From Oscillospiraceae bacterium (GTDB lineage Bacteria; Bacillota; Clostridia; Oscillospirales; Acutalibacteraceae), in NCBI GenBank assembly GCA_015066625.1, contig SVOC01000010.1, positions 1 to 64,000 on the forward strand: 64,000 nucleotides of DNA, in the 5' to 3' direction. The notes beneath the pieces were generated by a model. It was given only the letters and a program-made list of their open reading frames with translations. It ran no database searches and was not told the origin of the DNA. The translations under genes were made by a program, and so were the position numbers. The first letter of the stretch is position 1; each line of letters opens with the position of its first letter. This document shows, piece after piece, positions 1 through 64,000 of the stretch.

Positions 1-856
1 TAAGGCTGGGACCTTTGCCGAGAGCTGCTTCATCTCCGCCCGAGAAAGCAAACACTGCAGGGATAATCATAAGACCTGCAAGGAATGCAATGCCCGTATC
101 AAAAAGTTCAATCTGTCTTACGGATTTTTCAAGGTTAACATCCTTTTTCATATATGAACCGTAGGTAATCATAATACCCATGGCAAGGCTCATTGAATAG
201 AAAAGCTGACCCATTGCCGCAAGAACGGTTGTTGCCGAGAATTTACTGAAATCGGGTGTGAGGTAATACTTTACACCTTCCAATGCACCGGGCATAAACA
301 TTGCATAGATTGCAATAAAAAGGGTCAGTACAACAAGCACAGGCATCATAACCTTGCTTACCTTTTCAACACCCTTTTCAACGCCGAGAAGAACAATAAG
401 TGCGGTAAGCGCAATAAATATCAGGAACCAACCGACAGGCTCAACAGGCTTTGAAATAAAGCCTGTGAAATAATCGTCAGCTGCCGCGGCAGATGCGCCG
501 CCGCTTGCAAACACGGCAAGATATTTTGTTACCCAACCGCCGATAACCGAATAATAAGGAAGAATGAGTGCGGGAATAAGCGCCGCAAGCACACCAACGA
601 AAGAAAATCTCTTGTCAAGTGATTTGAATGCAGTAATGGCACTCTGACCGGTTTTTCTGCCAAGTGCAATTTCAGCCACCATAAGGGCAAAGCCGAAGGT
701 TACCGCAAGAATGAGATAGACAAGCAGGAATATTCCGCCGCCGTATTTAGCTGCAAGATAAGGGAATCGCCAGATGTTACCAAGCCCTACCGCCGAGCCT
801 GCCGCCGCAAGCACGAAGCCTATTTTACCGGTAAAGCTGCTTCTTTTTTCAGACAT
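1..856 (-). CDS. Sodium-dependent SNF/NSS family transporter (3' end outside window)
   Basis: LeuT-fold sodium:neurotransmitter symporter family, expected to import an amino acid or related amine with Na+ across the cytoplasmic membrane. The first 285 residues are visible. They carry the family's TM1 signature GSAVGLGNIWRFP, which forms the Na+/substrate site, then TM2 and several further hydrophobic helices. The ATG at 856 has a TCCTCCT complement (AGGAGGA) just upstream. The gene begins only 15 nt after the potD stop on the same strand, so it is probably the last gene of the polyamine operon. That suggests, without proving, a related amine or amino-acid substrate. The C-terminus is not in the window. 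Confidence 0.93.
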   Translation of the reverse strand, partial: MSEKRSSFTGKIGFVLAAAGSAVGLGNIWRFPYLAAKYGGGIFLLVYLILAVTFGFALMVAEIALGRKTGQSAITAFKSLDKRFSFVGVLAALIPALILPYYSVIGGWVTKYLAVFASGGASAAAADDYFTGFISKPVEPVGWFLIFIALTALIVLLGVEKGVEKVSKVMMPVLVVLTLFIAIYAMFMPGALEGVKYYLTPDFSKFSATTVLAAMGQLFYSMSLAMGIMITYGSYMKKDVNLEKSVRQIELFDTGIAFLAGLMIIPAVFAFSGGDEAALGKGPSL

Positions 857-871
857 AGAATCCTCCTGAAT

Positions 872-2143
872 TTAAACCTTTTCGCGGTATTTTTTGCGTG
901 CGTATCTGAAAACGATATATGCCAAACAGATAAGTACGAAAATACCGATATACAGTGCATACTTTCTCGCTTCGGGAGTCATAACCTCACCGTCATCCGC
1001 AACAGCCTGAGTTGCACCGCCGAAGAAAAATGCGCGGTTGCTTGAAGCGGGAGAAGGCACGTGATTTTTGACATCATCCCAAAGAGTGCTCATAAGTGCC
1101 AGCGTTTCAGGGTTGAGGTTGAGGAAAAGCTGGGTTTTGAACTTTCCGTCTTCTGGGTAAAGTATTTCATCCTCATAGAATGAATATTCGGGATTTGAAT
1201 AAACTTCGGTATGAGGGCTTGCATAGCAGATGTATTCCGCATTGGCAAGCGCCACATCGGGCTCAAGCAGAAAGTTTATGTAAAGCTCAGCCGCAAGCTT
1301 ATTCTGTGCATCCTTGAGTATGCAGGCCGCATCAACAAAGAAGTTAACGCCTTCCCTGGGATAAACAAAATCAAGGTCGGGATTATTCTCCTGCATAGTA
1401 AGAAAATCGCCTGCGTAGTAGGGAGCAAGCGCCGCTTCGCCCGACTCCATTTTAAGGAATATTTCATCATTTACATAAGCGGGGGAAATACTTTTCTGTT
1501 CCTTGAGAAGCTCTGCCGCAACACGCCACGAAACTTCCGACTCATTGTTGAAATCCATACCGAGAATGCTCTGCGCAATGGCAAAAGCATCACGGGGATT
1601 GTTAATCATAAGAACGCTGTTTGCGTAGTTTTCATCCCACAGTGCGGTCCAGCTGTCGGGGGCTTCATCTACCATTTCAGTATTGTAGATAAGACCTACC
1701 ATACCTACGGTATAGGGTACGGAATATTCGTTTCGGGGGTCGTGTGCAAGATTCTTATATTTTTCAGGAATGTACTTATAGTTGGGAATGTTGGAAAAAT
1801 CAATTTTATCCAGCATACCCTCTGCAATCATTCTCTGAATCATATAATCCGAGGGAATTACGATATCGTATGAAACACCGCCGCTTTTGAGCTTTGAATA
1901 CATAACCTCGTTATTGTCGAAGGTATCATAGACAACTTCTATGCCGTATTTTTCTTCAAAAGCTTTGTTTACATCAAGAGTACCGTCTGCACCGTCGGAA
2001 ATATATTCGCCCCAGTTATAGACATAAAGCTTTGTACCTCTGAGGGCACTTATATCGCTCTGCTCTGCCGCAAATGCGGTGCCCGGGGGCAGAAGTGCAA
2101 ACATCAGCGCAAAAAGCACGGATGTAATTCTTTTTTTCAACAA
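872..2143 (-). CDS. potD: Spermidine/putrescine ABC transporter substrate-binding protein with C-terminal membrane anchor
   Basis: Extracellular polyamine-binding component of PotABCD. After a signal peptide ending near AFA-AEQ comes a type II periplasmic-binding fold with the PotD-type opening KLYVYNWGEYISDG. It is longer than usual: the last ~30 residues are a hydrophobic helix (YIGIFVLICLAYIVF) followed by RYARKKYREK. There is no lipobox cysteine, so the protein appears to be held by this C-terminal anchor instead of a lipid. Start choice: AGGAG lies directly before a GTG at 2149, which leaves no spacing, so TTG at 2143 or 2140 (6 or 9 nt spacing) is preferred. It follows potC with a 9-nt gap. 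Confidence 0.93.
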   Translation of the reverse strand: MLKKRITSVLFALMFALLPPGTAFAAEQSDISALRGTKLYVYNWGEYISDGADGTLDVNKAFEEKYGIEVVYDTFDNNEVMYSKLKSGGVSYDIVIPSDYMIQRMIAEGMLDKIDFSNIPNYKYIPEKYKNLAHDPRNEYSVPYTVGMVGLIYNTEMVDEAPDSWTALWDENYANSVLMINNPRDAFAIAQSILGMDFNNESEVSWRVAAELLKEQKSISPAYVNDEIFLKMESGEAALAPYYAGDFLTMQENNPDLDFVYPREGVNFFVDAACILKDAQNKLAAELYINFLLEPDVALANAEYICYASPHTEVYSNPEYSFYEDEILYPEDGKFKTQLFLNLNPETLALMSTLWDDVKNHVPSPASSNRAFFFGGATQAVADDGEVMTPEARKYALYIGIFVLICLAYIVFRYARKKYREKV

Positions 2144-2152
2144 AACCACTCC

Positions 2153-2956
2153 TTATTTCTTCTTTGATTTTTCTTCGCTCTTTGCCTGTGCCACATTGTA
2201 GAGAATAAGCAGCAAGAGAATGCTTACAAAAATCAAAGCAGAAAGTGCATACATATCGGGCTTTACCCTTTTCTTTGTCATTGAGAAAATAGCAATGGGA
2301 AGGGTCTGGAAGCCCGGTCCGCTGGTGAAATAGCTGATTATGAAATCATCCAGCGAAAGTGTGAACGCCGTAATCATACCCGTAATCATACCCGGCATAA
2401 TGGAAGGCAGAACAACCTTGAAAAATGCGAAAACGGGTTTGCAGCCCAAATCCTGAGCAGCTTCTGCAAGGTTTCTGTCCGTCTGACGAAGCTTGGGCAG
2501 AACATTGAGAATAATGTAAGGCAGGTTAAAAGTAACATGAGCAATAAGCAGTGTTCCGAAGCCCAGAACAGAATCAATGCCTACCAGTTTGCCCACAAAA
2601 ACGAAAAGAAGCATCATTGAGATACCTGTTACGATTTCGGGGTTCATCATAGGGATATTGGTTACAGCCATAATACCCGAACGGGCAGGACCTTTTCTGA
2701 ACTTATCAATACCCACCGCAGCCGCAGTGCCCAGCACCGTTGCAATAAGCGATGAACACACTGCAAGCACAACGGTATTGGACAGTGCCTTAAGCGTTGT
2801 TTCGTCTTCAAGCAGTGCCTTGTACCACTGAAGCGAAAAGCCGGAAAGCACACTGGTGCTGCTTGTACCGTTAAATGAAAAAACTATCATAACGATAATG
2901 GGTGCATAGAGAAAAAGGAAAACGAGCGTTGTATAAATCTTTGAAGCAACTTTCAT
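2153..2956 (-). CDS. potC: Spermidine/putrescine ABC transporter permease PotC
   Basis: One of two inner-membrane permeases of the polyamine importer, 267 residues with about six membrane helices. The cytoplasmic coupling motif that docks on PotA is visible around LAEAAQDLGCKPVFAFFKVVLPSIMPG (EAA loop, residues ~165-190). A typical PotC feature is LSLDDFIISYFTSGPG near the last helices. The start overlaps the potB stop by 4 nt (ATGA), indicating translational coupling. Confidence 0.96.
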   Translation of the reverse strand: MKVASKIYTTLVFLFLYAPIIVMIVFSFNGTSSTSVLSGFSLQWYKALLEDETTLKALSNTVVLAVCSSLIATVLGTAAAVGIDKFRKGPARSGIMAVTNIPMMNPEIVTGISMMLLFVFVGKLVGIDSVLGFGTLLIAHVTFNLPYIILNVLPKLRQTDRNLAEAAQDLGCKPVFAFFKVVLPSIMPGMITGMITAFTLSLDDFIISYFTSGPGFQTLPIAIFSMTKKRVKPDMYALSALIFVSILLLLILYNVAQAKSEEKSKKK

Positions 2957-3777
2957 ATAACCATGCCCTCCTCATCACCCGAAAAGCGGTTCATAACCGC
3001 CATACAGATAAGAATAAGCACCATAAGAACAAGTGAAAGGGATGCACCCAGATTGTAGTTATATGACTGCTGGAACTGCCTTTCGATAACATCACCGATA
3101 AGGTCAAATGATCCGCCGCCGAGCTTCTGTGAAATATAGAATGTACTTACGGAAGGCACAAAAACCATTGTGATTCCCGAAACTATACCGGGCATACTCA
3201 TGGGAATAATGCATCTGCGGATAACCGTAAGTCTGTTGCCGCCGAGATCCTGACAGGCTTCAACCATACTGTGGTCAAGCTTTGCCATAACGGAGTATAT
3301 GGGCAGTATCATATAGGGCAGAAAGTTATAAACCATACCTAAAATAACTGCACCCTCGGTGTTAATCATATGTATGGGATCAATGCCGATTTTACCAAGC
3401 AGGGAGTTGATGATACCCGTATCCTGCAGAAGTGCCATCCACGAATAGGTTCTGATAAGAAAGCTCATCCACATAGGAAGCATAACAAGCATAACCATTG
3501 TGCGCTGAACCTTTTCGGTGCTTTGCGAAATAAAATACGCAAGAGGAAATGCAATCACAAGGCAGATAAGCGTTGCCACAATTCCGAACCATATAGAGCG
3601 AAGAAATGTGGGAGCATATTTGCTCAGTGCAGTGATATTCTCTGATGTGAAAGCACCTGAGGCATCGGTAAACGAGTAATATACAACAAAAATCAGCGGA
3701 GCAACTATGAACAGCACCGACCACACAATATAAGGCGAAGCAACAAGCTTTGAGCCGAGAGTTGATCGATTGTTCAT
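2953..3777 (-). CDS. potB: Spermidine/putrescine ABC transporter permease PotB
   Basis: Second permease of the polyamine importer, 274 residues with about six helices. The EAA coupling loop is at [33 protein letters not shown] is a motif characteristic of PotB-type permeases. The ATG overlaps the potA stop by 4 nt and its own stop overlaps the potC start, so potA-B-C are translationally coupled on one transcript. Confidence 0.96.
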
Positions 3778-4895
3778 TCCTCTGCCTCCTCTGCGTTTGA
3801 AAGCTCGTCAAATTCTTCACTGAATGAGCTGTAATCGCCGTAAATGCCCGAATATTCAGATTTTTTCATAATGTGAATTGCATCGGGCTCGATAAACAGA
3901 CCGATTTTTGCACCCTCGGGCTGATAATCGGTTGTCTGAATCATCCATTTGAAGCCGCCGATATCAACGATAATCTCAAAATGCACGCCTTTGAAGGTAA
4001 CGGAGGTTACCACACCGCAAAGCATTCCCTTTTCAGGCTCAACAACATCAACATCTTCGGGACGCACAACAACGTCAACTGCTTCGTTTTTGCCGAAGCC
4101 TTTATCAAGACACTCAAAACGGTGACCTGAAAAATCAACAAGGCAGTCATCAATCATAACACCGTCAAGAATATTACTTTCACCGATGAAATCCGCAACA
4201 AAAGCGTTCTTGGGCTCGTTGTAAATATCAAGAGGCGAACCGATTTGCTGAATAACACCGCCGTCCATAACAACTACTGTATCAGACATTGAAAGTGCTT
4301 CTTCCTGGTCGTGGGTAACATAAATAAATGTTATACCCAGCCTTTGCTGAATGTTTTTAAGCTCAACCTGCATATCCTTACGGAGTTTGAGGTCAAGAGC
4401 ACCCAGAGGCTCGTCAAGCAAAAGCACGCGGGGCTTTACAGCAAGAGCTCTTGCTATGGCAACTCTCTGCTGCTGACCGCCTGAAAGCGAATTGATATTA
4501 CGCTTGTTGAAACCCGTAAGGTTAACAAGTGCAAGCATTTCTTCAACGGTTTCTTTTATCTGCTTTTCGGGCACTTTTTTAATTCTCAGACCGAAAGCAA
4601 CGTTTTCATAAACATTAAGGTGAGGAAAAAGGGCATAACGCTGAAAAATAGTGTTAACCTGCCTTTTGTGGGGAGGAACACTATTGATTACTTTATCTTC
4701 AAAAATAACCTCACCCTCATCAGGCTGAATAAAGCCTGCAATAATACGGAGTGTTGTTGTTTTTCCGCAGCCCGAGGGACCCAGAAAAGTTATAAACTCC
4801 TTATCACGGATGTAAAGGTTAAGGTTTTTAAGTACCTGATTATTCCCGAATGTAACGGAAATGTTTTTCAAATCGATAATGGCATTTTTTTTCAA
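3774..4895 (-). CDS. potA: Spermidine/putrescine ABC transporter ATPase PotA
   Basis: ATPase that powers polyamine import, 373 residues. Walker [10 protein letters not shown], signature [15 protein letters not shown] and Walker [12 protein letters not shown] are all present. A C-terminal TOBE-like regulatory domain begins near residue 240, as in other PotA proteins, and ends in an acidic Glu-rich tail. The start is TTG at 4895, with AGGGG about 8 nt upstream. It is first in the operon and has its own consensus promoter at 4958-4986, with a short leader that can form a CCGC/GCGG hairpin at 4920-4931. Confidence 0.96.
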
Positions 4896-4957
4896 TTATG
4901 CAGCCCCTCTCTGCCCTTACCGCAAATGCGGCACCACGGCTTATTATAATATAATAA

Positions 4958-4986
4958 AATATAGAGCAAAAACTTGCAAATGTCAA
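4958..4986 (-). promoter_or_regulatory. Sigma-A type promoter of the pot operon
   Basis: On the minus strand: -35 TTGACA (4981-4986), 17-nt spacer, -10 TATATT (4958-4963). The predicted transcript start is near 4951, giving a leader of about 55 nt before potA. Confidence 0.7.
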
Positions 4987-5115
4987 CAATTTTTTTAACA
5001 AATCCGTGAAAATTCCGTTACAATTCGGATTTGCCAAATATTTTTCTTCAATTTGCTTATTAATACTCGTTTTTTCTCTGTTTTGCTCAATTTTTGTTTT
5101 TTAAAATTTTTCCTG

Positions 5116-5334
5116 CTATTTTATCTTTTTCGGTTCATCGATGATGCCTGCAATATAGTCAAGCGATACATTGTAGTATTTCGCAAGAGTAATATACTTG
5201 TCTATCCCCATCTGTGCAGCACCTCGTTCATAACGGCTGTACTGGGTCTGCTGAATATTGAGCACCTTTGCAACTTCCTCCTGGGTCAGGTCGTTATCCT
5301 CCCTGATATCTCTGAGTCTCTGATAATAATTCAT
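5116..5334 (-). CDS. Small XRE-family helix-turn-helix regulator
   Basis: A 72-residue DNA-binding protein made almost entirely of one HTH_3 domain: LRDIREDNDLTQEEVAKVL for helices 1-2, then QTQYSRYERGAAQMGI for the recognition part. It has no effector domain. ATG at 5334 is preferred over the ATG at 5340 because AAGGTGG sits 9 nt before the former and 3 nt before the latter. It lies about 220 nt upstream of potA on the same strand and divergent from the secreted protein at 5507. XRE genes next to pot operons are common, so it may control pot, its own gene or the divergent gene. The inverted repeats at 5368-5413 are candidate operators. Confidence 0.88.
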   Translation of the reverse strand: MNYYQRLRDIREDNDLTQEEVAKVLNIQQTQYSRYERGAAQMGIDKYITLAKYYNVSLDYIAGIIDEPKKIK

Positions 5335-5367
5335 ATGCATTTACCACCTTTTCGACTCGAATATATC

Positions 5368-5413
5368 ATAGAACTGAAAGATACTATTGACATTAGAACT
5401 TATCAGTTCTATA
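5368..5413. promoter_or_regulatory. Candidate operator: nested inverted repeats in divergent region
   Basis: ATAGAACTGA (5368-5377) is the exact reverse complement of TCAGTTCTAT (5404-5413). In addition AGAACT-TATC-AGTTCT (5395-5410) is a perfect short palindrome filling the spacer of the promoter at 5387-5415. Placement between a repressor-sized XRE gene and a divergent gene suggests an XRE operator. Binding is inferred, not shown. Confidence 0.5.
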
Positions 5414-5415
5414 AT
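5387..5415 (+). promoter_or_regulatory. Perfect-consensus sigma-A promoter (distal, P1)
   Basis: TTGACA (5387-5392), 17-nt spacer, TATAAT (5410-5415): both hexamers are exact consensus. The spacer holds a palindrome likely to bind a regulator. It would drive the secreted protein at 5507 and possibly sigG by read-through. Confidence 0.75.
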
Positions 5416-5445
5416 TATGTTGTGCACAGGTGGAACTTTTGCGTA

Positions 5446-5474
5446 TTGACAAATTGTTCCATTTATCCTAAAAT
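5446..5474 (+). promoter_or_regulatory. Second sigma-A promoter (proximal, P2)
   Basis: TTGACA (5446-5451), 17-nt spacer, TAAAAT (5469-5474), leaving about 25 nt of leader before the GTG at 5507. Together with P1 it forms a tandem promoter pair 59 nt apart. Confidence 0.65.
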
Positions 5475-5506
5475 TAAAGTACAAGGAATACAAAGGAGGA
5501 AAATTT

Positions 5507-6538
5507 GTGTTTAACTTTTTGTATGCAATTTTAGCGTTTTTCTTTTCGATTTCATCATTTTTTACCGTGCTTTTCGGAAACAACCTCTGCACGCTGATGG
5601 TAACCTGCAACGAAGAGAGAGGCTATGTGTGGGAATGCGATATTGAAGACGACAGCATCGCAGTTGTAAAAAGCGAAAAAACAGGCAGCACAATTCAGAC
5701 CTTCGTGCTGGAAGGCATAAGCGAAGGTCAGACAGAAGTAACTCTTACAAACAAAAGAGGCGAAACCACCCAATGTATAATTTATTCAGCCGCTGAAATC
5801 AACCCTTATAACGGTAAAACGGAGTTTTATCAGATTTATGTGCTTTACGATTTCGGTACATACATAGGATATGACGAAGGTATAACACTCACCGCGGAAA
5901 CTCCCGTTGAAGGCGGTTATTGGAGTATGGGCTTATCCGATTGGGAGCCTGCACTTGCATCCGACCCTCAAACAATAAACGGTGTCTGCACCTTTGACGT
6001 TATCAACACATCAATGACCGACGAAAAATATGCAACACTTTTCACATATTACGACAAAGACGGCACCCCCCTCGAAACTCAGTTCAAGGCTTACACTCTC
6101 AAAAAAGACGGAACAATTTCTTACACAGACGAAAGCAGACTTGCAAAGGTTGAGCTTCCCGCCGATTTTTCAAAGCTTGAAATGTGGAGAGTTGCCGAAG
6201 ATAACAGCGAAAGCAATGCTGCGGAAATAATAAACATCTATCTGACATCCGACACTTACGGAAGTGTGTATCTTCCCGAGAATATATTCTCGTCAGATTT
6301 GACAGCCATTTTTGAAGAATTGCTGGGCAAGGTTCCCGTTGACGGAACAAGCACGGTTGTTATTGAGGCTCTCAAGGAAGGTACGGCTGAATTTAAGCTT
6401 GAAAAACTTGATATGTATCCCATCATCGCAGACAAAGACGGTTTCTACATTGACATGAATCGCTGTGAAGTTATTGAAACGGTAACAGTTAGCGTAACGG
6501 TTGATGCTGATTTGAACATTACATACGAAATCAAGTAA
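5507..6538 (+). CDS. Secreted protein with chagasin-like (I42) N-terminal region, function unknown
   Basis: 343 residues. It starts at GTG with AGGAGG 7 nt upstream and has an N-terminal hydrophobic segment (residues 1-22) that should act as a signal or anchor. Residues ~35-90 resemble the chagasin/I42 cysteine-protease inhibitor fold: a GYVW motif, an acidic strand, then a TFVLEGISEGQTEVTL stretch matching the family's FxxxALxxGxxxLxL pattern. The remaining ~250 residues are acidic, beta-rich and unrecognised. It sits between a divergent XRE regulator and sigG, whose leader hairpin begins 13 nt after the stop. The inhibitor assignment is a motif-level inference. Confidence 0.75.
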   Translation: MFNFLYAILAFFFSISSFFTVLFGNNLCTLMVTCNEERGYVWECDIEDDSIAVVKSEKTGSTIQTFVLEGISEGQTEVTLTNKRGETTQCIIYSAAEINPYNGKTEFYQIYVLYDFGTYIGYDEGITLTAETPVEGGYWSMGLSDWEPALASDPQTINGVCTFDVINTSMTDEKYATLFTYYDKDGTPLETQFKAYTLKKDGTISYTDESRLAKVELPADFSKLEMWRVAEDNSESNAAEIINIYLTSDTYGSVYLPENIFSSDLTAIFEELLGKVPVDGTSTVVIEALKEGTAEFKLEKLDMYPIIADKDGFYIDMNRCEVIETVTVSVTVDADLNITYEIK

Positions 6539-6549
6539 ATAGAATAATA
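6521..6549 (+). promoter_or_regulatory. Weak candidate sporulation promoter for sigG
   Basis: ACATA (6521-6525), 17-nt spacer, AATAATA (6543-6549) resembles a sigma-G type promoter (GHATR, N17-18, CATWMTA) with one mismatch in each element. It sits in the last codons of the upstream gene and just ahead of the sigG leader hairpin. Two mismatches make this a low-confidence call. Confidence 0.22.
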
Positions 6550-6550
6550 A

Positions 6551-6598
6551 CCCCGGTACAAACGGGCAATACTTTTATTGCCATTAACTGTATCGGGG
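6551..6598 (+). promoter_or_regulatory. sigG leader hairpin covering the ribosome binding site
   Basis: CCCCGGTACA (6551-6560) pairs over 10 bp (one G-U) with TGTATCGGGG (6589-6598). Inside it GGCAATA (6565-6571) pairs with TATTGCC (6576-6582) around a CTTT loop. The 3' arm contains the GGGG of the only plausible sigG ribosome site (GGGGTG, 6595-6600). Six T's follow at 6602-6607, so it could also terminate transcripts of the upstream gene. Confidence 0.7.
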
Positions 6599-6605
6599 TG
6601 ATTTT

Positions 6606-7382
6606 TTGCAATTCAGCAAGGTTGAAATCTGCGGAGTCAACACCGCCAAACTGAAAGTGTTGAAGGAAAGTGAAAAAATGGACCTGCTCAAGAAAGCAAG
6701 AGCAGGCGACAAAAAGGCACGGGACGAGCTTGTGACGGGCAACCTGCGGCTTGTGCTCAGCGTTATTCAGAGATTTTCAAACAGAGGCGAAAATCCCGAC
6801 GACCTTTTCCAGGTGGGCTGTATAGGTCTGATAAAAGCCATTGATAATTTTGACATGAACCTGGATGTGCGTTTCAGCACCTACGCCTGCCCTATGATAA
6901 TCGGCGAAGTAAGGCGTCATCTGAGAGATAACAATCCTGTCAGGGTCAGCCGCTCCGTAAGAGATACAGCTTACCACGCTATGCAGGTGAGAGAAAGGCT
7001 TATCAACGAGCTTGAGCGGGACCCCACTCCGGAAGAAATCGCAAAAGAGCTGGGAATTTCAAAAGAAAGCGTTATTATCGCTCTGGACGCAATAGTCGAA
7101 CCCGTTTCACTGAGCGAGCCGGTTTATTCCGACGGAGGCGACACCATTTATGTTATGGACCAGATAGGCGACACGGAAACCGACGAAAGCTGGCTTGACG
7201 AAATACTGCTGAAACAGGCAATAAAAAATCTTAACAGCCGTGAAAAAAAGATACTTTCACTCAGGTTTATGCAAGGTAAAACCCAGATGGAGGTCGCAAG
7301 TGAAATCGGCATATCCCAGGCTCAGGTTTCACGTCTTGAAAAAGGTGCAATCAAAAAAATAAAAGATAACAACAGGGCATAA
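6606..7382 (+). CDS. sigG: Sporulation sigma factor SigG (forespore, late)
   Basis: RNA polymerase sigma factor of the engulfed forespore, 258 residues as in the family. The N-terminal SigG signature KVEICGVNTAKL is intact. Region 2 follows (NLRLVLSVIQRFSNRGE...DDLFQVGCIGLIKAIDNF), then region 3, and region 4 ends in QMEVASEIGISQAQVSRLEK. The start must be TTG at 6606: it is the only in-frame start that keeps the conserved N-terminus, and GGGGTG lies 5 nt upstream. The usual spoIIGA-sigE neighbours are absent here; the gene follows a secreted protein. Poor start codon plus sequestered ribosome site imply tightly limited translation. Confidence 0.96.
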   Translation: MQFSKVEICGVNTAKLKVLKESEKMDLLKKARAGDKKARDELVTGNLRLVLSVIQRFSNRGENPDDLFQVGCIGLIKAIDNFDMNLDVRFSTYACPMIIGEVRRHLRDNNPVRVSRSVRDTAYHAMQVRERLINELERDPTPEEIAKELGISKESVIIALDAIVEPVSLSEPVYSDGGDTIYVMDQIGDTETDESWLDEILLKQAIKNLNSREKKILSLRFMQGKTQMEVASEIGISQAQVSRLEKGAIKKIKDNNRA

Positions 7383-7384
7383 AG

Positions 7385-7410
7385 AAAGAGGCTGTTCACA
7401 CAGCCTCTTT
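7385..7410. terminator. Bidirectional terminator between sigG and phosphoesterase gene
   Basis: AAAGAGGCTGT (7385-7395), TCAC loop, ACAGCCTCTTT (7400-7410): an 11-bp perfect stem with A and T flanks, placed between convergent genes. Confidence 0.8.
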
Positions 7411-7414
7411 TCCG

Positions 7415-8785
7415 TTATCTTTCAACTACATATGTTGCATATGAAAGGAACTGACCTTTAAGGAATTCGCAAGCGGTAAATACGATTCTGTCTTCATAAA
7501 CCTCAACAAGAGTACCCTCGGAGGAACGCATATAGTGCTCTGAGGAATCATCAATATTCGGCGTTGTTCTTCTGGGCGATGATACACTTGAAATGTGGAC
7601 CATTGTTGCATACTCGCCGCCGTAATTTGTTATATTGAGCTGAGGATTAAGCTCCTGCATGTCGTATGCCCAGTGTGAATGTCCGTTGAAGAAAACAACA
7701 TTTTCATATTTATCCATCATATCTTCAAAACGTATTTCGTCGGGACAGCCTTCCGTAAAAGCAAGATTGTAATGACGTCCGACGTTGTTTTCAAGGTTTC
7801 CTTCGCCCATATGGGGATTTTCACCTTCGATGGGATTGTTAAGGAAAGTGTGGAAGAAAAGATAAACGCTTCTGTCTTTATATGTTTCAAGCTGACCTTC
7901 AAGCCAATCAAGCTGTGCATCTGTCAGAATACGGCTGTGCGCTTCGCCGTAATCCCACTGATACTGCGAAAGGAAAATAAAAGCATCTCCGCCAAGACTT
8001 TCAGGTGCATAAACAAAATCCAGACCGTTTGAAGCAACATCCTTAACACCGTCTGCTTTGTTTTCACCATAAACACCGGTGTTGATAAGTTCCTGCCAGT
8101 TAGCAAGTGTATAGTCACTGCTTACGTCGTGGTTACCTGTGCAGGTATACACCGGGAAATCGTACGCCGAAGCAATTGTGTTGAATTTTTCAAAAGCATT
8201 TCTCTCGCCGTCTGCAGAAATATCTCCTGAAATGCCGACAGCCTCAACACCAAGTTTGTCAAGAAAATTAAGTGCATTAGGGAAAGTAAGGCAGGCATCG
8301 TCACCGGTAAGCGAACCGTTGTATCTGTTGAAATGCACGTCGCTGAGCGCTCCGAAGGAATAAAGCATTTCGCCGTTATCCGCAACCTTGCCGTCGGGGA
8401 TTTCGATTTCACCTGCAAGAAAACCGCATCTGTACGCAAGCACGGTTTCAGCACCTTCGGGAATTGCGGTGAAATCATAAATATCCGCACTGCCTTCACC
8501 GCCGTCAACATCAACTTCGGCAAACTCACTGTAATAAACCGTGTAGCCGCCTACGTCTTCGCTGAGCTTTTCGCCGTCAGCATCACCCCAATAAAGGTCA
8601 TAGTTACCGTCAAGCTTTGCAGCAACGGTAACGGTACCTGCGGCTGAGCCGGGATTTTCGTTATCGTAGCTGTAAACGATTCGGGCACTGTCGCTGATAA
8701 ACGGAACTTCAAAAGAAAGTCCGCCGAAAGACGATACAAGCGGCATAAAGAGCACCATAATTGTGATTAAAAATTTACTGAGCAT
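7415..8785 (-). CDS. Secreted calcineurin-like metallophosphoesterase
   Basis: 456 residues with an N-terminal signal peptide (MLSKFLITIMVLFMPLVSS). After ~150 residues of a beta-rich N-terminal region come the metallophosphoesterase motifs in order: LSDVHFN, GDISADGE, GNHD and NGHSHWA, which supply the two-metal site. The substrate is unknown; extracellular enzymes of this type cleave phosphomonoesters, nucleotides or phosphodiesters. It is last in a minus-strand series that begins near 14403, 22 nt after the YhhN gene. I infer an exported nutrient-scavenging or surface phosphatase. Confidence 0.88.
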   Translation of the reverse strand: MLSKFLITIMVLFMPLVSSFGGLSFEVPFISDSARIVYSYDNENPGSAAGTVTVAAKLDGNYDLYWGDADGEKLSEDVGGYTVYYSEFAEVDVDGGEGSADIYDFTAIPEGAETVLAYRCGFLAGEIEIPDGKVADNGEMLYSFGALSDVHFNRYNGSLTGDDACLTFPNALNFLDKLGVEAVGISGDISADGERNAFEKFNTIASAYDFPVYTCTGNHDVSSDYTLANWQELINTGVYGENKADGVKDVASNGLDFVYAPESLGGDAFIFLSQYQWDYGEAHSRILTDAQLDWLEGQLETYKDRSVYLFFHTFLNNPIEGENPHMGEGNLENNVGRHYNLAFTEGCPDEIRFEDMMDKYENVVFFNGHSHWAYDMQELNPQLNITNYGGEYATMVHISSVSSPRRTTPNIDDSSEHYMRSSEGTLVEVYEDRIVFTACEFLKGQFLSYATYVVER

Positions 8786-8807
8786 CGTTGTTTTCTCCTT
8801 TGAATTT

Positions 8808-9497
8808 TTATTTTAGCAACGCTACTGACATTGCAAGCAAAATCTGCGCCGCATAATAGGTCGAAAGTTCCGCTGTAACAAAAACATTTTTCTTTTTGAC
8901 CGGCGTAAAATAAAGTAAACCAAGGCAAGTATCACTCAATATAAATAAAACCGCACCTGCAAACGCAGACCAATATGCCGTCTGACCGCCCGAAAGAGCA
9001 AGATTCAATGCGGATGCCGCCTTGAAAGCAAGCGCCGCATAATAAACCGACATAATAACACGCATTTTGCCGTCTGCCTTCATCTTCAGCACCTTTATTG
9101 TGATAAAAGCACCGACACCGAAAACAAGCCCCACAACCAAAGCTGTTAAGCTGAAACTGCTTGCCCTTATGAATGCGCACAGATAGAATATATGACCCGC
9201 AAGAAAATAAAGCAGTCCGAGAGGCACCAGCTTACCTCTGAAGGTAGGCGCAATTTCTTTTATGCCCAAAAGGATATCACCGCAGAATCCGAACATCAAC
9301 GCAAAACATACAAGGCAGAAATAATATGTATCCACGGGATTCATTGAATATCCTACAACCGCTACGGAAATAAAGCCGAAGCTTGCCATAAACTTGCACA
9401 GCATACCTTCGAACGCCTTGTTTTTACGCCGCAGTGCAATACAGCCTGACGCAAAAGCAACCGTCAGCACCGCAAGAACAATACAGAACGGCGACAT
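8808..9497 (-). CDS. YhhN family membrane protein (lysoplasmalogenase-like)
   Basis: 229 residues with about eight hydrophobic helices. It matches the YhhN/TMEM86 family: FGFCGDILLG in the middle and LGLLYFLAGHIFYLCAF and FILSDTCLGL further on, with the conserved Asp and His residues in the membrane. TMEM86B hydrolyses lysoplasmalogens; Clostridia make plasmalogens, so a lipid-turnover role is plausible. It lies 12 nt from the GNAT gene in the same operon. Confidence 0.85.
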   Translation of the reverse strand: MSPFCIVLAVLTVAFASGCIALRRKNKAFEGMLCKFMASFGFISVAVVGYSMNPVDTYYFCLVCFALMFGFCGDILLGIKEIAPTFRGKLVPLGLLYFLAGHIFYLCAFIRASSFSLTALVVGLVFGVGAFITIKVLKMKADGKMRVIMSVYYAALAFKAASALNLALSGGQTAYWSAFAGAVLFILSDTCLGLLYFTPVKKKNVFVTAELSTYYAAQILLAMSVALLK

Positions 9498-9509
9498 ATG
9501 ATTCCCTCC

Positions 9510-10244
9510 TCAGTTTATTGCGTGTATTGCCCACTTGCCGCAAATTTCGAACCCGATTTTCGAATAGAAATCCGCCAGCGAATCGTTACGGCAGAAAAGA
9601 AATACTTCCTTATCCTTTTTCATTTCGGCAAGAGTACCAACCAGCTTTGATGCATGCCCTCTGCCTCTTGCGGCAGGGCTTGTACCCACCGCACCGAGAA
9701 GAACGCTTTTTCTGCCCTCAAAAAGTGCAAATGCACAGGCACACAGTCTGCCGTCACATTCCGCTGCTGCAAGCGATGCCGTGGATTTATTCAGCCTTGA
9801 GCAAACATCCGCAAGAAAGGCACCGTAATCACCGAGTTCAAAACCGCATTCACACAGAAGAGAATATATTTCTTTCTTGTCATAGTCAGAAAGGATATCT
9901 TCGCACACCGATGCACCGCCCGTATATTTCACGGTGAAAGAGTTTTTTTGCGGTATGATACCCAGCTTTCCGGAAAATTTCATATCGTATGTCAGGGTTG
10001 AATAACCCGATGCTTTCAGAAAATCCGAAATCTCCTCAAAATCCGCATCTTCGCAACAGCAAAGAGTTGCATTACCGTCAATCCTGCTTATTGCCGCAAC
10101 AGACTTACCGTCAATCTTCTGCACCCAGAAAAGCGCAAAATCATAGGCTGTGCCGTAGGTATCTGCAAGGGCTGAAATTCTTGCACCGTATGGATCGGCA
10201 GGCAGAAAATCAAGCTCACATATATCGCTTACAAGAGTTATCAT
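9510..10244 (-). CDS. GNAT family N-acetyltransferase
   Basis: 244 residues. The acetyl-CoA binding motif A is clear near residues 185-205 (VGTSPAARGRGHASKLV), followed by the GNAT C-terminal pattern LADFYSKIGFEICG. The N-terminal ~130 residues are less conserved, giving a protein longer than minimal GNATs. The substrate cannot be told. The start overlaps the end of the M42 peptidase gene by 4 nt, so the two are translationally coupled. Confidence 0.85.
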   Translation of the reverse strand: MITLVSDICELDFLPADPYGARISALADTYGTAYDFALFWVQKIDGKSVAAISRIDGNATLCCCEDADFEEISDFLKASGYSTLTYDMKFSGKLGIIPQKNSFTVKYTGGASVCEDILSDYDKKEIYSLLCECGFELGDYGAFLADVCSRLNKSTASLAAAECDGRLCACAFALFEGRKSVLLGAVGTSPAARGRGHASKLVGTLAEMKKDKEVFLFCRNDSLADFYSKIGFEICGKWAIHAIN

Positions 10245-11257
10245 TTTGCAAAATCCTCAGCAAGTGCTTTCACAAGTTTCAGGCTTTCTTCTGCATCACT
10301 GTATTTTATGACACCGCCGGGAGAATGAAGATATCTGCAAGGCACGGAAACCGTCAGCACCTTGACGCCTCCCCTGCTTTTATGAATTGCTCCTGCATCG
10401 TTGCCGCCCGCCACCATAGTTTTGGGCTGAATTGCAATGTCTTTGTCCTTTGCGATTTCAAAAGCTCTGTCAAAAAGTTCTTTGCTGTAAAGTGTGCTTC
10501 TGTCCATAAAGGAAACCGTACCTCCCTTACCGCAGATACACACTCTTTTTTCGTCTTTTACGCCTGAAATATCGGCAGCAGTTGTAGTTTCAACAACCAC
10601 TGCGTAATCTGGCGCAATACTGAATGCGGCGGTCTGTGCGCCTCTTGTACCGATTTCTTCCTGAACGCTGAAAGAGAACCAGGCATCGTATTCAAGCTCA
10701 CTTCTTATCATCTCAATGAGAATTGCACAGCCCACTCTGTCGTCAAGTGCTTTTGATTTTACAAAGCCTTCGCCGAATTCAACAAAACCACCTGCAAACC
10801 AGGCGGAATCGCCGAGGCTTACGTACTCAGCCGCTTCTTCACGGCTTGAAGCACCGATGTCAATATATAACTCATCTGCACCCGGAATGTCCGCCAAAGC
10901 ATTTTCCGCCACAAGATGACCGGGTTTTATGCCGATAACTCCGTTAACTGCCTTCTCGCCCACTTTGACGGTTCTGCCCAGAATAACACGGGTATCGATA
11001 CCGCCTACCTTGGTGAAATGAAGGTAGCCCTCGGAGGTGATTGCGGTTATTATCAAGCCTACCTCATCCATATGGGCATCCAGCATAACCTTTTTGTTTG
11101 CAGGCTTTCTGCCTTTTTTGAACACAAGAAGATTACCCAGAGGGTCAATACTGTATTCGGCATAGCCTTCGATTTTTTTAATTATATAGTCACGCACCGC
11201 ATTTTCTCTGCCCGATATACCTGGAAGGGCGCAGAGTTCTTTAATCATTTCAAGCAT
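10241..11257 (-). CDS. M42 family metallo-aminopeptidase (second of a tandem pair)
   Basis: 338 residues, cytosolic glutamyl/tetrahedral-aminopeptidase family, expected to trim peptides. Metal and catalytic residues are visible: DAHMDEVGLI, ALDDRVGCAIL, FSVQEEIGTRGA, VVETT and RYLHSPGG. ATG at 11257 is chosen because AAGGGGTG lies 6 nt upstream; it overlaps the preceding paralogue's stop by 8 nt. Longer in-frame starts would run into that gene. Confidence 0.93.
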   Translation of the reverse strand: MLEMIKELCALPGISGRENAVRDYIIKKIEGYAEYSIDPLGNLLVFKKGRKPANKKVMLDAHMDEVGLIITAITSEGYLHFTKVGGIDTRVILGRTVKVGEKAVNGVIGIKPGHLVAENALADIPGADELYIDIGASSREEAAEYVSLGDSAWFAGGFVEFGEGFVKSKALDDRVGCAILIEMIRSELEYDAWFSFSVQEEIGTRGAQTAAFSIAPDYAVVVETTTAADISGVKDEKRVCICGKGGTVSFMDRSTLYSKELFDRAFEIAKDKDIAIQPKTMVAGGNDAGAIHKSRGGVKVLTVSVPCRYLHSPGGVIKYSDAEESLKLVKALAEDFAK

Positions 11258-12284
11258 TTGCAGCACCCCTTTCGGCAATGTATGCGGCAATGAGCCTTGC
11301 CGTGCTTTCAACATCCGCAAGGTCGCACACCTCTGCGGCCGTATGCATATTCCTCAGAGGTACGGAAACAAGTGCGGTTTTAACACCTTTGCCTGCAATC
11401 TGAATATTGTCGCAGTTTGTGCCCGTCCTGCCGCCCATAACCTCGGGCTGATTTGCAATTCCGTTTTTCTCTGCAATTTCAGCAAGCTTTTTGCTCATTG
11501 CAAAGTCAAGTGACGGGCCGTAACCTATCATTGCACCGCCGCCGAGAGTTGCGTATTTATCACCGCTGAGCGACGGTGCTTTTGCAAAGCTCACATCAAC
11601 AGCTATTGCTTCATCCGCCTGCGCGGCAAACGCGCCTGCCGATGCACCGCTTCCGCCCGTTTCCTCCTGCACGGAGAAAAGAACACTGATTTTACAACCG
11701 TGCTGTTTGTCTTTAAGGATTTGCAGACATCTGAGAATCGCTGCAACACCTGCTCTGTCGTCAACAGAGGGAGAGCATATTCTGTTTCCCAGCAGATGCT
11801 TGTATTCACCGTTAAAGGTTATTCTGTCACCGAGAGAAACATATTTCACAGCCTCGTCACGGCTCATACCTATATCAACAGCAATATCATCAAAGCCCTT
11901 TGCCTTGTTTGTATCCTCGGACTTGGAAAGATGGGGCGGTGTTGAGGTTATAACACCGAAAAGTTTTTCTTTTCCGTGCACCGTAACCTCTGCTGCGGCA
12001 AGCACACGGATATCCGCACCGCCGCACTTTGTAACCTTCAGAAAGCCGTCACCGTCGATTGCCGTTACCACAAGACCTATCTGGTCAAGATGTGCATCAA
12101 GCAGAATGTGAGGACCCTCACCCTCTGTTGTACCCGTAACACTGCCGAGAGCATCAACTTTCACGGGCATATATTCATTCAGAAGCTCTGCCGCAACCGA
12201 CGCCGCTTCATTCTCCGCACCCGAAACTCCGCTTACACCGCAAAGTTTTTCAAGCAAAGCGGAAACTTCACTGTAGTTATTCAT
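11250..12284 (-). CDS. M42 family metallo-aminopeptidase (first of a tandem pair)
   Basis: 344 residues, paralogue of the next gene. Motifs: DAHLDQIGLVV, SVDDRAGVAAIL, FSVQEETGGSGA, AIAVDVSFA and RNMHTAAE, so the five metal/catalytic positions are kept. The two copies are clearly diverged, suggesting different peptide preference or hetero-oligomers. It follows galK after a 75-nt gap that contains a two-part hairpin. Confidence 0.93.
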   Translation of the reverse strand: MNNYSEVSALLEKLCGVSGVSGAENEAASVAAELLNEYMPVKVDALGSVTGTTEGEGPHILLDAHLDQIGLVVTAIDGDGFLKVTKCGGADIRVLAAAEVTVHGKEKLFGVITSTPPHLSKSEDTNKAKGFDDIAVDIGMSRDEAVKYVSLGDRITFNGEYKHLLGNRICSPSVDDRAGVAAILRCLQILKDKQHGCKISVLFSVQEETGGSGASAGAFAAQADEAIAVDVSFAKAPSLSGDKYATLGGGAMIGYGPSLDFAMSKKLAEIAEKNGIANQPEVMGGRTGTNCDNIQIAGKGVKTALVSVPLRNMHTAAEVCDLADVESTARLIAAYIAERGAANA

Positions 12285-12308
12285 AAAAAAATACCTTCCA
12301 ACAACTCA

Positions 12309-12347
12309 GGGGTGCACCCGTATGAACACCGCATACAGGCTCACCCC
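12309..12347. other. Intercistronic hairpin between galK and the M42 genes
   Basis: GGGGTG (12309-12314) pairs with CACCCC (12342-12347), and GTATG (12320-12324) with CATAC (12332-12336). No T-run follows on the minus strand, so it looks like an mRNA-stabilising or regulatory hairpin, not a terminator. Confidence 0.45.
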
Positions 12348-12359
12348 CACAAAAATTCA

Positions 12360-13637
12360 TCAAATAACCTTAATTCCGCCTTCGGGACGGATGTTAAGTA
12401 CATAGCAGGATTTCTCGCCGAAAACAGCGCAGATTTTCGACTTGAATTCATCGAGAACTTCCATGGGGACAAATGCCTGGATTGTGCCTGCAAAACCGCC
12501 GCCGTGAACACGCCATGCACCCTTACCCTTGAGAATATCCTGGCAGATTGCAAGTGCAAGGCTTACGGGCTGGTCGGAAGGTGCCTTACAGGTGTAAACA
12601 TTCTGGTTATACATATAGGATGATGCGCCGCTTTCGATTACGAGTGCCTTGAAGGCTTCAAAATCGCCTGCACCGAGAGCTTCCGCCTGCTTTGCAACCC
12701 TTATGTTTTCGTTATAAAAATGCATAGCTCTGAGCACTGCTCTGTCACCTGCAGAATCACGGACAACGGAAATGTTCTTTTCAAACTCAGCTTTATCAAC
12801 ATCTCTGAGCACAGCCTTGCCGAACTTTGAAGCAACGGTTTCCATCTCGCCTCTTACTGCCGCATATTCGTCGGTAAGGTCTGCGTGGTTTCCGCCTGTG
12901 TCAACAATACAGAGAGCGTGACCACAGGAACCGAAATCAAAGCTGAGCTTGTTGATGACAGGCTGAGAGGGATCCTTGAAATCAATCATAACAAAGCCGC
13001 CGACGGAACAAGCCATCTGATCCATAAGACCGCAGGGCTTTCCGAAATATTCATTCTCTGCAAACTGGGCAATCTGTGCAATTTCAACGGGGCTGATTTT
13101 GCCGTCGTTGTAAAGATAGTTAAGCATTGTGCCGAGAAGAACCTCAAATGCCGCAGATGACGAAAGACCTGAACCTGACAAGACATCCGAAGCCGTTGCA
13201 GCATCAAAACCGCCGATGTTGTAGCCTCTGTTCTTAAAGCCTGCACAAACACCTCTTACAAGCGATGCGGATTTACCTCTTTCGGCAGGCATAACGCCTA
13301 AGTCTGAAAGATCGCAGACATCCATTTTGTAGCCTTCGGACTTGACTCGCACTATGTTTTCGTCGTTTTTGCCTGCAACCGCAACAGCGTCAAGGTTAAC
13401 GCTTGCCGCAAGCACGATGCCGTGGTTGTGGTCGGTATGATTACCGCAGACCTCTGTTCTGCCGGGTGCACTGAACACCTGAACATCTCTGTCTGCACCG
13501 TAAAGCTCTTCAAAGCTTTCGGCAATACGGATATATCTTGCTTTCTGAAGCTCAATATCCTCTTTTTTATAATTCACGGCAAGTGCGGCATCAAATTCAC
13601 TGCCTGCAAGCCTTGATTTAAGATCAGCTGTTTTCAT
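12360..13637 (-). CDS. galK: Galactokinase
   Basis: GHMP kinase that phosphorylates galactose at C1 in the Leloir pathway; 425 residues, somewhat longer than the usual ~390. The galactokinase signature is APGRTEVCGNHTDHNHG; the ATP loop is SGSGLSSSAAFE; the C-terminal GHMP motif is RVHGGGFAGTIQAF. The N-terminal ~60 residues before the signature include an extra helical segment. No galT or galE is adjacent; the tandem M42 peptidases follow instead. The start overlaps the VTT gene's stop by 14 nt. Confidence 0.95.
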   Translation of the reverse strand: MKTADLKSRLAGSEFDAALAVNYKKEDIELQKARYIRIAESFEELYGADRDVQVFSAPGRTEVCGNHTDHNHGIVLAASVNLDAVAVAGKNDENIVRVKSEGYKMDVCDLSDLGVMPAERGKSASLVRGVCAGFKNRGYNIGGFDAATASDVLSGSGLSSSAAFEVLLGTMLNYLYNDGKISPVEIAQIAQFAENEYFGKPCGLMDQMACSVGGFVMIDFKDPSQPVINKLSFDFGSCGHALCIVDTGGNHADLTDEYAAVRGEMETVASKFGKAVLRDVDKAEFEKNISVVRDSAGDRAVLRAMHFYNENIRVAKQAEALGAGDFEAFKALVIESGASSYMYNQNVYTCKAPSDQPVSLALAICQDILKGKGAWRVHGGGFAGTIQAFVPMEVLDEFKSKICAVFGEKSCYVLNIRPEGGIKVI

Positions 13638-14403
13638 TGTTTTTGGTCTTCCTTTCTTTTGAAGTGTTTTTATGATTGTTAACTGTTTCCATAATTTTCT
13701 CTACGGTAGTCCATACTCCGTTGACAGAAAGAAGGCAGATACCCGTAAGCACCAGAAGTATCATAATCGGAAGCAGGAAGCCTGCCGACAGAGGGTCGTA
13801 AACATTCCGACCCACAAGAGTAAATGAAATAAGCTTCGGCAAAAAACCGATTACCGAAAGCAGAACAAATTTCCCGTAACCGAAGTTGAATGAACCATAT
13901 ATTCCCGAAATACTGTTGACCGGCATACCCGGAATAAGTCTGAGTGCAATAAGCAGTGCCGGATTACCTCTGCCGTCCTGACGGATAAGATTTTTCAGCT
14001 TCTCGGTTTTGCATATAACCTTCCACGCACCGCCTGCGCCGAAGCGTCTGCCGCAAAAATACCGCACGGTGATAAGTACCGTAAAGCCGAGAATATTAAC
14101 GGGAATTGCAATATAAACGGGAAGCACGATGCCCGAAAGAAAGCAGACCGTCGAGGTAGGGTATATGGGAAAAAAGCTTTTGATTGCAAAAAGCACCATC
14201 ACCGCGCCGAAAAACTGCCACACCTTATCAAGATGCGCAATATATTCTTCAAGCTCCAACAGTTTTTGCTGTGTCTGCGCATACCATCGCCACAGATCAT
14301 CGTATTGAAGCGAAAAAAGAAGTGCACCTACGGCAATACCCAGTGCAATAAATATAAGACCGCCGAAAAGCAGGTACTTTTTTTCTTTTTTTGTTTTTTT
14401 CAA
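13624..14403 (-). CDS. TVP38/TMEM64 family (VTT/DedA-like) membrane protein
   Basis: 259 residues with about six hydrophobic segments and the VTT/SNARE-associated domain. The family motif region reads LIALRLIPGMPVNSISGIYG, with an upstream FPIYPTSTVCFLSG re-entrant loop. Bacterial relatives are implicated in lipid scrambling or undecaprenyl-phosphate recycling; the exact substrate is unknown. TTG start at 14403 with GGTGA just upstream. It is first in the minus-strand operon and divergent from the dehydrogenase at 14552. Confidence 0.88.
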   Translation of the reverse strand: MKKTKKEKKYLLFGGLIFIALGIAVGALLFSLQYDDLWRWYAQTQQKLLELEEYIAHLDKVWQFFGAVMVLFAIKSFFPIYPTSTVCFLSGIVLPVYIAIPVNILGFTVLITVRYFCGRRFGAGGAWKVICKTEKLKNLIRQDGRGNPALLIALRLIPGMPVNSISGIYGSFNFGYGKFVLLSVIGFLPKLISFTLVGRNVYDPLSAGFLLPIMILLVLTGICLLSVNGVWTTVEKIMETVNNHKNTSKERKTKNNENS

Positions 14404-14507
14404 AAGTTCACCGCTTTCTGACCTTCTTATCTTATTATTTTATAATATAATCGCCGTGGGGTCAATAAGAAAACAAAATATTTTGGTATTTTATTTTCCG
14501 CAAATTA

Positions 14508-14516
14508 TGCTATAAT
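14508..14516 (+). promoter_or_regulatory. Extended -10 promoter for the dehydrogenase/kinase operon
   Basis: TGC-TATAAT (14508-14516) is an extended -10 element without an obvious -35. It lies 36 nt before the ATG at 14552, whose GGAGG ribosome site is well spaced. Confidence 0.5.
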
Positions 14517-14551
14517 ATGAGTGGATTTATTTTTTACGGAGGAGCTTTTCT

Positions 14552-15499
14552 ATGAAAATCACCGTTCTTGACGGCTACACCGAAAATCCGGGTGACCTTT
14601 CCTGGGATTGGCTTAAAAAACTGGGAGACTGCACTGTCTATGACCGTACACCGCCCGAACTTATCGCCGAAAGATGCCATGGCTGTCAAATTATAATAAC
14701 CAACAAAACGCCTTTGCGTAAGAGTTTGCTTGAAACTCTCCCCGACCTTGAATACATCGGTCTGCTCAGCACAGGCTACAACATTGTGGATTGGGAATAC
14801 TGCAAAGAAAGAAACATCCCCGTTTGCAACATACCTTCATACAGTACAAACGCCGTTGCTCAGCTTGTTTTTGCACTTATTCTCGAGCACACAAATTCCG
14901 TTGCACTCCACAGCAATTCCGTTCACGGCGGTGAATGGAGTGCCTGTAAGGATTTCTGTTATTGGAAAGCTCCCCTTTCAGAGCTTTGCGACAAAACACT
15001 GGGAATCATCGGTTTCGGCAAAATAGGCAAAGCTGTTGCTAACATAGCTATTGCGTTCGGAATGAATGTTATTGCATCAACAAATCACCCTGCACCCTTT
15101 GAAAATGTTGAATTCTGCAGCAGAGATGAGCTTCTTAAAAAAAGCGATTTCGTCACGCTCCACTGCCCTCTCACACCGTTGACAGAGGGTATGGTTAACG
15201 CAGATTTCCTTTCAAAAATGAAAAAATCAGCCGTTTTAATCAACACTTCAAGAGGTCAGGTCGTTGACGAAAAGGCTCTTGCATACGCGCTTGAAAACGA
15301 CATAATTGCAGGTGCAGGTCTTGACGTGCTTGAAGTTGAGCCGCCCAGAAAAGACTGCCCTTTAATCGGTGCAAAAAACTGCTTCATTACACCTCATATT
15401 GCCTGGGCAGGCTTTGAAACCCGCAAAAGACTTATGGGTATCTGCCGCAGCAATGTTGAAGCTTTTCTCAGCGGAAACCCTGTTAATCTCGTATGGTGA
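14552..15499 (+). CDS. D-2-hydroxyacid dehydrogenase (glycerate dehydrogenase-like)
   Basis: 315 residues, NAD(P)H-dependent 2-hydroxyacid dehydrogenase. The Rossmann motif is GIIGFGKIGKAVANIA (residues ~150-165). The catalytic Arg lies in LINTSRGQVVDE, the Glu in EVEPPRKD and the His in TPHIAWAG. The closest recognisable type is hydroxypyruvate reductase/glycerate dehydrogenase. It is 10 nt upstream of the heptose-kinase-like gene, so the two are cotranscribed; whether it acts in the sugar pathway is unknown. Confidence 0.9.
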   Translation: MKITVLDGYTENPGDLSWDWLKKLGDCTVYDRTPPELIAERCHGCQIIITNKTPLRKSLLETLPDLEYIGLLSTGYNIVDWEYCKERNIPVCNIPSYSTNAVAQLVFALILEHTNSVALHSNSVHGGEWSACKDFCYWKAPLSELCDKTLGIIGFGKIGKAVANIAIAFGMNVIASTNHPAPFENVEFCSRDELLKKSDFVTLHCPLTPLTEGMVNADFLSKMKKSAVLINTSRGQVVDEKALAYALENDIIAGAGLDVLEVEPPRKDCPLIGAKNCFITPHIAWAGFETRKRLMGICRSNVEAFLSGNPVNLVW

Positions 15500-15509
15500 G
15501 GAATAAAAA

Positions 15510-16487
15510 ATGGTAATATCACAAACCCCTATGCGAATGTCCTTTTTCGGCGGAGGAACAGATTTCCCCGAATTTTTCAGAGAACATTCGGGTGCGGTTA
15601 TTTCAACAACTTTCGATAAATACTGCCATGTAAATGTCAGAGAAATGCCCGATTTGTTTGAATACAAAACATACCTTTCCTATGCAAAAATCGAAAAAGT
15701 CTGCTCTGCCGATGAAATTCAGCATCCCGCCATCCGCAACGCAATGAAATGGCTGGGACTTGAAAAAATCTGCCTCAATTACGATGCCGATGTGCCTGCA
15801 AAAACAGGTCTGGGCACAAGCAGTGCATTCTCGGTAGGTATGCTCAACGCGTTTTATACAATGATGGGTGAAGAAAAAACAAAGCGTCAGCTTGCAGACG
15901 GCGCAATTTATCTTGAACGCACGCTCTGTAACGAAGACGGCGGTATTCAGGATCAGATTGCATCTGCATTCGGCGGATTCAATCGCATTGATTTCACCGA
16001 AGAAGGCTACACCGTAACTCCCGTTGATTTCTGTGACGGAAGAAAAGAACAGCTTGAAGAAAATCTGATGCTGTTTTTTACCGGACTTTCCCGCTATTCT
16101 TTTCAGGTTCAGAAAACCACAAAAAAGATGCTGCCCCATAACACCGTCAGACTTCTGAAAATGCTGAAAATGGTTGATGAAGCAGAAGATATACTTACAA
16201 ACCCCCAGAGAAATCTCAACGACTTCGGCTATCTTCTCAACGAAACATGGCTTGAGAAAAGAGAGATAAGCTCCGAAATATCAACGGATTACATAGATGT
16301 TGCTTACAAAAAAGCCATTGAAGCAGGTGCATTGGGCGGTAAGCTTCTGGGCGCGGGAGGCGGCGGATGCCTGCTGTTTTACGCAGAAAAGGATAAGCAG
16401 GAATATGTAAGAAAAGCCCTCTCTGATATGCACGAATTCCCGTTCAGATTCGAAAATGAGGGCACAAAAATTATATGTAAATATTAA
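15510..16487 (+). CDS. GHMP kinase, D-glycero-D-manno-heptose 7-phosphate kinase (HddA) type
   Basis: 325 residues. It has the HddA-type N-terminus QTPMRMSFFGGGTDFPEFF, the ATP-binding loop TGLGTSSAFSVG and the C-terminal GHMP loop LLGAGGGGCLLFY. HddA phosphorylates D-glycero-D-manno-heptose 7-phosphate at C1. The later HddC-GmhB fusion gene fits the next two steps of that pathway, which strengthens the call over other GHMP kinases such as fucokinase-like enzymes. Followed by a strong terminator. Confidence 0.82.
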   Translation: MVISQTPMRMSFFGGGTDFPEFFREHSGAVISTTFDKYCHVNVREMPDLFEYKTYLSYAKIEKVCSADEIQHPAIRNAMKWLGLEKICLNYDADVPAKTGLGTSSAFSVGMLNAFYTMMGEEKTKRQLADGAIYLERTLCNEDGGIQDQIASAFGGFNRIDFTEEGYTVTPVDFCDGRKEQLEENLMLFFTGLSRYSFQVQKTTKKMLPHNTVRLLKMLKMVDEAEDILTNPQRNLNDFGYLLNETWLEKREISSEISTDYIDVAYKKAIEAGALGGKLLGAGGGGCLLFYAEKDKQEYVRKALSDMHEFPFRFENEGTKIICKY

Positions 16488-16489
16488 GT

Positions 16490-16524
16490 CAAGGAGTCGG
16501 TTCCTCACGGGAATCGACTCCTTG
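16490..16524 (+). terminator. Terminator after the HddA-like kinase
   Basis: CAAGGAGTCG-GTTCC pairs with GGAAT-CGACTCCTTG (15 bp with one G-U, TCACG loop), followed by a T-rich tract. The TTGACT of the next promoter lies only 6 nt downstream. Confidence 0.7.
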
Positions 16525-16529
16525 TTCTC

Positions 16530-16558
16530 TTGACTTTTATAATGTTATATGCTATTTT
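16530..16558 (+). promoter_or_regulatory. Promoter for the cupin/HddC-GmhB/radical SAM operon
   Basis: TTGACT (16530-16535), 17-nt spacer, TATTTT (16553-16558). An alternative TATAAT at 16558-16563 has too long a spacer. It directly follows the terminator of the upstream operon. Confidence 0.45.
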
Positions 16559-16596
16559 ATAATGTGAATTTTATGCTTACAGTCGAGGTCTGAATA

Positions 16597-16959
16597 ATGA
16601 TAGAAATAATAAAACCCGATTTCATTTTTGAGGATGACAGAGGCTCACTTGTTCAGCTTATTCACGAGGGATACAGCCAGATAAATGTTGTAACCTCAAA
16701 GGCAGGCGTTGAAAGAGGCAACCATTTTCACAGTCTGAACAGAGAAGGCTTTTATGTTGTTGAGGGTGCGTTTCTGCTCGAAGTCAGCCTTGACGGAAAA
16801 AGCGAAAGCTATGAATTCAAAAAGGGCGATATGTTCATTATCAAGCCCTTTGTTGTGCACAGATTCGTTTACCGTAAAGACACTACCCTTGTCGCTTTTT
16901 ACGACAAAGGAGTTGAACTTCCCGACGGTACAAAAGATATAATTGCGGAGGCGGATTGA
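16597..16959 (+). CDS. Cupin protein of the sugar epimerase/isomerase (WxcM/FdtA-like) type
   Basis: 120 residues, a single cupin barrel. The opening FIFEDDRGSLVQLI resembles the DxRGxL start of nucleotide-sugar ketoisomerases and epimerases. The cupin metal/active-site motif is ERGNHFHSLNREGFYVVEG, and KKGDMFIIKPFVVHRF is the second cupin motif. Such proteins isomerise or epimerise keto-sugar nucleotides; the neighbours suggest a GDP-heptose derivative, which is inference. The next gene starts 2 nt after its stop. Confidence 0.72.
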   Translation: MIEIIKPDFIFEDDRGSLVQLIHEGYSQINVVTSKAGVERGNHFHSLNREGFYVVEGAFLLEVSLDGKSESYEFKKGDMFIIKPFVVHRFVYRKDTTLVAFYDKGVELPDGTKDIIAEAD

Positions 16960-16960
16960 T

Positions 16961-18214
16961 TTGGAAGCGATTGTTCTTGCAGGCGGTTTCGGCACACGGC
17001 TGAAAGGCTGCATCGATAATATTCCCAAGCCTCTTGCACCCATAGACGGCAAGCCTTTCCTTTGCCTGCTGCTTGATTACCTTTATGCAAACGGCGTTCA
17101 CCGCGCGGTTATTTCAACGGGATATCTTGCCGAAAAGGTTGAAGAAGCCATCGGCAACAGATACCGCGGCATGACAATCGAATATAGCGTTGAGGATACT
17201 CCTCTCGGCACGGGCGGCGGCATAAAAAAAGCTTTGAAAATGTGTACGGATGATGATGTGATTGTCTGCAACGGCGATTCATATTTTGACGTAAATCTTT
17301 TTGAAATGAAGAAGTTTCACGAAGAATCCGGCTGTGAAATCACACTCGCCGCAAAGTTTATTGAGAACGCTTACCGTTCAGGGCTGCTTGAATTTTCACA
17401 CGGCAGACTCCGCGGCTTTACCGAAAACGGAATTGCTCCCTCGGGTTACATAAACGGCGGTGTTTATTTTATGAAACGGACACTGCTTGAAAGCGTAACG
17501 GAAAATAAATTTTCGTTTGAAAAAGAAATTCTTGCAAATAAAAAATACAGTATCGGTATATATGAAAGTGACGGGTATTTTATTGATATAGGCATACCCG
17601 AATCATATAAGCTTGCTCAGAAAGAAAAAGATAAACTCATATCATCACGCGTAAGATATGCAATTTTTCTTGACCGTGACGGAACAATAAACAAAGATAC
17701 CGTTCACCTTTTCCGCACAGAAGATTTTGAATTCCTTCCTTATGCGGATAAAGCGATTGCAGCCCTCAAAGAAAAAGGATATCTTGTTATAGTTATCACA
17801 AATCAGGCGGGTGTTGCAAAGGGTCTTTACAGAGAAGAAGATGTACACATTCTTCACAGCCACATCGATAATCTTCTTATCCGGAATCATTCCGTCATTC
17901 CCGACGGTTATTATTACTGCCCTCACCACACCGAAGCGGTTGTTGAGAAATACCGCATTGAATGTCCTTGCAGAAAGCCAAACCCGGGGCTTATACTCAA
18001 AGCCGTTGAGGATTTCGAAAAAACAGGTATACACATCAGTTTAAAAAACAGTTTTACAATCGGCAACAGACTCTCCGATATTCTTGCAGGCAAAAATGCA
18101 GGAGTTGAGTATAACATTCTTATCGGCAACGACGAAAAAGACGAAAGCGGAGTTGCCTCTCAGGTATTCGGCAGTCTTTATGATGCGGTTAACAATATAA
18201 AGCAGGTGTTTTGA
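16961..18214 (+). CDS. Fused heptose-1-phosphate nucleotidyltransferase (HddC) and heptose bisphosphate phosphatase (GmhB)
   Basis: 417 residues with two enzymes in one chain. Residues ~1-225 are a sugar-1-phosphate nucleotidyltransferase: LAGGFGTRLKG, IPKPLAPIDGKPFL, DTPLGTGGGIK and VCNGDSYFDV, closest to HddC. Residues ~230-417 are an HAD phosphatase of GmhB type: FLDRDGTINKD, ITNQAGVAKG and the zinc-binding cysteine region YYYCPHH...CPCRKPNPG. GmhB removes the 7-phosphate from heptose 1,7-bisphosphate, then HddC adds GMP. TTG at 16961 is chosen because GGAGG lies 9 nt upstream; it begins 2 nt after the cupin stop. No GmhA isomerase is in the window. Confidence 0.87.
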   Translation: MEAIVLAGGFGTRLKGCIDNIPKPLAPIDGKPFLCLLLDYLYANGVHRAVISTGYLAEKVEEAIGNRYRGMTIEYSVEDTPLGTGGGIKKALKMCTDDDVIVCNGDSYFDVNLFEMKKFHEESGCEITLAAKFIENAYRSGLLEFSHGRLRGFTENGIAPSGYINGGVYFMKRTLLESVTENKFSFEKEILANKKYSIGIYESDGYFIDIGIPESYKLAQKEKDKLISSRVRYAIFLDRDGTINKDTVHLFRTEDFEFLPYADKAIAALKEKGYLVIVITNQAGVAKGLYREEDVHILHSHIDNLLIRNHSVIPDGYYYCPHHTEAVVEKYRIECPCRKPNPGLILKAVEDFEKTGIHISLKNSFTIGNRLSDILAGKNAGVEYNILIGNDEKDESGVASQVFGSLYDAVNNIKQVF

Positions 18215-18216
18215 AT

Positions 18217-20142
18217 TTGAAAAACGTATATTTCATTCAGGTAGGATTTGCATTTGACAAATCGGTTTACCTTCCCTATGCAACAGGCACAATCGTTGCA
18301 TACTGCAAGGCACAGCCTGACATAGCGGAAGAATACACATTCCCGGAAATCATTTTCCGCAGGGGTGATGTTGAAGCTATAGCCGAAGGTATGGATAACC
18401 CCTATCTTGTTGCATTTTCCACCTATGTATGGAACGTTGAATTCAACAAAGCACTTGCAAAGGCTGTCAAAGCAAAACACCCTGAATGCACTATCGTCTT
18501 CGGCGGCCACAGTGTTTCGTACCGTATGGAGTTTCTCGCAAAGGATTATATTGATGTCCTTACACTCGGTGAGGGAGAAGAAGTAACTGCAAATCTTCTC
18601 CGTGCACTTCGCGACGGCACCGACCTTTCGGAGTGTACAGGCATTGCATTCAGAGATACAGACGGCTGTAATATACTGACTCCTCCTTACTGCCCCGAAA
18701 GCCTTGATAATTATCCTTCTCCCTACCTTACGGGGGTTTTCGATTCGATTATTGAAAAAAATCCCGACATAATGTTTGATACGATAATCGAAACCAACCG
18801 CGGCTGTCCTTACACCTGTGCATACTGCGATTGGAGTAATCACAAAAAGCTCCGTCTTTTTCCTATGGAAAAGGTTAAAGGCGAGCTCAAATGGCTTTCA
18901 GACCATAACATAGAGTATTGTTTCTGTGCCGATGCAAACTTCGGCATATTTGACCGCGACGAAGAAATTGCGGAATATATAGTTGAACTCAACAAGCAAA
19001 CGGGCTTCCCGAAGGTATTCCGTCCCTGCTACGAAAAGAACAGTGCCGAAAGGGTTTTCAGAATTTCAAAGGCACTGAATTCCAGGGGTCTTGACAAAGG
19101 TGCAACCATGGCTTATCAGACCCTCTGCGACGATGCGCTCAAAAATATCAACCGCAAAAACCTGACAATGGAGCATTTTTCGGGTCTTATGGCAGACTAT
19201 AACAAAGCCAATATTCCCACATACTCTGAACTTATTCTGGGCTTACCCGGTGAAACATCCGAAAGTTTCTGTCAGGGTCTTTGCAAGCTTCTCAGGGCGG
19301 GTCAGCATAACTCAATCAGCGTTTACTACTGCGAGCTTCTCCCCAATGCCCCTATGTGCGACCCCGATTTTATGAAAGCACATAAAATCGAGCCCATGAA
19401 GGTTCAGTTCAATCACATACATTCAGCAAGCGGCAAAAAAGACGGCATTCCCGAATACTCATATCTTGTCCGTTCAACAAGCACTCTCCCCCGTGACGGC
19501 TGGGTTTATGCAAATCTTTTTTCAATCTGCCTGCAATGTTTCCACAGTCTGGGCTTACTTCGTTATTTTGCCATTTATGCCTATTACGCGCTGAACATTG
19601 ACTATTATGATTTTTATTCGGGGCTTCTTGAATTCTGCCTTAAAAGCGAGAGCAGAATCGGTAAGCTTTTCAGAGAAATAAAGCGTAAGCTTGACGGCTC
19701 GCTGGAAGGCGACTGGAATCACAGCAACCCCGTTTTCGGCAATGTAACCTGGTTCTTTGAAGAAGGTCTTTTCCTTGAACTTCTTTACGATTCGGGCGAA
19801 TACGAAAGAATTATTGAAGGATATGTAAGAAATCTCGGAATTGAGGACACCATTTTCACGGAGCTTTGCAAATTCCAGATAAATGCCGTAAAAAAGCCCT
19901 TTGAAAGCGGCAAATCCTTTGAATGTGACTATGACTTTGCCGCATATTTCTCGGATGTATCCGAGGAAAAACGCATCCCCGAAAAGAAAAAGACCGCCTA
20001 TACTTTTGAGGCGGCTAAAACTTATGATAACTGGCCTGCATTTGCCAAGGAAATCGTATGGTACGGCAGGCGTAAAGGTGCAACACTTTACACCAACAAC
20101 ATCTCCGCCGTTAAATCGTCACACACTTCGAAAGACTCGTGA
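18217..20142 (+). CDS. B12-binding domain radical SAM protein
   Basis: About 641 residues. Residues 1-140 form a cobalamin-binding Rossmann domain (VFGGHS, LTLGEGEE). The radical SAM cluster motif CPYTCAYCDW follows near residue 200 (CxxxCxxC for the 4Fe-4S cluster). A third region of ~250 residues at the C-terminus is helical and unrecognised. Enzymes of this architecture commonly methylate unreactive carbons or rearrange substrates. TTG at 18217 is preferred (AGGTG 8 nt upstream) over TTG at 18211; both touch the upstream stop, so it is cotranscribed with HddC-GmhB. A substrate linked to the heptose sugar is inference. Confidence 0.85.
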   Translation: MKNVYFIQVGFAFDKSVYLPYATGTIVAYCKAQPDIAEEYTFPEIIFRRGDVEAIAEGMDNPYLVAFSTYVWNVEFNKALAKAVKAKHPECTIVFGGHSVSYRMEFLAKDYIDVLTLGEGEEVTANLLRALRDGTDLSECTGIAFRDTDGCNILTPPYCPESLDNYPSPYLTGVFDSIIEKNPDIMFDTIIETNRGCPYTCAYCDWSNHKKLRLFPMEKVKGELKWLSDHNIEYCFCADANFGIFDRDEEIAEYIVELNKQTGFPKVFRPCYEKNSAERVFRISKALNSRGLDKGATMAYQTLCDDALKNINRKNLTMEHFSGLMADYNKANIPTYSELILGLPGETSESFCQGLCKLLRAGQHNSISVYYCELLPNAPMCDPDFMKAHKIEPMKVQFNHIHSASGKKDGIPEYSYLVRSTSTLPRDGWVYANLFSICLQCFHSLGLLRYFAIYAYYALNIDYYDFYSGLLEFCLKSESRIGKLFREIKRKLDGSLEGDWNHSNPVFGNVTWFFEEGLFLELLYDSGEYERIIEGYVRNLGIEDTIFTELCKFQINAVKKPFESGKSFECDYDFAAYFSDVSEEKRIPEKKKTAYTFEAAKTYDNWPAFAKEIVWYGRRKGATLYTNNISAVKSSHTSKDS

Positions 20143-20250
20143 TGGGTTGAAACGGAATTTCTGTTTTTTCGGTTAAGCGGTAACGGGGTTTACGGTATAG
20201 ATTCTGCGGATTCAAAATTCGGAATGAAGCTAAAAAAACGGTCTTAACAA

Positions 20251-20276
20251 AAAAAGAGAGCCACGGCTCTCTTTTT
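20251..20276. terminator. Bidirectional terminator after the radical SAM gene
   Basis: AAAAAGAGAGC...GCTCTCTTTTTT: a stem of six to seven GC-rich pairs extended by A/T pairs, between convergent genes. The ~105 nt before it (20143-20250) hold nothing else I recognise. Confidence 0.75.
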
Positions 20277-20279
20277 TGT

Positions 20280-21137
20280 TTATTTCTTAAATTTTGAACA
20301 TATAAACTTCAGTGTTTTTTCGCCAAGTTCTTCAAGGGGCAACCCGTTCTGACAAACAACCGTCAGCATCATAATCATCGATGCGCCCGCAGCGAAAGAG
20401 CAAGTACTGTACATAAATAGGGGCACAACCGAAAATGCCGCTGAAATAATATAGCCTGCAGTTTCGGCAAGCGGTCTTTTCTTCTTGACTGAAACAACCG
20501 CAAGAACAACAAGAACGGCTATCGCAAACACTAAGGCAAGTGAATCCCATATTTCTGTAACAAGAGAATGAACGCTGAGGGAATAACGTCTGTACCAGAA
20601 GGCATATGCTGCCGCTCCGATTATCACTGCCTCCGAAACCAAAACAAGAATCTTCTTCCACACCGCGGAGTTTTTAAGCTCCTCAGAAAGATATATAAGC
20701 GAAACGCCCGCCGCCGGAAGGCACATCACCGCCGTTCCGCTGTATTTCGCCGCAACAATAATGCTAAGCACTGCAGAAACGGGAACAAGCACCGCTTTTT
20801 GCGAGCATAAAAGTATCAGCGGCATAAAAACCATCATTCTGATTACATCACTGCTCAGATTTATATTTGAAATCAGCACACCAAGCGTCATAAACACAGA
20901 TACGGTCATAAGTATTCCCTGTGCAGAAAACAGCTTATTGCCTTTTTCGTTCAATGTTAATGCAACAAAAGCCGAAAAAGCAAGCGATGCCGCAAACTGA
21001 ATAATAACATCCTTCGCAGAATCCCATTCTTTGCCTATTGCGCAATAAAAGATTCCGGCAAAGACGGTAAAGAATAAAATAAGAACGGTTTTAATTTTTG
21101 TTTTCATATCCCATTGAGCATTTTTTATCATTGTCAT
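20280..21137 (-). CDS. Polytopic membrane protein of unknown function
   Basis: 285 residues with roughly nine hydrophobic helices and short loops; no motif I can assign. A cytoplasmic basic loop (VKKKR) sits near residue 220, and the C-terminus is a short basic tail (KTLKFICSKFKK). It is a single gene, convergent with the radical SAM gene and divergent from the SDR epimerase at 21246. It could be an export or lipid-linked sugar component of the same locus, but only position supports that. Confidence 0.7.
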   Translation of the reverse strand: MTMIKNAQWDMKTKIKTVLILFFTVFAGIFYCAIGKEWDSAKDVIIQFAASLAFSAFVALTLNEKGNKLFSAQGILMTVSVFMTLGVLISNINLSSDVIRMMVFMPLILLCSQKAVLVPVSAVLSIIVAAKYSGTAVMCLPAAGVSLIYLSEELKNSAVWKKILVLVSEAVIIGAAAYAFWYRRYSLSVHSLVTEIWDSLALVFAIAVLVVLAVVSVKKKRPLAETAGYIISAAFSVVPLFMYSTCSFAAGASMIMMLTVVCQNGLPLEELGEKTLKFICSKFKK

Positions 21138-21182
21138 CGGGCTCCCTGTTTATAAATTCAATGAACATAAAACTATTTACAT

Positions 21183-21211
21183 TTGACTTAATTATAAAAG
21201 TGTGATAAAGT
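21183..21211 (+). promoter_or_regulatory. Candidate promoter of the SDR epimerase gene
   Basis: TTGACT (21183-21188), 17-nt spacer, TAAAGT (21206-21211), about 35 nt before the ATG at 21246. The -10 is weak. Confidence 0.35.
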
Positions 21212-21245
21212 ATCTATACTTTGGACTATATGGAAGTGACTAAAT

Positions 21246-22181
21246 ATGCTTGATATTCTTGTTACCGGCGGTGCAGGTTACATAGGCTCAGTGCTTGTCC
21301 CCCTGCTTCTATCAAAAGGCTGTCGCGTAACCGTACTTGATAACCTTTTTTACAATCAGAATCCCTTACTGGAATGCTGCGCAAATCCTGATTTCACTAT
21401 GATCAATGCAGATGCTCGCAATGAAAAAGCAGTTAAAGAAGCTATGAAGGACAAGGACTACATCATCCCCCTTGCAGCTCTTGCGGGCTTTCCCATCTGC
21501 GATAAAGAAGCCTGCTCTGCATACTCCATAAACTACGACGCAATCAAAATGATTCTTCGTCTGAGAGAAAAGGGTCAGCGTATTATTTTTCCTTGCACAA
21601 ACAGCGGATACGGTCTGGGCGAAGGTGAAAAATTCTGTACCGAAAGCTCACCCATAAAACCTATTTCCATATACGGCAAAAGCAAGGTTGAAGCAGAAGC
21701 CGCCGTGCTCAGCGAAAGCGGCACAACCGCATTCCGTTTTGCAACGCTCTTCGGTGCTTCACCCAGAATGAGAACCGACCTGCTTGTAAACGACTTCGTT
21801 TACCGTGCCGTTTTTGACCGCACGCTGGTTGTTTTTGAAGGCAATTTCAAGAGAAATTATCTTCATGTCAGGGATGCTGCAAACGCATTCTGGTTTGCCA
21901 TTGAAAACTTTGAAAGAATGGAAGGCGGTACTCATAACTGCGGTCTATCCGACTCAAATCTTTCAAAGATAGAGCTTTGCGAGAAAATCAAGGCGATTAT
22001 TCCCAAATTCACTTATATTGAAGCTCCCGTCGGCGAAGACCCCGACAAACGGAATTACATTGTTTCCAACGAAAAACTTGAAGGTCTGGGCTGGACTCCG
22101 ATATATTCCCTTGATGACGGAATTATTGAGCTTACAAAAGCCTATCAGATAATCAAAAACAACCGCTTTTCAAACATATAA
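21246..22181 (+). CDS. NAD-dependent sugar-nucleotide epimerase/dehydratase (extended SDR)
   Basis: 311 residues. NAD-binding motif VTGGAGYIGSVL at the N-terminus; catalytic Tyr-Lys in SIYGKSKVEAE, with FPCTNSGYG supplying the Ser/Thr. It ends in the typical nucleotide-sugar half (RNYLHVRDAANAF). It acts on a nucleotide-activated sugar; the nearby heptose genes make a GDP-heptose the likely substrate, but this is inferred. Monocistronic, with its own terminator. Confidence 0.87.
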   Translation: MLDILVTGGAGYIGSVLVPLLLSKGCRVTVLDNLFYNQNPLLECCANPDFTMINADARNEKAVKEAMKDKDYIIPLAALAGFPICDKEACSAYSINYDAIKMILRLREKGQRIIFPCTNSGYGLGEGEKFCTESSPIKPISIYGKSKVEAEAAVLSESGTTAFRFATLFGASPRMRTDLLVNDFVYRAVFDRTLVVFEGNFKRNYLHVRDAANAFWFAIENFERMEGGTHNCGLSDSNLSKIELCEKIKAIIPKFTYIEAPVGEDPDKRNYIVSNEKLEGLGWTPIYSLDDGIIELTKAYQIIKNNRFSNI

Positions 22182-22189
22182 ATCCTGCT

Positions 22190-22220
22190 GAGGATGTGCT
22201 TTACGCGCATCCTCTTTTTT
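22190..22220. terminator. Terminator after the SDR epimerase
   Basis: GAGGATGTGC (22190-22199) pairs with GCGCATCCTC (22205-22214), 10 bp with one G-U, then TTTTTT. It lies between convergent genes. Confidence 0.8.
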
Positions 22221-23442
22221 ATGCCGTAAGTCCGTAAGGCTGAGCCGTAGCATATACAATAAAAATTATTGCAAGCAAAACGGTTTTATCTTTAAAATAG
22301 AAACCAATCTGCTGCATAGTCTTTTTGAATGGTTCATCCTTCGTTACAAGCATAAACATAGCAAGTGCAAACTGAGTTATTATTGCTGACTGATACCAAC
22401 GAATAAAGTCCTGTGCAATAATCATTCCCAAAGGAATGGTGAGCACTGAAAGCATAAAGCACAGATAAACAAATTTTCTGCCCTTGCTTTCCGTATTCTT
22501 CATACACTTCACCCACACTGCCCAACAAGCGGCTATAACCGCTGTGCCGAAAATAACAAGGGACACGGTATAAGTCAATGAAATATCTGCCAGATTAACT
22601 TTTACCATCATAATCAGACGTTCAACAGCATTTGCACCCGCAACCATTTCGGCAGTAATTCCCGTATTCTCCGGCGGAATATCCAGAAAGTAGAAAGCAA
22701 TATTTTCGATTCCGAAATCCGTGTAGGTAAATCCGCCTTTATTTTTGAGGGTTTCAAAAAACTGCTCATAAGTTATTGTTGCTGTGCCTGCACCCTTAAC
22801 CAAAACCCAGAGCGTAGCTGCAACAGTAACCGCACACGATGCAATAAACACCACAGAATCGGCAAACTTCTTTTCTTTGCTAAAAACAAGATATAATACC
22901 GCAAGTCCGAAAAGCGGGAAATAGGTTGCTGCAAAACCGCTGTGTATAAACACTCCAACGGCACAAAGTACGGGAACAAGCCATCTGAGATACTTATTAT
23001 CAATGCAAAGCATTGCAATAATGGCAATAATGAACATCCAGATATCCAGAAATCCCAGATACAGTGAAAAGTTTGAAAAGGTAAACATTCCCGTAATCGC
23101 AAATGCAGTCAACACAAGTGCCTGTGCTTTTATTTCACTGTCAGCGCACTTTATAACCTTTCCTATTATAATCGCCGAGAAAAGAAGTACAACCGCAAGC
23201 ACAATCATACAGAAGCCTGCAATCCATCGGGGACTCGGGTCGGGGTTGAGAAGCTTCACAAGCGAGCCGATGAGAAGTCTTGATGTTTTACCCATTGAGT
23301 AATCCACGAGATAATAGAGCCTTGTATATTCGCCGACGCTGAAATCGGGATATAAATTTGAAACCGCCTGAACAGCAAGCACCATAAATATACACAGCTC
23401 GTATTTTATTGAAGAAAATATTCTGGCAGCCTTTGTTTTCAT
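22219..23442 (-). CDS. Polytopic membrane protein, possibly GT-C or EpsG-like
   Basis: 407 residues with about ten to eleven helices. A first outer loop reads NLYPDFSVGEYTRLYYLVDYSMGK, and a DPSPRW loop follows helix 2; acidic residues in the first loop are reminiscent of GT-C glycosyltransferases or EpsG-like polysaccharide polymerases, but I do not recognise a defining motif. ATG at 23442 is chosen (GGTGG 8 nt upstream), not the GTG at 23454 that overlaps the ribosome site. It ends convergent to the SDR epimerase and begins just downstream of the amino-acid ABC transporter. Confidence 0.7.
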   Translation of the reverse strand: MKTKAARIFSSIKYELCIFMVLAVQAVSNLYPDFSVGEYTRLYYLVDYSMGKTSRLLIGSLVKLLNPDPSPRWIAGFCMIVLAVVLLFSAIIIGKVIKCADSEIKAQALVLTAFAITGMFTFSNFSLYLGFLDIWMFIIAIIAMLCIDNKYLRWLVPVLCAVGVFIHSGFAATYFPLFGLAVLYLVFSKEKKFADSVVFIASCAVTVAATLWVLVKGAGTATITYEQFFETLKNKGGFTYTDFGIENIAFYFLDIPPENTGITAEMVAGANAVERLIMMVKVNLADISLTYTVSLVIFGTAVIAACWAVWVKCMKNTESKGRKFVYLCFMLSVLTIPLGMIIAQDFIRWYQSAIITQFALAMFMLVTKDEPFKKTMQQIGFYFKDKTVLLAIIFIVYATAQPYGLTA

Positions 23443-23467
23443 CAGCCAAACCACCTTAAACTAAAAA

Positions 23468-24262
23468 TTACATAAGAACCTTTGAAAGAAATTCTTTGAG
23501 ACGGGCATTCTTAGGATTAGTGAAGAATTCTTCGGGGTTGTTTTCTTCCATAATAACACCCTCATCCATGAATACAACTCTTGAACCCACTTCCTTTGCA
23601 AAGCCCATTTCGTGAGTAACAACAACCATGGTCATTCCCGACTGGGCAAGCTCCTTCATAAGCTCAAGCACCTCGCCTACCATTTCGGGGTCAAGGGCAG
23701 AGGTAGGTTCGTCAAAAAGAATGACATCGGGATTCATTGCAAGAGAACGGATAATGGCAACTCTCTGCTTCTGACCGCCCGAAAGGGTTGAAGGGTAAGC
23801 ATTTGCCTTATCTTCAAGACCGATTCTTGCAAGAAGCTTGCGTGCGTTTTCTTCAGCATCCTTTTTAATCTGCGCAACACTCTGAACAGGTTGCTTATTT
23901 TTTGAGAAGAGATTTTTTATAACAGCCTTTCTCCTGTCTGATTTTGCACAGAGAACGGGAGAAAGCATAATATTCTGAATAACGGTTTTATTGTTGAAAA
24001 GATTAAAGTGCTGGAACACCATACCGATGCGGCGGCGGTGAATATTGATATCAACCTTGGGGTCTGCAATATCAACACCGTTGAAAATAATGTTTCCGCC
24101 CGTAGGGTCTTCCATACAGTTAAGGCAACGCAGAAAAGTTGATTTGCCCGAGCCTGAAGGACCGATAACCACAACAACATCGCCTTTGTTGATGGTGATA
24201 TCAATACCTTTGAGAACTTCATTCTTGCCGAAGCTCTTTTTGAGTTTAATTACGTCTATCAC
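23468..24262 (-). CDS. Polar amino-acid ABC transporter ATPase (GlnQ/ArtM type) with a small insertion
   Basis: 264 residues, ATPase of an amino-acid importer. Walker [10 protein letters not shown], signature [15 protein letters not shown], Walker [17 protein letters not shown]. Between the Q-loop ([13 protein letters not shown]) and the alpha-helical domain there is an extra ~24 residues (around residues 105-130, [14 protein letters not shown]), making it longer than the usual ~240. It overlaps the permease gene by 17 nt. Confidence 0.94.
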
Positions 24263-24953
24263 TCTTCTTCAAGCTCCTTTCCATAAATTTGATAAGCACC
24301 GTAATAAGGCATACGATAACAATATAGATTACCGCCATTGCAAGATACGGAACCATAAATTCATAGCTGTTTGAACCGATATAGTTGAATGCAACATAAA
24401 GGTCTGCAGCACCGATAAATGAAACAATGGAGGTTTCTTTTATAAGAACAATAAATTCGTTGCCCAGAGTGGGAAGGATGTTCTTGACAGCCTGAGGAAT
24501 AACAATCTTCATCATTGTTGTTGAAAAGCTCAGACCTACCGACCTGCCGCCTTCGGTCTGACCGTAGTCAACGGACTGTATGCCGCTTCGCATAATTTCG
24601 GATATGTATGCGCCGCTGTTAAGACCGAAAACCGCAATAGCAACGCTTACGGAAGGCAGATTTATACCCATAAGAGGCAAAGCAACATAATAGAAAAGCA
24701 GAAGCTGAACAACCATGGGTGTTCCTCTGAAAAAGCCTACATAAAATGTGCAGATTGAATTGAGTACTTTGGGAAGAGTTTTATACTTGGGAATAACTCT
24801 TACCGTTGCAATAAGAGTGCCTATAACAATACCGATAACGAGACCGAGAATTGCAATTTTAAGCGTATTTTCAAGACCCTCAATAACCTTGACATAGCCT
24901 TTATAGTCAATGAGAATCTCGATAAATTTATTTATCTTGGCTTCAAAATTCAT
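24246..24953 (-). CDS. Polar amino-acid ABC transporter permease
   Basis: 235 residues with about five helices. HisM/GlnP-type signature: [17 protein letters not shown], then [28 protein letters not shown], which holds the EAA coupling loop. It lies between the binding-protein gene and the ATPase gene in one operon, separated from the former by a stable hairpin that may lower its expression relative to the binding protein. Confidence 0.95.
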
Positions 24954-24975
24954 AGCATTTATCCCTTTTGACAGA

Positions 24976-25002
24976 GTAACCTCACCGCATTGGTGAGGTT
25001 AC
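24976..25002 (-). other. Intercistronic hairpin between binding protein and permease genes
   Basis: GTAACCTCACC (24976-24986) and GGTGAGGTTAC (24992-25002) form an 11-bp perfect stem with a 5-nt loop. No T-run follows on the minus strand. The position just after the most abundant component of an ABC operon fits an mRNA 3'-end stabiliser or partial terminator. Confidence 0.6.
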
Positions 25003-25038
25003 ATCTTCATTTTAATTTAGACCGTTTTACTGCTGAAA

Positions 25039-25908
25039 TTACTGAACAGCGTTGATAGCTTCGGTAATGCAGGTTGCAGGTGCGGAGTCGATGATAACAT
25101 AGTTAAGACCGCCGTTGATAAGATCCTGAACTGCAAGCGAGCCGTTCTTGTAGCCTACGCAAGTTGCTTCGTAGCCTGCAAAGCCCCATTCCTCGTCACC
25201 TTCAACATAGAACTGACCTGTTGTGCCGTTCTGAACACCGATTTTAACCGATGCATCGTATGTATTGAGGATTGCTTCAACTGATGCTGCGTCTGTGCAG
25301 GCATCGAATGTTGTGTCGTCACCCTTTACGATAAGCTTCTGTGATGCCTCGTAGTATGAGTCTGAGAAATTAACATATTCTTCTCTGTCGGGCTTGATTG
25401 TAAGACCTGCCATTGCGATATCGCACTTCTGCTGACCAACGGAAAGACATACTGAATCAAAGTCCATGTTGCTGATTACAAGTTCCATACCCAGTTCCTG
25501 AGCAAGGAGAGCTGCAATTTCCATATCGATACCGTAGTAATCTTCGCCTACAGTATACTCAAAGGGTTCGAATGCAGCGTTTGTTGCAACAACAAGCTGA
25601 TCCTTTGAGGGATCAAGAGCTGCTGACTTAACTGCTGTGGGTGTGCCGTCGCCGAAATACTTGTTGCAGATTTCGTCAAATGTGCCGTCACCCTTAATCT
25701 TTGCGATGAAAGCATTAACCTGTGTAAGAAGTTCGGGCTGGGTCTTATCAACACCAAATGCATACTCTTCCTGAGTAAGCTCAATATCAATAACCTTGAC
25801 AGCCTCTGCTGCGGGGTCTTTTGTTGTGTTGTCGCCGCAGGCAAAAAGTGCGGTTGCAAGCAGAGCAACAACCATCATAACAGAAATAGCTTTAATGAAT
25901 TTTTTCAT
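25039..25908 (-). CDS. Amino-acid ABC transporter binding lipoprotein, circularly permuted
   Basis: 289 residues. Lipobox LFAC with lipidated Cys24. A SBP_bac_3 fold is clear (VVATNAAFEPFEY, GIDMEIAALLAQEL, DIAMAGLTIKPDREEYVNFS). The order is abnormal: the segment that normally ends the family (EEYAFGVDK, LLTQVNAFIAKIKGDGT, EICNKYFG) is at residues ~36-88, directly after the lipobox. The chain instead stops right after YVIIDSAPATCITEAI, where that segment would normally follow. ATG at 25908 has GGAGG 8 nt upstream. It sits upstream of a matching permease and ATPase, so it is presumably functional. Confidence 0.93.
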   Translation of the reverse strand: MKKFIKAISVMMVVALLATALFACGDNTTKDPAAEAVKVIDIELTQEEYAFGVDKTQPELLTQVNAFIAKIKGDGTFDEICNKYFGDGTPTAVKSAALDPSKDQLVVATNAAFEPFEYTVGEDYYGIDMEIAALLAQELGMELVISNMDFDSVCLSVGQQKCDIAMAGLTIKPDREEYVNFSDSYYEASQKLIVKGDDTTFDACTDAASVEAILNTYDASVKIGVQNGTTGQFYVEGDEEWGFAGYEATCVGYKNGSLAVQDLINGGLNYVIIDSAPATCITEAINAVQ

Positions 25909-25939
25909 ATGAGTTGCCTCCATATATTTTGATAGGTAC

Positions 25940-25968
25940 ATTATAACAGCATTTATATTAAAAGTAAA
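25940..25968 (-). promoter_or_regulatory. Promoter of the amino-acid ABC operon
   Basis: Minus strand: TTTACT (25963-25968), 17-nt spacer, TATAAT (25940-25945), with a TGT extension directly before the -10. About 30 nt before the ATG at 25908. Confidence 0.7.
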
Positions 25969-25982
25969 GTAAAAATGTATTT

Positions 25983-26861
25983 TTATTCATTTATTTCGCA
26001 TTTTCCCAATGCATTTTCAAAATCCTCCGGGAACGAGGCTTCGAATTTCATACTTTCTCCCGTAACGGGATGAACAAGAGTACAGCTCCGGCAGTGGAGA
26101 AGCTGATGCCCGATTTCAGGCATAAAATCGCCGTACATATTATCCCCTGCAAGCGGATTTCCGCAAAAAGCCATGTGTACTCTTATCTGATGTGTTCTGC
26201 CGGTTTCAAGGCGGAGGCTAAGCAGAGTTGCATTGTCAAATTCTCTTTCCGCCCTCCAATTCGTAACGGCAGGTTCAATCCCCATCTCGTATGAACAGGC
26301 ACGGAGAGTTTTCATAGGGTCGGGTCTGTAAATGGGCACATCCACTCTGCCCTCACCGCTGAGATTACCTTTGACAAGAGCGTAATATTCTTTCTTCACT
26401 CCCCCTGCAAGCTTACTTGCCGCAAGAGGATTAAGCGCACATACAACAACCCCTGAGGTGCCTTTATCAAGCCTGCCCACAGACCTGAAAGCGGCACTTC
26501 TGCCCTTCTTTGAAAGGTAGGCTGAAACCGCATTTGCAAGGGTATCGCCCTGATGGTTGTGAGTGGGATGCATTGCCATAAACGGTGATTTATTCACAAC
26601 CAGAATATCGTCATCCTCATAAATTATATCGAGGTCGGCTTCAAGTGCTTCGGGAAGAATATCATCGTCAGGAATGATCACATTGATTATATCGCCGCAC
26701 TTTATGCGGTCTATCGTTCTTGTCTGCACGCCGTTGAGTTTAAGCGAGTATTTAACCTTGCGCATAACCCGCGCGGAAAAGCCGCAGTACCCTCTTAAAA
26801 AATGCACTACCTTTCTGCCTTCGTACTCAGAAGGCACCGTATAATCTATACTTCTGGACAT
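25983..26861 (-). CDS. RluA-family 23S rRNA/tRNA pseudouridine synthase
   Basis: 292 residues. S4-like N-terminal domain, then the RluA catalytic core: VVNKSPFMAMHPT, GRLDKGTSGVVV with the catalytic Asp, ALVKGNL, and RTHQIRVHMA near the end. Target site unknown. ATG at 26861 has GGAGG 6 nt upstream; longer in-frame starts lack one. An extended -10 (TGA-TATAAT on the minus strand, 26893-26901) lies upstream. Confidence 0.92.
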   Translation of the reverse strand: MSRSIDYTVPSEYEGRKVVHFLRGYCGFSARVMRKVKYSLKLNGVQTRTIDRIKCGDIINVIIPDDDILPEALEADLDIIYEDDDILVVNKSPFMAMHPTHNHQGDTLANAVSAYLSKKGRSAAFRSVGRLDKGTSGVVVCALNPLAASKLAGGVKKEYYALVKGNLSGEGRVDVPIYRPDPMKTLRACSYEMGIEPAVTNWRAEREFDNATLLSLRLETGRTHQIRVHMAFCGNPLAGDNMYGDFMPEIGHQLLHCRSCTLVHPVTGESMKFEASFPEDFENALGKCEINE

Positions 26862-26928
26862 TCTATCCCTCCTTTCGCCTGAATGCCACACGATTATATC
26901 ACACAACAACTGTTTTGTATATAAAAAA

Positions 26929-26964
26929 TTACAAAACCGTTACAGAAGATTACAACAATTTACA
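26929..26964 (+). repeat. Four helically phased TTACA direct repeats upstream of a secreted-protein gene
   Basis: TTACA begins at 26929, 26940, 26950 and 26960, i.e. every 10-11 bp, so all face the same side of the helix. The array ends 26 bp before the -35 at 26991, which itself is TTTACA. This resembles tandem sites of OmpR/PhoB-family response regulators such as Bacillus PhoP boxes. Confidence 0.5.
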
Positions 26965-26990
26965 GTTTGATGTCAATTCCGTAATAAATA

Positions 26991-27019
26991 TTTACAGGCA
27001 ATATTTTCCGTGATAACAT
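26991..27019 (+). promoter_or_regulatory. Promoter for the secreted protein gene at 27051
   Basis: TTTACA (26991-26996), 17-nt spacer, TAACAT (27014-27019). The moderately weak -10 and the TTACA array upstream suggest an activator-dependent promoter. Confidence 0.5.
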
Positions 27020-27050
27020 TAAGTCAGACATAAATCAGGAGGGCAAAACC

Positions 27051-28265
27051 ATGAAAAAAGCAATGAAGATGTTACTTGCGTTAATGCTTGCGGCTGCAAC
27101 GGCTTTGGGCTGTATCTCAGCCTATGCCGCAGAAGAAAACGCTGAACTTAGGTGGGATTATTACGGCTCGGAATATACCTACGATATTGCAGGCGAAATT
27201 ACAACGGGCACCAATATTCTCACTGCACCCGAGGATTCCTATTTTTTCTGCTATGAACTCAATATTGAAGAAAGCGGATACTACACCATAGGATTTTCCG
27301 ATTATTTCTTTGACGGATGGATAGGAGTACCCCAAGAAACCGACGGTTTTACTGCAAAAGATGAAGCGGATTACCTTTATTACGCAAACGAAAACCGCCG
27401 TTCACAATTTACCTATAATCTTAACAAAGGTAAGACCTATATCTGTTTTGACGCATACACGCTGTTTGAAAATGAAAGCTTTGAAGTAACTTATCAAGGC
27501 AAATCAATAGAAACAATAGAATATGAAAACAGCCTTCTTCTCAACCGCGATATTTATTTTTACGAAGAAACTTGTGAAATTCACGCTGATGCTGTTGTAA
27601 CGTTTTCATCGGGCAATACGACAACTTTCTCATATCTTTACGCAGAAGCACCCCACGGATATAAGGAAGGTGCAAGCACCGTTAATTTCACTTTGTTCGG
27701 CGAAAACATTGATACTGAAATTGATGTAATGCTTATCACGGATATAATCAAGGATGTTGAAATCGCAAATGTTGAGGATTATCTGAATACAAAAGTGTAT
27801 TACGACGGATACGAGGGATACCTGCCCATAAACGAAGCCGTAACCTTCACATTCAGCGACGGAAGCAAAGCCGAATCGATATTTGAAAGCTACGGCGACG
27901 ATTATATAACCCTTCCCGACGGAAGTGAAATTTATTACCACATTTACACAGGCAGTGACAATAACGGTAACATCACTCTCTATGTTGAATCCGCAGGCAT
28001 TGATATCAAAGCCTATGACTGCGAAGAAACAAAGGCAACATTTGACGAAAATCTTATAAACCTTGTTACCAACGAAAAATATAACCTTGACAGGATTTCA
28101 AGATATCTCAGACAGTCACTTATTGCACTGCTGGATTGTGACAGTTTTGAAGAACTGAAAGACTATGGTTTTTATGAATGGGGCTACAATATACAGCACG
28201 CTGTTGAATATTTTCTCAGTCTTTTCGGCGAAATAACTTCTCTGATATATTTTTATGTGGGATAA
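27051..28265 (+). CDS. Secreted protein of unknown function
   Basis: 404 residues with a signal peptide (MKKAMKMLLALMLAAATA, cleavage near AYA-AEE). The mature part is acidic and rich in Tyr, Phe and Asp, with alternating beta-strand-like stretches and two Ig-like-looking segments (residues ~150-220 and ~240-320). The last ~60 residues look helical, with an amphipathic end (YFLSLFGEITSLIYFYVG). No enzyme motif is visible. RBS AGGAGG before the ATG. Its promoter carries the TTACA array. The next gene is also an exported protein, separated by a terminator. Confidence 0.78.
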   Translation: MKKAMKMLLALMLAAATALGCISAYAAEENAELRWDYYGSEYTYDIAGEITTGTNILTAPEDSYFFCYELNIEESGYYTIGFSDYFFDGWIGVPQETDGFTAKDEADYLYYANENRRSQFTYNLNKGKTYICFDAYTLFENESFEVTYQGKSIETIEYENSLLLNRDIYFYEETCEIHADAVVTFSSGNTTTFSYLYAEAPHGYKEGASTVNFTLFGENIDTEIDVMLITDIIKDVEIANVEDYLNTKVYYDGYEGYLPINEAVTFTFSDGSKAESIFESYGDDYITLPDGSEIYYHIYTGSDNNGNITLYVESAGIDIKAYDCEETKATFDENLINLVTNEKYNLDRISRYLRQSLIALLDCDSFEELKDYGFYEWGYNIQHAVEYFLSLFGEITSLIYFYVG

Positions 28266-28296
28266 GCCTATTGAAAAATCCACATTTTTGTGTTAG

Positions 28297-28331
28297 AGTG
28301 AACGGTAGAAATACCGTTCACTTTGTTTTTT
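28297..28331 (+). terminator. Strong terminator between two exported-protein genes
   Basis: AGTGAACGGTA, GAAA tetraloop, TACCGTTCACT (28297-28322): 11-bp perfect stem, then TTGTTTTTT. The next gene's ATG is only ~12 nt downstream, so the hairpin is also in its leader. Confidence 0.8.
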
Positions 28332-28342
28332 GGAGAATGTAT

Positions 28343-29236
28343 ATGAAAAAAATTTTTGCTTTGATTCTTGCAGTATCTCTGATTTTTCTCTGTGCCTGCA
28401 CGGGAAACGATACAAGCGGAACAACCGTAACAACAACTGCCGTTCAGACAACATCAGAGAGTGAAAAAGTTATTATCTCAGAGTGGAATTCAGACCTTCT
28501 TCCTGCCGATTTTCCCGCACCTCCCGAGGGTACGTTTGATTTGGAAATCGCAAAAGGAAACCATCTGACAGATGAAAGCGACTATGCCTCCGATTGGGTG
28601 AGAATGCGATTCACCTGCCCTCAGAACAACTTTTTTAACTTCACAAACGAACTTCTCACAACCGGTTACATTGGCAGAACACGCACTGTAAATGAGATCG
28701 ACAATATCTATTACAGAAACGGCGTGCACGGATATTGGCGCAACGATGCAAATATTGTAAAAATCAACAGTTCACATATCCAAAACGGAAACCTGACTGT
28801 AATAATCGACATCGTCCCCTGCACAAAAGGTCTGCCCGAAAAGCTTCTTGAATTCTTTCCCGATTTTGACGGCTGCTGCGTGGGTAACGGATTCTATTGC
28901 GGTCACGATGCAAGCCTTGAATTTATTACAAGTGAGCCCGGTGATACCCTTAACCCCAACTGGCACTGGGAATTTCTCTGCACAGGTAATGCGGGAAACG
29001 CATTTATCGGTGTAACGGAAGATGAGTTTGATGATTATTGTGATCTGTTGGGCAAGGCCAAATTCAGCGGTCCCATAACCGAAGGAAATGTTGACGGCTT
29101 TAAGGTTACAATGGTTGATGCAATCAAAGATATCGACGGTACCACCTACGGTGCATATATGATTTATAATCCTGACCTTATGATTCTTGAATTCGGTTTC
29201 ACCAACAATCCCGTACTCATTACAAAAGACTACTAA
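28343..29236 (+). CDS. Putative lipoprotein of unknown function
   Basis: 297 residues. Lipoprotein signal MKKIFALILAVSLIFLCAC with a Cys near residue 20, then a Ser/Thr-rich linker (TSGTTVTTTAVQTTSES). The remaining ~240 residues form a globular domain without a motif I recognise, acidic with several Cys and Trp. ATG at 28343 is chosen (GGAG 7 nt upstream, directly before the signal peptide); a longer frame upstream runs through the terminator. It shares no evident sequence with the preceding secreted protein. Confidence 0.78.
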   Translation: MKKIFALILAVSLIFLCACTGNDTSGTTVTTTAVQTTSESEKVIISEWNSDLLPADFPAPPEGTFDLEIAKGNHLTDESDYASDWVRMRFTCPQNNFFNFTNELLTTGYIGRTRTVNEIDNIYYRNGVHGYWRNDANIVKINSSHIQNGNLTVIIDIVPCTKGLPEKLLEFFPDFDGCCVGNGFYCGHDASLEFITSEPGDTLNPNWHWEFLCTGNAGNAFIGVTEDEFDDYCDLLGKAKFSGPITEGNVDGFKVTMVDAIKDIDGTTYGAYMIYNPDLMILEFGFTNNPVLITKDY

Positions 29237-29240
29237 AAAG

Positions 29241-29270
29241 CAGGCTGACTCATTTTATTGAGCCAGCCTG
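29241..29270. terminator. Terminator between convergent lipoprotein and GH30 genes
   Basis: CAGGCTG-A-CTC ... GAG-C-CAGCCTG: two stacked stems around an AT-rich loop with one mismatch, followed by TTCTTATTT on the plus strand. Confidence 0.65.
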
Positions 29271-29273
29271 TTC

Positions 29274-30683
29274 TTATTTCGACGAAATTATTGTTGTTAT
29301 GCTTTTTGCGGGAAGAATTATTTCTTTCTGTATATTATCAACAGATGTTTTTTCAAAGCTTCGATTTGCATCCGTAACATAGATTTCAGACGGTGAAATA
29401 TTCCCGTAAAGCTTTATATTCTGCGGATTTTCGTCATTATTCACAAGCACCGTAACGGTTTTTTCACCGTCGGTAAATGCAGTTGAAGCAACCTTGCTGT
29501 TATCTTCAAAGCTGTCCATCACACCAACTCTTACCATACCCTGCTTTATGAAATTCGCAAAATGCTTATACGCATAATATCTGCTGTAAACAACAAGTTT
29601 GCCGTCTTTGATTTCCATAAGACCGTCACCGTTTACGGCGGTCCAGCTCTGCCAGGAAACCGCATTCATAAGGTTTAAATCCTGGATAATGATGTTTGCC
29701 ATATAGAGTCCGCTGTCAACGGTTGTTGAATCAATCGTCAGCGGCAATTCACACCATTCACTCATTTCAAACTTTTTATCGGGATACTGTTTCGCAAATT
29801 TTTTGCCCACCTCGGATTTTGTCCAAAGATTATTGTCAATCCAATAGCTGTGTCCACTGTAATATTCACAGAATTCACTGAGAATTTCACTTTCAAAAAA
29901 CTTGTCTATGTAGTCGTAATATCCCGGTGAAAGCTCGCCGCTTTCAGGACCGTTAAGCTTGTAGGGCGAGTTGCGTTTCTGCATTTCAAGGGCAAAAAGC
30001 TCAAGCACTTCAACGGTTTCTTCAGCCGTATAGTGACAGCCCTCCTGACCGACCCAATCGCCGCCCCATTTCCACTGAGGTTCGTTTATGGGCGAAATTG
30101 CGGTTACGGGATAGCCCTGTGCAGCAAACCAATCTGCTATTGTCAGAACATAGTCAACAAAAGCGCCGTAATTCTCTTTGGGAAGATTGGATGCATGTTC
30201 GGTAAGACCGCCCGAAGCGTGACCGCTTGCCGTCATGGAAAAATGAGGACTGTTGCAAAAAAGTATAACCTCTGTTGCGCCGTATTCGACTGCCATATCG
30301 AGCATTCTTCGTGCGTTGACATCACGGGTGAAATCATATTCATAAGCACCCGTTTCTTCATTGAAAACATAGAAGCTTTCGGTGCGTCTGTTTGCGTCGC
30401 CTATGCGGCAATTCGGATTTTCTTTTTCTCCGCCGCCGATATTATAGCGATAAATATCAAGGCCAAGACCTGTTTCATCGTCGTAAAGGAGCCTTGCAAT
30501 TTCTCTTGCGGTTTCTTCATCGTCGATTGTCTGAGACCACCAGGCAGAGCTGGTGCCGAAGCCTTCAAAAGTCTGATGTTTCACGAATTTATTCACCCCG
30601 ATTGTCTGCTTTTTTTCTGATGTAAAAACCGAAAAAGTTAATGCCTGAAGCCAGGCAAGCACAATGCAGATGTATTTTATCAT
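29274..30683 (-). CDS. Secreted glycoside hydrolase family 30 enzyme
   Basis: 469 residues with a signal peptide. GH30 retaining glycosidase: opening QTFEGFGTSSAWW, then RYNIGGGE, the acid/base Glu in SPINEPQWKW and the nucleophile Glu in FEMSEWCELP. A short beta-sandwich follows (residues ~400-469). The closest remembered subgroup is endo-beta-1,6-galactanase-like GH30_5, so a plant arabinogalactan or similar glycan is a possible substrate; this is uncertain. It is divergent from the YhcH/YjgK/YiaL gene with back-to-back promoters. Confidence 0.88.
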   Translation of the reverse strand: MIKYICIVLAWLQALTFSVFTSEKKQTIGVNKFVKHQTFEGFGTSSAWWSQTIDDEETAREIARLLYDDETGLGLDIYRYNIGGGEKENPNCRIGDANRRTESFYVFNEETGAYEYDFTRDVNARRMLDMAVEYGATEVILFCNSPHFSMTASGHASGGLTEHASNLPKENYGAFVDYVLTIADWFAAQGYPVTAISPINEPQWKWGGDWVGQEGCHYTAEETVEVLELFALEMQKRNSPYKLNGPESGELSPGYYDYIDKFFESEILSEFCEYYSGHSYWIDNNLWTKSEVGKKFAKQYPDKKFEMSEWCELPLTIDSTTVDSGLYMANIIIQDLNLMNAVSWQSWTAVNGDGLMEIKDGKLVVYSRYYAYKHFANFIKQGMVRVGVMDSFEDNSKVASTAFTDGEKTVTVLVNNDENPQNIKLYGNISPSEIYVTDANRSFEKTSVDNIQKEIILPAKSITTIISSK

Positions 30684-30703
30684 CCCACTCCCCCTTTTGT
30701 TTC

Positions 30704-30732
30704 AGTTTATCATCAAAGATTTTCTGTGTCAA
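30704..30732 (-). promoter_or_regulatory. Promoter of the GH30 gene
   Basis: Minus strand: TTGACA (30727-30732), 17-nt spacer, TAAACT (30704-30709). Back to back with the promoter at 30741-30768. Confidence 0.55.
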
Positions 30733-30740
30733 TTAAAATA

Positions 30741-30768
30741 TTGACTTTTGAAACCAAAGATGTATAAT
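30741..30768 (+). promoter_or_regulatory. Promoter of the YhcH/YjgK/YiaL gene
   Basis: TTGACT (30741-30746), 16-nt spacer, TATAAT (30763-30768). About 30 nt before the ATG at 30798. Confidence 0.65.
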
Positions 30769-30797
30769 TGGATTATCAAATCAGAGGAGTTGTTTTT

Positions 30798-31238
30798 ATG
30801 ATTTTCGATTCTGCAAAAAACCTTGCATTTTACAATGAGTTCAACCCTGCTTTCGGGAAAATAGCAGAATTTATTGAAAAAAATGACCTTAAAGCCCTTG
30901 AATGCGGCAGCTATGATGTTGCGGAAGGAATTAAGGTCAGCATTTCCGAATATGAGCCTGCAACCGGCGGAGATCTCGAGGCACACAGAGATTTTCACGA
31001 TTTGCAACTTGCCATCACCGGTGAAGAAGCAATTGATGTTCTCCCCATTGAATTTGCAAGAAACTCAACGGGTTACAATCCCGATGTTGAATTTTTTACA
31101 GAGCAGACAGCCGCCGCAACACGGGTTGCACTGACGGAAGGCACATTTGCATTCCTTACCCCTGCGGATACTCACAAGCCCTGCATTAAAATGGGAACCG
31201 ATAAAATCAAAAAAGCTGTTTTTAAGATTAAAATCTGA
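30798..31238 (+). CDS. YhcH/YjgK/YiaL family protein (DUF386, cupin-like)
   Basis: 146 residues, family of small metal-binding double-stranded beta-helix proteins linked to sialic-acid and other sugar catabolism, also known as EbgC (beta-galactosidase beta subunit). Conserved residues: HRDFHDLQLAITG and FAFLTPADTHKPCIK. ATG at 30798 is preceded by AGAGGAG. Its pairing with the divergent GH30 enzyme suggests a role in handling the released sugar, probably as an anomerase-like accessory. Confidence 0.9.
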   Translation: MIFDSAKNLAFYNEFNPAFGKIAEFIEKNDLKALECGSYDVAEGIKVSISEYEPATGGDLEAHRDFHDLQLAITGEEAIDVLPIEFARNSTGYNPDVEFFTEQTAAATRVALTEGTFAFLTPADTHKPCIKMGTDKIKKAVFKIKI

Positions 31239-31244
31239 TTTAAC

Positions 31245-31274
31245 CGTCACCTGCGAAGAAAAAAGCAGGTGACG
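31245..31274. terminator. Convergent terminator overlapping the end of a coding region
   Basis: CGTCACCTGC (31245-31254) pairs with GCAGGTGACG (31265-31274), 10 bp perfect. The stem includes the last codons and stop of the minus-strand membrane protein gene at 31247. Confidence 0.65.
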
Positions 31275-31969
31275 CTTTGTTTATAATAGGGTACAACATA
31301 AAACGCAGGCAAAACAAGCAGACAAAGCAAAAACCATGGCAGAAATCCGAGTTTAAAAAGGAATATATCTGTCACATTCCCCTTGGTTTTTCTTACACTT
31401 TCTCTTAATGCGTCTCCCGGTGTGAAGTCCTTGTAGCAGGCGAGAAAAAACATTGCTTTTGAGTAACGCTGAATGAAAATCAGCCAGAAAATAAAGCCGG
31501 CAATCCCGAGCAGAGAAAGACCTGCCGTTACGGTAAAAGCCGCATTTACGCTGACATCGGTAATCCTTATCTGAAAAAGCAGCACAAACCACAGACACAC
31601 GGGGATTGCCTCAAAAAACAAAAACCAGAATGCTTTTACCGCAAAAAGTCTCACGGATAAATCGCAGGCTTTAAGCCCGCCGTCAAAGCCGATCTGCGGT
31701 TTTACACCGTACCTTGTGCCTCTTGCAAGAAACAGATGTTTCACCTGAAGCGCGAGCCTGACGGGACTTATCACCGCTACGAATACGGGCAGTGTAACTG
31801 CCGCAACAGCCGCAAGAACCAGGCCATCGCCTGCAAAAAATCTGTTCAGCACTCCGTTACACAGAGAAAAAATCGTAAAAACCGCAAACCCCGCACAAAA
31901 AAGCGGCAATATTTTTCCGTATGCACCGCAAAGGGCAGACCTTGCGGAAAGCTTTATTCTTGAATTCAT
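31247..31969 (-). CDS. Membrane protein of unknown function
   Basis: 240 residues with about six helices arranged as pairs separated by basic loops (LFLARGTRYGVKP, YKDFTPGDALRESVRKTKG). The pattern of a soluble amphipathic segment near residue 190 recalls DUF975/YciC-like membrane proteins, but I cannot confirm it. The C-terminus is basic (FFLRR). Divergent neighbours and the terminator at 31989-32020 suggest it is transcribed alone. Confidence 0.65.
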   Translation of the reverse strand: MNSRIKLSARSALCGAYGKILPLFCAGFAVFTIFSLCNGVLNRFFAGDGLVLAAVAAVTLPVFVAVISPVRLALQVKHLFLARGTRYGVKPQIGFDGGLKACDLSVRLFAVKAFWFLFFEAIPVCLWFVLLFQIRITDVSVNAAFTVTAGLSLLGIAGFIFWLIFIQRYSKAMFFLACYKDFTPGDALRESVRKTKGNVTDIFLFKLGFLPWFLLCLLVLPAFYVVPYYKQSVTCFFLRR

Positions 31970-31988
31970 TCAATCACCACAAAAAGAA

Positions 31989-32020
31989 AATCGGGAAGCA
32001 TCAACGCTTCCCGATTATTT
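31989..32020. terminator. Terminator after the secreted hydrolase gene
   Basis: AATCGGGAAGC (31989-31999) pairs with GCTTCCCGATT (32006-32016), 11 bp perfect. T-rich tracts lie on both sides; it should end the minus-strand transcript from 33598. Confidence 0.75.
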
Positions 32021-32047
32021 TTTTGCTTTTTCGATTATTTATGCAAT

Positions 32048-33598
32048 TCAAAGTCCGATTACTTCTCTGCACTTGTCAAGAAAAGCGAAAATTCTGTCGG
32101 TTACAGGCATAACATACTTTTCAAATTTGTTATAGAAGGAATCCCCTTCTTCGTATTCGGGTGCAACGGCACCTTCCGCAAAGTTGCCCATGGGGAACAT
32201 TCTGAGGTTGGGTTTATCGTTCTGAAGGAACTGAGTGTATGCAGGGTTTGACCATACATCGTAATATTCATCCGCATACATAAACCAGTAATACATTTCC
32301 ATTATGCCGTCGTGAGCATTTGAGTGGAGCATATCCTTGATGAACCAGGTATGTTCGGGAAGTATGCAGGTTGAAGCGTCAATCACGCCGTCGGGTGAAA
32401 GGTGATTGTGACCGCAATCACTGCAAGCCTGCTTATAATCCTCGCCGAGAGTACCGTTGAGAGGTGCAACGGTTGCACCGGCGGATGCGTATTTTGTATC
32501 AACGGTTGCGTCGCTGTTATTGTTGAGTGACTCAACAAGAGGTGTTCTCTGAATGTTGTAGCCCGCAACAATCATGATTCTGACACCGTTATCGATTGCT
32601 TCGTTGAGAATTTTATCGGCTTTACCCTGAATCTCATAGTGGTAGTAATCAGCCTTGGCAATAAGACCTGCCTGGGTTTCGGGGTCAAGGTTGATTGCCT
32701 TTGCGGATTCGTATGAACAATCGGGTACAAATGCCCAGAGGCCGAGAAGTGTGCCGAAAACAGGAGTAAGAAGCTCATCAAAAACTCTGTCCTGCAGATT
32801 TTCAAGAATATCATCGGCAAGGCCGTAAACAAGGTCTACAAGACCGCTGTAATAAAGTATATTGAAGAGCGCCCAGAGTGCGGTATCACCTGCCGTAAAG
32901 GGAGGATAGCCGTCGGTTGCATATTCGAGAAGTGCCCTTGCATCAAGAGCAAGCTTTCTGTTAAGCAAGTCGCCTGCAACATCGGTGCCGAGCAGAGGAC
33001 AGCTCTGAAAAATGCAGGCATCAACATCTTCGTGTCCGTACTCGTTGAAGTAAGAAAGAGTAACAACGCCGCCCATTGAAGACGCACGGAAGTTAACCTT
33101 GTCGTGACCGGTAAGAGTCTTTACGTGCTGAACAAAATCGTCAAGCTGACCTGCAACCTCAACGGGATCAAGGCGCCAGTCGTAGTGGAAATAATACTGA
33201 TAGTCCCTGCCGTGCTCGGTTTCGGTGGGAAGCTCAATTTTAACATCAACATTGGGCAGAGAATTGCCGTCGCCGTCAAGCGCCATGGCACCCATTGCAT
33301 CGTTTACGGCTTCAATAAGGCTGTCGCCCAGACCGTCGTAATCCTTGAAAAGAAGCAGACCGAAAAGAGAGGGCACAAGCTTCAGCACAAGACTGATGAT
33401 TGTATCCGTTGCAGGTCTGAAAAGAGTCTTTTCATTCTCCGCACCGGGGTTTTCGTAAATATCGGTGTTACCCAGAGGTCCTACATAAATCGTGGGAAGC
33501 ACTCCGCAGTCGCATTTGCCGTCTGCCGCAACAGCTGCAGGCGAAAGGACGGTTAAAATCATTACAACCGAAAGAATCACTGCAATAAGCTTTTTCAT
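32048..33598 (-). CDS. Secreted lipase/esterase-like alpha/beta hydrolase
   Basis: 516 residues with a signal peptide (MKKLIAVILSVVMILTVLSPAAVA). The alpha/beta hydrolase part resembles lecithin:cholesterol acyltransferase-like lipases: YHYDWRLDPVEVAGQL-type region and a nucleophile elbow NFRASSMGGVV (S in ASSMGG). A late GHNHLSPDG segment carries conserved Asp and His candidates for the triad. Several inserted helices account for the length. ATG at 33598 immediately precedes the signal peptide; the ribosome site (AAGGA) is weak. Substrate unknown; acyl esters of lipids are likely. Confidence 0.83.
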   Translation of the reverse strand: MKKLIAVILSVVMILTVLSPAAVAADGKCDCGVLPTIYVGPLGNTDIYENPGAENEKTLFRPATDTIISLVLKLVPSLFGLLLFKDYDGLGDSLIEAVNDAMGAMALDGDGNSLPNVDVKIELPTETEHGRDYQYYFHYDWRLDPVEVAGQLDDFVQHVKTLTGHDKVNFRASSMGGVVTLSYFNEYGHEDVDACIFQSCPLLGTDVAGDLLNRKLALDARALLEYATDGYPPFTAGDTALWALFNILYYSGLVDLVYGLADDILENLQDRVFDELLTPVFGTLLGLWAFVPDCSYESAKAINLDPETQAGLIAKADYYHYEIQGKADKILNEAIDNGVRIMIVAGYNIQRTPLVESLNNNSDATVDTKYASAGATVAPLNGTLGEDYKQACSDCGHNHLSPDGVIDASTCILPEHTWFIKDMLHSNAHDGIMEMYYWFMYADEYYDVWSNPAYTQFLQNDKPNLRMFPMGNFAEGAVAPEYEEGDSFYNKFEKYVMPVTDRIFAFLDKCREVIGL

Positions 33599-33708
33599 TT
33601 CATTCATTCCTTTTTGTGGCGGTACGCCTTTTTTATTCAGTTTACCATAAACTTTGTGAATAAACAACCTGTAAATTCCCATTATTTTTATATTTTTTAA
33701 TTATATTA

Positions 33709-33738
33709 TTGCAAATATACACAGTTCTGTGTTACAAT
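33709..33738 (+). promoter_or_regulatory. Extended -10 promoter of the YfcC-phosphoesterase-MFS operon
   Basis: TTGCAA (33709-33714), 18-nt spacer, TACAAT (33733-33738) with TG one base before the -10 (extended -10). Confidence 0.6.
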
Positions 33739-33762
33739 ACCCGAAACGAGAGGATGATTTAT

Positions 33763-35205
33763 TTGACTGAAACAGAAAACAAACAGGCGGGTCTGAAAAT
33801 AAACAAAAAGACCGTAATACTCATCTGCGTTCTGCTTGCGGCAATTATGGCTTTTGCGGGAGTGCTTACCCAGGTGCTTCCCAGAGGCATTTATGAAACC
33901 GATGCGGAAGGTGCAATCATCAACGGCACATACACTCAGATTGAAGATAAGCTCCCCCTATGGAAAATTTTTCTTGCCCCCATTCTTGTTTTCGGCTCCG
34001 AAACGGCACTGACCGGTGTGGGAATAATTTTGATTATCACTTTGATAGGCGGAACCTTTCTCATTCTGGATAAATGCAGTGTACTCAAATACATAATGGC
34101 GGCAATTATCGAAAAATTCGGCAAACGTAAATACCTTTTGCTCAACCTTATGATTCTTGCCTGCATGGTGCTCAGCTCAACGGCAGGTATACTTGAAGAA
34201 TCCGTTACCCTTGTGCCTATTGCTGTGGCAATCTCCCTTGCACTGGGCTGGGACTCATTTGTGGGATTGGGTATGAGTCTTATTGCGGTTGCCTTCGGCT
34301 TCACTGCCGCAACCTTCAACCCCTTCAATGTTGTAACCGTTCAGAAAATGGCGGCTATCCCCGTTTTTTCAGGTACGGCTTTCAGAATTATCGTATTTAT
34401 TGTTGTTTACCTCATTCTCGCAGGATTTATGACAATCTACGCAAAAAGAATAGAAAAAAATCCTCAGAAATCAATGTGCTACGAAACAGACATTGCTCTT
34501 CGCGAAAAATATAATCTTGACGACAGCATTGCCGTGCTTAACAATCCTCAGATTAAAAAGGCATCAAAAGCATTTATCTGCTGCCTTTGCGGCGTGCTTG
34601 TGTGCATAATCGCAGACTTTGTTCTCGGTGCGGAAGGCGGCATTTCCCTGCCCGGTATGGCAATCCTCTTCTTTACAGGCGGTATGCTTGCAGGCAAGTT
34701 TTCGGGAATGAACGGAAAACAGCTTTTCAAAAGTTTCGGCGAAGGAATCAAAACCGTTGCTCCTATCGTTCCCGTTATTCTCATAATCCTCTCAATCACA
34801 TACATTCTTGATGAAGGCAATATTATCCCCACTATTCTCAATTATGTTTACAACCTTATCAGCGGTCTTTCACCCTATTGGGCAATACTTATGCTGTTTG
34901 CTTTCATAGTCATCCTTGAATTCTTTGTAGGCAGCGGCACCGCAAAGGCATTCCTTGTTATGCCTATCGTTCTTCCCCTTGCGGATATGGTAAACGTAAC
35001 CCGTCAGAGCGTTACTCTTGCATTCTGCCTGGGTGACGGCTTCACAAACCTGCTTTACCCCACAAGCGGCATTATGATAATAGCAATCGGCCTTGTAAAT
35101 ATTTCATACGGCAAATGGCTTAAATTCTCCTGGAAGCTTTTTGCTCTTGAAGGCATAGCTTCCGTTGCACTTATGCTTACCGCCGTAGCAATCAATTACG
35201 CATAA
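33763..35205 (+). CDS. YfcC/DcuC-type membrane transporter
   Basis: 480 residues with about 12 helices, of the YfcC family in the C4-dicarboxylate/arginine-type anaerobic carrier group. The family opening VLTQVLPRGIYE is visible, as are mid-protein hairpins FGFTAATFNPFNVV and the late GDGFTNLLYPTSG. It probably transports a dicarboxylate or dipeptide-like anion; the substrate cannot be fixed. TTG at 33763 is chosen because AGAGG lies 9 nt upstream; the ATG at 33754 abuts that site. First gene of a three-gene operon. Confidence 0.85.
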   Translation: MTETENKQAGLKINKKTVILICVLLAAIMAFAGVLTQVLPRGIYETDAEGAIINGTYTQIEDKLPLWKIFLAPILVFGSETALTGVGIILIITLIGGTFLILDKCSVLKYIMAAIIEKFGKRKYLLLNLMILACMVLSSTAGILEESVTLVPIAVAISLALGWDSFVGLGMSLIAVAFGFTAATFNPFNVVTVQKMAAIPVFSGTAFRIIVFIVVYLILAGFMTIYAKRIEKNPQKSMCYETDIALREKYNLDDSIAVLNNPQIKKASKAFICCLCGVLVCIIADFVLGAEGGISLPGMAILFFTGGMLAGKFSGMNGKQLFKSFGEGIKTVAPIVPVILIILSITYILDEGNIIPTILNYVYNLISGLSPYWAILMLFAFIVILEFFVGSGTAKAFLVMPIVLPLADMVNVTRQSVTLAFCLGDGFTNLLYPTSGIMIIAIGLVNISYGKWLKFSWKLFALEGIASVALMLTAVAINYA

Positions 35206-35218
35206 AAAGGTGAACTCT

Positions 35219-36352
35219 ATGAAATTCAGATTCAATTCCGACGGTAAGTTCAAGATTCTTCTTTTCGGAGATATTCACGAGCATACCGATTACAAAACGA
35301 ACCCCAGATTCAAGGATATGCAGAAGCTTATGACTGCCGCAGTCGAAGAATTCAAGCCTGATTTATGTGTTCTTCTCGGCGATAACTGCAACACGAATAT
35401 CTATGAGGAAGACCCTGAAAAATTCAGAGAAATGCTCAAAGACGTGGTTGCACCCATTACAAGCAGAAATATTCCCGTTGCGGCGGTTCTCGGCAATCAC
35501 GAGCACGACCACGGTCACGAAGACGAAATCGTTGCAGAATACGGCAGGCTGGGCATAATAATGAGAAACGATGCTCCCGCTGAGGTTACGGGCAATGCAA
35601 ACTTCAAGGAGATTATTTACTCATCCGACGGAGAAAATCCAGTTTTCTGCCTTTGGTTCATTGATTCAAACAACTGCCACGAAAACAGAGAAATTTCTCA
35701 TTACGATTATGTTCACACAGACCAGATTGAGTGGTTTGAGGCTGAAAGCGAAAAGCTTAAGGAAATGAACGGCGGAAAGCCTATGCCTTCATTTATCTTC
35801 CAGCACACTCCCGTACCCGAAGAATACGAGCTTCTCAGAAAGGCTCATTTCTGGGAACTGCCCGTTGCGGTAAGAGGTTATAACACCAAAAGAAAAACCT
35901 TCTATGTCGGCAAAAAGGGTACAATGGATTATGTTGGTGAAGGCCCCTGCTCACCCGACGTGAACAACGGACAGTTTGCAAGCTGGAAAAAGGTCGGCGG
36001 CGTTCTCGGTGCATTTTTCGGTCACGACCACCTCAACGATTTTTCGGGCTTTGTTGACGGAGTATTTATGGCTCAGCACAAAACAGCAGGCTTCCGTGCA
36101 TACACCGACGGATGCAGAAGCTGTGTAAGACTTGTTACCATAGACGAAAAAAATCCCCATAAATTTGAACAGCAGCTCAAGCGCTTCAAGCAGTTCGGTC
36201 TGAAAAGCGAAAGCCTGGGCCCTGTTATGAGAACATTCACGGACAGACAGGTTATTACAATGCACGCGCTCGGATATCTTGCACTTGCTGCGGCAGGTGT
36301 GACAGGCATTGCATCCCTTATCAAATATCTTATAGAACATTTCGGAGGTTAA
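35219..36352 (+). CDS. Cytoplasmic metallophosphoesterase
   Basis: 377 residues, calcineurin-like phosphoesterase. Motifs: LLFGDIHEH, LLGDNCNT, GNHEHDHGHED, FQHTPVPEE and GHDHLNDFSG. No signal peptide at the start; a hydrophobic helix (YLALAAAGVTGIASLIKYL) at the C-terminus could anchor it to the membrane's inner face. ATG at 35219 follows AAAAGGTG; it begins 13 nt after the transporter stop. Its place between two transporters suggests it processes an imported phosphorylated compound, which is inferred. Confidence 0.87.
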   Translation: MKFRFNSDGKFKILLFGDIHEHTDYKTNPRFKDMQKLMTAAVEEFKPDLCVLLGDNCNTNIYEEDPEKFREMLKDVVAPITSRNIPVAAVLGNHEHDHGHEDEIVAEYGRLGIIMRNDAPAEVTGNANFKEIIYSSDGENPVFCLWFIDSNNCHENREISHYDYVHTDQIEWFEAESEKLKEMNGGKPMPSFIFQHTPVPEEYELLRKAHFWELPVAVRGYNTKRKTFYVGKKGTMDYVGEGPCSPDVNNGQFASWKKVGGVLGAFFGHDHLNDFSGFVDGVFMAQHKTAGFRAYTDGCRSCVRLVTIDEKNPHKFEQQLKRFKQFGLKSESLGPVMRTFTDRQVITMHALGYLALAAAGVTGIASLIKYLIEHFGG

Positions 36353-36356
36353 CATT

Positions 36357-37685
36357 ATGGAAAAAGCCAAAAAACTCAGCCCCTCGCTTATTCTGAACAT
36401 ACTTCTTTTCGGCTTTATGGGTCAGGTTGCCTGGGCAGTTGAAAACAATTTCTTCAACCTTTTCCTTTTCAACGAAGTCGGCGGTACACCTCAGGATATT
36501 TCCAACATGGTTATGGCAAGCTCTGTTGTTGCAGTGCTTACAACCCTCTTTATGGGAAGCCTCAGCGACAAAATCAACAAGCGCAAAATCTTTATCTGCG
36601 CTGGCTACATTGTATGGGGCTTCACGGTTATGGCATTTGCACTTATCTCCCCCGAAAATGTTGCAAAGGTTATGGGTACAACTCCGGCCGCCGCAGTTTC
36701 AACAACAATAATCCTTGTTATCGTTATGGACTGCATTATGACCTTTATGGGTTCAACCAGTAACGATGCCGCTTTCAATGCCTGGATTACGGACATCACA
36801 TCATCCTCAAACAGAGCAAAGACAGAATCAATTCTTGCTCTGCTCCCCGTTATCGCAATGGTTGCGGTTACAGCCGCTTTCGGTTCACTTTCAGGCAAAT
36901 TCGGCTACCCCGCCTGCTTTATCGGTCTTGGCGCAATCGTTACAATATGCGGCATCATCGGTATATTCTCAATCAAAGAGTCAAGAACAGGTGTTGTTAC
37001 AACAGTTAACTTCACTCAGGCTCTTACCTACGGCTTCAGACCTTCGGTTATAAAGAACAACAAGAGTCTTTATATCTCTCTTGTGTGTATGGGTATTTTT
37101 TCAGTTGCAAGCCAGGTATTCTTCCCCTACCTTTTCATTTACGTTGCTCACTACATCGATATGAATACACTTAATCTCACCTTACCCGTTATCATCCTTG
37201 CGGTTGTTGTGGTTATCGGTGCAATTGCAGCCCTTGTTTCAATCGTTATTCTCAGCGACAAAAAAGGCAAGGCTCCTTTCCTCTTCCCCTCAGCGGCTTT
37301 CTTCGTAGCAGGTCTCGTTCTCGTCTACTTTGCAGACAAAAACATTATATGGTTTGCACTTGCGGCAATCATAGCATTGGTAGGCTACGGTCTGCTTATG
37401 ATTATGCTCAACGCCGCTGTCCGTGACTTCACACCCGAAGATAAGGCAGGTCAGCTTCAGGGTATCAGAATGATATTCTCCGTTCTTCTGCCTATGACAA
37501 TCGGACCTGAAATCGCCGTTAAGGTTACGGATATGTATGCCACCGCACAGTATGCAAACGATTACGGTGAGATGGTTAACATCCCTGCACCTCACATTTA
37601 CCTTGCCGCAGCGGCAGTGGGTGCTCTTATTGTAATCCCCCTCTTCTTCCTTGCAAAGGAATTCAAGAAACAGAAGGCACAGTAA
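36357..37685 (+). CDS. MFS transporter
   Basis: 442 residues with about 12 helices. The MFS loop 2-3 motif is GSLSDKINKRKIF; the N-terminal QVAWAVENNFFNLFL resembles the SLC45/GPH-like sugar-porter group. The substrate is unknown. It starts 4 nt after the phosphoesterase stop with GGAGG upstream, completing the operon begun at 33763. Confidence 0.9.
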   Translation: MEKAKKLSPSLILNILLFGFMGQVAWAVENNFFNLFLFNEVGGTPQDISNMVMASSVVAVLTTLFMGSLSDKINKRKIFICAGYIVWGFTVMAFALISPENVAKVMGTTPAAAVSTTIILVIVMDCIMTFMGSTSNDAAFNAWITDITSSSNRAKTESILALLPVIAMVAVTAAFGSLSGKFGYPACFIGLGAIVTICGIIGIFSIKESRTGVVTTVNFTQALTYGFRPSVIKNNKSLYISLVCMGIFSVASQVFFPYLFIYVAHYIDMNTLNLTLPVIILAVVVVIGAIAALVSIVILSDKKGKAPFLFPSAAFFVAGLVLVYFADKNIIWFALAAIIALVGYGLLMIMLNAAVRDFTPEDKAGQLQGIRMIFSVLLPMTIGPEIAVKVTDMYATAQYANDYGEMVNIPAPHIYLAAAAVGALIVIPLFFLAKEFKKQKAQ

Positions 37686-37717
37686 TAAACCAACCAGTCA
37701 AAGAAGGTATATCTGAA

Positions 37718-39073
37718 ATGAACATTATAATCGTCGGTTTGGGCAAGCTTGGTCTTACAATGACAAAACAGCTTGTTAAGGAAGGTCACAGCATTACTGT
37801 TGTTGACACAAATAACGATAAACTGACCACTGCGGTTGACACCTATGATGTCATGGGTGTATGCGGAAACGGTGCAACCTGCGAAGCCCTTGAAACCGCA
37901 GGTGCGGCAAAGGCAAAGCTGATTATTGCCGCCACCGCATCTGATGAAATGAACATTCTTTGCTGCCTTATCGCAAACAGAATGGGTACGGAAAACACAA
38001 TTGCCCGTGTCCGCAACCCGGACTATGCGGCACAGATGCAGTTCTTGCGCAACGAACTGGGCATAAGCATGATTGTTAACCCCGAGTTTGAAACCGCAAA
38101 CGAAATTTCAAGAATAATCCGTTTCCCTTCTGCAGCAAATCTGGATTCTTTTGCGAGAGGAAAAATAGAAATCGCCAGCATAAGAATTCACTCCGACAAC
38201 GCACTTTGCGACACACCGCTTTATGACCTTCGCAAAAGAAGCAAGGCAAAGGTGCTTGTTTGCGCCGTGCAGAGAAACGACGAGGTTTTCATCCCCTCAG
38301 GTGACTTTGTTATCAGGTGTGACGATACCATAAGCATAACAGGCACAAGGGCAGAGCTTTCGCTCTTTATGAAGCAGACGGGTGTTTATAAGCAAAGAAT
38401 TAAGAATGTTATGATTATCGGCGGCGGAAGAATAGGTTATTACCTGTCAAAGCTGCTTTCCGACACAGGCAGAAATATAAAGCTTATTGAAAACAATGAT
38501 GCCAGATGCTACAGCCTTGCAGATATGCTTGACGATGTTACGGTTGTACACGGCGACGGCACAGACCAGGATTTGCTTGACGAGCAGGGTCTTGACAGGC
38601 AGGATGCTCTTGTTTCGCTGACGGGTATTGATGAAGAAAACATCATTGTTTCAATGTATGCCGAATCAAAGGGCATCAACAAGGTTATAACCAAGGTTAA
38701 CCGCCACTCATATTCAATTCTCACCGATATTGGTCTTGAGACCGTTGTATCACCCCAGATTGTTGCAGGTAATCTTGTTACACGCTATGTCCGTGCTCTT
38801 CATAATTCTGCAGGCAATTCTCAGATGCAGACACTTCACAAACTTGTTAACGGCAAGGTTGAAGCCGTTGAATTTATCGTCCCCGAAGGTGCAGGCTACG
38901 AAAATATTCCGTTCAAGGACCTTAACCTGCTGCCCAATATTCTTATCGGCTGCATCATTCGCAACGGAAAAACCATTTTCCCCGGCGGTAATGATGTTAT
39001 GAAAGCCAACGACAGCGTAATAGTTGTTACCGCAGACAGAATAATTGAAGACCTTCACGATATTTTCGTATGA
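37718..39073 (+). CDS. trkA: Trk potassium uptake regulatory protein TrkA
   Basis: 451 residues with two RCK units. Each has an NAD-binding Rossmann fold (IIVGLGKLGLTMTKQL at residue 3 and MIIGGGRIGYYLSKLL near 230) followed by a TrkA-C domain. It sits on the cytoplasmic face of TrkH and gates K+ uptake. It begins 32 nt after the MFS gene and 18 nt before trkH. Confidence 0.96.
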   Translation: MNIIIVGLGKLGLTMTKQLVKEGHSITVVDTNNDKLTTAVDTYDVMGVCGNGATCEALETAGAAKAKLIIAATASDEMNILCCLIANRMGTENTIARVRNPDYAAQMQFLRNELGISMIVNPEFETANEISRIIRFPSAANLDSFARGKIEIASIRIHSDNALCDTPLYDLRKRSKAKVLVCAVQRNDEVFIPSGDFVIRCDDTISITGTRAELSLFMKQTGVYKQRIKNVMIIGGGRIGYYLSKLLSDTGRNIKLIENNDARCYSLADMLDDVTVVHGDGTDQDLLDEQGLDRQDALVSLTGIDEENIIVSMYAESKGINKVITKVNRHSYSILTDIGLETVVSPQIVAGNLVTRYVRALHNSAGNSQMQTLHKLVNGKVEAVEFIVPEGAGYENIPFKDLNLLPNILIGCIIRNGKTIFPGGNDVMKANDSVIVVTADRIIEDLHDIFV

Positions 39074-39091
39074 TTCATCCGGAGGAACAGT

Positions 39092-40543
39092 ATGAATTAC
39101 AGAATGATATCATATTATATCGGCAGGATTCTGCTTATTGAAGCGTTTCTTCTGATTTTTCCCGCAGTAGGTTCGCTGATTTACGGCGACGGCACGCTGC
39201 TTTCCTTTGCGGTTACAATAGGAGCTCTGACTCTTACAGGTTTGCTTGCCGTAAGAAAAAAGCCCGAAAAAACTTCGATTTACGCAAAGGAAGGCTATGT
39301 CATCGTTGCACTGACGTGGATACTCATGTCACTTTTCGGTGCTCTCCCTTTCTATATCAGCGGATATATTCCGAGCTTTACCGATGCATTCTTTGAAACG
39401 GTTTCAGGCTTTACAACAACAGGCGCAACTATTATAAGAAGCGTTGAGGCACTGCCCAAAAGTCTGCTTTTCTGGCGCAGCTTTACTCATTGGATAGGCG
39501 GTATGGGCATTCTTGTTTTTGTTATTGCGATTATGCCTAAAACAGAAAACTCTTCAATGCACGTTATGAGGGCAGAAGTTCCCGGTCCCACAGTCGGCAA
39601 GCTTGTTTCAAAGCTGAGGGCATCCGCAAGAATCCTTTACGGAATTTACTGTGTTATGACGGCAGCTGAAATAATTATGCTTCTTGCAGGCGGAATGCCT
39701 CTTTTTGACAGCATTGTAAACGCCTTCGCCACCGCAGGTACAGGCGGCTTCGGTGTACTGAATAACAGCATTGAAGGGTATAACAGCGTTTACGCAGAGA
39801 TGGTAATTGCAGTATTCATGCTTCTTTTCGGTGTGAACTTTAACCTCTACTATATGTTCCTTGTAAAGCAAGGAAAGCAAGCAATAAAAAGCGAAGAGCT
39901 TCGCTGGTATATCGGAATTATTACAGGCGCAACTCTGCTCATTGCGGTAAGTCTGTTTACTTCCACAAGCAACGACATTGCGGATTCATTCCGCCTTGCA
40001 TTTTTTCAGGTTTCTTCAATTATCACCACTACCGGATTTTCCACCGCAAACTTCAACACCTGGCCCGTTATATCAAAATTTATTCTTGTATTTCTTATGT
40101 TTATCGGTGCCTGTGCAGGTTCAACCGGCGGCGGCATCAAGGTTTCAAGACTTGTTATTCTTGTTAAAAGCGGTCTTCGTGACATCAAAAAAGCAATTAA
40201 TCCCAGAAGCATTGAAACCGTAAAAATTGATAAAAGAACCGTTGAAGAACCCGTTGTGAAAAGCGTTTCCGTTTTCTTCGCAACCTATATGCTGGTCATG
40301 GCAATATCCATGCTTGCGGTTTCTCTTGACGGATTCAATCTTGAAACAACTTCAACAGCGGTCATTGCCTGCATAGGTAACATCGGACCGGGCATGGGGG
40401 CGGTAGGTCCCTATGGAAATTACGCTGACTTTTCGATACTCAGCAAGCTTGTACTCAGCTTTGATATGCTTGCAGGCAGGCTTGAACTTATTCCCATGCT
40501 TATGCTTTTCTCACCGTATGCATGGTCTAAAAAGTATTCATAA
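39092..40543 (+). CDS. trkH: Trk-type potassium transporter TrkH
   Basis: 483 residues with about ten helices and four selectivity-filter-like loops: SGFTTTGATI, ATAGTGGFG, TTTGFSTANF and CIGNIGPGMGAVG. These define the TrkH/KtrB fold. It is coupled to trkA. GGAGGA precedes the ATG. A strong terminator follows. Confidence 0.96.
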   Translation: MNYRMISYYIGRILLIEAFLLIFPAVGSLIYGDGTLLSFAVTIGALTLTGLLAVRKKPEKTSIYAKEGYVIVALTWILMSLFGALPFYISGYIPSFTDAFFETVSGFTTTGATIIRSVEALPKSLLFWRSFTHWIGGMGILVFVIAIMPKTENSSMHVMRAEVPGPTVGKLVSKLRASARILYGIYCVMTAAEIIMLLAGGMPLFDSIVNAFATAGTGGFGVLNNSIEGYNSVYAEMVIAVFMLLFGVNFNLYYMFLVKQGKQAIKSEELRWYIGIITGATLLIAVSLFTSTSNDIADSFRLAFFQVSSIITTTGFSTANFNTWPVISKFILVFLMFIGACAGSTGGGIKVSRLVILVKSGLRDIKKAINPRSIETVKIDKRTVEEPVVKSVSVFFATYMLVMAISMLAVSLDGFNLETTSTAVIACIGNIGPGMGAVGPYGNYADFSILSKLVLSFDMLAGRLELIPMLMLFSPYAWSKKYS

Positions 40544-40544
40544 C

Positions 40545-40582
40545 AAAAGCCTTGGATTTCGTTATTGAAATCCAAGGCTTTT
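40545..40582. terminator. Strong bidirectional terminator after trkH
   Basis: AAAAGCCTTGGATTTC (40545-40560) pairs with GAAATCCAAGGCTTTT (40567-40582): 16 bp perfect stem, GTTATT loop, T-run on both strands. It serves convergent trkH and the HAD gene. Confidence 0.9.
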
Positions 40583-41149
40583 TTATTTTATCTTTGTTAT
40601 TTTGCTACCCTTTACAAGATATGCGTTTTGAGCAAGGTCGATTATGGGTTGGTCATTGAGAGAATCTGTGTAGAAGTTCTCTATCTCGGCATCCGGATAA
40701 TACTTTTTAAACATCTTCACCTTGTTTTCACGGAAACAGAAACTTTTAATCGCAAAATTTTTGCGGTCTGTTTCGGTGGAGACAATATTCTTTATCCCCA
40801 GCCGTCTGCCCATTTCTTCAAGCACAATGTCAAAGCCTGCCGACAGAATAACATCATCTTCTTTTCTGATATCCGCATAAAAAGGTTTGATTTTATCAAT
40901 ATTTTTATCCCAGAATTTCTTTATATCTCCCTCAAGGCTGTCAACACTGCGGCAATAATTCTCAACAAGAGTGCCGTATTCATTCAAAGCTTCATCAATG
41001 GTGATTTTCCGCGCCTTATATTTCATCAGAGCAACTATAACCTTCGGCACATACAAAAGCAGCTTGGGATCGCGTTTCATATAATAAAGGAAAAAATCTA
41101 TTGCCGATTCGCCTTTGTAGATTGTATTATCAAAATCATAAACATTCAT
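40583..41149 (-). CDS. HAD-superfamily (subclass IB, phosphoserine phosphatase-like) phosphatase
   Basis: 188 residues. The catalytic motif is YDFDNTIYKGES with the nucleophile Asp, followed by a helical cap. Motif II is VILSAGFD, then the Lys region (CFRENKVKMFKKYY) and FYTDSLNDQPII for metal-binding acidic residues. Substrate unknown; the closest named relatives are phosphoserine phosphatase-like enzymes. Divergent from MATE with back-to-back promoters. Confidence 0.87.
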   Translation of the reverse strand: MNVYDFDNTIYKGESAIDFFLYYMKRDPKLLLYVPKVIVALMKYKARKITIDEALNEYGTLVENYCRSVDSLEGDIKKFWDKNIDKIKPFYADIRKEDDVILSAGFDIVLEEMGRRLGIKNIVSTETDRKNFAIKSFCFRENKVKMFKKYYPDAEIENFYTDSLNDQPIIDLAQNAYLVKGSKITKIK

Positions 41150-41167
41150 TTTATCACCGCCCCGAAT

Positions 41168-41196
41168 ATTATAATACTTTTTAAAACAGTAATCAA
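41168..41196 (-). promoter_or_regulatory. Promoter of the HAD phosphatase gene
   Basis: Minus strand: TTGATT (41191-41196), 17-nt spacer, TATAAT (41168-41173). Confidence 0.65.
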
Positions 41197-41200
41197 TAAG

Positions 41201-41229
41201 TTGAAATTATAAAAAACAGGTGATATAAT
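41201..41229 (+). promoter_or_regulatory. Promoter of the MATE gene
   Basis: TTGAAA (41201-41206), 17-nt spacer, TATAAT (41224-41229) with a TGA extension. Its -35 lies only 4 bp from the -35 of the divergent HAD promoter. Confidence 0.7.
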
Positions 41230-41260
41230 AAATTCAAATTGATAACGGAGAAAGCAAAAA

Positions 41261-42622
41261 ATGAAAAACAAAATTAAAGACAGTGCATTTTACAAAGCAT
41301 TTTTTGTAATGACACTTACGATGGCTGTGCAAAATCTGATTGTATTCGGCGTTAACCTTGCGGATTCGGTTATGATGGGTGCATACAGCGAAACCGCACT
41401 CAGCGGCGTGGGAATCTGCAACAACATTCAGTTCTTTCTGAACATGGCGGCTTCAGGCATTGCTTCGGGTATGACGGTTATCGCCTCTCAGTATTGGGGT
41501 CAGAATGAAAAAAAGCCCATTTACAGAGTATCTGCGGTTGCCATGTGGATAAGCATTATATTTTCTATGCTTATTTTTGCCTTTGCCGCTCTTGCACCTG
41601 AAACACTTATAAGGCTTTTTACGGATAAAGAAGCGGTCATTGAGCAGGCAGTGCTCTATCTGGATATTATAAAGTATACCTATTTATTGTTTGCACTTAC
41701 AACGATAATGCTTGCAATCCTGCGAAGTGTTGAAACCGTTAAAATAGGTTTTTATGTTTCGCTTTCATCCTTTGCAGTCAATATTCTTCTCAACTATATG
41801 CTTATTTACGGCAAATTCGGTGCTCCCGAAATGGGAATAAGGGGTGCAGCACTTGCAACACTTGTTTCAAGAGCGATCGAACTTGCGGTTGTTGTGATAT
41901 ACATATTGTTTGTTGACAAAAAGCTGAAAATGAAACTCCGTGACCTTTTTGCAACGGATATGCAGATGTTCCGAGATTATTTCAAAACAGGTCTTCCTCT
42001 TATGATGAGCAGTGTTTCCTGGGGTATTGCAATGAGCATTCAGGGTGCAATCATCGGCAGACTTATTGAAAGCGCCATTGCAGCAAACAGTATCGCAACA
42101 ACAATTTTTCAGGTTGCAACGGTTATCTGCTATGCATCCGGCAATGTTGCCTGTGTGCTTATCGGCAAAACCATAGGCGAAAACAAGCCTCTTGATGTAA
42201 TCAAGCGCCGCAGCAAAATGCTTCAGCTTATCTTCCTTGGCATAGGAATTGCATCAAGCGCAATTCTTCTGCTGACCAAAAATCTTATCATTGATTTTTA
42301 TAACGCAACACCTCAGACCGTTGATATCACCAATCAGTTTATCTGGGTGCTTTGTGTTACGATTATCGGCACGTCTTATGAAGCACCCAGCCTTTGCGGA
42401 ATTGTTTCGGGAGGCGGCGACACTTCATTCGTGCTGAAAAACGACATAATTTTTATGTGGCTTATCGTCCTGCCGCTGAGTATACTCAGTGCCTTCGTTT
42501 TCAAGTTCCCCGTTGTTGTCACATTTGCCTGCCTTAAAGCAGACCAGGTGCTGAAATGTGCGGTCGCCGTTGTGAAGGTAAACAAATTCAACTGGATAAA
42601 AAAGGTTACAAAAGCATCGTAA
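41261..42622 (+). CDS. MATE family efflux transporter
   Basis: 453 residues with 12 helices in two homologous halves: MTLTMAVQNLIVFGVNLADSVMMG-type first half and TGLPLMMSSVSWG start of the second. MATE proteins export drugs or metabolites with H+ or Na+. Transcribed alone between a consensus promoter and a terminator. Confidence 0.93.
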   Translation: MKNKIKDSAFYKAFFVMTLTMAVQNLIVFGVNLADSVMMGAYSETALSGVGICNNIQFFLNMAASGIASGMTVIASQYWGQNEKKPIYRVSAVAMWISIIFSMLIFAFAALAPETLIRLFTDKEAVIEQAVLYLDIIKYTYLLFALTTIMLAILRSVETVKIGFYVSLSSFAVNILLNYMLIYGKFGAPEMGIRGAALATLVSRAIELAVVVIYILFVDKKLKMKLRDLFATDMQMFRDYFKTGLPLMMSSVSWGIAMSIQGAIIGRLIESAIAANSIATTIFQVATVICYASGNVACVLIGKTIGENKPLDVIKRRSKMLQLIFLGIGIASSAILLLTKNLIIDFYNATPQTVDITNQFIWVLCVTIIGTSYEAPSLCGIVSGGGDTSFVLKNDIIFMWLIVLPLSILSAFVFKFPVVVTFACLKADQVLKCAVAVVKVNKFNWIKKVTKAS

Positions 42623-42628
42623 CAAGAA

Positions 42629-42658
42629 AACGGACTGCTCACGAATGAACAGTCCGTT
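42629..42658. terminator. Terminator between MATE and clpX
   Basis: AACGGACTG (42629-42637) pairs with CAGTCCGTT (42650-42658), followed by GAATTTTT. Convergent genes. Confidence 0.75.
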
Positions 42659-42664
42659 GAATTT

Positions 42665-43951
42665 TTAACTTGCACTTTTGGGATTTGTAACCTTGGGAGG
42701 AGGTGCCATTTTGGCTCTTCTGCTGTTGGGATTGCGTTCAATCAAAGGCTCTGCACCTTCGTTTACACTGGCAGCGGTAATGCACACTCTCTCAACCGTG
42801 GGGTCTGAGGGCACATCATACATAACCGACATAAGAACGCCTTCAATAATCGAGCGAAGACCTCTTGCACCCGTTTTCTTTTCGAGTGCCTTTTCTGCAA
42901 TTGCTTCAAGTGCACTCAAATCAAAATCAAGTTCAACATCATCAAGCTTAAAAAGCTCCTTATACTGCTTTACAACAGCATTTTTCGGCTTTGTGAGAAT
43001 CTCAACAAGTGCGTCTCTGTCAAGCTCCTGAAGAGTTGTAACAACAGGAAGTCTGCCAACAAGCTCGGGAATAATACCGAACTTTACAAGGTCCTGCTGA
43101 ACAACCTTTGCCATCAGATTTTCTTTTGCGGCTTCGGATTTGCTCTTTATCTGCGCTCCGAAACCGAGGGCTGTACCCTCTGAACGCTTTTCGATTATCT
43201 TTTCAATGCCGTCAAAAGCACCGCCGCAGATAAACAGAATGTTTGAGGTATCAATCTGTATGAACTCCTGCTGAGGATGCTTTCTGCCGCCCTGAGGCGG
43301 AACATTGGCAACGGTTCCTTCAATTATTTTAAGAAGCGCCTGCTGAACGCCTTCACCGCTTACATCTCTTGTAATTGAGGGATTCTCGCTCTTTCTGGCA
43401 ATCTTATCTATTTCGTCAACATAGATAATGCCTCTCTCTGCACGCTCAATATCAAAGTCCGCCGCCTGAATAATTCTAAGCAGAATATTCTCAACATCTT
43501 CGCCTACATAGCCTGCCTCTGTAAGAGTTGTTGCATCTGCAATAGCAAAGGGCACATCAAGAATCTTTGCAAGGGTCTGGGCAAGCATAGTTTTACCTAC
43601 ACCGGTGGGGCCAAGCAGAAGAATGTTACTCTTCTGGATTTCAACATCCGTTGCACCCTTGGTGCTGATACGCTTATAGTGGTTATAAACCGCAACACTC
43701 AGAGCAATTTTTGCACTTTCCTGGCCGATAACATATTCATCAAGCTTTGCCTTGATTTCGTGGGGCTTGGGAAGTGACGCGGAATCAAAATCGTCGTGGC
43801 TGTGAACAGGCTCAGAGTCAATTATTGAACAGCAGAGTTCAACACATTCGTTACAGATATATACATTGGGTCCCGCAATAAGCTTATCTACCTGGTCCTG
43901 AGTTTTATGGCAGAACGAGCAGGAAACCTTTCTTTCGTCATCTCTGGGCAT
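42665..43951 (-). CDS. clpX: ClpXP protease ATPase subunit ClpX
   Basis: AAA+ unfoldase of the ClpXP protease, 428 residues. N-terminal zinc finger ([13 protein letters not shown]...CNECVELC), Walker A GPTGVGKT, Walker [11 protein letters not shown], sensor [11 protein letters not shown], and the ClpP-docking loop as LGFGAQ. It begins 20 nt after clpP, forming a tig-clpP-clpX array. Confidence 0.98.
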
Positions 43952-43971
43952 TTTTTGCCTCCTGTGTCAGT

Positions 43972-44553
43972 TTATCTTTTTGCAATCACCTTATCGACAA
44001 GGCCGTATTCCATGGCCTCCTGAGCGGTGAGATAATTGTCTCTTTCGGTATCTCTTGCAATTTCTTCAATAGATCTGCCGGTGTTTTCTGAAAGAATTCT
44101 GTTAAGTCTTTCCCTTGTCTTAAGGATGTGGTCTGCAACAATCTTGATTTCGGTTGCCTGACCTCTTGCTCCGCCAAGGGGCTGATGAATCATAATCTCG
44201 CTGTTGGGAAGAGCAAATCTCTTGCCCTTTGCACCTGATGAAAGCAGGAACGCGCCCATTGAAGCAGCCATACCCATGCAGATGGTTGAAACATCACACT
44301 TGATGTACTGCATAGTGTCATAAATAGCCATGCCTGCGGTTACAGATCCGCCGGGGCTGTTGATATAAAGGCTTATATCCTTTTCGGGGTCCTGACCTTC
44401 AAGATAAAGAAGCTGTGCAACAACAATGCTTGCGGTTGCGTCGTTTACCTCATCGGAGAGAACGATAATTCTGTCGTTAAGAAGGCGTGAAAAAATATCG
44501 TATGAACGCTCGCCTCTGTTAGTCTGTTCAACAACGTACGGTACCAATGCCAT
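43972..44553 (-). CDS. clpP: ATP-dependent Clp protease proteolytic subunit ClpP
   Basis: 193 residues. Catalytic Ser in [11 protein letters not shown], His in MIHQPLGGA and Asp in [14 protein letters not shown] at 44553 is preferred: GGA lies 9 nt upstream, and the N-terminus [10 protein letters not shown] matches ClpP. It is separated from tig by 101 nt that carry an inverted repeat. Confidence 0.98.
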
Positions 44554-44585
44554 AAAAATCAATCCTTTCTCCGCAATTAAGAATA

Positions 44586-44613
44586 GATAAACCGGCTTTT
44601 ACACCGGTTTATC
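44586..44613. other. Inverted repeat between tig and clpP
   Basis: GATAAACCGG (44586-44595) and CCGGTTTATC (44604-44613), a 10-bp perfect stem with an 8-nt loop. On the minus strand no T-run follows, so it may be a weak terminator or processing site that uncouples tig from clpPX. Confidence 0.5.
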
Positions 44614-44654
44614 CTTATATGCTCATATTTAAGTATAGTTAGAATTTCTGCCGA

Positions 44655-46079
44655 TTATTCAGCTGATTCTTCCTTCTTTTCTGCCGCCTTTTTGGTTGTC
44701 TTCTTTGCTGCAGGCTTCTTTGCGGGCTTTGCTTCTTCAGCTTCGCCTTCTTCTGCGGGAGCTGCTTCCTTCTTCTTGGTTGCTCTCTTTGCAGCGGGCT
44801 TCTTTGCCTTTGCGGAATCAATTACAACCTTAAAAGCATCCTGCTTTACAAGCTCTGCTGCAACAGTTGCTTCGGGAACAAGTTCCTTAATCTTTTCAAC
44901 ATCAAGCTGATACATTTCAGCCATCTTTGCATATTCTGCTTCAATAGCTTCTGCTGATGCGGTAAGACCTTCAAGCTCGATAATCTTTTCAACCGCAAGG
45001 TCAATCTTAACCTCTGAAACTGCGCGTTCCTTCATCTGAGCCTCGAAAGCTGCCTTATCCATACCCATGTACATAAGGTATGTATCAACATCGATACCCT
45101 GCTGAGCAAGTCTCTGTGCAAATGAATCAACATCTTCCTTTGCTCTGTTATCATACATGCACTCGGGAATTTCGCCCTCAACATTTGCAACAAGAGCTTC
45201 GATTACTGCATCCTCAAATGCATTCTGAGCACTCTCCTGCTTTCTCTTGAGGATATCTTCCTCAACGCCCTTTTTGAGGTCAGCTACTGTTTCATATTCG
45301 CCCATATCCTTTGCGAATTCGTCATCAAGCTCGGGAAGTTCCTTAACCTTGATTTCGTGAAGCTTGATCTTGAATACTGCTGCCTTTGAAGCAAGCTCGG
45401 GAGCGTAAGCCTCGGGGAATGTAACATTCACATCGAATTCTTCGCCTGCATTGTGACCGATAATCTGCTCTTCAAAGCCGGGGATGAATGAACCTGAACC
45501 GATTGTAAGTTCATACTTTTCAGCCTTGCCGCCTTCGAATGCAACGCCGTCAACAAAGCCTTCAAAGTCGATAACGGTGATATCGCCGTCTTTAACAGCT
45601 CTGTCATCAACATTGATGATTCTTGCACCTCTTTCAAGCATATGCTCGATTTCGTGGTCAACTTCTTCCTTTGTAACCTTTGAGTCAGCTTTTTCAGCGG
45701 TAAGACCCTTGTAAGCCTTAAGTGTGATTTCGGGCTTTACGGTTACGTTGAAGGTCATTACAACGCCTTCTTCTTTGCTCATTGTTTTAACATCAAAATC
45801 CTTGGGTGAATCAACGGGAACGATGCCTGCTTCTTCGTAAGCAGCCTGAACTGCATCGGGGAATACGATATCAAGAGCATCCTCATAGAATACTTCCTTG
45901 CCGTAAAGCTTTTCAATCATCTGAAGAGGAGCCTTACCCTTACGGAAGCCGGGAATCTGAATTGACTTTCTCTGCTTAAGATAAGCCTGCTGTATTGCAG
46001 CTCTGAAATCTTCTGCCGCAATAGCGATTTCAACCGAATAAGTGTTGGTTTCTGTTTTGTTTGCTGATACTAAACTCAT
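44655..46079 (-). CDS. tig: Trigger factor with an extra lysine/alanine-rich tail
   Basis: Ribosome-bound chaperone and prolyl isomerase, 474 residues. N-terminal ribosome-docking signature GFRKGKAPLQMIEKLYG; FKBP-like domain from ~VKDGDITVIDFEGFVDG to FKIKLHEIKV (residues ~160-245); helical C-terminal cradle to ~415. The last ~55 residues are an added low-complexity tail of Lys, Ala, Pro and Glu (repeats of PAAK, TKK), unlike standard trigger factor. Confidence 0.96.
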   Translation of the reverse strand: MSLVSANKTETNTYSVEIAIAAEDFRAAIQQAYLKQRKSIQIPGFRKGKAPLQMIEKLYGKEVFYEDALDIVFPDAVQAAYEEAGIVPVDSPKDFDVKTMSKEEGVVMTFNVTVKPEITLKAYKGLTAEKADSKVTKEEVDHEIEHMLERGARIINVDDRAVKDGDITVIDFEGFVDGVAFEGGKAEKYELTIGSGSFIPGFEEQIIGHNAGEEFDVNVTFPEAYAPELASKAAVFKIKLHEIKVKELPELDDEFAKDMGEYETVADLKKGVEEDILKRKQESAQNAFEDAVIEALVANVEGEIPECMYDNRAKEDVDSFAQRLAQQGIDVDTYLMYMGMDKAAFEAQMKERAVSEVKIDLAVEKIIELEGLTASAEAIEAEYAKMAEMYQLDVEKIKELVPEATVAAELVKQDAFKVVIDSAKAKKPAAKRATKKKEAAPAEEGEAEEAKPAKKPAAKKTTKKAAEKKEESAE

Positions 46080-46113
46080 TTTAGAATTCCTCCAATTCTA
46101 CTATTACCCGTAG

Positions 46114-46122
46114 ATTATAACA
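46114..46122 (-). promoter_or_regulatory. Extended -10 promoter of tig
   Basis: Minus strand TGT-TATAAT (46114-46122), about 30 nt before the tig ATG; no clear -35. The rest of 46080-46228 is AT-rich with nothing else I recognise. Confidence 0.5.
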
Positions 46123-46228
46123 AATAATTCTTTAAATTTCTATATAAATTTGTTATTATTTGCATTTTCTTATGTTTAGTTAAATTTTCCGTTTTTTTAT
46201 GCCGTCTTTTGGTTATATTGACGTATAA

Positions 46229-46915
46229 TCAGTATACCAAAGCAGGGCAAAACTGCAAAAAATCGCTTGAAATAAGCGAAAATCTGATGCCGTCCTTCTC
46301 TCCGATAAACGCACCCGTATGGGAATACGAATGAAGATGGCCGTAATAACATCTGTTGATTTTTTCTTCAACAAGCACATTATAAATTTCATCGCATTTC
46401 TGGGTTATATTAACGGGCGGATAGTGAAGAAACACAACGGGTTCAAGCCCTGTTTCCTTTGCAGCGGCTATCGAAGCACGCAGTCTGCCTGCTTCACGGA
46501 GCACCACCTTTTTATCCGCATCCTTTTCCGCATCAAAAAACCAACCTCTCGTGCCGCAGATTGCAAAATCTCCTGCTGTATAGGCGTTGTTATGAAGAAT
46601 GTTGAGAGTGGAAAGAGAGTGCTTTTCAAAAAATTCATCGGCTTTCTTTTTTGTTGCCCACCAATAGTCGTGATTGCCCTTCAGAATAATCTTTTTGCCG
46701 GGCAGAGAATCCAGAAATTTAAAATCCTCAAGACCTTCTTCAAGATTCATACACCAGGATATATCGCCTGCAATAACAACCGTATCACCGTCACGCACAA
46801 GTCTGCGCCAGTTATTTTCAAGCCGCTTTTCGTAATCTGTCCAGCCGCCGAAAATGTTCATTGACTTACCCGTGGCAAGCGAAAGATGAGTATCTCCGAT
46901 TGCAAAAAGTGCCAT
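46229..46915 (-). CDS. Cytoplasmic metallophosphoesterase
   Basis: 228 residues, calcineurin-like phosphoesterase without a signal peptide. Motifs: AIGDTHLSL, VIAGDISWCM, LKGNHDYWW, VFLHYPP and CYYGHLHSYSH. The gene is common in Clostridia but its substrate is not known to me. ATG at 46915 is preferred over 46921 because AAAGGA lies 7 nt before it. Divergent from the DUF1540 gene. Confidence 0.88.
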   Translation of the reverse strand: MALFAIGDTHLSLATGKSMNIFGGWTDYEKRLENNWRRLVRDGDTVVIAGDISWCMNLEEGLEDFKFLDSLPGKKIILKGNHDYWWATKKKADEFFEKHSLSTLNILHNNAYTAGDFAICGTRGWFFDAEKDADKKVVLREAGRLRASIAAAKETGLEPVVFLHYPPVNITQKCDEIYNVLVEEKINRCYYGHLHSYSHTGAFIGEKDGIRFSLISSDFLQFCPALVY

Positions 46916-47006
46916 ACGCATATCCTTTCCAAAAATAATTCAATGCAAAACCGTCAATAATATCAATGCGGATTCTTTCCGTTATTAACCGAAAGGAGAA
47001 AAAGAA

Positions 47007-47195
47007 ATGAACAACGAAATCGGCGCAATTACCTGCTTTGCAAAAAACTGCATTTACCACAAGGGCAACACAGCCTGCACCGCAGGCACTATTGAGGTTG
47101 GTAACTCCTCTGCCTGCAAATGCGGTGAAACACAGTGCTCAACCTTCAAGCTCAACGAAAATGCCGTTGGTGAAGCAAGAGGCTGCTGCGATTAA
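47007..47195 (+). CDS. DUF1540 domain small cysteine-rich protein
   Basis: 62 residues with eight cysteines in the DUF1540 pattern (CFAKNCIYH, ACTAGTIEVG, CKCGETQCSTF) and a further CC at the end. Probably binds a metal; such proteins are frequent in spore-formers but have no assigned function. RBS AAAGGAGA before the ATG. Its TAA overlaps the thrC stop on the other strand (shared TTAA), leaving no space for a terminator. Confidence 0.9.
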   Translation: MNNEIGAITCFAKNCIYHKGNTACTAGTIEVGNSSACKCGETQCSTFKLNENAVGEARGCCD

Positions 47196-48679
47196 ATTCC
47201 AAGCATATTGAACACTACGCCGTCCATTTCATTCTTTGAACAGCAGCCGTCAAATCTGACAGCCTTATCGCGAAGATTTGCAAGCTGTTCGGGGCAGGCT
47301 TTGCCTGTTACTTCGGCAAGGCGTTCAACCATTTCAAACTCGTCAAGTCCCTCTGTTCCGCCTGCAACAGCTTCAAGCACTGCGGCGCTGAACTTGAAGG
47401 GGCTTGCGGTTGAAGCAATTACGGCAGGCGTTGAATCGCCTGTCTTTTCTTTGTAGTCATAGTATACCTTAACGGCAACCGCAGTATGTGTATCGCAAAG
47501 ATATCCCTTTCCTTTGAACACCTTTGCTATTGTTTCTTTTGTTTCGGTATCATCACAGCAACCTGCCGCAAAAACAGCCTTAATTTCATCAAGAGTTGCG
47601 CCGTCAACTTCATACTTACCGTCTTCGCTGAGCTGCTTCATCCACTGCTTTACATTTTCACTGCCGCTTACGGAATAAAGAAGTCTTTCAAGGTTGCTCG
47701 AAATGAGAATATCCATCGAGGGAGAAATTGTTGTGAAGAATTCACGGTTTCTGTCATACACACCTGTTGTGAGGAACTCGGTAAGAACAGAGTTGCTGTT
47801 TGAAGCACAGATAAGCTTCTTCACGGGCAGGCCCATTTCTTTTGCATAGTATGCGGCAAGAATGTTGCCGAAGTTACCTGTGGGAACAACAACATTGATT
47901 TCATCCCCTGCTTTGATTTCGCCGCTTGCAAGCAAATCGCAGTATGCGGAGAAATAGTAGACAATCTGGGGACAGAGTCTGCCCCAGTTGATTGAGTTTG
48001 CCGATGAAAATGCCATCGAGTTTGCAGCAAGCTTTTCACCGATTGCCTTGTCTGTGAAAATACGCTTTACGCCACTCTGTGCATCATCAAAATTACCTTC
48101 GATTGCACAAACAGAAACATTGTTGCCCTCCTGAGTGCACATTTGGAGCTTCTGCATGGGGCTTACGCCGTCGCTGGGATAGAAAACAAGAATCTGAGTG
48201 TTTTCAACATCCTTGAAGCCTTCAAGTGCAGCCTTACCGGTATCACCCGATGTTGCAACAAGAATAACGATTTTTGTGCCTTTTGCAGCCTTGCCGCTGG
48301 AAACGGTGAGAAGTCTGGGAAGTATCTGAAGCGCCATATCCTTGAACGCACAGGTAGGACCCTTGAAGAGCTCAAGAATGTGCACGCCGTCTTCAATTTT
48401 TGCAAGAGGAGCAACCTTTGCATCTGAAAAACCGGTTTCATAGGCGCCCTTTACGCAGGAATCAACCTCTGCTTCGGTGAAATCGGTAAGAAACAGCGAA
48501 AGGATTGACTTTGCTCTGCCGATATAATCAAGCTTTGCAAGTTCCGAAACGGTATCCATTGAAACCTTTGGAAGATTTTCAGGCACAAAAAGTCCGCCTT
48601 CAGCAGAAATACCCTTTGTGATTGCCTGAGAAGCGGTTACTTTGATACCGGTATCTCTTGTGCTTACATAATTCATCAT
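47192..48679 (-). CDS. thrC: Threonine synthase
   Basis: PLP enzyme converting O-phosphohomoserine to threonine, 495 residues (the longer class of ThrC). N-terminus YVSTRDTGIKVTASQAI; PLP lysine in GPTCAFKDMALQ; phosphate-binding VPTGNFGNILAAYYAK. Its own promoter lies at 48711-48739. No other threonine-pathway gene is adjacent. Confidence 0.97.
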   Translation of the reverse strand: MMNYVSTRDTGIKVTASQAITKGISAEGGLFVPENLPKVSMDTVSELAKLDYIGRAKSILSLFLTDFTEAEVDSCVKGAYETGFSDAKVAPLAKIEDGVHILELFKGPTCAFKDMALQILPRLLTVSSGKAAKGTKIVILVATSGDTGKAALEGFKDVENTQILVFYPSDGVSPMQKLQMCTQEGNNVSVCAIEGNFDDAQSGVKRIFTDKAIGEKLAANSMAFSSANSINWGRLCPQIVYYFSAYCDLLASGEIKAGDEINVVVPTGNFGNILAAYYAKEMGLPVKKLICASNSNSVLTEFLTTGVYDRNREFFTTISPSMDILISSNLERLLYSVSGSENVKQWMKQLSEDGKYEVDGATLDEIKAVFAAGCCDDTETKETIAKVFKGKGYLCDTHTAVAVKVYYDYKEKTGDSTPAVIASTASPFKFSAAVLEAVAGGTEGLDEFEMVERLAEVTGKACPEQLANLRDKAVRFDGCCSKNEMDGVVFNMLGI

Positions 48680-48710
48680 ACATCATCCTTTTCGGAAATA
48701 ATTCGTAAAC

Positions 48711-48739
48711 ATTATATCACACAAATGCAATTTTGTAAA
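48711..48739 (-). promoter_or_regulatory. Promoter of thrC
   Basis: Minus strand: TTTACA (48734-48739), 17-nt spacer, TATAAT (48711-48716) with TGA extension. The remaining ~210 nt up to the yraN stop (48740-48951) are AT-rich with no feature I can support. Confidence 0.7.
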
Positions 48740-48951
48740 ACATTTGCTTCAAGACACAATGATTCTTCAAACAAATATCAGCAGGTAAAAACTGCATTTT
48801 ATTTGCAATTACTATATTTTATTGTAAAGTGTTTCAGCTTTACAAAGCGCTGTTTTAAAGTATAACAGCAAGTAATATCAACAGCTTGAAAGAAAATCAT
48901 CCTGCCAAATTGTACCAACATTTCGTAAAGCTATTTCACTTTACATGTTTA

Positions 48952-49305
48952 TCAGAATGCATTTTCGATATAGTTTATATTTTTCAGCTTATTACTGTTG
49001 TCAACATACACTTCGCACACATCAAACCGCAGATTTTCTTTGATTTTCGCATACGAAACAAAATTTTTTGCCGCCATTTCGAGTCTTTCGGTCTTACCGT
49101 TGTCAACCGCTTCCATAGGTCGGATTGCGGTTTTCTCGTTTCTTGTTTTAACTTCAACAAAACAGACCGTGCCGTTTTTGCGTGCGATTATATCGATTTC
49201 GCCGAAACGGCAGGTATAGTTTGTGCCCAGGATTTCATAGTTTCTGTCTCTGAGATAGCGGGCAGCATAAAGCTCACCCCACACACCCGTTTTATTTTTT
49301 ATCAT
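48952..49305 (-). CDS. YraN family (UPF0102) nuclease-fold protein
   Basis: 117 residues, Holliday-junction-resolvase-like fold with the conserved core GELYAARYL, RFGEIDIIA and VCFVEVKTR. It usually sits next to rnhB, as here. ATG at 49305 overlaps the rnhB stop by 4 nt, indicating coupling. The biochemical role is unknown. Confidence 0.92.
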   Translation of the reverse strand: MIKNKTGVWGELYAARYLRDRNYEILGTNYTCRFGEIDIIARKNGTVCFVEVKTRNEKTAIRPMEAVDNGKTERLEMAAKNFVSYAKIKENLRFDVCEVYVDNSNKLKNINYIENAF

Positions 49306-49907
49306 TTTGACGCACCGATAATTTTGGTAAGAAATGACCTGCGGTGACAATCTGAAATGCCATGTGCTTCAATCATTTCATAGTGAAGCTTTGTGCCGTA
49401 GCCCTTGTGCTTTTCAAACTGATACTGAGGATATTTTTCTGCAATTTCAAGCATAAATCTATCCCTGCTTACCTTGGCAAGAATGGAAGCCGCCGCTATT
49501 GAAGGGCTGTTTGCATCACCTTTGATTATGGTTTCGCCATCAATGGCGAGAGGAGGCATTCTGTTGCCGTCAACAAGTGCATAATCCGCAGGCACATCAA
49601 GACCTTCAACCGCCTTACGCATAGCAAGATATGTTGCCTGAAGAATGTTGATTTCATCAATGGTCTTTTCGTCAACACTCGCAACACACCAGCTTATCGC
49701 CTTTTCTTTTATAACATCAAAAAGAGCTTCTCGCTTTTTTTCGGATATCTTTTTGGAATCGTTAAGACCTTCTATAACACAGCCTTCGGGCAGAATAACC
49801 GCCGCCGCAAAAACGGGGCCTGCAAGAGGTCCTCTGCCTGCTTCATCAACACCGCAGACAGCCTTGTAGCCTTTCCGAGCTGCATTTATTTCATACTGAA
49901 AATTCAT
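49302..49907 (-). CDS. rnhB: Ribonuclease HII
   Basis: 201 residues; removes ribonucleotides and RNA from RNA-DNA hybrids. The N-terminal catalytic motif is AVCGVDEAGRGPLAGPVFA; further acidic residues in DYALVDGNRMP and SIAAASILAKVSRDR. Overlaps yraN by 4 nt and follows the CapA-like gene. Confidence 0.97.
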   Translation of the reverse strand: MNFQYEINAARKGYKAVCGVDEAGRGPLAGPVFAAAVILPEGCVIEGLNDSKKISEKKREALFDVIKEKAISWCVASVDEKTIDEINILQATYLAMRKAVEGLDVPADYALVDGNRMPPLAIDGETIIKGDANSPSIAAASILAKVSRDRFMLEIAEKYPQYQFEKHKGYGTKLHYEMIEAHGISDCHRRSFLTKIIGASK

Positions 49908-49921
49908 TTATACCACTCACC

Positions 49922-51103
49922 TTATTTGAGAAACTGCTTATCTATAACATCGTTGAGAATATCATGGAGATATTGCAAGCTGAAATCCGATGTTTTGCTG
50001 AGGACACCGTGCTTTGAAGCAAGTTCCTCGGTATACGAATCAAGGGGGTAAACCCTTATATTTGAACATCCGTAGCCGAAATGAGTAACAACACCTGAAA
50101 ACTTAACATTTTCAAGAGCTGTCTCACCCGTTGTGTTATTCTTGACAACCTCAAAATTCAGCATACCGCCAAGCATTCTGGGTCCTCTGTTCTGTGCAGA
50201 AATAAAATTACCCAGCGAGTAAGCAACAAGGGTTTTTCTGCCGTCGCGGTTGGCTATATATTCAACGGGCTGAATAACATGGGGATGTGTGCCGATGATT
50301 ACGTCCGCACCCCACATTGCAAGCTTTTCTGCAAGCTCTCTCTGGGCATCCGTAGGCTCGTGTGTATATTCATTGCCCCAGTGTGCACTTACGATAACGA
50401 CATCTGCAATTTCCCTGGCTTTTATAATACGCTGCTGCAAAAGGGATTCGTCCGCTGCGCGGACAAGGATAACCTCCGAATCCGCCGGAAGAGAAAGTCC
50501 GTTTGCAGAATCCGTAAAACCGAGATAAGCAATCTTAACACCGTTGACTTCATTCATAGGAATATTGCTCATATCATCGGCATTGAGATAAGCACCGCAG
50601 GTTAAGGCATTCTTGCTTTTCCAGAAGTTTATTGCGGATACAAGACCTTTTTCACCGCAGTCAAGAGAATGGTTTGTTGCAATATTGAAAACATCAAAAC
50701 CGATTTCAAGCATTTCTTCACCCACTTCAACAGGTGAATTGAACATGGGATAGCTTGAAACATTGTGTTCAGTTGAAATAATCGTTTCCTGATTGAGAAT
50801 AGCAACATCGGGCTCAGCAATATAATCGGCAATTCTTTCGTATGCGTCGGTAAAATCATAACCGCCGCTGCTCCTTGCCGCCGCCTGCTCATAAACCGTA
50901 TCGTGAATAAGGTTATCGCCCACAGCCGCAAAGGTTACTCTCGAAAACAGCTCGGCCTGCTGAGTTGTTTCGCCGTCTGAATTCGGTGCAACACCTGTGC
51001 TTATATCGGGGCGTGATGAATCCTTGCTGAGAAAAATAACACCAAGTGCAATTATATCGATAACAATAATCACGGCAAGAAAGATTGACATTCTTTTTTT
51101 CAT
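49922..51103 (-). CDS. CapA/PgsA-like metallophosphatase-fold protein (membrane anchored)
   Basis: 393 residues with an N-terminal transmembrane/signal segment (MSIFLAVIIVIDIIALGVIFL). CapA domain: AAVGDNLIHDTVY, VAILNQETIIS, IATNHSLDCGEKGL, VSAHWGNEYTHEPTD, IGTHPHVIQPVEY and YSLGNFIS. CapA takes part in poly-gamma-glutamate export in Bacillus, but no capB or capC is here, so the role is uncertain. Lies between rbgA and rnhB. Confidence 0.88.
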   Translation of the reverse strand: MKKRMSIFLAVIIVIDIIALGVIFLSKDSSRPDISTGVAPNSDGETTQQAELFSRVTFAAVGDNLIHDTVYEQAAARSSGGYDFTDAYERIADYIAEPDVAILNQETIISTEHNVSSYPMFNSPVEVGEEMLEIGFDVFNIATNHSLDCGEKGLVSAINFWKSKNALTCGAYLNADDMSNIPMNEVNGVKIAYLGFTDSANGLSLPADSEVILVRAADESLLQQRIIKAREIADVVIVSAHWGNEYTHEPTDAQRELAEKLAMWGADVIIGTHPHVIQPVEYIANRDGRKTLVAYSLGNFISAQNRGPRMLGGMLNFEVVKNNTTGETALENVKFSGVVTHFGYGCSNIRVYPLDSYTEELASKHGVLSKTSDFSLQYLHDILNDVIDKQFLK

Positions 51104-51122
51104 TTTTTCACCTCTGGCAAAA

Positions 51123-51974
51123 TCAGTCGAGAGTCAATTTGCCCAGCTTTCCGCTTCTGTATTCATCAAGAAGCATAACTGCGGCTCTTTCCGTATCTGT
51201 TTCTCCGCCTTTGATGAGCATTCCCCTTTTTGCTCCGATAAGCTCAAGAAGCTCATAGGGTTCAAGGTCTTCAAAATCGGTAATTTTATATCTTTCTTCA
51301 AGTCTGTCGGGATAATTTTTCTGCAAAACCAGTAAAAGTCTTACTGCAATTTCCTGACTGTCAAGAATTTCGTCCTTGACCGAGCCTATAAAAGCAAGCT
51401 TGAAACCTACTTCAGGGTCTTCAAATTTGGGCCAGAGCACACCGGGAGTATCGAGAAGCTCAATGCCCGAGCCTATGGCAAACCACTGATTGCTTCTTGT
51501 AACACCGGGTTTATCCGCAACCTTGGCACGGTTTTTGCCTGCCATACGGTTGATAAACGAGGATTTGCCCGTGTTGGGAATACCCACAACCATAACTCTG
51601 AGAGATTTGCCTGCCATACCCTTTTCGGTATTGGCTTTGATTTTTTCTTTAAGCACTTCCCTGACCGCAGGCTGGAATTTTTCAAGACCTTTTCCGCTTC
51701 TGCAATCAACAGGCAGTGCAGTTACACCCTTTTCTGCAAGCTCTTTTATTTTGCGTGCCGTTGCGTTGGGATCAGCAAGGTCACACTTATTGAGCAAAAC
51801 TATCCTGGGTTTTGAACCCACTATTTCGTCAAGCTCGGGGTTACGGCTGCTTTCGGGAATACGGGCATCAACAAGCTCGCAGACCGCATCCACCATTGAA
51901 AGGCTTTCTTTGATTAGTCTTCGGGTTTTCGCCATATGGCCGGGAAACCACTGAACCGTCATTTTCTCATTCAT
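51123..51974 (-). CDS. rbgA: Ribosome biogenesis GTPase RbgA (YlqF)
   Basis: 283 residues, needed for late 50S assembly. As normal for this family the GTPase motifs are circularly permuted: G4 LLNKCDLAD comes first (residue ~57), then G1 VGIPNTGKSSF and G3 LLDTPGVL. C-terminal RNA-binding helices follow. It begins 2 nt after the signal peptidase stop. Confidence 0.96.
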   Translation of the reverse strand: MNEKMTVQWFPGHMAKTRRLIKESLSMVDAVCELVDARIPESSRNPELDEIVGSKPRIVLLNKCDLADPNATARKIKELAEKGVTALPVDCRSGKGLEKFQPAVREVLKEKIKANTEKGMAGKSLRVMVVGIPNTGKSSFINRMAGKNRAKVADKPGVTRSNQWFAIGSGIELLDTPGVLWPKFEDPEVGFKLAFIGSVKDEILDSQEIAVRLLLVLQKNYPDRLEERYKITDFEDLEPYELLELIGAKRGMLIKGGETDTERAAVMLLDEYRSGKLGKLTLD

Positions 51975-51976
51975 AA

Positions 51977-52531
51977 TTATCCTATTTTAAACTGACCGAA
52001 AGGCGCAATTCTGAAAAGTGCCTTTCCCATAATATATTCTTCTCTTATGAATCCCACTCTGTTATCACGGCTGTCTGTAGAATGATTTCTGTTATCACCC
52101 ATAACAAAAACACAGCCTTCGGGCACAACAACGGGACCTGCAAAATCTTCTCTGTCTCTTGTGGGGTCTGCAGTGTAGGGCTCGTCAAGTTCAACTCCGT
52201 CAACATAAACCTTGCCTTTGACAAAATCAATATCAACAGTCTGACCCTCCGTTGCGATAATACGCTTTACAAGGGTGTCGGGAATAACTTCCGTTCCGTC
52301 AGGCTGACAGGTTACAACAACATCACCGTATACGGGTTCGGTACACCCTGCGGTGAGCACAATTCTGTCTCCCGACTTAAGAGTGGGATACATTGAATCG
52401 CCCACAACACCGACCGTTCTGAACAAAAACAGAAACGCCATTCCCACACACACAACCGCCGTTGCAACAATTGAAACAGTATCGTATATAAACGAAAGCT
52501 TACCTGATTCTTTTTTTGTTTTATCAGACAT
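51977..52531 (-). CDS. lepB: Signal peptidase I (second of a tandem pair)
   Basis: 184 residues, single N-terminal membrane helix. Catalytic Ser in VVGDSMYPTLKSGD and Lys in LVKRIIATEGQ; the conserved box GDNRNHSTDSRDNR follows. ATG at 52531 has GAGGTGG 5 nt upstream, inside the coding end of the preceding paralogue. Confidence 0.95.
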   Translation of the reverse strand: MSDKTKKESGKLSFIYDTVSIVATAVVCVGMAFLFLFRTVGVVGDSMYPTLKSGDRIVLTAGCTEPVYGDVVVTCQPDGTEVIPDTLVKRIIATEGQTVDIDFVKGKVYVDGVELDEPYTADPTRDREDFAGPVVVPEGCVFVMGDNRNHSTDSRDNRVGFIREEYIMGKALFRIAPFGQFKIG

Positions 52532-52544
52532 TGCAGCCACCTCT

Positions 52545-53129
52545 TTATTCATAATCGTCTATCTTCCAATCACCGGTGGGAAAAATTCTCATATAAACCT
52601 CACCGAGAATATATCTTTCATCAACAAAGCCGATATGGCTTGATCTGCTGTCAAGCGAATCGCCGCGGTTATCGCCCATAAGAAAAACGAAGCCGTCGGG
52701 CACCGTTACGGGAAATTTCACATCATAGCTCAATGTGGTAGGCGAATTGATATAAGGTTCGTTGAGCAATTCGCCGTTGACATAAACATCACCTGTTGAA
52801 AAATCAATGTCAACCATATCTCCGCCTACTGCGATAACTCTTTTGACAATGGGAACATTCCTTTCCCACGGCTGGGTAGAGATAACCACATCTCCCCTGT
52901 CAATATTGAGACTCAGACCTGAAACCGCAACCCAATCGCCGTCGTGAAGTGTGGGAAGCATTGAATCGCCTTCAACACCGATAACTCTGAACACAAGGCA
53001 AAACACAACAAAAGCTGCTATAACCGCACCTTTAAGGGAATCAACAACATCATAAAGGAACGATATACCCGACGGTACTTTGGATTCCTGCGGTGCGAAT
53101 TCAACCGTGAATTCTTCTGTTCTGCGCAT
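52545..53129 (-). CDS. lepB: Signal peptidase I (first of a tandem pair)
   Basis: 194 residues. Ser in VEGDSMLPTLHDGD, Lys in IVKRVIAVGGD, and GDNRGDSLDSRSSHIG. It is a paralogue of the downstream copy with a short extra N-terminal cytoplasmic segment. ATG at 53129 has AAAGGAG upstream. Both copies lie downstream of rplS and upstream of rbgA, a common Bacillota order (rplS-lepB-rbgA-rnhB). Confidence 0.95.
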   Translation of the reverse strand: MRRTEEFTVEFAPQESKVPSGISFLYDVVDSLKGAVIAAFVVFCLVFRVIGVEGDSMLPTLHDGDWVAVSGLSLNIDRGDVVISTQPWERNVPIVKRVIAVGGDMVDIDFSTGDVYVNGELLNEPYINSPTTLSYDVKFPVTVPDGFVFLMGDNRGDSLDSRSSHIGFVDERYILGEVYMRIFPTGDWKIDDYE

Positions 53130-53195
53130 TGTGTTCTCCTTTCTGCACAAAAGAATGCAAATTTAAAGTAATTAATTAATAGAGATAACAGTAAA

Positions 53196-53223
53196 GGTGT
53201 AACAACCGAAAAATTGTTACACC
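53196..53223 (-). terminator. Hairpin after rplS
   Basis: GGTGTAACAA (53196-53205) and TTGTTACACC (53214-53223): 10-bp stem. The T-tract after it on the minus strand is short (TTTACTGTT), so read-through into lepB is likely. Confidence 0.55.
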
Positions 53224-53236
53224 CTCATCAAGCTGA

Positions 53237-53581
53237 TTATCTGATCTGTTCCTTAACCTTTGCAGCCTTACCGACTCTGTCTCTGAGGTAGTAGAGCTTG
53301 CTTCTGCGAACACGACCGTGTCTGATTACTTCAACCTTAGCAACGTTAGGTGAGTGAACGGGGAATACCCTTTCAACGCCTACGCCGTAAGATACACGGC
53401 GAACAGTGAAGGTTGCCGAAACGCCTGAACCCTTCATAGCGATTACTGTACCTTCAAAAGCCTGAATTCTTTCTTTGTCGCCTTCACGAATCTTAACTGA
53501 AACCTTTACGGTATCACCGACTTCGATTGCAGGCACTTCGGATTTGAGTGAATCCTGTGCGATGAGTTTGAGTGCATCCAT
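53237..53581 (-). CDS. rplS: 50S ribosomal protein L19
   Basis: 114 residues, standard L19 length. Core [18 protein letters not shown] and the C-terminal [16 protein letters not shown] motif. GGAGG 8 nt before the ATG. Its own promoter is ~410 nt upstream, so the transcript has an unusually long structured leader. Confidence 0.98.
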
Positions 53582-53608
53582 TGTAATTTCCTCCGATTTT
53601 TTTCAGAA

Positions 53609-53638
53609 GTTCGTAACTGCCCTTGCAGAAAGAGGAAC
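53609..53638 (-). promoter_or_regulatory. Proximal rplS leader hairpin (candidate L19 autoregulatory site)
   Basis: On the minus strand GTTC-N6-CTGC-AAGG-GCAG-N4-GAAC forms a bulged hairpin ~28 nt before the rplS start. Its position matches L19 leader elements known in Bacillota. The match to that family is untested. Confidence 0.4.
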
Positions 53639-53644
53639 GTCCGC

Positions 53645-53943
53645 TTTAATGTATTTGAGGTGAATGGAATTGATCCCTGCACGGTTTTGAAATGCATATT
53701 TTCGCCAATACTGCGTCAGAAAAAACTCGCAATGCGTGAGCATTCCTTCATTTTTCTTCCTTGTCTTGATAAAAATCTGCTTTTTCAAAACTGCGAAGCA
53801 CCGAAAAGGTCGCAGTTTTGTTGCAGCGAAGTGTTTCTTTTCTGAAGGCATACTGTCGTATGTCAAAAAAAAACGCTTCGATGTGACGGAAATCCGACCT
53901 TTGCGGCGTACCGGGGTCGATTCCATTCACCTCACGCATTAAA
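53645..53943. repeat. ~300 bp palindromic element inside the rplS leader
   Basis: The ends are long inverted repeats: 53645-53651 (TTTAATG) pairs with 53937-53943. Inside a small loop, 53657-53677 (GAGGTGAATGGAAT...CCC) pairs with 53913-53933 over 21 positions with two wobble or mismatch sites. The interior holds further hairpins: AAAACTGCGA/TCGCAGTTTT (53787-53796 with 53810-53819) and CGAAGTGTTT/AAACGCTTCG (53827-53836 with 53871-53880). No open frame inside looks like a gene. It could be an inserted palindromic repeat or a large structured leader RNA. Confidence 0.65.
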
Positions 53944-53993
53944 CCCCGTCTTTAAGTTACAACAACTCTAATGACGGCACAAATGCGAATAAT

Positions 53994-54022
53994 ATGATAA
54001 CACAACATTTTAAAGATTGCAA
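53994..54022 (-). promoter_or_regulatory. Promoter of rplS upstream of the palindromic element
   Basis: Minus strand: TTGCAA (54017-54022), 17-nt spacer, TATCAT (53994-53999) with TGT extension. If used, the palindrome is transcribed as a ~400 nt leader. The flank 54023-54100 is AT-rich without other features. Confidence 0.55.
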
Positions 54023-54100
54023 GTGTTTTTTTGCCGATTTCACATATTTTTTGTAATTTGATAAATATGCACCAAAAACACGGTTATTATTCCCTTTGCA

Positions 54101-54763
54101 TCATTCAAAAATGCTCAAATCTTCCTGTAAAAGCTTCGTTCTGACAATAATAGTGTTTTCTGTTTCGGCACCAAATTGTAATAAAAGTGCATTGAGAAGC
54201 AATTCCGCATTGAGGTTTACGGTGTTGCCTGCCGCAAGAATAGTTTTTATAAACACCTCATTGCCTTTTGCCTCAGCTTCAAATTTACGCACCATTTCGC
54301 AAAGGTTAACGGTTTTTATTCCCCTTTTACTGCGCTTTTCAGCATTGAGCACGCCGCCTTCCGTTACGGAAACCGAACCCGACACAAACCCCTGCGCTTC
54401 ACCTTCATTTGCAAACTCGGCAACAATTTCATATTCCGCCGCCGCAATGGCGTTGGGCTTACACTCGGGTTTTGTAACATCAACAATTTCAATGCCCTCA
54501 GGCATAACGGCGTTAAGCCTTCTTTTGATTTCACCGAATGACATTTCACCTTCAATTCTGATATCAAGAGGCTCTCTCATACCAACCTGACCCAGAGGCA
54601 GAGGCATAAGAAATGTCATATAGGGATGAGGATTGAAGCCTTCTGTATACCAAAGAGGAATTTCCGCACGCCTTACGGCACGGGTCATACAGCGGTTCAT
54701 ATCGAGATGTGAGGTATAAACCGCAAGCCCGTCTTTTTTAAACCACAGTCTTACCGATTTCAT
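54101..54763 (-). CDS. TIGR03936 family radical SAM-associated protein (DUF2344)
   Basis: 220 residues. N-terminus RLWFKKDGLAVYTSHLDMNR and FNPHPYMTFLMPLPLG are typical of the DUF2344 partner of TIGR03960 proteins. ATG at 54763 has GGAGGTG 6 nt upstream and overlaps the radical SAM gene by 26 nt. In related genomes it is fused to or next to that gene; the pair may act in tRNA or ribosome modification, which is unproven. Confidence 0.9.
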   Translation of the reverse strand: MKSVRLWFKKDGLAVYTSHLDMNRCMTRAVRRAEIPLWYTEGFNPHPYMTFLMPLPLGQVGMREPLDIRIEGEMSFGEIKRRLNAVMPEGIEIVDVTKPECKPNAIAAAEYEIVAEFANEGEAQGFVSGSVSVTEGGVLNAEKRSKRGIKTVNLCEMVRKFEAEAKGNEVFIKTILAAGNTVNLNAELLLNALLLQFGAETENTIIVRTKLLQEDLSIFE

Positions 54764-56594
54764 CGCACACACCTCCGTTAAGCTTGTTTGCACCGCAGCC
54801 CGCACACTTTTCACGGCAGCAAGCAGTAGTTTCGCCCTTATGAGCCTTTTTGTTTTCATTCACGAGAAATTTCTTTGTCACACCGTAATCCATATGGTCC
54901 CAAGGCAGAATTTCGTCGTATTCACGGCGTCTTGCAGTATAAAAATACGGGTCAATTCCGTTTTCTGCAAAGCTTTCTTCCCACATATCGGGCTTCAGAC
55001 ATTCAGCCCAGCCGTCAAACTTACAGCCTTTACGCCAAGCGGTTTCGATTACATCGGCAAGGCGTCTGTCACCTCTTGCAAATACGCCCTCAAGGAAGCT
55101 TGTCCAGGGCACGTGACGTGAAACATTCACCTTTCTTGTCTTGACGCAGGAAATAAGATAATTCTGCTTTTCGATAAGCAAATCGGGCTTATCCTGAGGC
55201 TCCCACTGGAAGGGAGTAAAAGGCTTGGGCACAAGAGAAGCAACGCTTATGCTTACGCTGACGCTCTTACCCTTGGGTTTATCCGGATTTTTGTAATATT
55301 CGTCAACAACTGCCTGAGCAAGATTTGCAATGCCTTCGATATCTTCCTCTGTTTCGGTGGGCAGACCAATCATAAAATAAAGCTTGACTGCCGTCCAGCC
55401 GCCTGAAAAGGCCTGTGCCGCGGTTGTAAGCACTTCTTTCTCAGTGATGTTCTTGTTTATAACATCACGAAGACGCTGCGTACCTGCTTCGGGAGCAAAG
55501 GTAAGACCGCTTCTTCTGACGGCATTAAGCTTTTCCATAAGCTCCTTGGGGAAATTATCGGCTCTCAAAGAAGGAAGCGCAATATTTATTTTCTCTTCTA
55601 TCGTCCACGGAAGCATATTGGTTATAAGCTTTTCAAGCCCCTTATAATCGCTTGTACTCAATGAACAAAGTGAAATTTCATCATAACCTGTGTTGTCACA
55701 GATAGCCTTGCACTGTGCCTCAACAACTTCGGGAGACTTCCTTCTGAGAGGTCTGTTAAGGAATCCCGCCTGACAGAATCTGCATCCGCGGATACATCCC
55801 CTGAATATTTCAACAGTTGTTCTGTCGTGAACAACTTCAAGGAAAGGCACAACAAACTCCGACGGCGAGAACATTGAATCAAGGTCAGCAACATTGCGTT
55901 TTTCAACCTTTTCGGGTGCACCGCAGGTAGGAGCAATTGATTTCACGGTGTTGTCCTCATTATATTCAACCTCATAAAGCGAAGGCACATAAACGCCCTT
56001 TATCTGTGCTGCTGCCTGTAAAAATTCCTGCTTTGTTGCACCCTTCGCCTTATATTCTTTCAGCAAATCAATAAGCTCATTGGTAACTTCTTCACCGTCA
56101 CCGGGCAGGGTTATATCAAAGAATTCGGCAATGGGCTCCGCATTACAGACACAAGCTCCGCCGGCAATGACAACAGGCGTAAGTGAAGTTCTGTCCTTCG
56201 ACCTGAGAGGAAGACCTGCAAGATCAAGCATATTGAGAACATTGGTGTAACTCAGCTCATACTGCATAGTAAAACCGAGAATATCGAAATTGCGGATTTC
56301 ATCGCCGCTTTCAAGACCGTAAAGCAGAATGTTGTTCTCTCTCATTACCGCTTCCATATCCGTCCAAGGTGCAAAAACTCTTTCGCACCAAGCATCTTTC
56401 CTTGCGTTGACAAGTGAATAAAGAATTTTCATTCCCAGATGTGACATACCGATTTCATAAGTATCGGGAAAACAGAATGCGTAGCGGATATCAACCTTTG
56501 ATCTATCCTTAACAACGCTGTTGAGCTCACCGCCGGTATATCTGCCGGGCTTCTGAACTTTAAGCAAAAATTTTTCAAGTTTTTTCGGATACAT
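54738..56594 (-). CDS. TIGR03960 family B12-binding radical SAM protein
   Basis: 618 residues. N-terminal part with a cobalamin-type domain; radical SAM motif FRGCIRGCRFCQAGF (CxxxCxxC) near residue 270; C-terminal TTACCREKCAGCG carries extra cysteines for a second metal site. Conserved across Clostridia with unknown substrate. Lies between the spoIVFB-like gene (47 nt) and its DUF2344 partner, and may be in the sigma-E-driven transcript. Confidence 0.94.
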   Translation of the reverse strand: MYPKKLEKFLLKVQKPGRYTGGELNSVVKDRSKVDIRYAFCFPDTYEIGMSHLGMKILYSLVNARKDAWCERVFAPWTDMEAVMRENNILLYGLESGDEIRNFDILGFTMQYELSYTNVLNMLDLAGLPLRSKDRTSLTPVVIAGGACVCNAEPIAEFFDITLPGDGEEVTNELIDLLKEYKAKGATKQEFLQAAAQIKGVYVPSLYEVEYNEDNTVKSIAPTCGAPEKVEKRNVADLDSMFSPSEFVVPFLEVVHDRTTVEIFRGCIRGCRFCQAGFLNRPLRRKSPEVVEAQCKAICDNTGYDEISLCSLSTSDYKGLEKLITNMLPWTIEEKINIALPSLRADNFPKELMEKLNAVRRSGLTFAPEAGTQRLRDVINKNITEKEVLTTAAQAFSGGWTAVKLYFMIGLPTETEEDIEGIANLAQAVVDEYYKNPDKPKGKSVSVSISVASLVPKPFTPFQWEPQDKPDLLIEKQNYLISCVKTRKVNVSRHVPWTSFLEGVFARGDRRLADVIETAWRKGCKFDGWAECLKPDMWEESFAENGIDPYFYTARRREYDEILPWDHMDYGVTKKFLVNENKKAHKGETTACCREKCAGCGANKLNGGVCDEIGKTVV

Positions 56595-56641
56595 AAGATT
56601 TCTCCTAAGTTAAAGTTATCCTGTTAATAGTAGCATAACTT

Positions 56642-57253
56642 TCAGAAAAAATCCATACTTTTTTCTTTTCTGTATGTAACCGCCGCAAGATAGCCCGAAA
56701 CCGCAAGCAAGGTGATGTTGCCGCTTTTCAGAAGCAGAATAAAACCTGCAGCAGCCATAGGTGCAATGATCAAACATGAAATACAGAAGCAAATTTTTTC
56801 GCATTTCCTGTGTTCGGCGTGACGGTCAAGAAAAAATTTCAGAATATTTCCGCCGTCAAGCGGCTGACAGGGCAAAAGATTGAACAAACCCACACAAAGA
56901 CTCACAACCGCCGCCGTTTTTGTTCCGTCCGTATTTCCAAAGACAAAAAGCAGGGCCGACAAAGCAAAATTTGCCGTCGGTCCCGAAGCATAAATTATAA
57001 TTTCCCCAAGGCTTTTTATTCCCGATGCACCGAATCTTTCAAGCTTCACACCGTAAAACGAAAGCTCTATAAGCTTCGGCTTTTCACCGAGAAACATCAG
57101 GCTGATTATATGACCCATTTCGTGAATCACACAGCAAAAAAAGGCCGTTGCACACAATCCGCTTTCATCAACAATCAGCGTTAACGTCACTGCCGCCGCA
57201 AAGGAAATGTTTATTCTCAGAACGGTTTCGCCGAGATTAACCCTCATCGGCAT
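56642..57253 (-). CDS. spoIVFB: Site-2 protease, SpoIVFB-like (M50)
   Basis: 203 residues, intramembrane metalloprotease. Zinc motif VIHEMGHII in helix 2 and NLLPCQPLDGGN as the second motif with the third metal ligand. In Bacillus SpoIVFB cleaves pro-sigma-K. ATG at 57253 overlaps the preceding gene by 17 nt; ATG at 57247 has better spacing to GGAT and may be the real start. The partner gene upstream is an M23/LytM protein, as for SpoIVFA. No sigK is in the window. Confidence 0.85.
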   Translation of the reverse strand: MPMRVNLGETVLRINISFAAAVTLTLIVDESGLCATAFFCCVIHEMGHIISLMFLGEKPKLIELSFYGVKLERFGASGIKSLGEIIIYASGPTANFALSALLFVFGNTDGTKTAAVVSLCVGLFNLLPCQPLDGGNILKFFLDRHAEHRKCEKICFCISCLIIAPMAAAGFILLLKSGNITLLAVSGYLAAVTYRKEKSMDFF

Positions 57254-58178
57254 TATCCGGATAAAGCAGACTTTCGGGATTAACTCTGATGCCGTTTATC
57301 CTTACCTCAAAATGAAGATGGGGTCCCGTAGACCAACCTGTTGAACCCACAAGACCTATTGTTTCGCCCTGTCTTATGACGGTGTCTTCTTTTACATAAA
57401 TCTCCGAAAGATGGCAGTAGTATGTATGAAAATCTTCGGAATGCTCCATAAGAACATAATTCCCCCAGACATCGCTGTTTCCCGTTTCAATAACTTTCCC
57501 GTAAAAGGAGGACGAAACGGGCGTACCCTCATCCGCCGCAAGGTCAAGACCCGTATGAAATCCGTATTTGCCCGAAACAGGATTTGTTCTGTAACCGAAT
57601 TCCGAGGTTATTCTTGCATCCTTAACAGGCATAACAGGCGCAACACTTACATAATAAGGTGCAAACGATGTGCCTTTTGCCGCTTCTTTAACCTGAATAT
57701 CTTTGCCGCCCGATCCATGATTGACAATTTCGCCAACCGCAACGGTTTCGCCGGTTTCGTCGCTGATTACTTCATATGAGTCAACGGTGTAGTTATCCGT
57801 CATTTCAACTTCGTCAGATGATGACGGCAGTAAATCCGTCTGCGAAAAAACGCTTTCTGCCGCATTTTTAATATCCTCCGCGAACTCCCCTGCCGTCATA
57901 TCTTTGAGCATTATTTTTGCATAGTCTTCCTTGATTTTCTCAAAAAATGAAGGACTTATTTTTGATGCAATGAATATTCCCGATACAATAAGTCCGCAGA
58001 TAAGGCACTGCAAAAGCATAAGCCTTACAAGGTAATCGGTTTTATTTTTGGATTTGCCGTGATTTTTTCTGTTCAACTCAGCTTCATCATCAAATCTGAA
58101 TTTATTTCTGTATTCATCCCGTTCAAGGCGTTTTGAGGTATATTCAAAATTATCCGTAACAATCCCTCCAAAAATCAT
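57237..58178 (-). CDS. spoIVFA: LytM/M23 peptidase-domain membrane protein, SpoIVFA-like
   Basis: About 313 residues: ~50-residue charged N-terminus, one membrane helix (LMLLQCLICGLIVSGIFIA), a linker, then an M23 domain (residues ~200-310) with HTGLDLAADEG and GPHLHFEVRINGI, so the zinc ligands are kept. SpoIVFA regulates SpoIVFB in Bacillus; the adjacent spoIVFB-like gene and sigma-E-type promoter support that identity, although a SpoIIQ-like role is possible. Start uncertain: ATG at 58178 has no ribosome site, while GGAGGG at 58164-58169 is followed in frame only by non-standard start codons. Confidence 0.8.
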   Translation of the reverse strand: MIFGGIVTDNFEYTSKRLERDEYRNKFRFDDEAELNRKNHGKSKNKTDYLVRLMLLQCLICGLIVSGIFIASKISPSFFEKIKEDYAKIMLKDMTAGEFAEDIKNAAESVFSQTDLLPSSSDEVEMTDNYTVDSYEVISDETGETVAVGEIVNHGSGGKDIQVKEAAKGTSFAPYYVSVAPVMPVKDARITSEFGYRTNPVSGKYGFHTGLDLAADEGTPVSSSFYGKVIETGNSDVWGNYVLMEHSEDFHTYYCHLSEIYVKEDTVIRQGETIGLVGSTGWSTGPHLHFEVRINGIRVNPESLLYPDNADEG

Positions 58179-58191
58179 ATTTGCCAATTTG

Positions 58192-58220
58192 ATTATATGA
58201 ATCATAAAAAGACTATATGA
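58192..58220 (-). promoter_or_regulatory. Sigma-E-type sporulation promoter of the spoIVF-like operon
   Basis: Minus strand: -35 TCATATA (58214-58220), 14-nt spacer, -10 CATATAAT (58192-58199). The Bacillus sigma-E consensus is KMATATT-N14-15-CATACAHT, so 6/7 and 7/8 positions fit. Predicted start near 58185, only ~7 nt before the ATG. Confidence 0.6.
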
Positions 58221-58221
58221 C

Positions 58222-58247
58222 AAAACCCCGACATCGGTCGGGGTTTT
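58222..58247 (-). terminator. Terminator after the flavoprotein operon
   Basis: AAAACCCCGAC, ATCG loop, GTCGGGGTTTT: 11-bp perfect stem with T-tract, immediately upstream of the sigma-E-type promoter. Confidence 0.85.
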
Positions 58248-58254
58248 ACAGATT

Positions 58255-58650
58255 CTATTCTTCTGCTATGATACGCCAGTAATCGTAGGAATAAATTTTC
58301 GTAAGGCGTTTTTCCGTTTCGCTTATGCTCTTGAAAAATTCTTTATCAAATTCTCCGTCGGGGTCTGCATACATTCCCCAGGCAGAGGCTTCATTTACGC
58401 TCGGATAATATTTATCCCAGAGCAAAGTGCTTCCCTTTTTTTCTTTATTGTAATTAAGGTACCTTGCATCCTCACGCAGGGAATCTCTCACCTTTTTATA
58501 ATCACGGGAAAGCTCATCAAGTTCTTCTTTTGAAGCCGCACCAAGAGAATAATAATCCGCCCTGAGCCTTATGCTTTGCAGGGTTGAAATATATTTTGAC
58601 ATACGCTTTGCAAGCTGTAAATCGCTGAGCTTTTCAAGGCGTGTTTCCAT
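58255..58650 (-). CDS. Small hypothetical protein, helical
   Basis: 131 residues, soluble, predicted coiled or helical over the first ~80 (KLSDLQLAKRMSKYIS, EELDELSRDYKKVRDSL), then an aromatic segment (WDKYYPSVNEASAWGMY). I do not recognise it. It follows the flavoprotein by 1 nt with GAGTGG before ATG 58650; earlier ATGs overlap that gene. Cotranscribed, then terminated. Confidence 0.75.
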   Translation of the reverse strand: METRLEKLSDLQLAKRMSKYISTLQSIRLRADYYSLGAASKEELDELSRDYKKVRDSLREDARYLNYNKEKKGSTLLWDKYYPSVNEASAWGMYADPDGEFDKEFFKSISETEKRLTKIYSYDYWRIIAEE

Positions 58651-58651
58651 A

Positions 58652-60259
58652 TTACCACTCATCACTTTCGTCAATCAGCACCGCATGGGCACATCTTATT
58701 CCGTCAACAGCTGCAGATACTATTCCGCCTGCATAGCCTGCACCCTCACCGCAGGGATACAAACCTCTGATATTAGCCTGATAAAGCTCATCGCGAAGAA
58801 TTCGCACAGATGAAGATGAACGGGTTTCAGGAGCCGTCAGCACACCATCGGGAAGTGCAAAGCCGTTAAGGCTTCTGTCCATTTTAACAATAGCCTGCGC
58901 CATAACATCAGTTACTTTTTCGGGCAATACCTTGCGGATATCGCCGGGAGTCACACCCGTTGCACAGGTAGGCTTTACGTAAGAAAGCTTCTTTGAAGGT
59001 GTATTGTTAAGAAAATCACCTATGGTCTGGCAAGGTGCGGCATAATCACCGCCGCCCAGCTCGAATGCGGTTTTCTCGATTTTCCGCTGAAGCTCAATGC
59101 CTGCAAGAGGATGGTCACTGCCAAAATGCTCGGGCTCAATGCCCACAAGCAATGCGGCATTTGAATTTTCACCGTCACGGGCATACTCGCTCATACCGTT
59201 GACAACGACATGACCCTCTTCCGATGCTGCAGCAACAACCGTACCGCCGGGGCACATACAGAAAGTATATGCACCTCTGCCGTGGTCGGGATGGCAGGCA
59301 AGCTTATAGTTTGCGGCACCCAATGCGGGATGCCCCGCAAAAGCACCGTACTGCGCCTTATCTATCATTTCACGGGGATGTTCAATTCTGACACCCACGG
59401 AAAACGGCTTCTGAATAATTTTTATACCCTTTCTGTAGAGCATTTCAACTGTATCCCTTGCGGAATGTCCTATGCAAAGAAGAAGTGTGTCTGCTTCGAT
59501 ATCTTCTTCACTTCCGTCGGGATTACGGCAGGTTACGCCCTGAATAACACCGTTTGCAATAATAATATCCGTCATCTTGCAACCGAAACGAACCTCACCG
59601 CCCAGAGAAATTATTTCCTCGCGAAAAGCTTTTACAACCGCACCCAATCTGTCTGTGCCTATGTGAGGAGTTGAAGAATATGCGATTTCGGGAGGAGCGC
59701 CGTGAAGAACAAGTTCATCAACAACCTTCCTGCACAGGGGGTCTTTTATGCCCGTTGTCAGCTTACCGTCGGAAAAAGTTCCTGCGCCGCCTTCTCCGAA
59801 CTGAACATTGCTTTCGGTATTGAGCTTATGAGTAAGCCAGAATGAATTTACATCCTTGGTTCTTGTGTCAACATCCGCACCGCGCTCAATAACAAGAGGC
59901 TTGAAGCCTGCCCTTGCGAGAATAAGTGCCGCAAAAAAGCCTGCAGGTCCGAAGCCTGCAATAACAGGTCTTAAGGTGCTTATCCTTTTGATTTCGGGCA
60001 TTTCATATTTATATTCCGTTACCGACTCGATCTTTGAATTTTTTGCGTGTGCAATAACCGCCGCTTCATCGGAGTCAACTTCAACATTCACATTATACAC
60101 AAAATGAACGTTGTCTTTTTTTCTTGAATCCACAGCTTTTTTCGCAATACACAAAGATACAATTTTGTTTTCCTTACATCTGAGAGCCTTTGCCGCAGCT
60201 CTGCGAAGCTCACATTCATCACTGCCGAGAGGAAGTTTTATTTCGTTAATCCTTATCAT
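58652..60259 (-). CDS. FAD-dependent dehydrogenase (COG2509 family)
   Basis: 535 residues. An N-terminal ~90-residue domain precedes the flavin fold. Nucleotide motif VIAGFGPAGFFAALIL, then NVQFGEGGAGTFSDGKLT, which is specific to this family, and PCGEGAGYAGGIVSAAVDG at the C-terminus. The reaction is uncharacterised. ATG at 60259 has GGAG upstream; it begins 20 nt after the preceding flavoprotein. Confidence 0.92.
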   Translation of the reverse strand: MIRINEIKLPLGSDECELRRAAAKALRCKENKIVSLCIAKKAVDSRKKDNVHFVYNVNVEVDSDEAAVIAHAKNSKIESVTEYKYEMPEIKRISTLRPVIAGFGPAGFFAALILARAGFKPLVIERGADVDTRTKDVNSFWLTHKLNTESNVQFGEGGAGTFSDGKLTTGIKDPLCRKVVDELVLHGAPPEIAYSSTPHIGTDRLGAVVKAFREEIISLGGEVRFGCKMTDIIIANGVIQGVTCRNPDGSEEDIEADTLLLCIGHSARDTVEMLYRKGIKIIQKPFSVGVRIEHPREMIDKAQYGAFAGHPALGAANYKLACHPDHGRGAYTFCMCPGGTVVAAASEEGHVVVNGMSEYARDGENSNAALLVGIEPEHFGSDHPLAGIELQRKIEKTAFELGGGDYAAPCQTIGDFLNNTPSKKLSYVKPTCATGVTPGDIRKVLPEKVTDVMAQAIVKMDRSLNGFALPDGVLTAPETRSSSSVRILRDELYQANIRGLYPCGEGAGYAGGIVSAAVDGIRCAHAVLIDESDEW

Positions 60260-60279
60260 ATAGCTTCTCCGTTTACGGT

Positions 60280-61497
60280 TTATTTCAGTTCGCCTGCCAG
60301 CATTCCCGATGCCCATGCCCATTGCAGATTAAAGCCTCCGCAGCCTCCGTCAACATCAATTATTTCACCGGCAAGGTAAAGATTTTTGCAGATTTTTGAT
60401 TCCATTGTCTTTCCGTTTATTTCATCGGTTTTTATGCCGCCGCTTGTTACCTGAGCATTCAGAAATCCTCTTGTTCCTGTAATTTCAAGAGAGAAATTTT
60501 TGATTTTTTCGGCAATATGGCACAAATCCTTATCGCTGAGCTCCGATATGAGCTTCTCTGTACTGTAAAGGTTGCAAGCTTTACAAATTGCAATTCCCAC
60601 GGTTTTCGGAAGAATTCCCGTCAGTAAATTCTCAATTTTGCAGAATCCCTTGATTTTATTGAGGTTTTTCAGATAATTAAGAAGCTCATCATATGCCGTA
60701 TCAGGCAAAAAATCTATTATTGTAAAGGGATTACGCTTTACAGAGTTAATGTATTTCTGCGCAGGTGCGGCAAGCTCCATCGCCGCTATGCCCGACAACC
60801 CGTACTCCGTAAAAAGTATTTCACCCTGAGTTTTGGTAAGAATTCTTTCACCTTTGAGAGTAAGTTCAACATTTCTTGCTCTCATACCTTTGAGAGGCTT
60901 TGTAATTTCGGCTTTTGAATTAAGCGGAACAAGTGCAGGCACGGTTTCGGTAACCGTATGACCCAGCTTTTTTGCAAGCTCAAAGCCGCTGCCGTCAGAG
61001 CCCTGAGGTGCGGAGGATTTACCGCCTGCCGCAAGGACAAGTTTTTTGCAGAAGATATCCCCGTTAACGGTAAATCCGCCATCGGATTTTCTGATATCCG
61101 TTACGGGCATATCGCAAATCACATTTATATTGAGCCTTTCAAGTTCAAAACGCAACGCATCAACAACCGATGCCGCCATATTGCTTTCGGGGTATACTCT
61201 GCCGCAAGAATCCGAATAGGTAAGCAAACCGAGAGAAGCAAAGAAATCAATTACCTTTTGAGGGTTGTATGTGTTAAGTGCAAAGGAAGCAAAGCCCTTA
61301 TTCACATAGCAGTGGTCAAGGGCGTAAAGATTTGTTATATTGCATTTCCCGTTACCCGTTGCAAGAAGCTTTTTGCCCGTTCTGGGCAGTTTTTCAATAA
61401 CCGCAACTCTCATCGAAGGGTCAATGCGTTTTGCGTTTATGGCGGCAACAAGACCAGCCGAACAACCGCCGACAACCGCCAAATCATATTTTTTCAT
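60280..61497 (-). CDS. NAD(P)/FAD-dependent oxidoreductase (BaiN/HI0933 family)
   Basis: 405 residues. N-terminal AVVGGCSAGLVAAINA flavin motif, LPRTGKKLLATGNGKCN family motif, and C-terminal DVDGGCGGFNLQWAWASG. The family includes 3-dehydro-bile acid reductase BaiN, but most members have unknown substrates. ATG at 61497 has AAAAGGATG upstream; the frame extends further but lacks ribosome sites. Confidence 0.92.
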   Translation of the reverse strand: MKKYDLAVVGGCSAGLVAAINAKRIDPSMRVAVIEKLPRTGKKLLATGNGKCNITNLYALDHCYVNKGFASFALNTYNPQKVIDFFASLGLLTYSDSCGRVYPESNMAASVVDALRFELERLNINVICDMPVTDIRKSDGGFTVNGDIFCKKLVLAAGGKSSAPQGSDGSGFELAKKLGHTVTETVPALVPLNSKAEITKPLKGMRARNVELTLKGERILTKTQGEILFTEYGLSGIAAMELAAPAQKYINSVKRNPFTIIDFLPDTAYDELLNYLKNLNKIKGFCKIENLLTGILPKTVGIAICKACNLYSTEKLISELSDKDLCHIAEKIKNFSLEITGTRGFLNAQVTSGGIKTDEINGKTMESKICKNLYLAGEIIDVDGGCGGFNLQWAWASGMLAGELK

Positions 61498-61538
61498 CTG
61501 CACAGCATCCTTTTGCGACACATAAAATTCCATTATGT

Positions 61539-61567
61539 ATTTTAACAATATACGCCTTAAATGTCAA
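61539..61567 (-). promoter_or_regulatory. Promoter of the flavoprotein operon
   Basis: Minus strand: TTGACA (61562-61567), 17-nt spacer, TAAAAT (61539-61544). Confidence 0.75.
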
Positions 61568-61577
61568 TGCATATCCG

Positions 61578-61606
61578 TTGACAATTCGATACCATAATGT
61601 TATTAT
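61578..61606 (+). promoter_or_regulatory. Promoter of the FHA-M16-proB operon
   Basis: TTGACA (61578-61583), 17-nt spacer, TATTAT (61601-61606). Divergent to the promoter above, with the two TTGACA boxes 10 bp apart as an inverted repeat. Confidence 0.75.
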
Positions 61607-61639
61607 GTTACATAATAAATGATTATAATGGAGAAAAGT

Positions 61640-62038
61640 ATGCTCGATTTTGTTCTGAGAATTTCACATTATTCACTGCCCGTGCTTGCGGTTGCGGTGC
61701 TGCTTCTCTGCCTTTCTCCCCTGCTCAAACGCAAACCGCCGTCACTGGGCAAAGCAAGACTGATAAACACTTCAAGCGGCGATGAATTTCCGCTTGTCAG
61801 CCGTGAAACCTCAATAGGAAGCCATAAAAACTGCGATATAATTCTTGATTTTCCTGATGTTTCACGGGTATGTGCGGTTATAATATGCGCAAAAAACGGT
61901 TGGTACATAACAAAGGTAAAATCCGCAACCGAAGTTAAAATCAACGGCAAAAAGCTTGAAAAGAAAGAGCTTCTCAAAACAAACGATAAAATATCTCTCG
62001 GCAACATGACACTTACTTTCGATAACAAACAAGGATAA
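61640..62038 (+). CDS. Membrane-anchored FHA domain protein
   Basis: 132 residues. One N-terminal helix (SLPVLAVAVLLLCLSPLL), then an FHA domain: ETSIGSHKNCDII, DFPDVSRVCAVII, VNGK-type VKINGKKLEKKEL and NDKISLGNMTLTF. FHA domains bind phosphothreonine peptides, so a Ser/Thr kinase partner is expected elsewhere. ATG at 61640 with GGAG 6 nt upstream. It begins the operon with the M16 peptidase 3 nt downstream. Confidence 0.88.
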   Translation: MLDFVLRISHYSLPVLAVAVLLLCLSPLLKRKPPSLGKARLINTSSGDEFPLVSRETSIGSHKNCDIILDFPDVSRVCAVIICAKNGWYITKVKSATEVKINGKKLEKKELLKTNDKISLGNMTLTFDNKQG

Positions 62039-62041
62039 CAT

Positions 62042-63316
62042 ATGACAGATAAAACAAAAATCATAAAACTGGATAACGGTCTGCGAATTGCAATCTGCAA
62101 ATCGGAGTATGCCAAAACCTGCTCAATGGGTATATGGGTTGCAAGCGGATCTTGCTATGAAACACCTGAAACCGCAGGTACTTCTCACTTTATTGAGCAT
62201 ATGCTTTTCAGAGGCACAAATAAACGCTCCTCACTTGACATTGCGGTTGAAATGGACGAAACAGGCGGTATTCTCAACGCTTATACAGCAAAAGAGATGA
62301 CCTGCTTTTACGCACATACTCTTACAGAGCATATGCCCAAAGCGCTTGATATCATATGCGATATGGTGACTGACCCCAGGCTTTCTCCCGAGGATGTTGA
62401 GCTTGAAAAAGGTGTAATAAAAGAAGAAATCGCCATGTATGAAGACAGCCCCGAAGATTTATGTGCCGACATATTTTATGAAAACATCTGGGCAGGCAGT
62501 ATGCTGGGCGGCAATATTCTGGGCACTCCCGAAACAGTAGATTCCGTAACGGCAGAAAAACTGCGTGACCATATGGCACGGTTCTATGTCCCCGAAAGAA
62601 CGGTTATAAGCTTCAGCGGTAATTTTGATGAAGAAAAAGCGGTTGAAATATGTAAGAATTATTTCTCATCTCAAAGAAATACAAATTTTGAAATCACACC
62701 TGTTTCCGCAGAATACAAGCCAGGCATAACAGTGGTAAAAAAGGATTTTATGCAGAATCAGCTTATTCTGGGGTTTCCCGGAATAGCTCTGACCGACAAA
62801 AGACGGCATACGGTTTCGCTGATATCTTCAATTCTCGGTTCTGCTTCGTCATCAAGACTTTTTCAGCGTATCAGAGAAGAACTTGGGCTTGTGTATTCGG
62901 TCGACACGGCAGGTGTATCACATCTTGATACGGGCGTGTTCATCGTATGTATGGGGCTGAGCAAAAGCTCCGAGAAAAAGGCCATTTCCGAAGCCCTTGA
63001 AATCATTGCCGACTTTCCGAAAAGTGTTACCGAAAAAGAGCTTGAACGAGCAAAGGAACAACTGGTTGCAAGCTTTGTTATGGGGCTCGAAAGCGTTTCA
63101 TCGGTTGCTTCAAGAAACGGCAGAAACGTACTTCTTTACGGAAAAGTTGTTTCTGAAGATGAAGTCATAGAAAAAATCCGTGCGGTAAGCCTTGAAGATT
63201 TAAAGAAAACCGCATCGGAAATACTTGACATTTCAAAAATTTCACTGTGTGCCGCAGGCAAAACGGCAAGCAAAGCCGCATACAGACAGATATTGGATAC
63301 ATACAAAGGTGAATAA
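62042..63316 (+). CDS. M16 family zinc peptidase (insulinase/processing peptidase-like)
   Basis: 424 residues. Inverted zinc motif HFIEHMLFRG (HxxEH) near residue 50 with the third ligand Glu in the KEEIAMYEDSPEDL region; the second half retains the pseudo-symmetrical R-containing fold. Two copies of the fold form the clamp that degrades peptides. RBS lies in the end of the FHA gene. It overlaps nothing and is followed 1 nt later by proB. Confidence 0.93.
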   Translation: MTDKTKIIKLDNGLRIAICKSEYAKTCSMGIWVASGSCYETPETAGTSHFIEHMLFRGTNKRSSLDIAVEMDETGGILNAYTAKEMTCFYAHTLTEHMPKALDIICDMVTDPRLSPEDVELEKGVIKEEIAMYEDSPEDLCADIFYENIWAGSMLGGNILGTPETVDSVTAEKLRDHMARFYVPERTVISFSGNFDEEKAVEICKNYFSSQRNTNFEITPVSAEYKPGITVVKKDFMQNQLILGFPGIALTDKRRHTVSLISSILGSASSSRLFQRIREELGLVYSVDTAGVSHLDTGVFIVCMGLSKSSEKKAISEALEIIADFPKSVTEKELERAKEQLVASFVMGLESVSSVASRNGRNVLLYGKVVSEDEVIEKIRAVSLEDLKKTASEILDISKISLCAAGKTASKAAYRQILDTYKGE

Positions 63317-63317
63317 T

Positions 63318-64000
63318 ATGCTTAACAAAAAAGATATAAAGAGAATAGTTGTCAAGGTAGGTACATCCACACTTACCTATGATACAGGCAAAATAAATCT
63401 TCGCAGAATGTCAAAGCTTGCTCAGGTGCTCAGCGACCTTAAGAATGCAGGAATCGAAATTGCCCTTGTAACATCGGGCGCAATCGGTGTTGGAGTAGGC
63501 AAGCTGGGTCTTAAAGAAAGGCCTCAGGATACCCCGGGCAGACAGGCGGCGGCAACTGTGGGTCAATGCGAACTGATGTTTCTCTATGACAAATTTTTCG
63601 GCGAATACGGTAATATCACGGGTCAGCTTCTTGTTACAAAGGATGACTTTGAGGATAAAGAACGCCACCGTAATCTTCACAACTCATTTATGAAGCTTTT
63701 TGAATACGGCGCAATCCCCGTAATTAACGAAAATGACAGTGTTGCCGTAGATGAAATCGTATTCGGTGATAACGACAGCCTTTCCGCACACGTTGCAAAA
63801 ATTGTTGATGCGGATACACTGATTATCCTTACGGATATTGACGGTCTGTTCAGTGCAAACCCCCGTGAGGATGAAAACGCAGTGCTAATTCACTGTGTTG
63901 ACGAAATAACAGATGACATTCTTGCTCTTGCAGGCGGAAGCGGCACAAGCAGAGGTACGGGCGGTATGATAACAAAGCTTCACGCCGCACAGATTGCAAC
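63318..64000 (+). CDS. proB: Glutamate 5-kinase (3' end outside window)
   Basis: First enzyme of proline synthesis, phosphorylating glutamate. The first 227 residues are visible: KRIVVKVGTSTLTYD, ALVTSGAIGVGVGKL, NENDSVAVDEIVFGDND and the SGTSRGTGGMITKLHAA ATP/feedback-site loop. ATG at 63318 with GGTGAA upstream; it continues the plus-strand operon. The C-terminal part, including any PUA domain, is outside. Confidence 0.97.
   Translation, partial: MLNKKDIKRIVVKVGTSTLTYDTGKINLRRMSKLAQVLSDLKNAGIEIALVTSGAIGVGVGKLGLKERPQDTPGRQAAATVGQCELMFLYDKFFGEYGNITGQLLVTKDDFEDKERHRNLHNSFMKLFEYGAIPVINENDSVAVDEIVFGDNDSLSAHVAKIVDADTLIILTDIDGLFSANPREDENAVLIHCVDEITDDILALAGGSGTSRGTGGMITKLHAAQIA

Follow-up and report, generated by a model that had tools for sequence, protein, structure and literature searches.

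Can a substrate-binding protein (SBP) of an ABC importer work with the closing segment of its fold moved to the front of the chain? The question is raised by one gene in the window, by which we mean the whole 64,000-nucleotide stretch of clostridial DNA analysed, taken from a 2.37 Mb genome in 32 contigs. The gene is an intact open reading frame (ORF) with an ATG start. The original prediction, made from the sequence alone, read its product as a circularly permuted type II binding lipoprotein with its own permease and ATPase. We name the blocks of the canonical fold, in chain order, N-M-C; proteins of order C-N-M are called type A and those of order M-C-N type B. The features of the locus are as follows.

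25039..25908, minus strand: type A (C-N-M) permuted SBP_bac_3 lipoprotein gene, 289 aa plus stop
25837..25908, minus strand: signal peptide and lipobox Cys24 (residues 1–24); the Cys, behind a hydrophobic stretch, is invariant in the 31-row alignment A1
25645..25803, minus strand: C block, residues 36–88; second hinge strand, then a strand and two helices; canonically the chain end
25606..25644, minus strand: linker, residues 89–101, joining the canonical C- and N-termini
25324..25605, minus strand: N block, residues 102–195; the opening part of the canonical chain, with lobe 1 and the first hinge strand
25042..25323, minus strand: M block, residues 196–289; lobe 2, here the chain end, ...DSAPATCITEAINAVQ
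24976..25002, minus strand: strong hairpin of 12 base pairs in the gap between the SBP gene and the permease gene (RNA fold z -3.9 over 24955–25038)
24246..24953, minus strand: amino-acid ABC permease, 235 aa (PF00528; HEQRo_perm_3TM above its cut-off)
23468..24262, minus strand: amino-acid ABC ATPase, 264 aa (PF00005; best NCBIfam match GlnQ, below its cut-off)
25940..25968, minus strand: promoter-like site TTTACT-17-TATAAT with TG before the -10; a consensus match alone, the region having 6 such sites where 5.5 are expected

Block order and distribution

The window protein scores 109.5 bits against SBP_bac_3 (PF00497; cut-off 26.4). A profile score alone does not reveal block order in annotation; the order becomes visible in phmmer alignments to PDB sequences. 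Residues 102–278 align to residues 22–185 of AncCDT-1 (5t0w; i-E 6.2e-16) and residues 30–85 to residues 191–245 of the same chain (i-E 2.8e-5). AncQR (4zv1) gives the identical crossed order. The N-terminal segment is thus homologous to the normal C-terminal segment, and residues 36–88 (25645–25803) do lie between the lipobox Cys24 and the canonical first strand, as had been proposed. Block profiles run on 1287 shuffled or reversed control sequences returned no C, no N and one M match, so the block assignment is not a product of chance. Canonical type II proteins have the chain order N-M-C, from which the window protein departs. It also falls below the NCBIfam cut-offs for TIGR01096 (108.2 versus 256.35), GlnH (106 versus 303), ArtI (79.2 versus 522) and HisJ (46.9 versus 459). 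Motif residues such as R175, D274 and F113, generally given a role in ligand binding, are invariant in the 31 rows of A1. The window genome has one other match to the SBP, a weak one (L002), with N and C blocks called in canonical order and no M block called.

At the other end of the protein, the chain stops without its usual final segment and nothing continues it downstream, where the next ORF on the strand is the permease (24246–24953). Both points bear out the original prediction, which had named a partial duplication as one reading that would overturn it. The N-terminal place of the segment, taken alone, could be read in that way, as an extra C-like segment before an otherwise normal protein, but a second C block was absent from all 50 type A ORFs examined (E up to 10) and the final element of the protein is the last M-block helix, which excludes this reading for practical purposes.

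Searches for further proteins of the same order, suggested together with the prediction, showed that C-N-M is widespread in Clostridia. A scan of genome contigs confirmed at least 571 relatives, of which the best 80 were kept. Most of these 80 records are titled as metagenome assembly or uncultured, as would suit an assembly or binning artefact joining pieces of different SBP genes; this idea is contradicted, and has next to no chance of being right, since 80/80 of the kept loci (the best 80 of at least 571) are collinear with the permuted query, including four records that name a strain (Acetivibrio mesophilus N2K1, Eubacterium ruminantium FB3002, Faecalicatena contorta ET52 and Mordavella massiliensis An420c), and both joints and the linker can be aligned across 31 orthologues. 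Two contigs of one metagenome-assembled genome (L106 and L107) carry type A loci with identical scores and coordinates, perhaps a duplicated contig.

Samples at increasing taxonomic distance outline where type A occurs. Within the window's family, matches of at least 50% identity that cover residues 31–284 or more occur in 33 of 200 genomes, counting the window's own, and all 33 ORFs are C-N-M. The class sample yielded full-length matches of at least 54% in 26 of 391 genomes; ten more, at 35–41%, are also C-N-M. Among 299 genomes of the phylum, full-length matches were found only in the window's genome and in G286, of the same class. No type A gene from outside the class was seen among eight loci fetched from the phylum-sample matches, which read as type B, mid-M, canonical or tandem. 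The sample of 60 relatives (37 of the window's genus) contains near copies of up to 97% identity (G961). Carriage in the window's genus is patchy: six of the 36 other genomes have a copy at 84–97%, in a further one the copy is divided between two contig pieces, and full-length matches of 36–59% occur in another four. Viral contigs gave no type A locus and one partial match (L167, residues 100–185).

Operon context and selection

The genes behind the SBP gene encode the remaining parts of an importer. The permease scores 82 bits against HEQRo_perm_3TM (cut-off 42.2), and its best NCBIfam match is a cystine permease, below cut-off. The ATPase scores 122.4 bits against PF00005 (cut-off 25) and matches GlnQ best, at 304.6 bits below the cut-off of 379. 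A cognate permease and an ATPase thus stand beside the SBP gene, the arrangement by which polar amino-acid (PAAT) importers are recognized. Annotation does not fix the substrate because the GlnQ and cystine-permease matches are both below their cut-offs; a polar amino acid would be our guess. The hairpin at 24976–25002 perhaps raises the level of SBP mRNA above that of permease mRNA.

The rotated gene is under purifying selection. For the mature protein against seven relatives, NG86 dN/dS is 0.05–0.19, three of the seven ratios having dS >2.6, near saturation. For the C block alone it is 0.04–0.13 in the five comparisons that gave a value. Such selection on the permuted protein argues that the protein works.

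A rotated protein might instead have become a sensor or scavenger and no longer serve transport. One type A SBP gene (L146) indeed had neither permease nor ATPase found behind it within 4 kb. Across the best 80 of at least 571 relatives, however, a permease follows the type A gene in 78/80 loci and an ATPase in 76/80, and the other misses (L109, L112 and L128) are all at contig ends, so we consider this explanation very improbable. From homology, neighbouring genes and selection, the window protein is very probably a working, naturally circularly permuted type II SBP lipoprotein of a polar amino-acid ABC importer, encoded in an SBP-permease-ATPase operon, much as first proposed.

Changes of block order

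Block profiles of 91 loci gave 44 calls of C-N-M, 31 of M-C-N, 13 of N-M-C and four of other kinds. In the window's class all three cyclic orders are represented. The closest view of a change comes from the genus g194. Of its 78 genomes, 20 match a type A query over its full length and 4 match only weakly; the remaining 54 show a canonical pattern, and for 53 of them a second hit covers the C piece alongside the first. The profile search covered all 30 g194 loci fetched and called C-N-M in 20/20 type A and N-M-C in 10/10 canonical loci.

The two orders occupy the same place in g194. In a blastn comparison of a canonical locus (L229) with a rotated one (L208), the front flank and signal peptide are collinear (32–1462 to 135–1570), the N and M blocks match at 1516–2030 to 1792–2306, the C block matches at 2038–2189 to 1588–1739, and the rear flanks resume collinearity (2232–2296 to 2350–2413; 2623–3531 to 2788–3696). 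Two more canonical/rotated pairs give the same picture, with a block DNA identity between orders of up to 86.9% in the genus. The sequences of the pre-gene region and of an inverted repeat behind the gene are common to both orders. Since the flanks and signal peptide are collinear and the blocks swapped, the rotation took place in situ behind a kept signal peptide. By eye, the g194 inverted repeat, which comes with a T run, looks unrelated to the hairpin of the window.

In a DNA tree of g194, the nine close canonical genes are placed inside groups of type A genes, and this would imply either a return to canonical order or more than one gain; the protein tree leaves the direction unsettled. For type A in g194, with L170 of another genus counted in, the protein tree gives 2 changes and the DNA tree 3.

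Beyond g194, we built a careful tree with the blocks put in one order, using 86 of 119 units and 201 columns. It leaves out 10 long or distant rows (L002, the second ORF of L067, L187, three L186 units, L168, which is type A, and the canonical L070, L071 and L193) and 23 of the 39 rows of the window's clade. Block order, and not the tree itself, determined which units formed the tested groups. On the careful tree, type A and type B each require four changes, every one of them imposed by starred branches, and neither type forms one clade in any bootstrap tree (0/200 for each). A quick tree of all 119 units also gives four changes each, of which starred branches force only three for type A and two for type B. 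AU tests reject a single clade for type A (p 4.06e-6) and for type B (p 2.93e-4). The orders C-N-M and M-C-N each arose several times in Clostridia.

Alternatively, each order may have had a single origin, with later spread by transfer or gene conversion making the tree misleading. The SBP tree does come from 201 columns only, and blocks may differ in history. Against this stand the AU tests and the g194 flanks, which match on both sides in the three pairs compared; we regard a single origin of each order as quite unlikely. One candidate for conversion between types A and B at one locus (from L039, L047 and the related L051) was dropped, the permeases and the SBP tree placing these genes with others. 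Even so, the signal peptide of the type B gene L039 is nearly that of the type A gene L003, and L047 is paired in this way with L006, each pair being of one genus. The mature parts and permeases of the paired genes are distant from each other, as though signal peptides had been exchanged.

Further arrangements occur around the family. A fourth order, cut inside M, is found in three loci of another class (L238, L239 and L240), which begin mid-M and end with M's first part, the profile halves being complementary. Another locus outside the window's class, L241, is type B. Within the window's family, 23 genomes whose best match spans about residues 33–205 are all type B, and in five of these the ORFs are 510–546 aa long with tails that look permease-like by eye; one (L083, the locus of L033) matched the window's permease. 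A viral contig locus (L246) first looked type B and reads canonical. One locus, L067, has two rotated SBP genes about 1.6 kb apart (5522–6433 and 3001–3915), one of another subfamily and one type A. The gene of the other subfamily has C-N called and its M part recognized by eye, so it is type B-like, and is the sister of the window genome's L002 in the quick tree.

Some ORFs hold several binding domains in tandem. L242 is (N-M-C) x2 and L243 (M-C-N) x2, with a permease-like end by eye; the 1000-aa ORF at 1546–4545 of L186 strings together three M-C-N units, one of them with its C block uncalled, ahead of a permease-like tail. A 1224-aa frame in G978:C5 has four matches to the SBP.

The rotations most likely began with an in-frame tandem duplication of the mature domain, after which the outer redundant blocks would have been lost and the signal peptide kept. 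Such duplication and trimming would yield either order, C-N-M or M-C-N. Related importers do contain tandem arrays of binding domains; the fetched loci showed neither a single-domain tandem intermediate nor a leftover scar.

Natural circular permutations are usually regarded as old, single events. Here one protein family has undergone several independent rotations, and g194 holds orders up to 87% identical in DNA, with matching flanks in three pairs. These natural pairs make the steps, folding cost and functional effect of a rotation directly testable.

Fold, tether and known systems

An AlphaFold (AF2) model of the window protein is one compact fold (mean pLDDT 94.5, pTM 0.85), with ten-residue mean pLDDT of 93–98 across the C block. 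The input alignment consisted of permuted sequences only, namely those of the window and 71 of the 80 loci, and the model is therefore not independent of the family. Foldseek and VIA-align, which both keep sequence order, cover mainly model residues from about 75 on, with 10/50 VIA rows beginning at 32–35. The last helix of the M block closes the chain in both the alignment and the model.

Homology and the model together suggest that residues 36–88 dock in the canonical C-terminal position. Docking as in canonical proteins would keep the ligand pocket and the Venus-flytrap closure. Lobe 1 (C and N) and lobe 2 (M) would each be continuous, with one covalent crossover between them, and the second hinge strand would come first in the chain, 13 residues after the Cys that carries the lipid anchor. 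With the hinge strand next to that Cys, the membrane tether would be shifted from lobe 1 to the hinge. Judged by block order, lobe 2 would be inserted in lobe 1 in canonical proteins and lobe 1 in lobe 2 in type B, with neither the case in type A.

The C block could also dock in trans, giving a domain-swapped dimer in place of a fold completed by its own chain. We think this unlikely: the monomer model reaches a pTM of 0.85, and a 13-residue linker is generally expected to be long enough to bridge the neighbouring termini of this fold. Both points are compatible with a dimer too, and a canonical relative, TmArgBP, exchanges its C-terminal helix in a dimer (PMC4022495). One idea about a functional effect of the rotations is that the anchor is shifted from lobe 1 to the hinge or lobe 2. 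Family 3 SBPs of Clostridia and relatives may switch order repeatedly in place, at three or more cut points and sometimes back to canonical, as adaptive re-tetherings by lobe 1 (canonical), hinge (C-N-M) or lobe 2 (M-C-N) that tune hand-over to the permease; this broader proposal is tentative, and we lean against it. The system is also relevant to the influence of anchor position and hinge-crossing number on the closure and docking of binding proteins.

With canonical family 3 proteins (PF00497: GlnH, ArtJ, AncQR and AncCDT-1), the window protein has in common homologous blocks, the lipobox, an adjoining permease and ATPase, and the motif residues. It differs in being C-N-M rather than N-M-C, in probably having one inter-lobe crossover rather than two, and in an anchor beside the second hinge strand.

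In GlnPQ-type importers, tandem binding domains are fused to the permease. The PDB entry 6h30, of this type, reportedly has two complete canonical domains in one chain, as L242 does, whereas the window protein is one domain. A single query stretch (49–237) aligned by phmmer to residues 187–360 of 6h30, running from a C part into the next N part. A tandem chain therefore contains the rotated order and is a possible source of rotation. Clifton et al. (2017) reportedly, judging from the title, permuted reconstructed binding proteins for use as sensors; those permutants are laboratory-made, whereas the window protein is natural.

The original prediction also held that no natural example had been described in this family. 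This holds for type II proteins as far as our full-text search of open-licence literature goes, in which no natural permutation was found described; it needs qualifying for type I, where TpMglB-2 (Tp0684) is a precedent. TpMglB-2, termed 'Type Ic / Cluster Bc', is a naturally permuted, membrane-tethered type I glucose-binding ABC lipoprotein with topology relatives in Gram-positive bacteria, many from the gut (PMC4990184). Its permuted part is 13% identical to its counterpart, it has a fourth hinge crossing, and a tethering role was raised for it (PMC4990184). The window protein is likewise a natural circular permutation of an ABC binding lipoprotein. Compared with the type I sugar-binding TpMglB-2, it has a type II amino-acid fold by Pfam, PDB sequence and fold search, blocks that are all clearly homologous to their counterparts, probably fewer crossovers, and several origins. 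Natural rotation of a binding protein is thus already known for type I; what appears to be new here is its occurrence in type II, together with the unusual number of separate origins.
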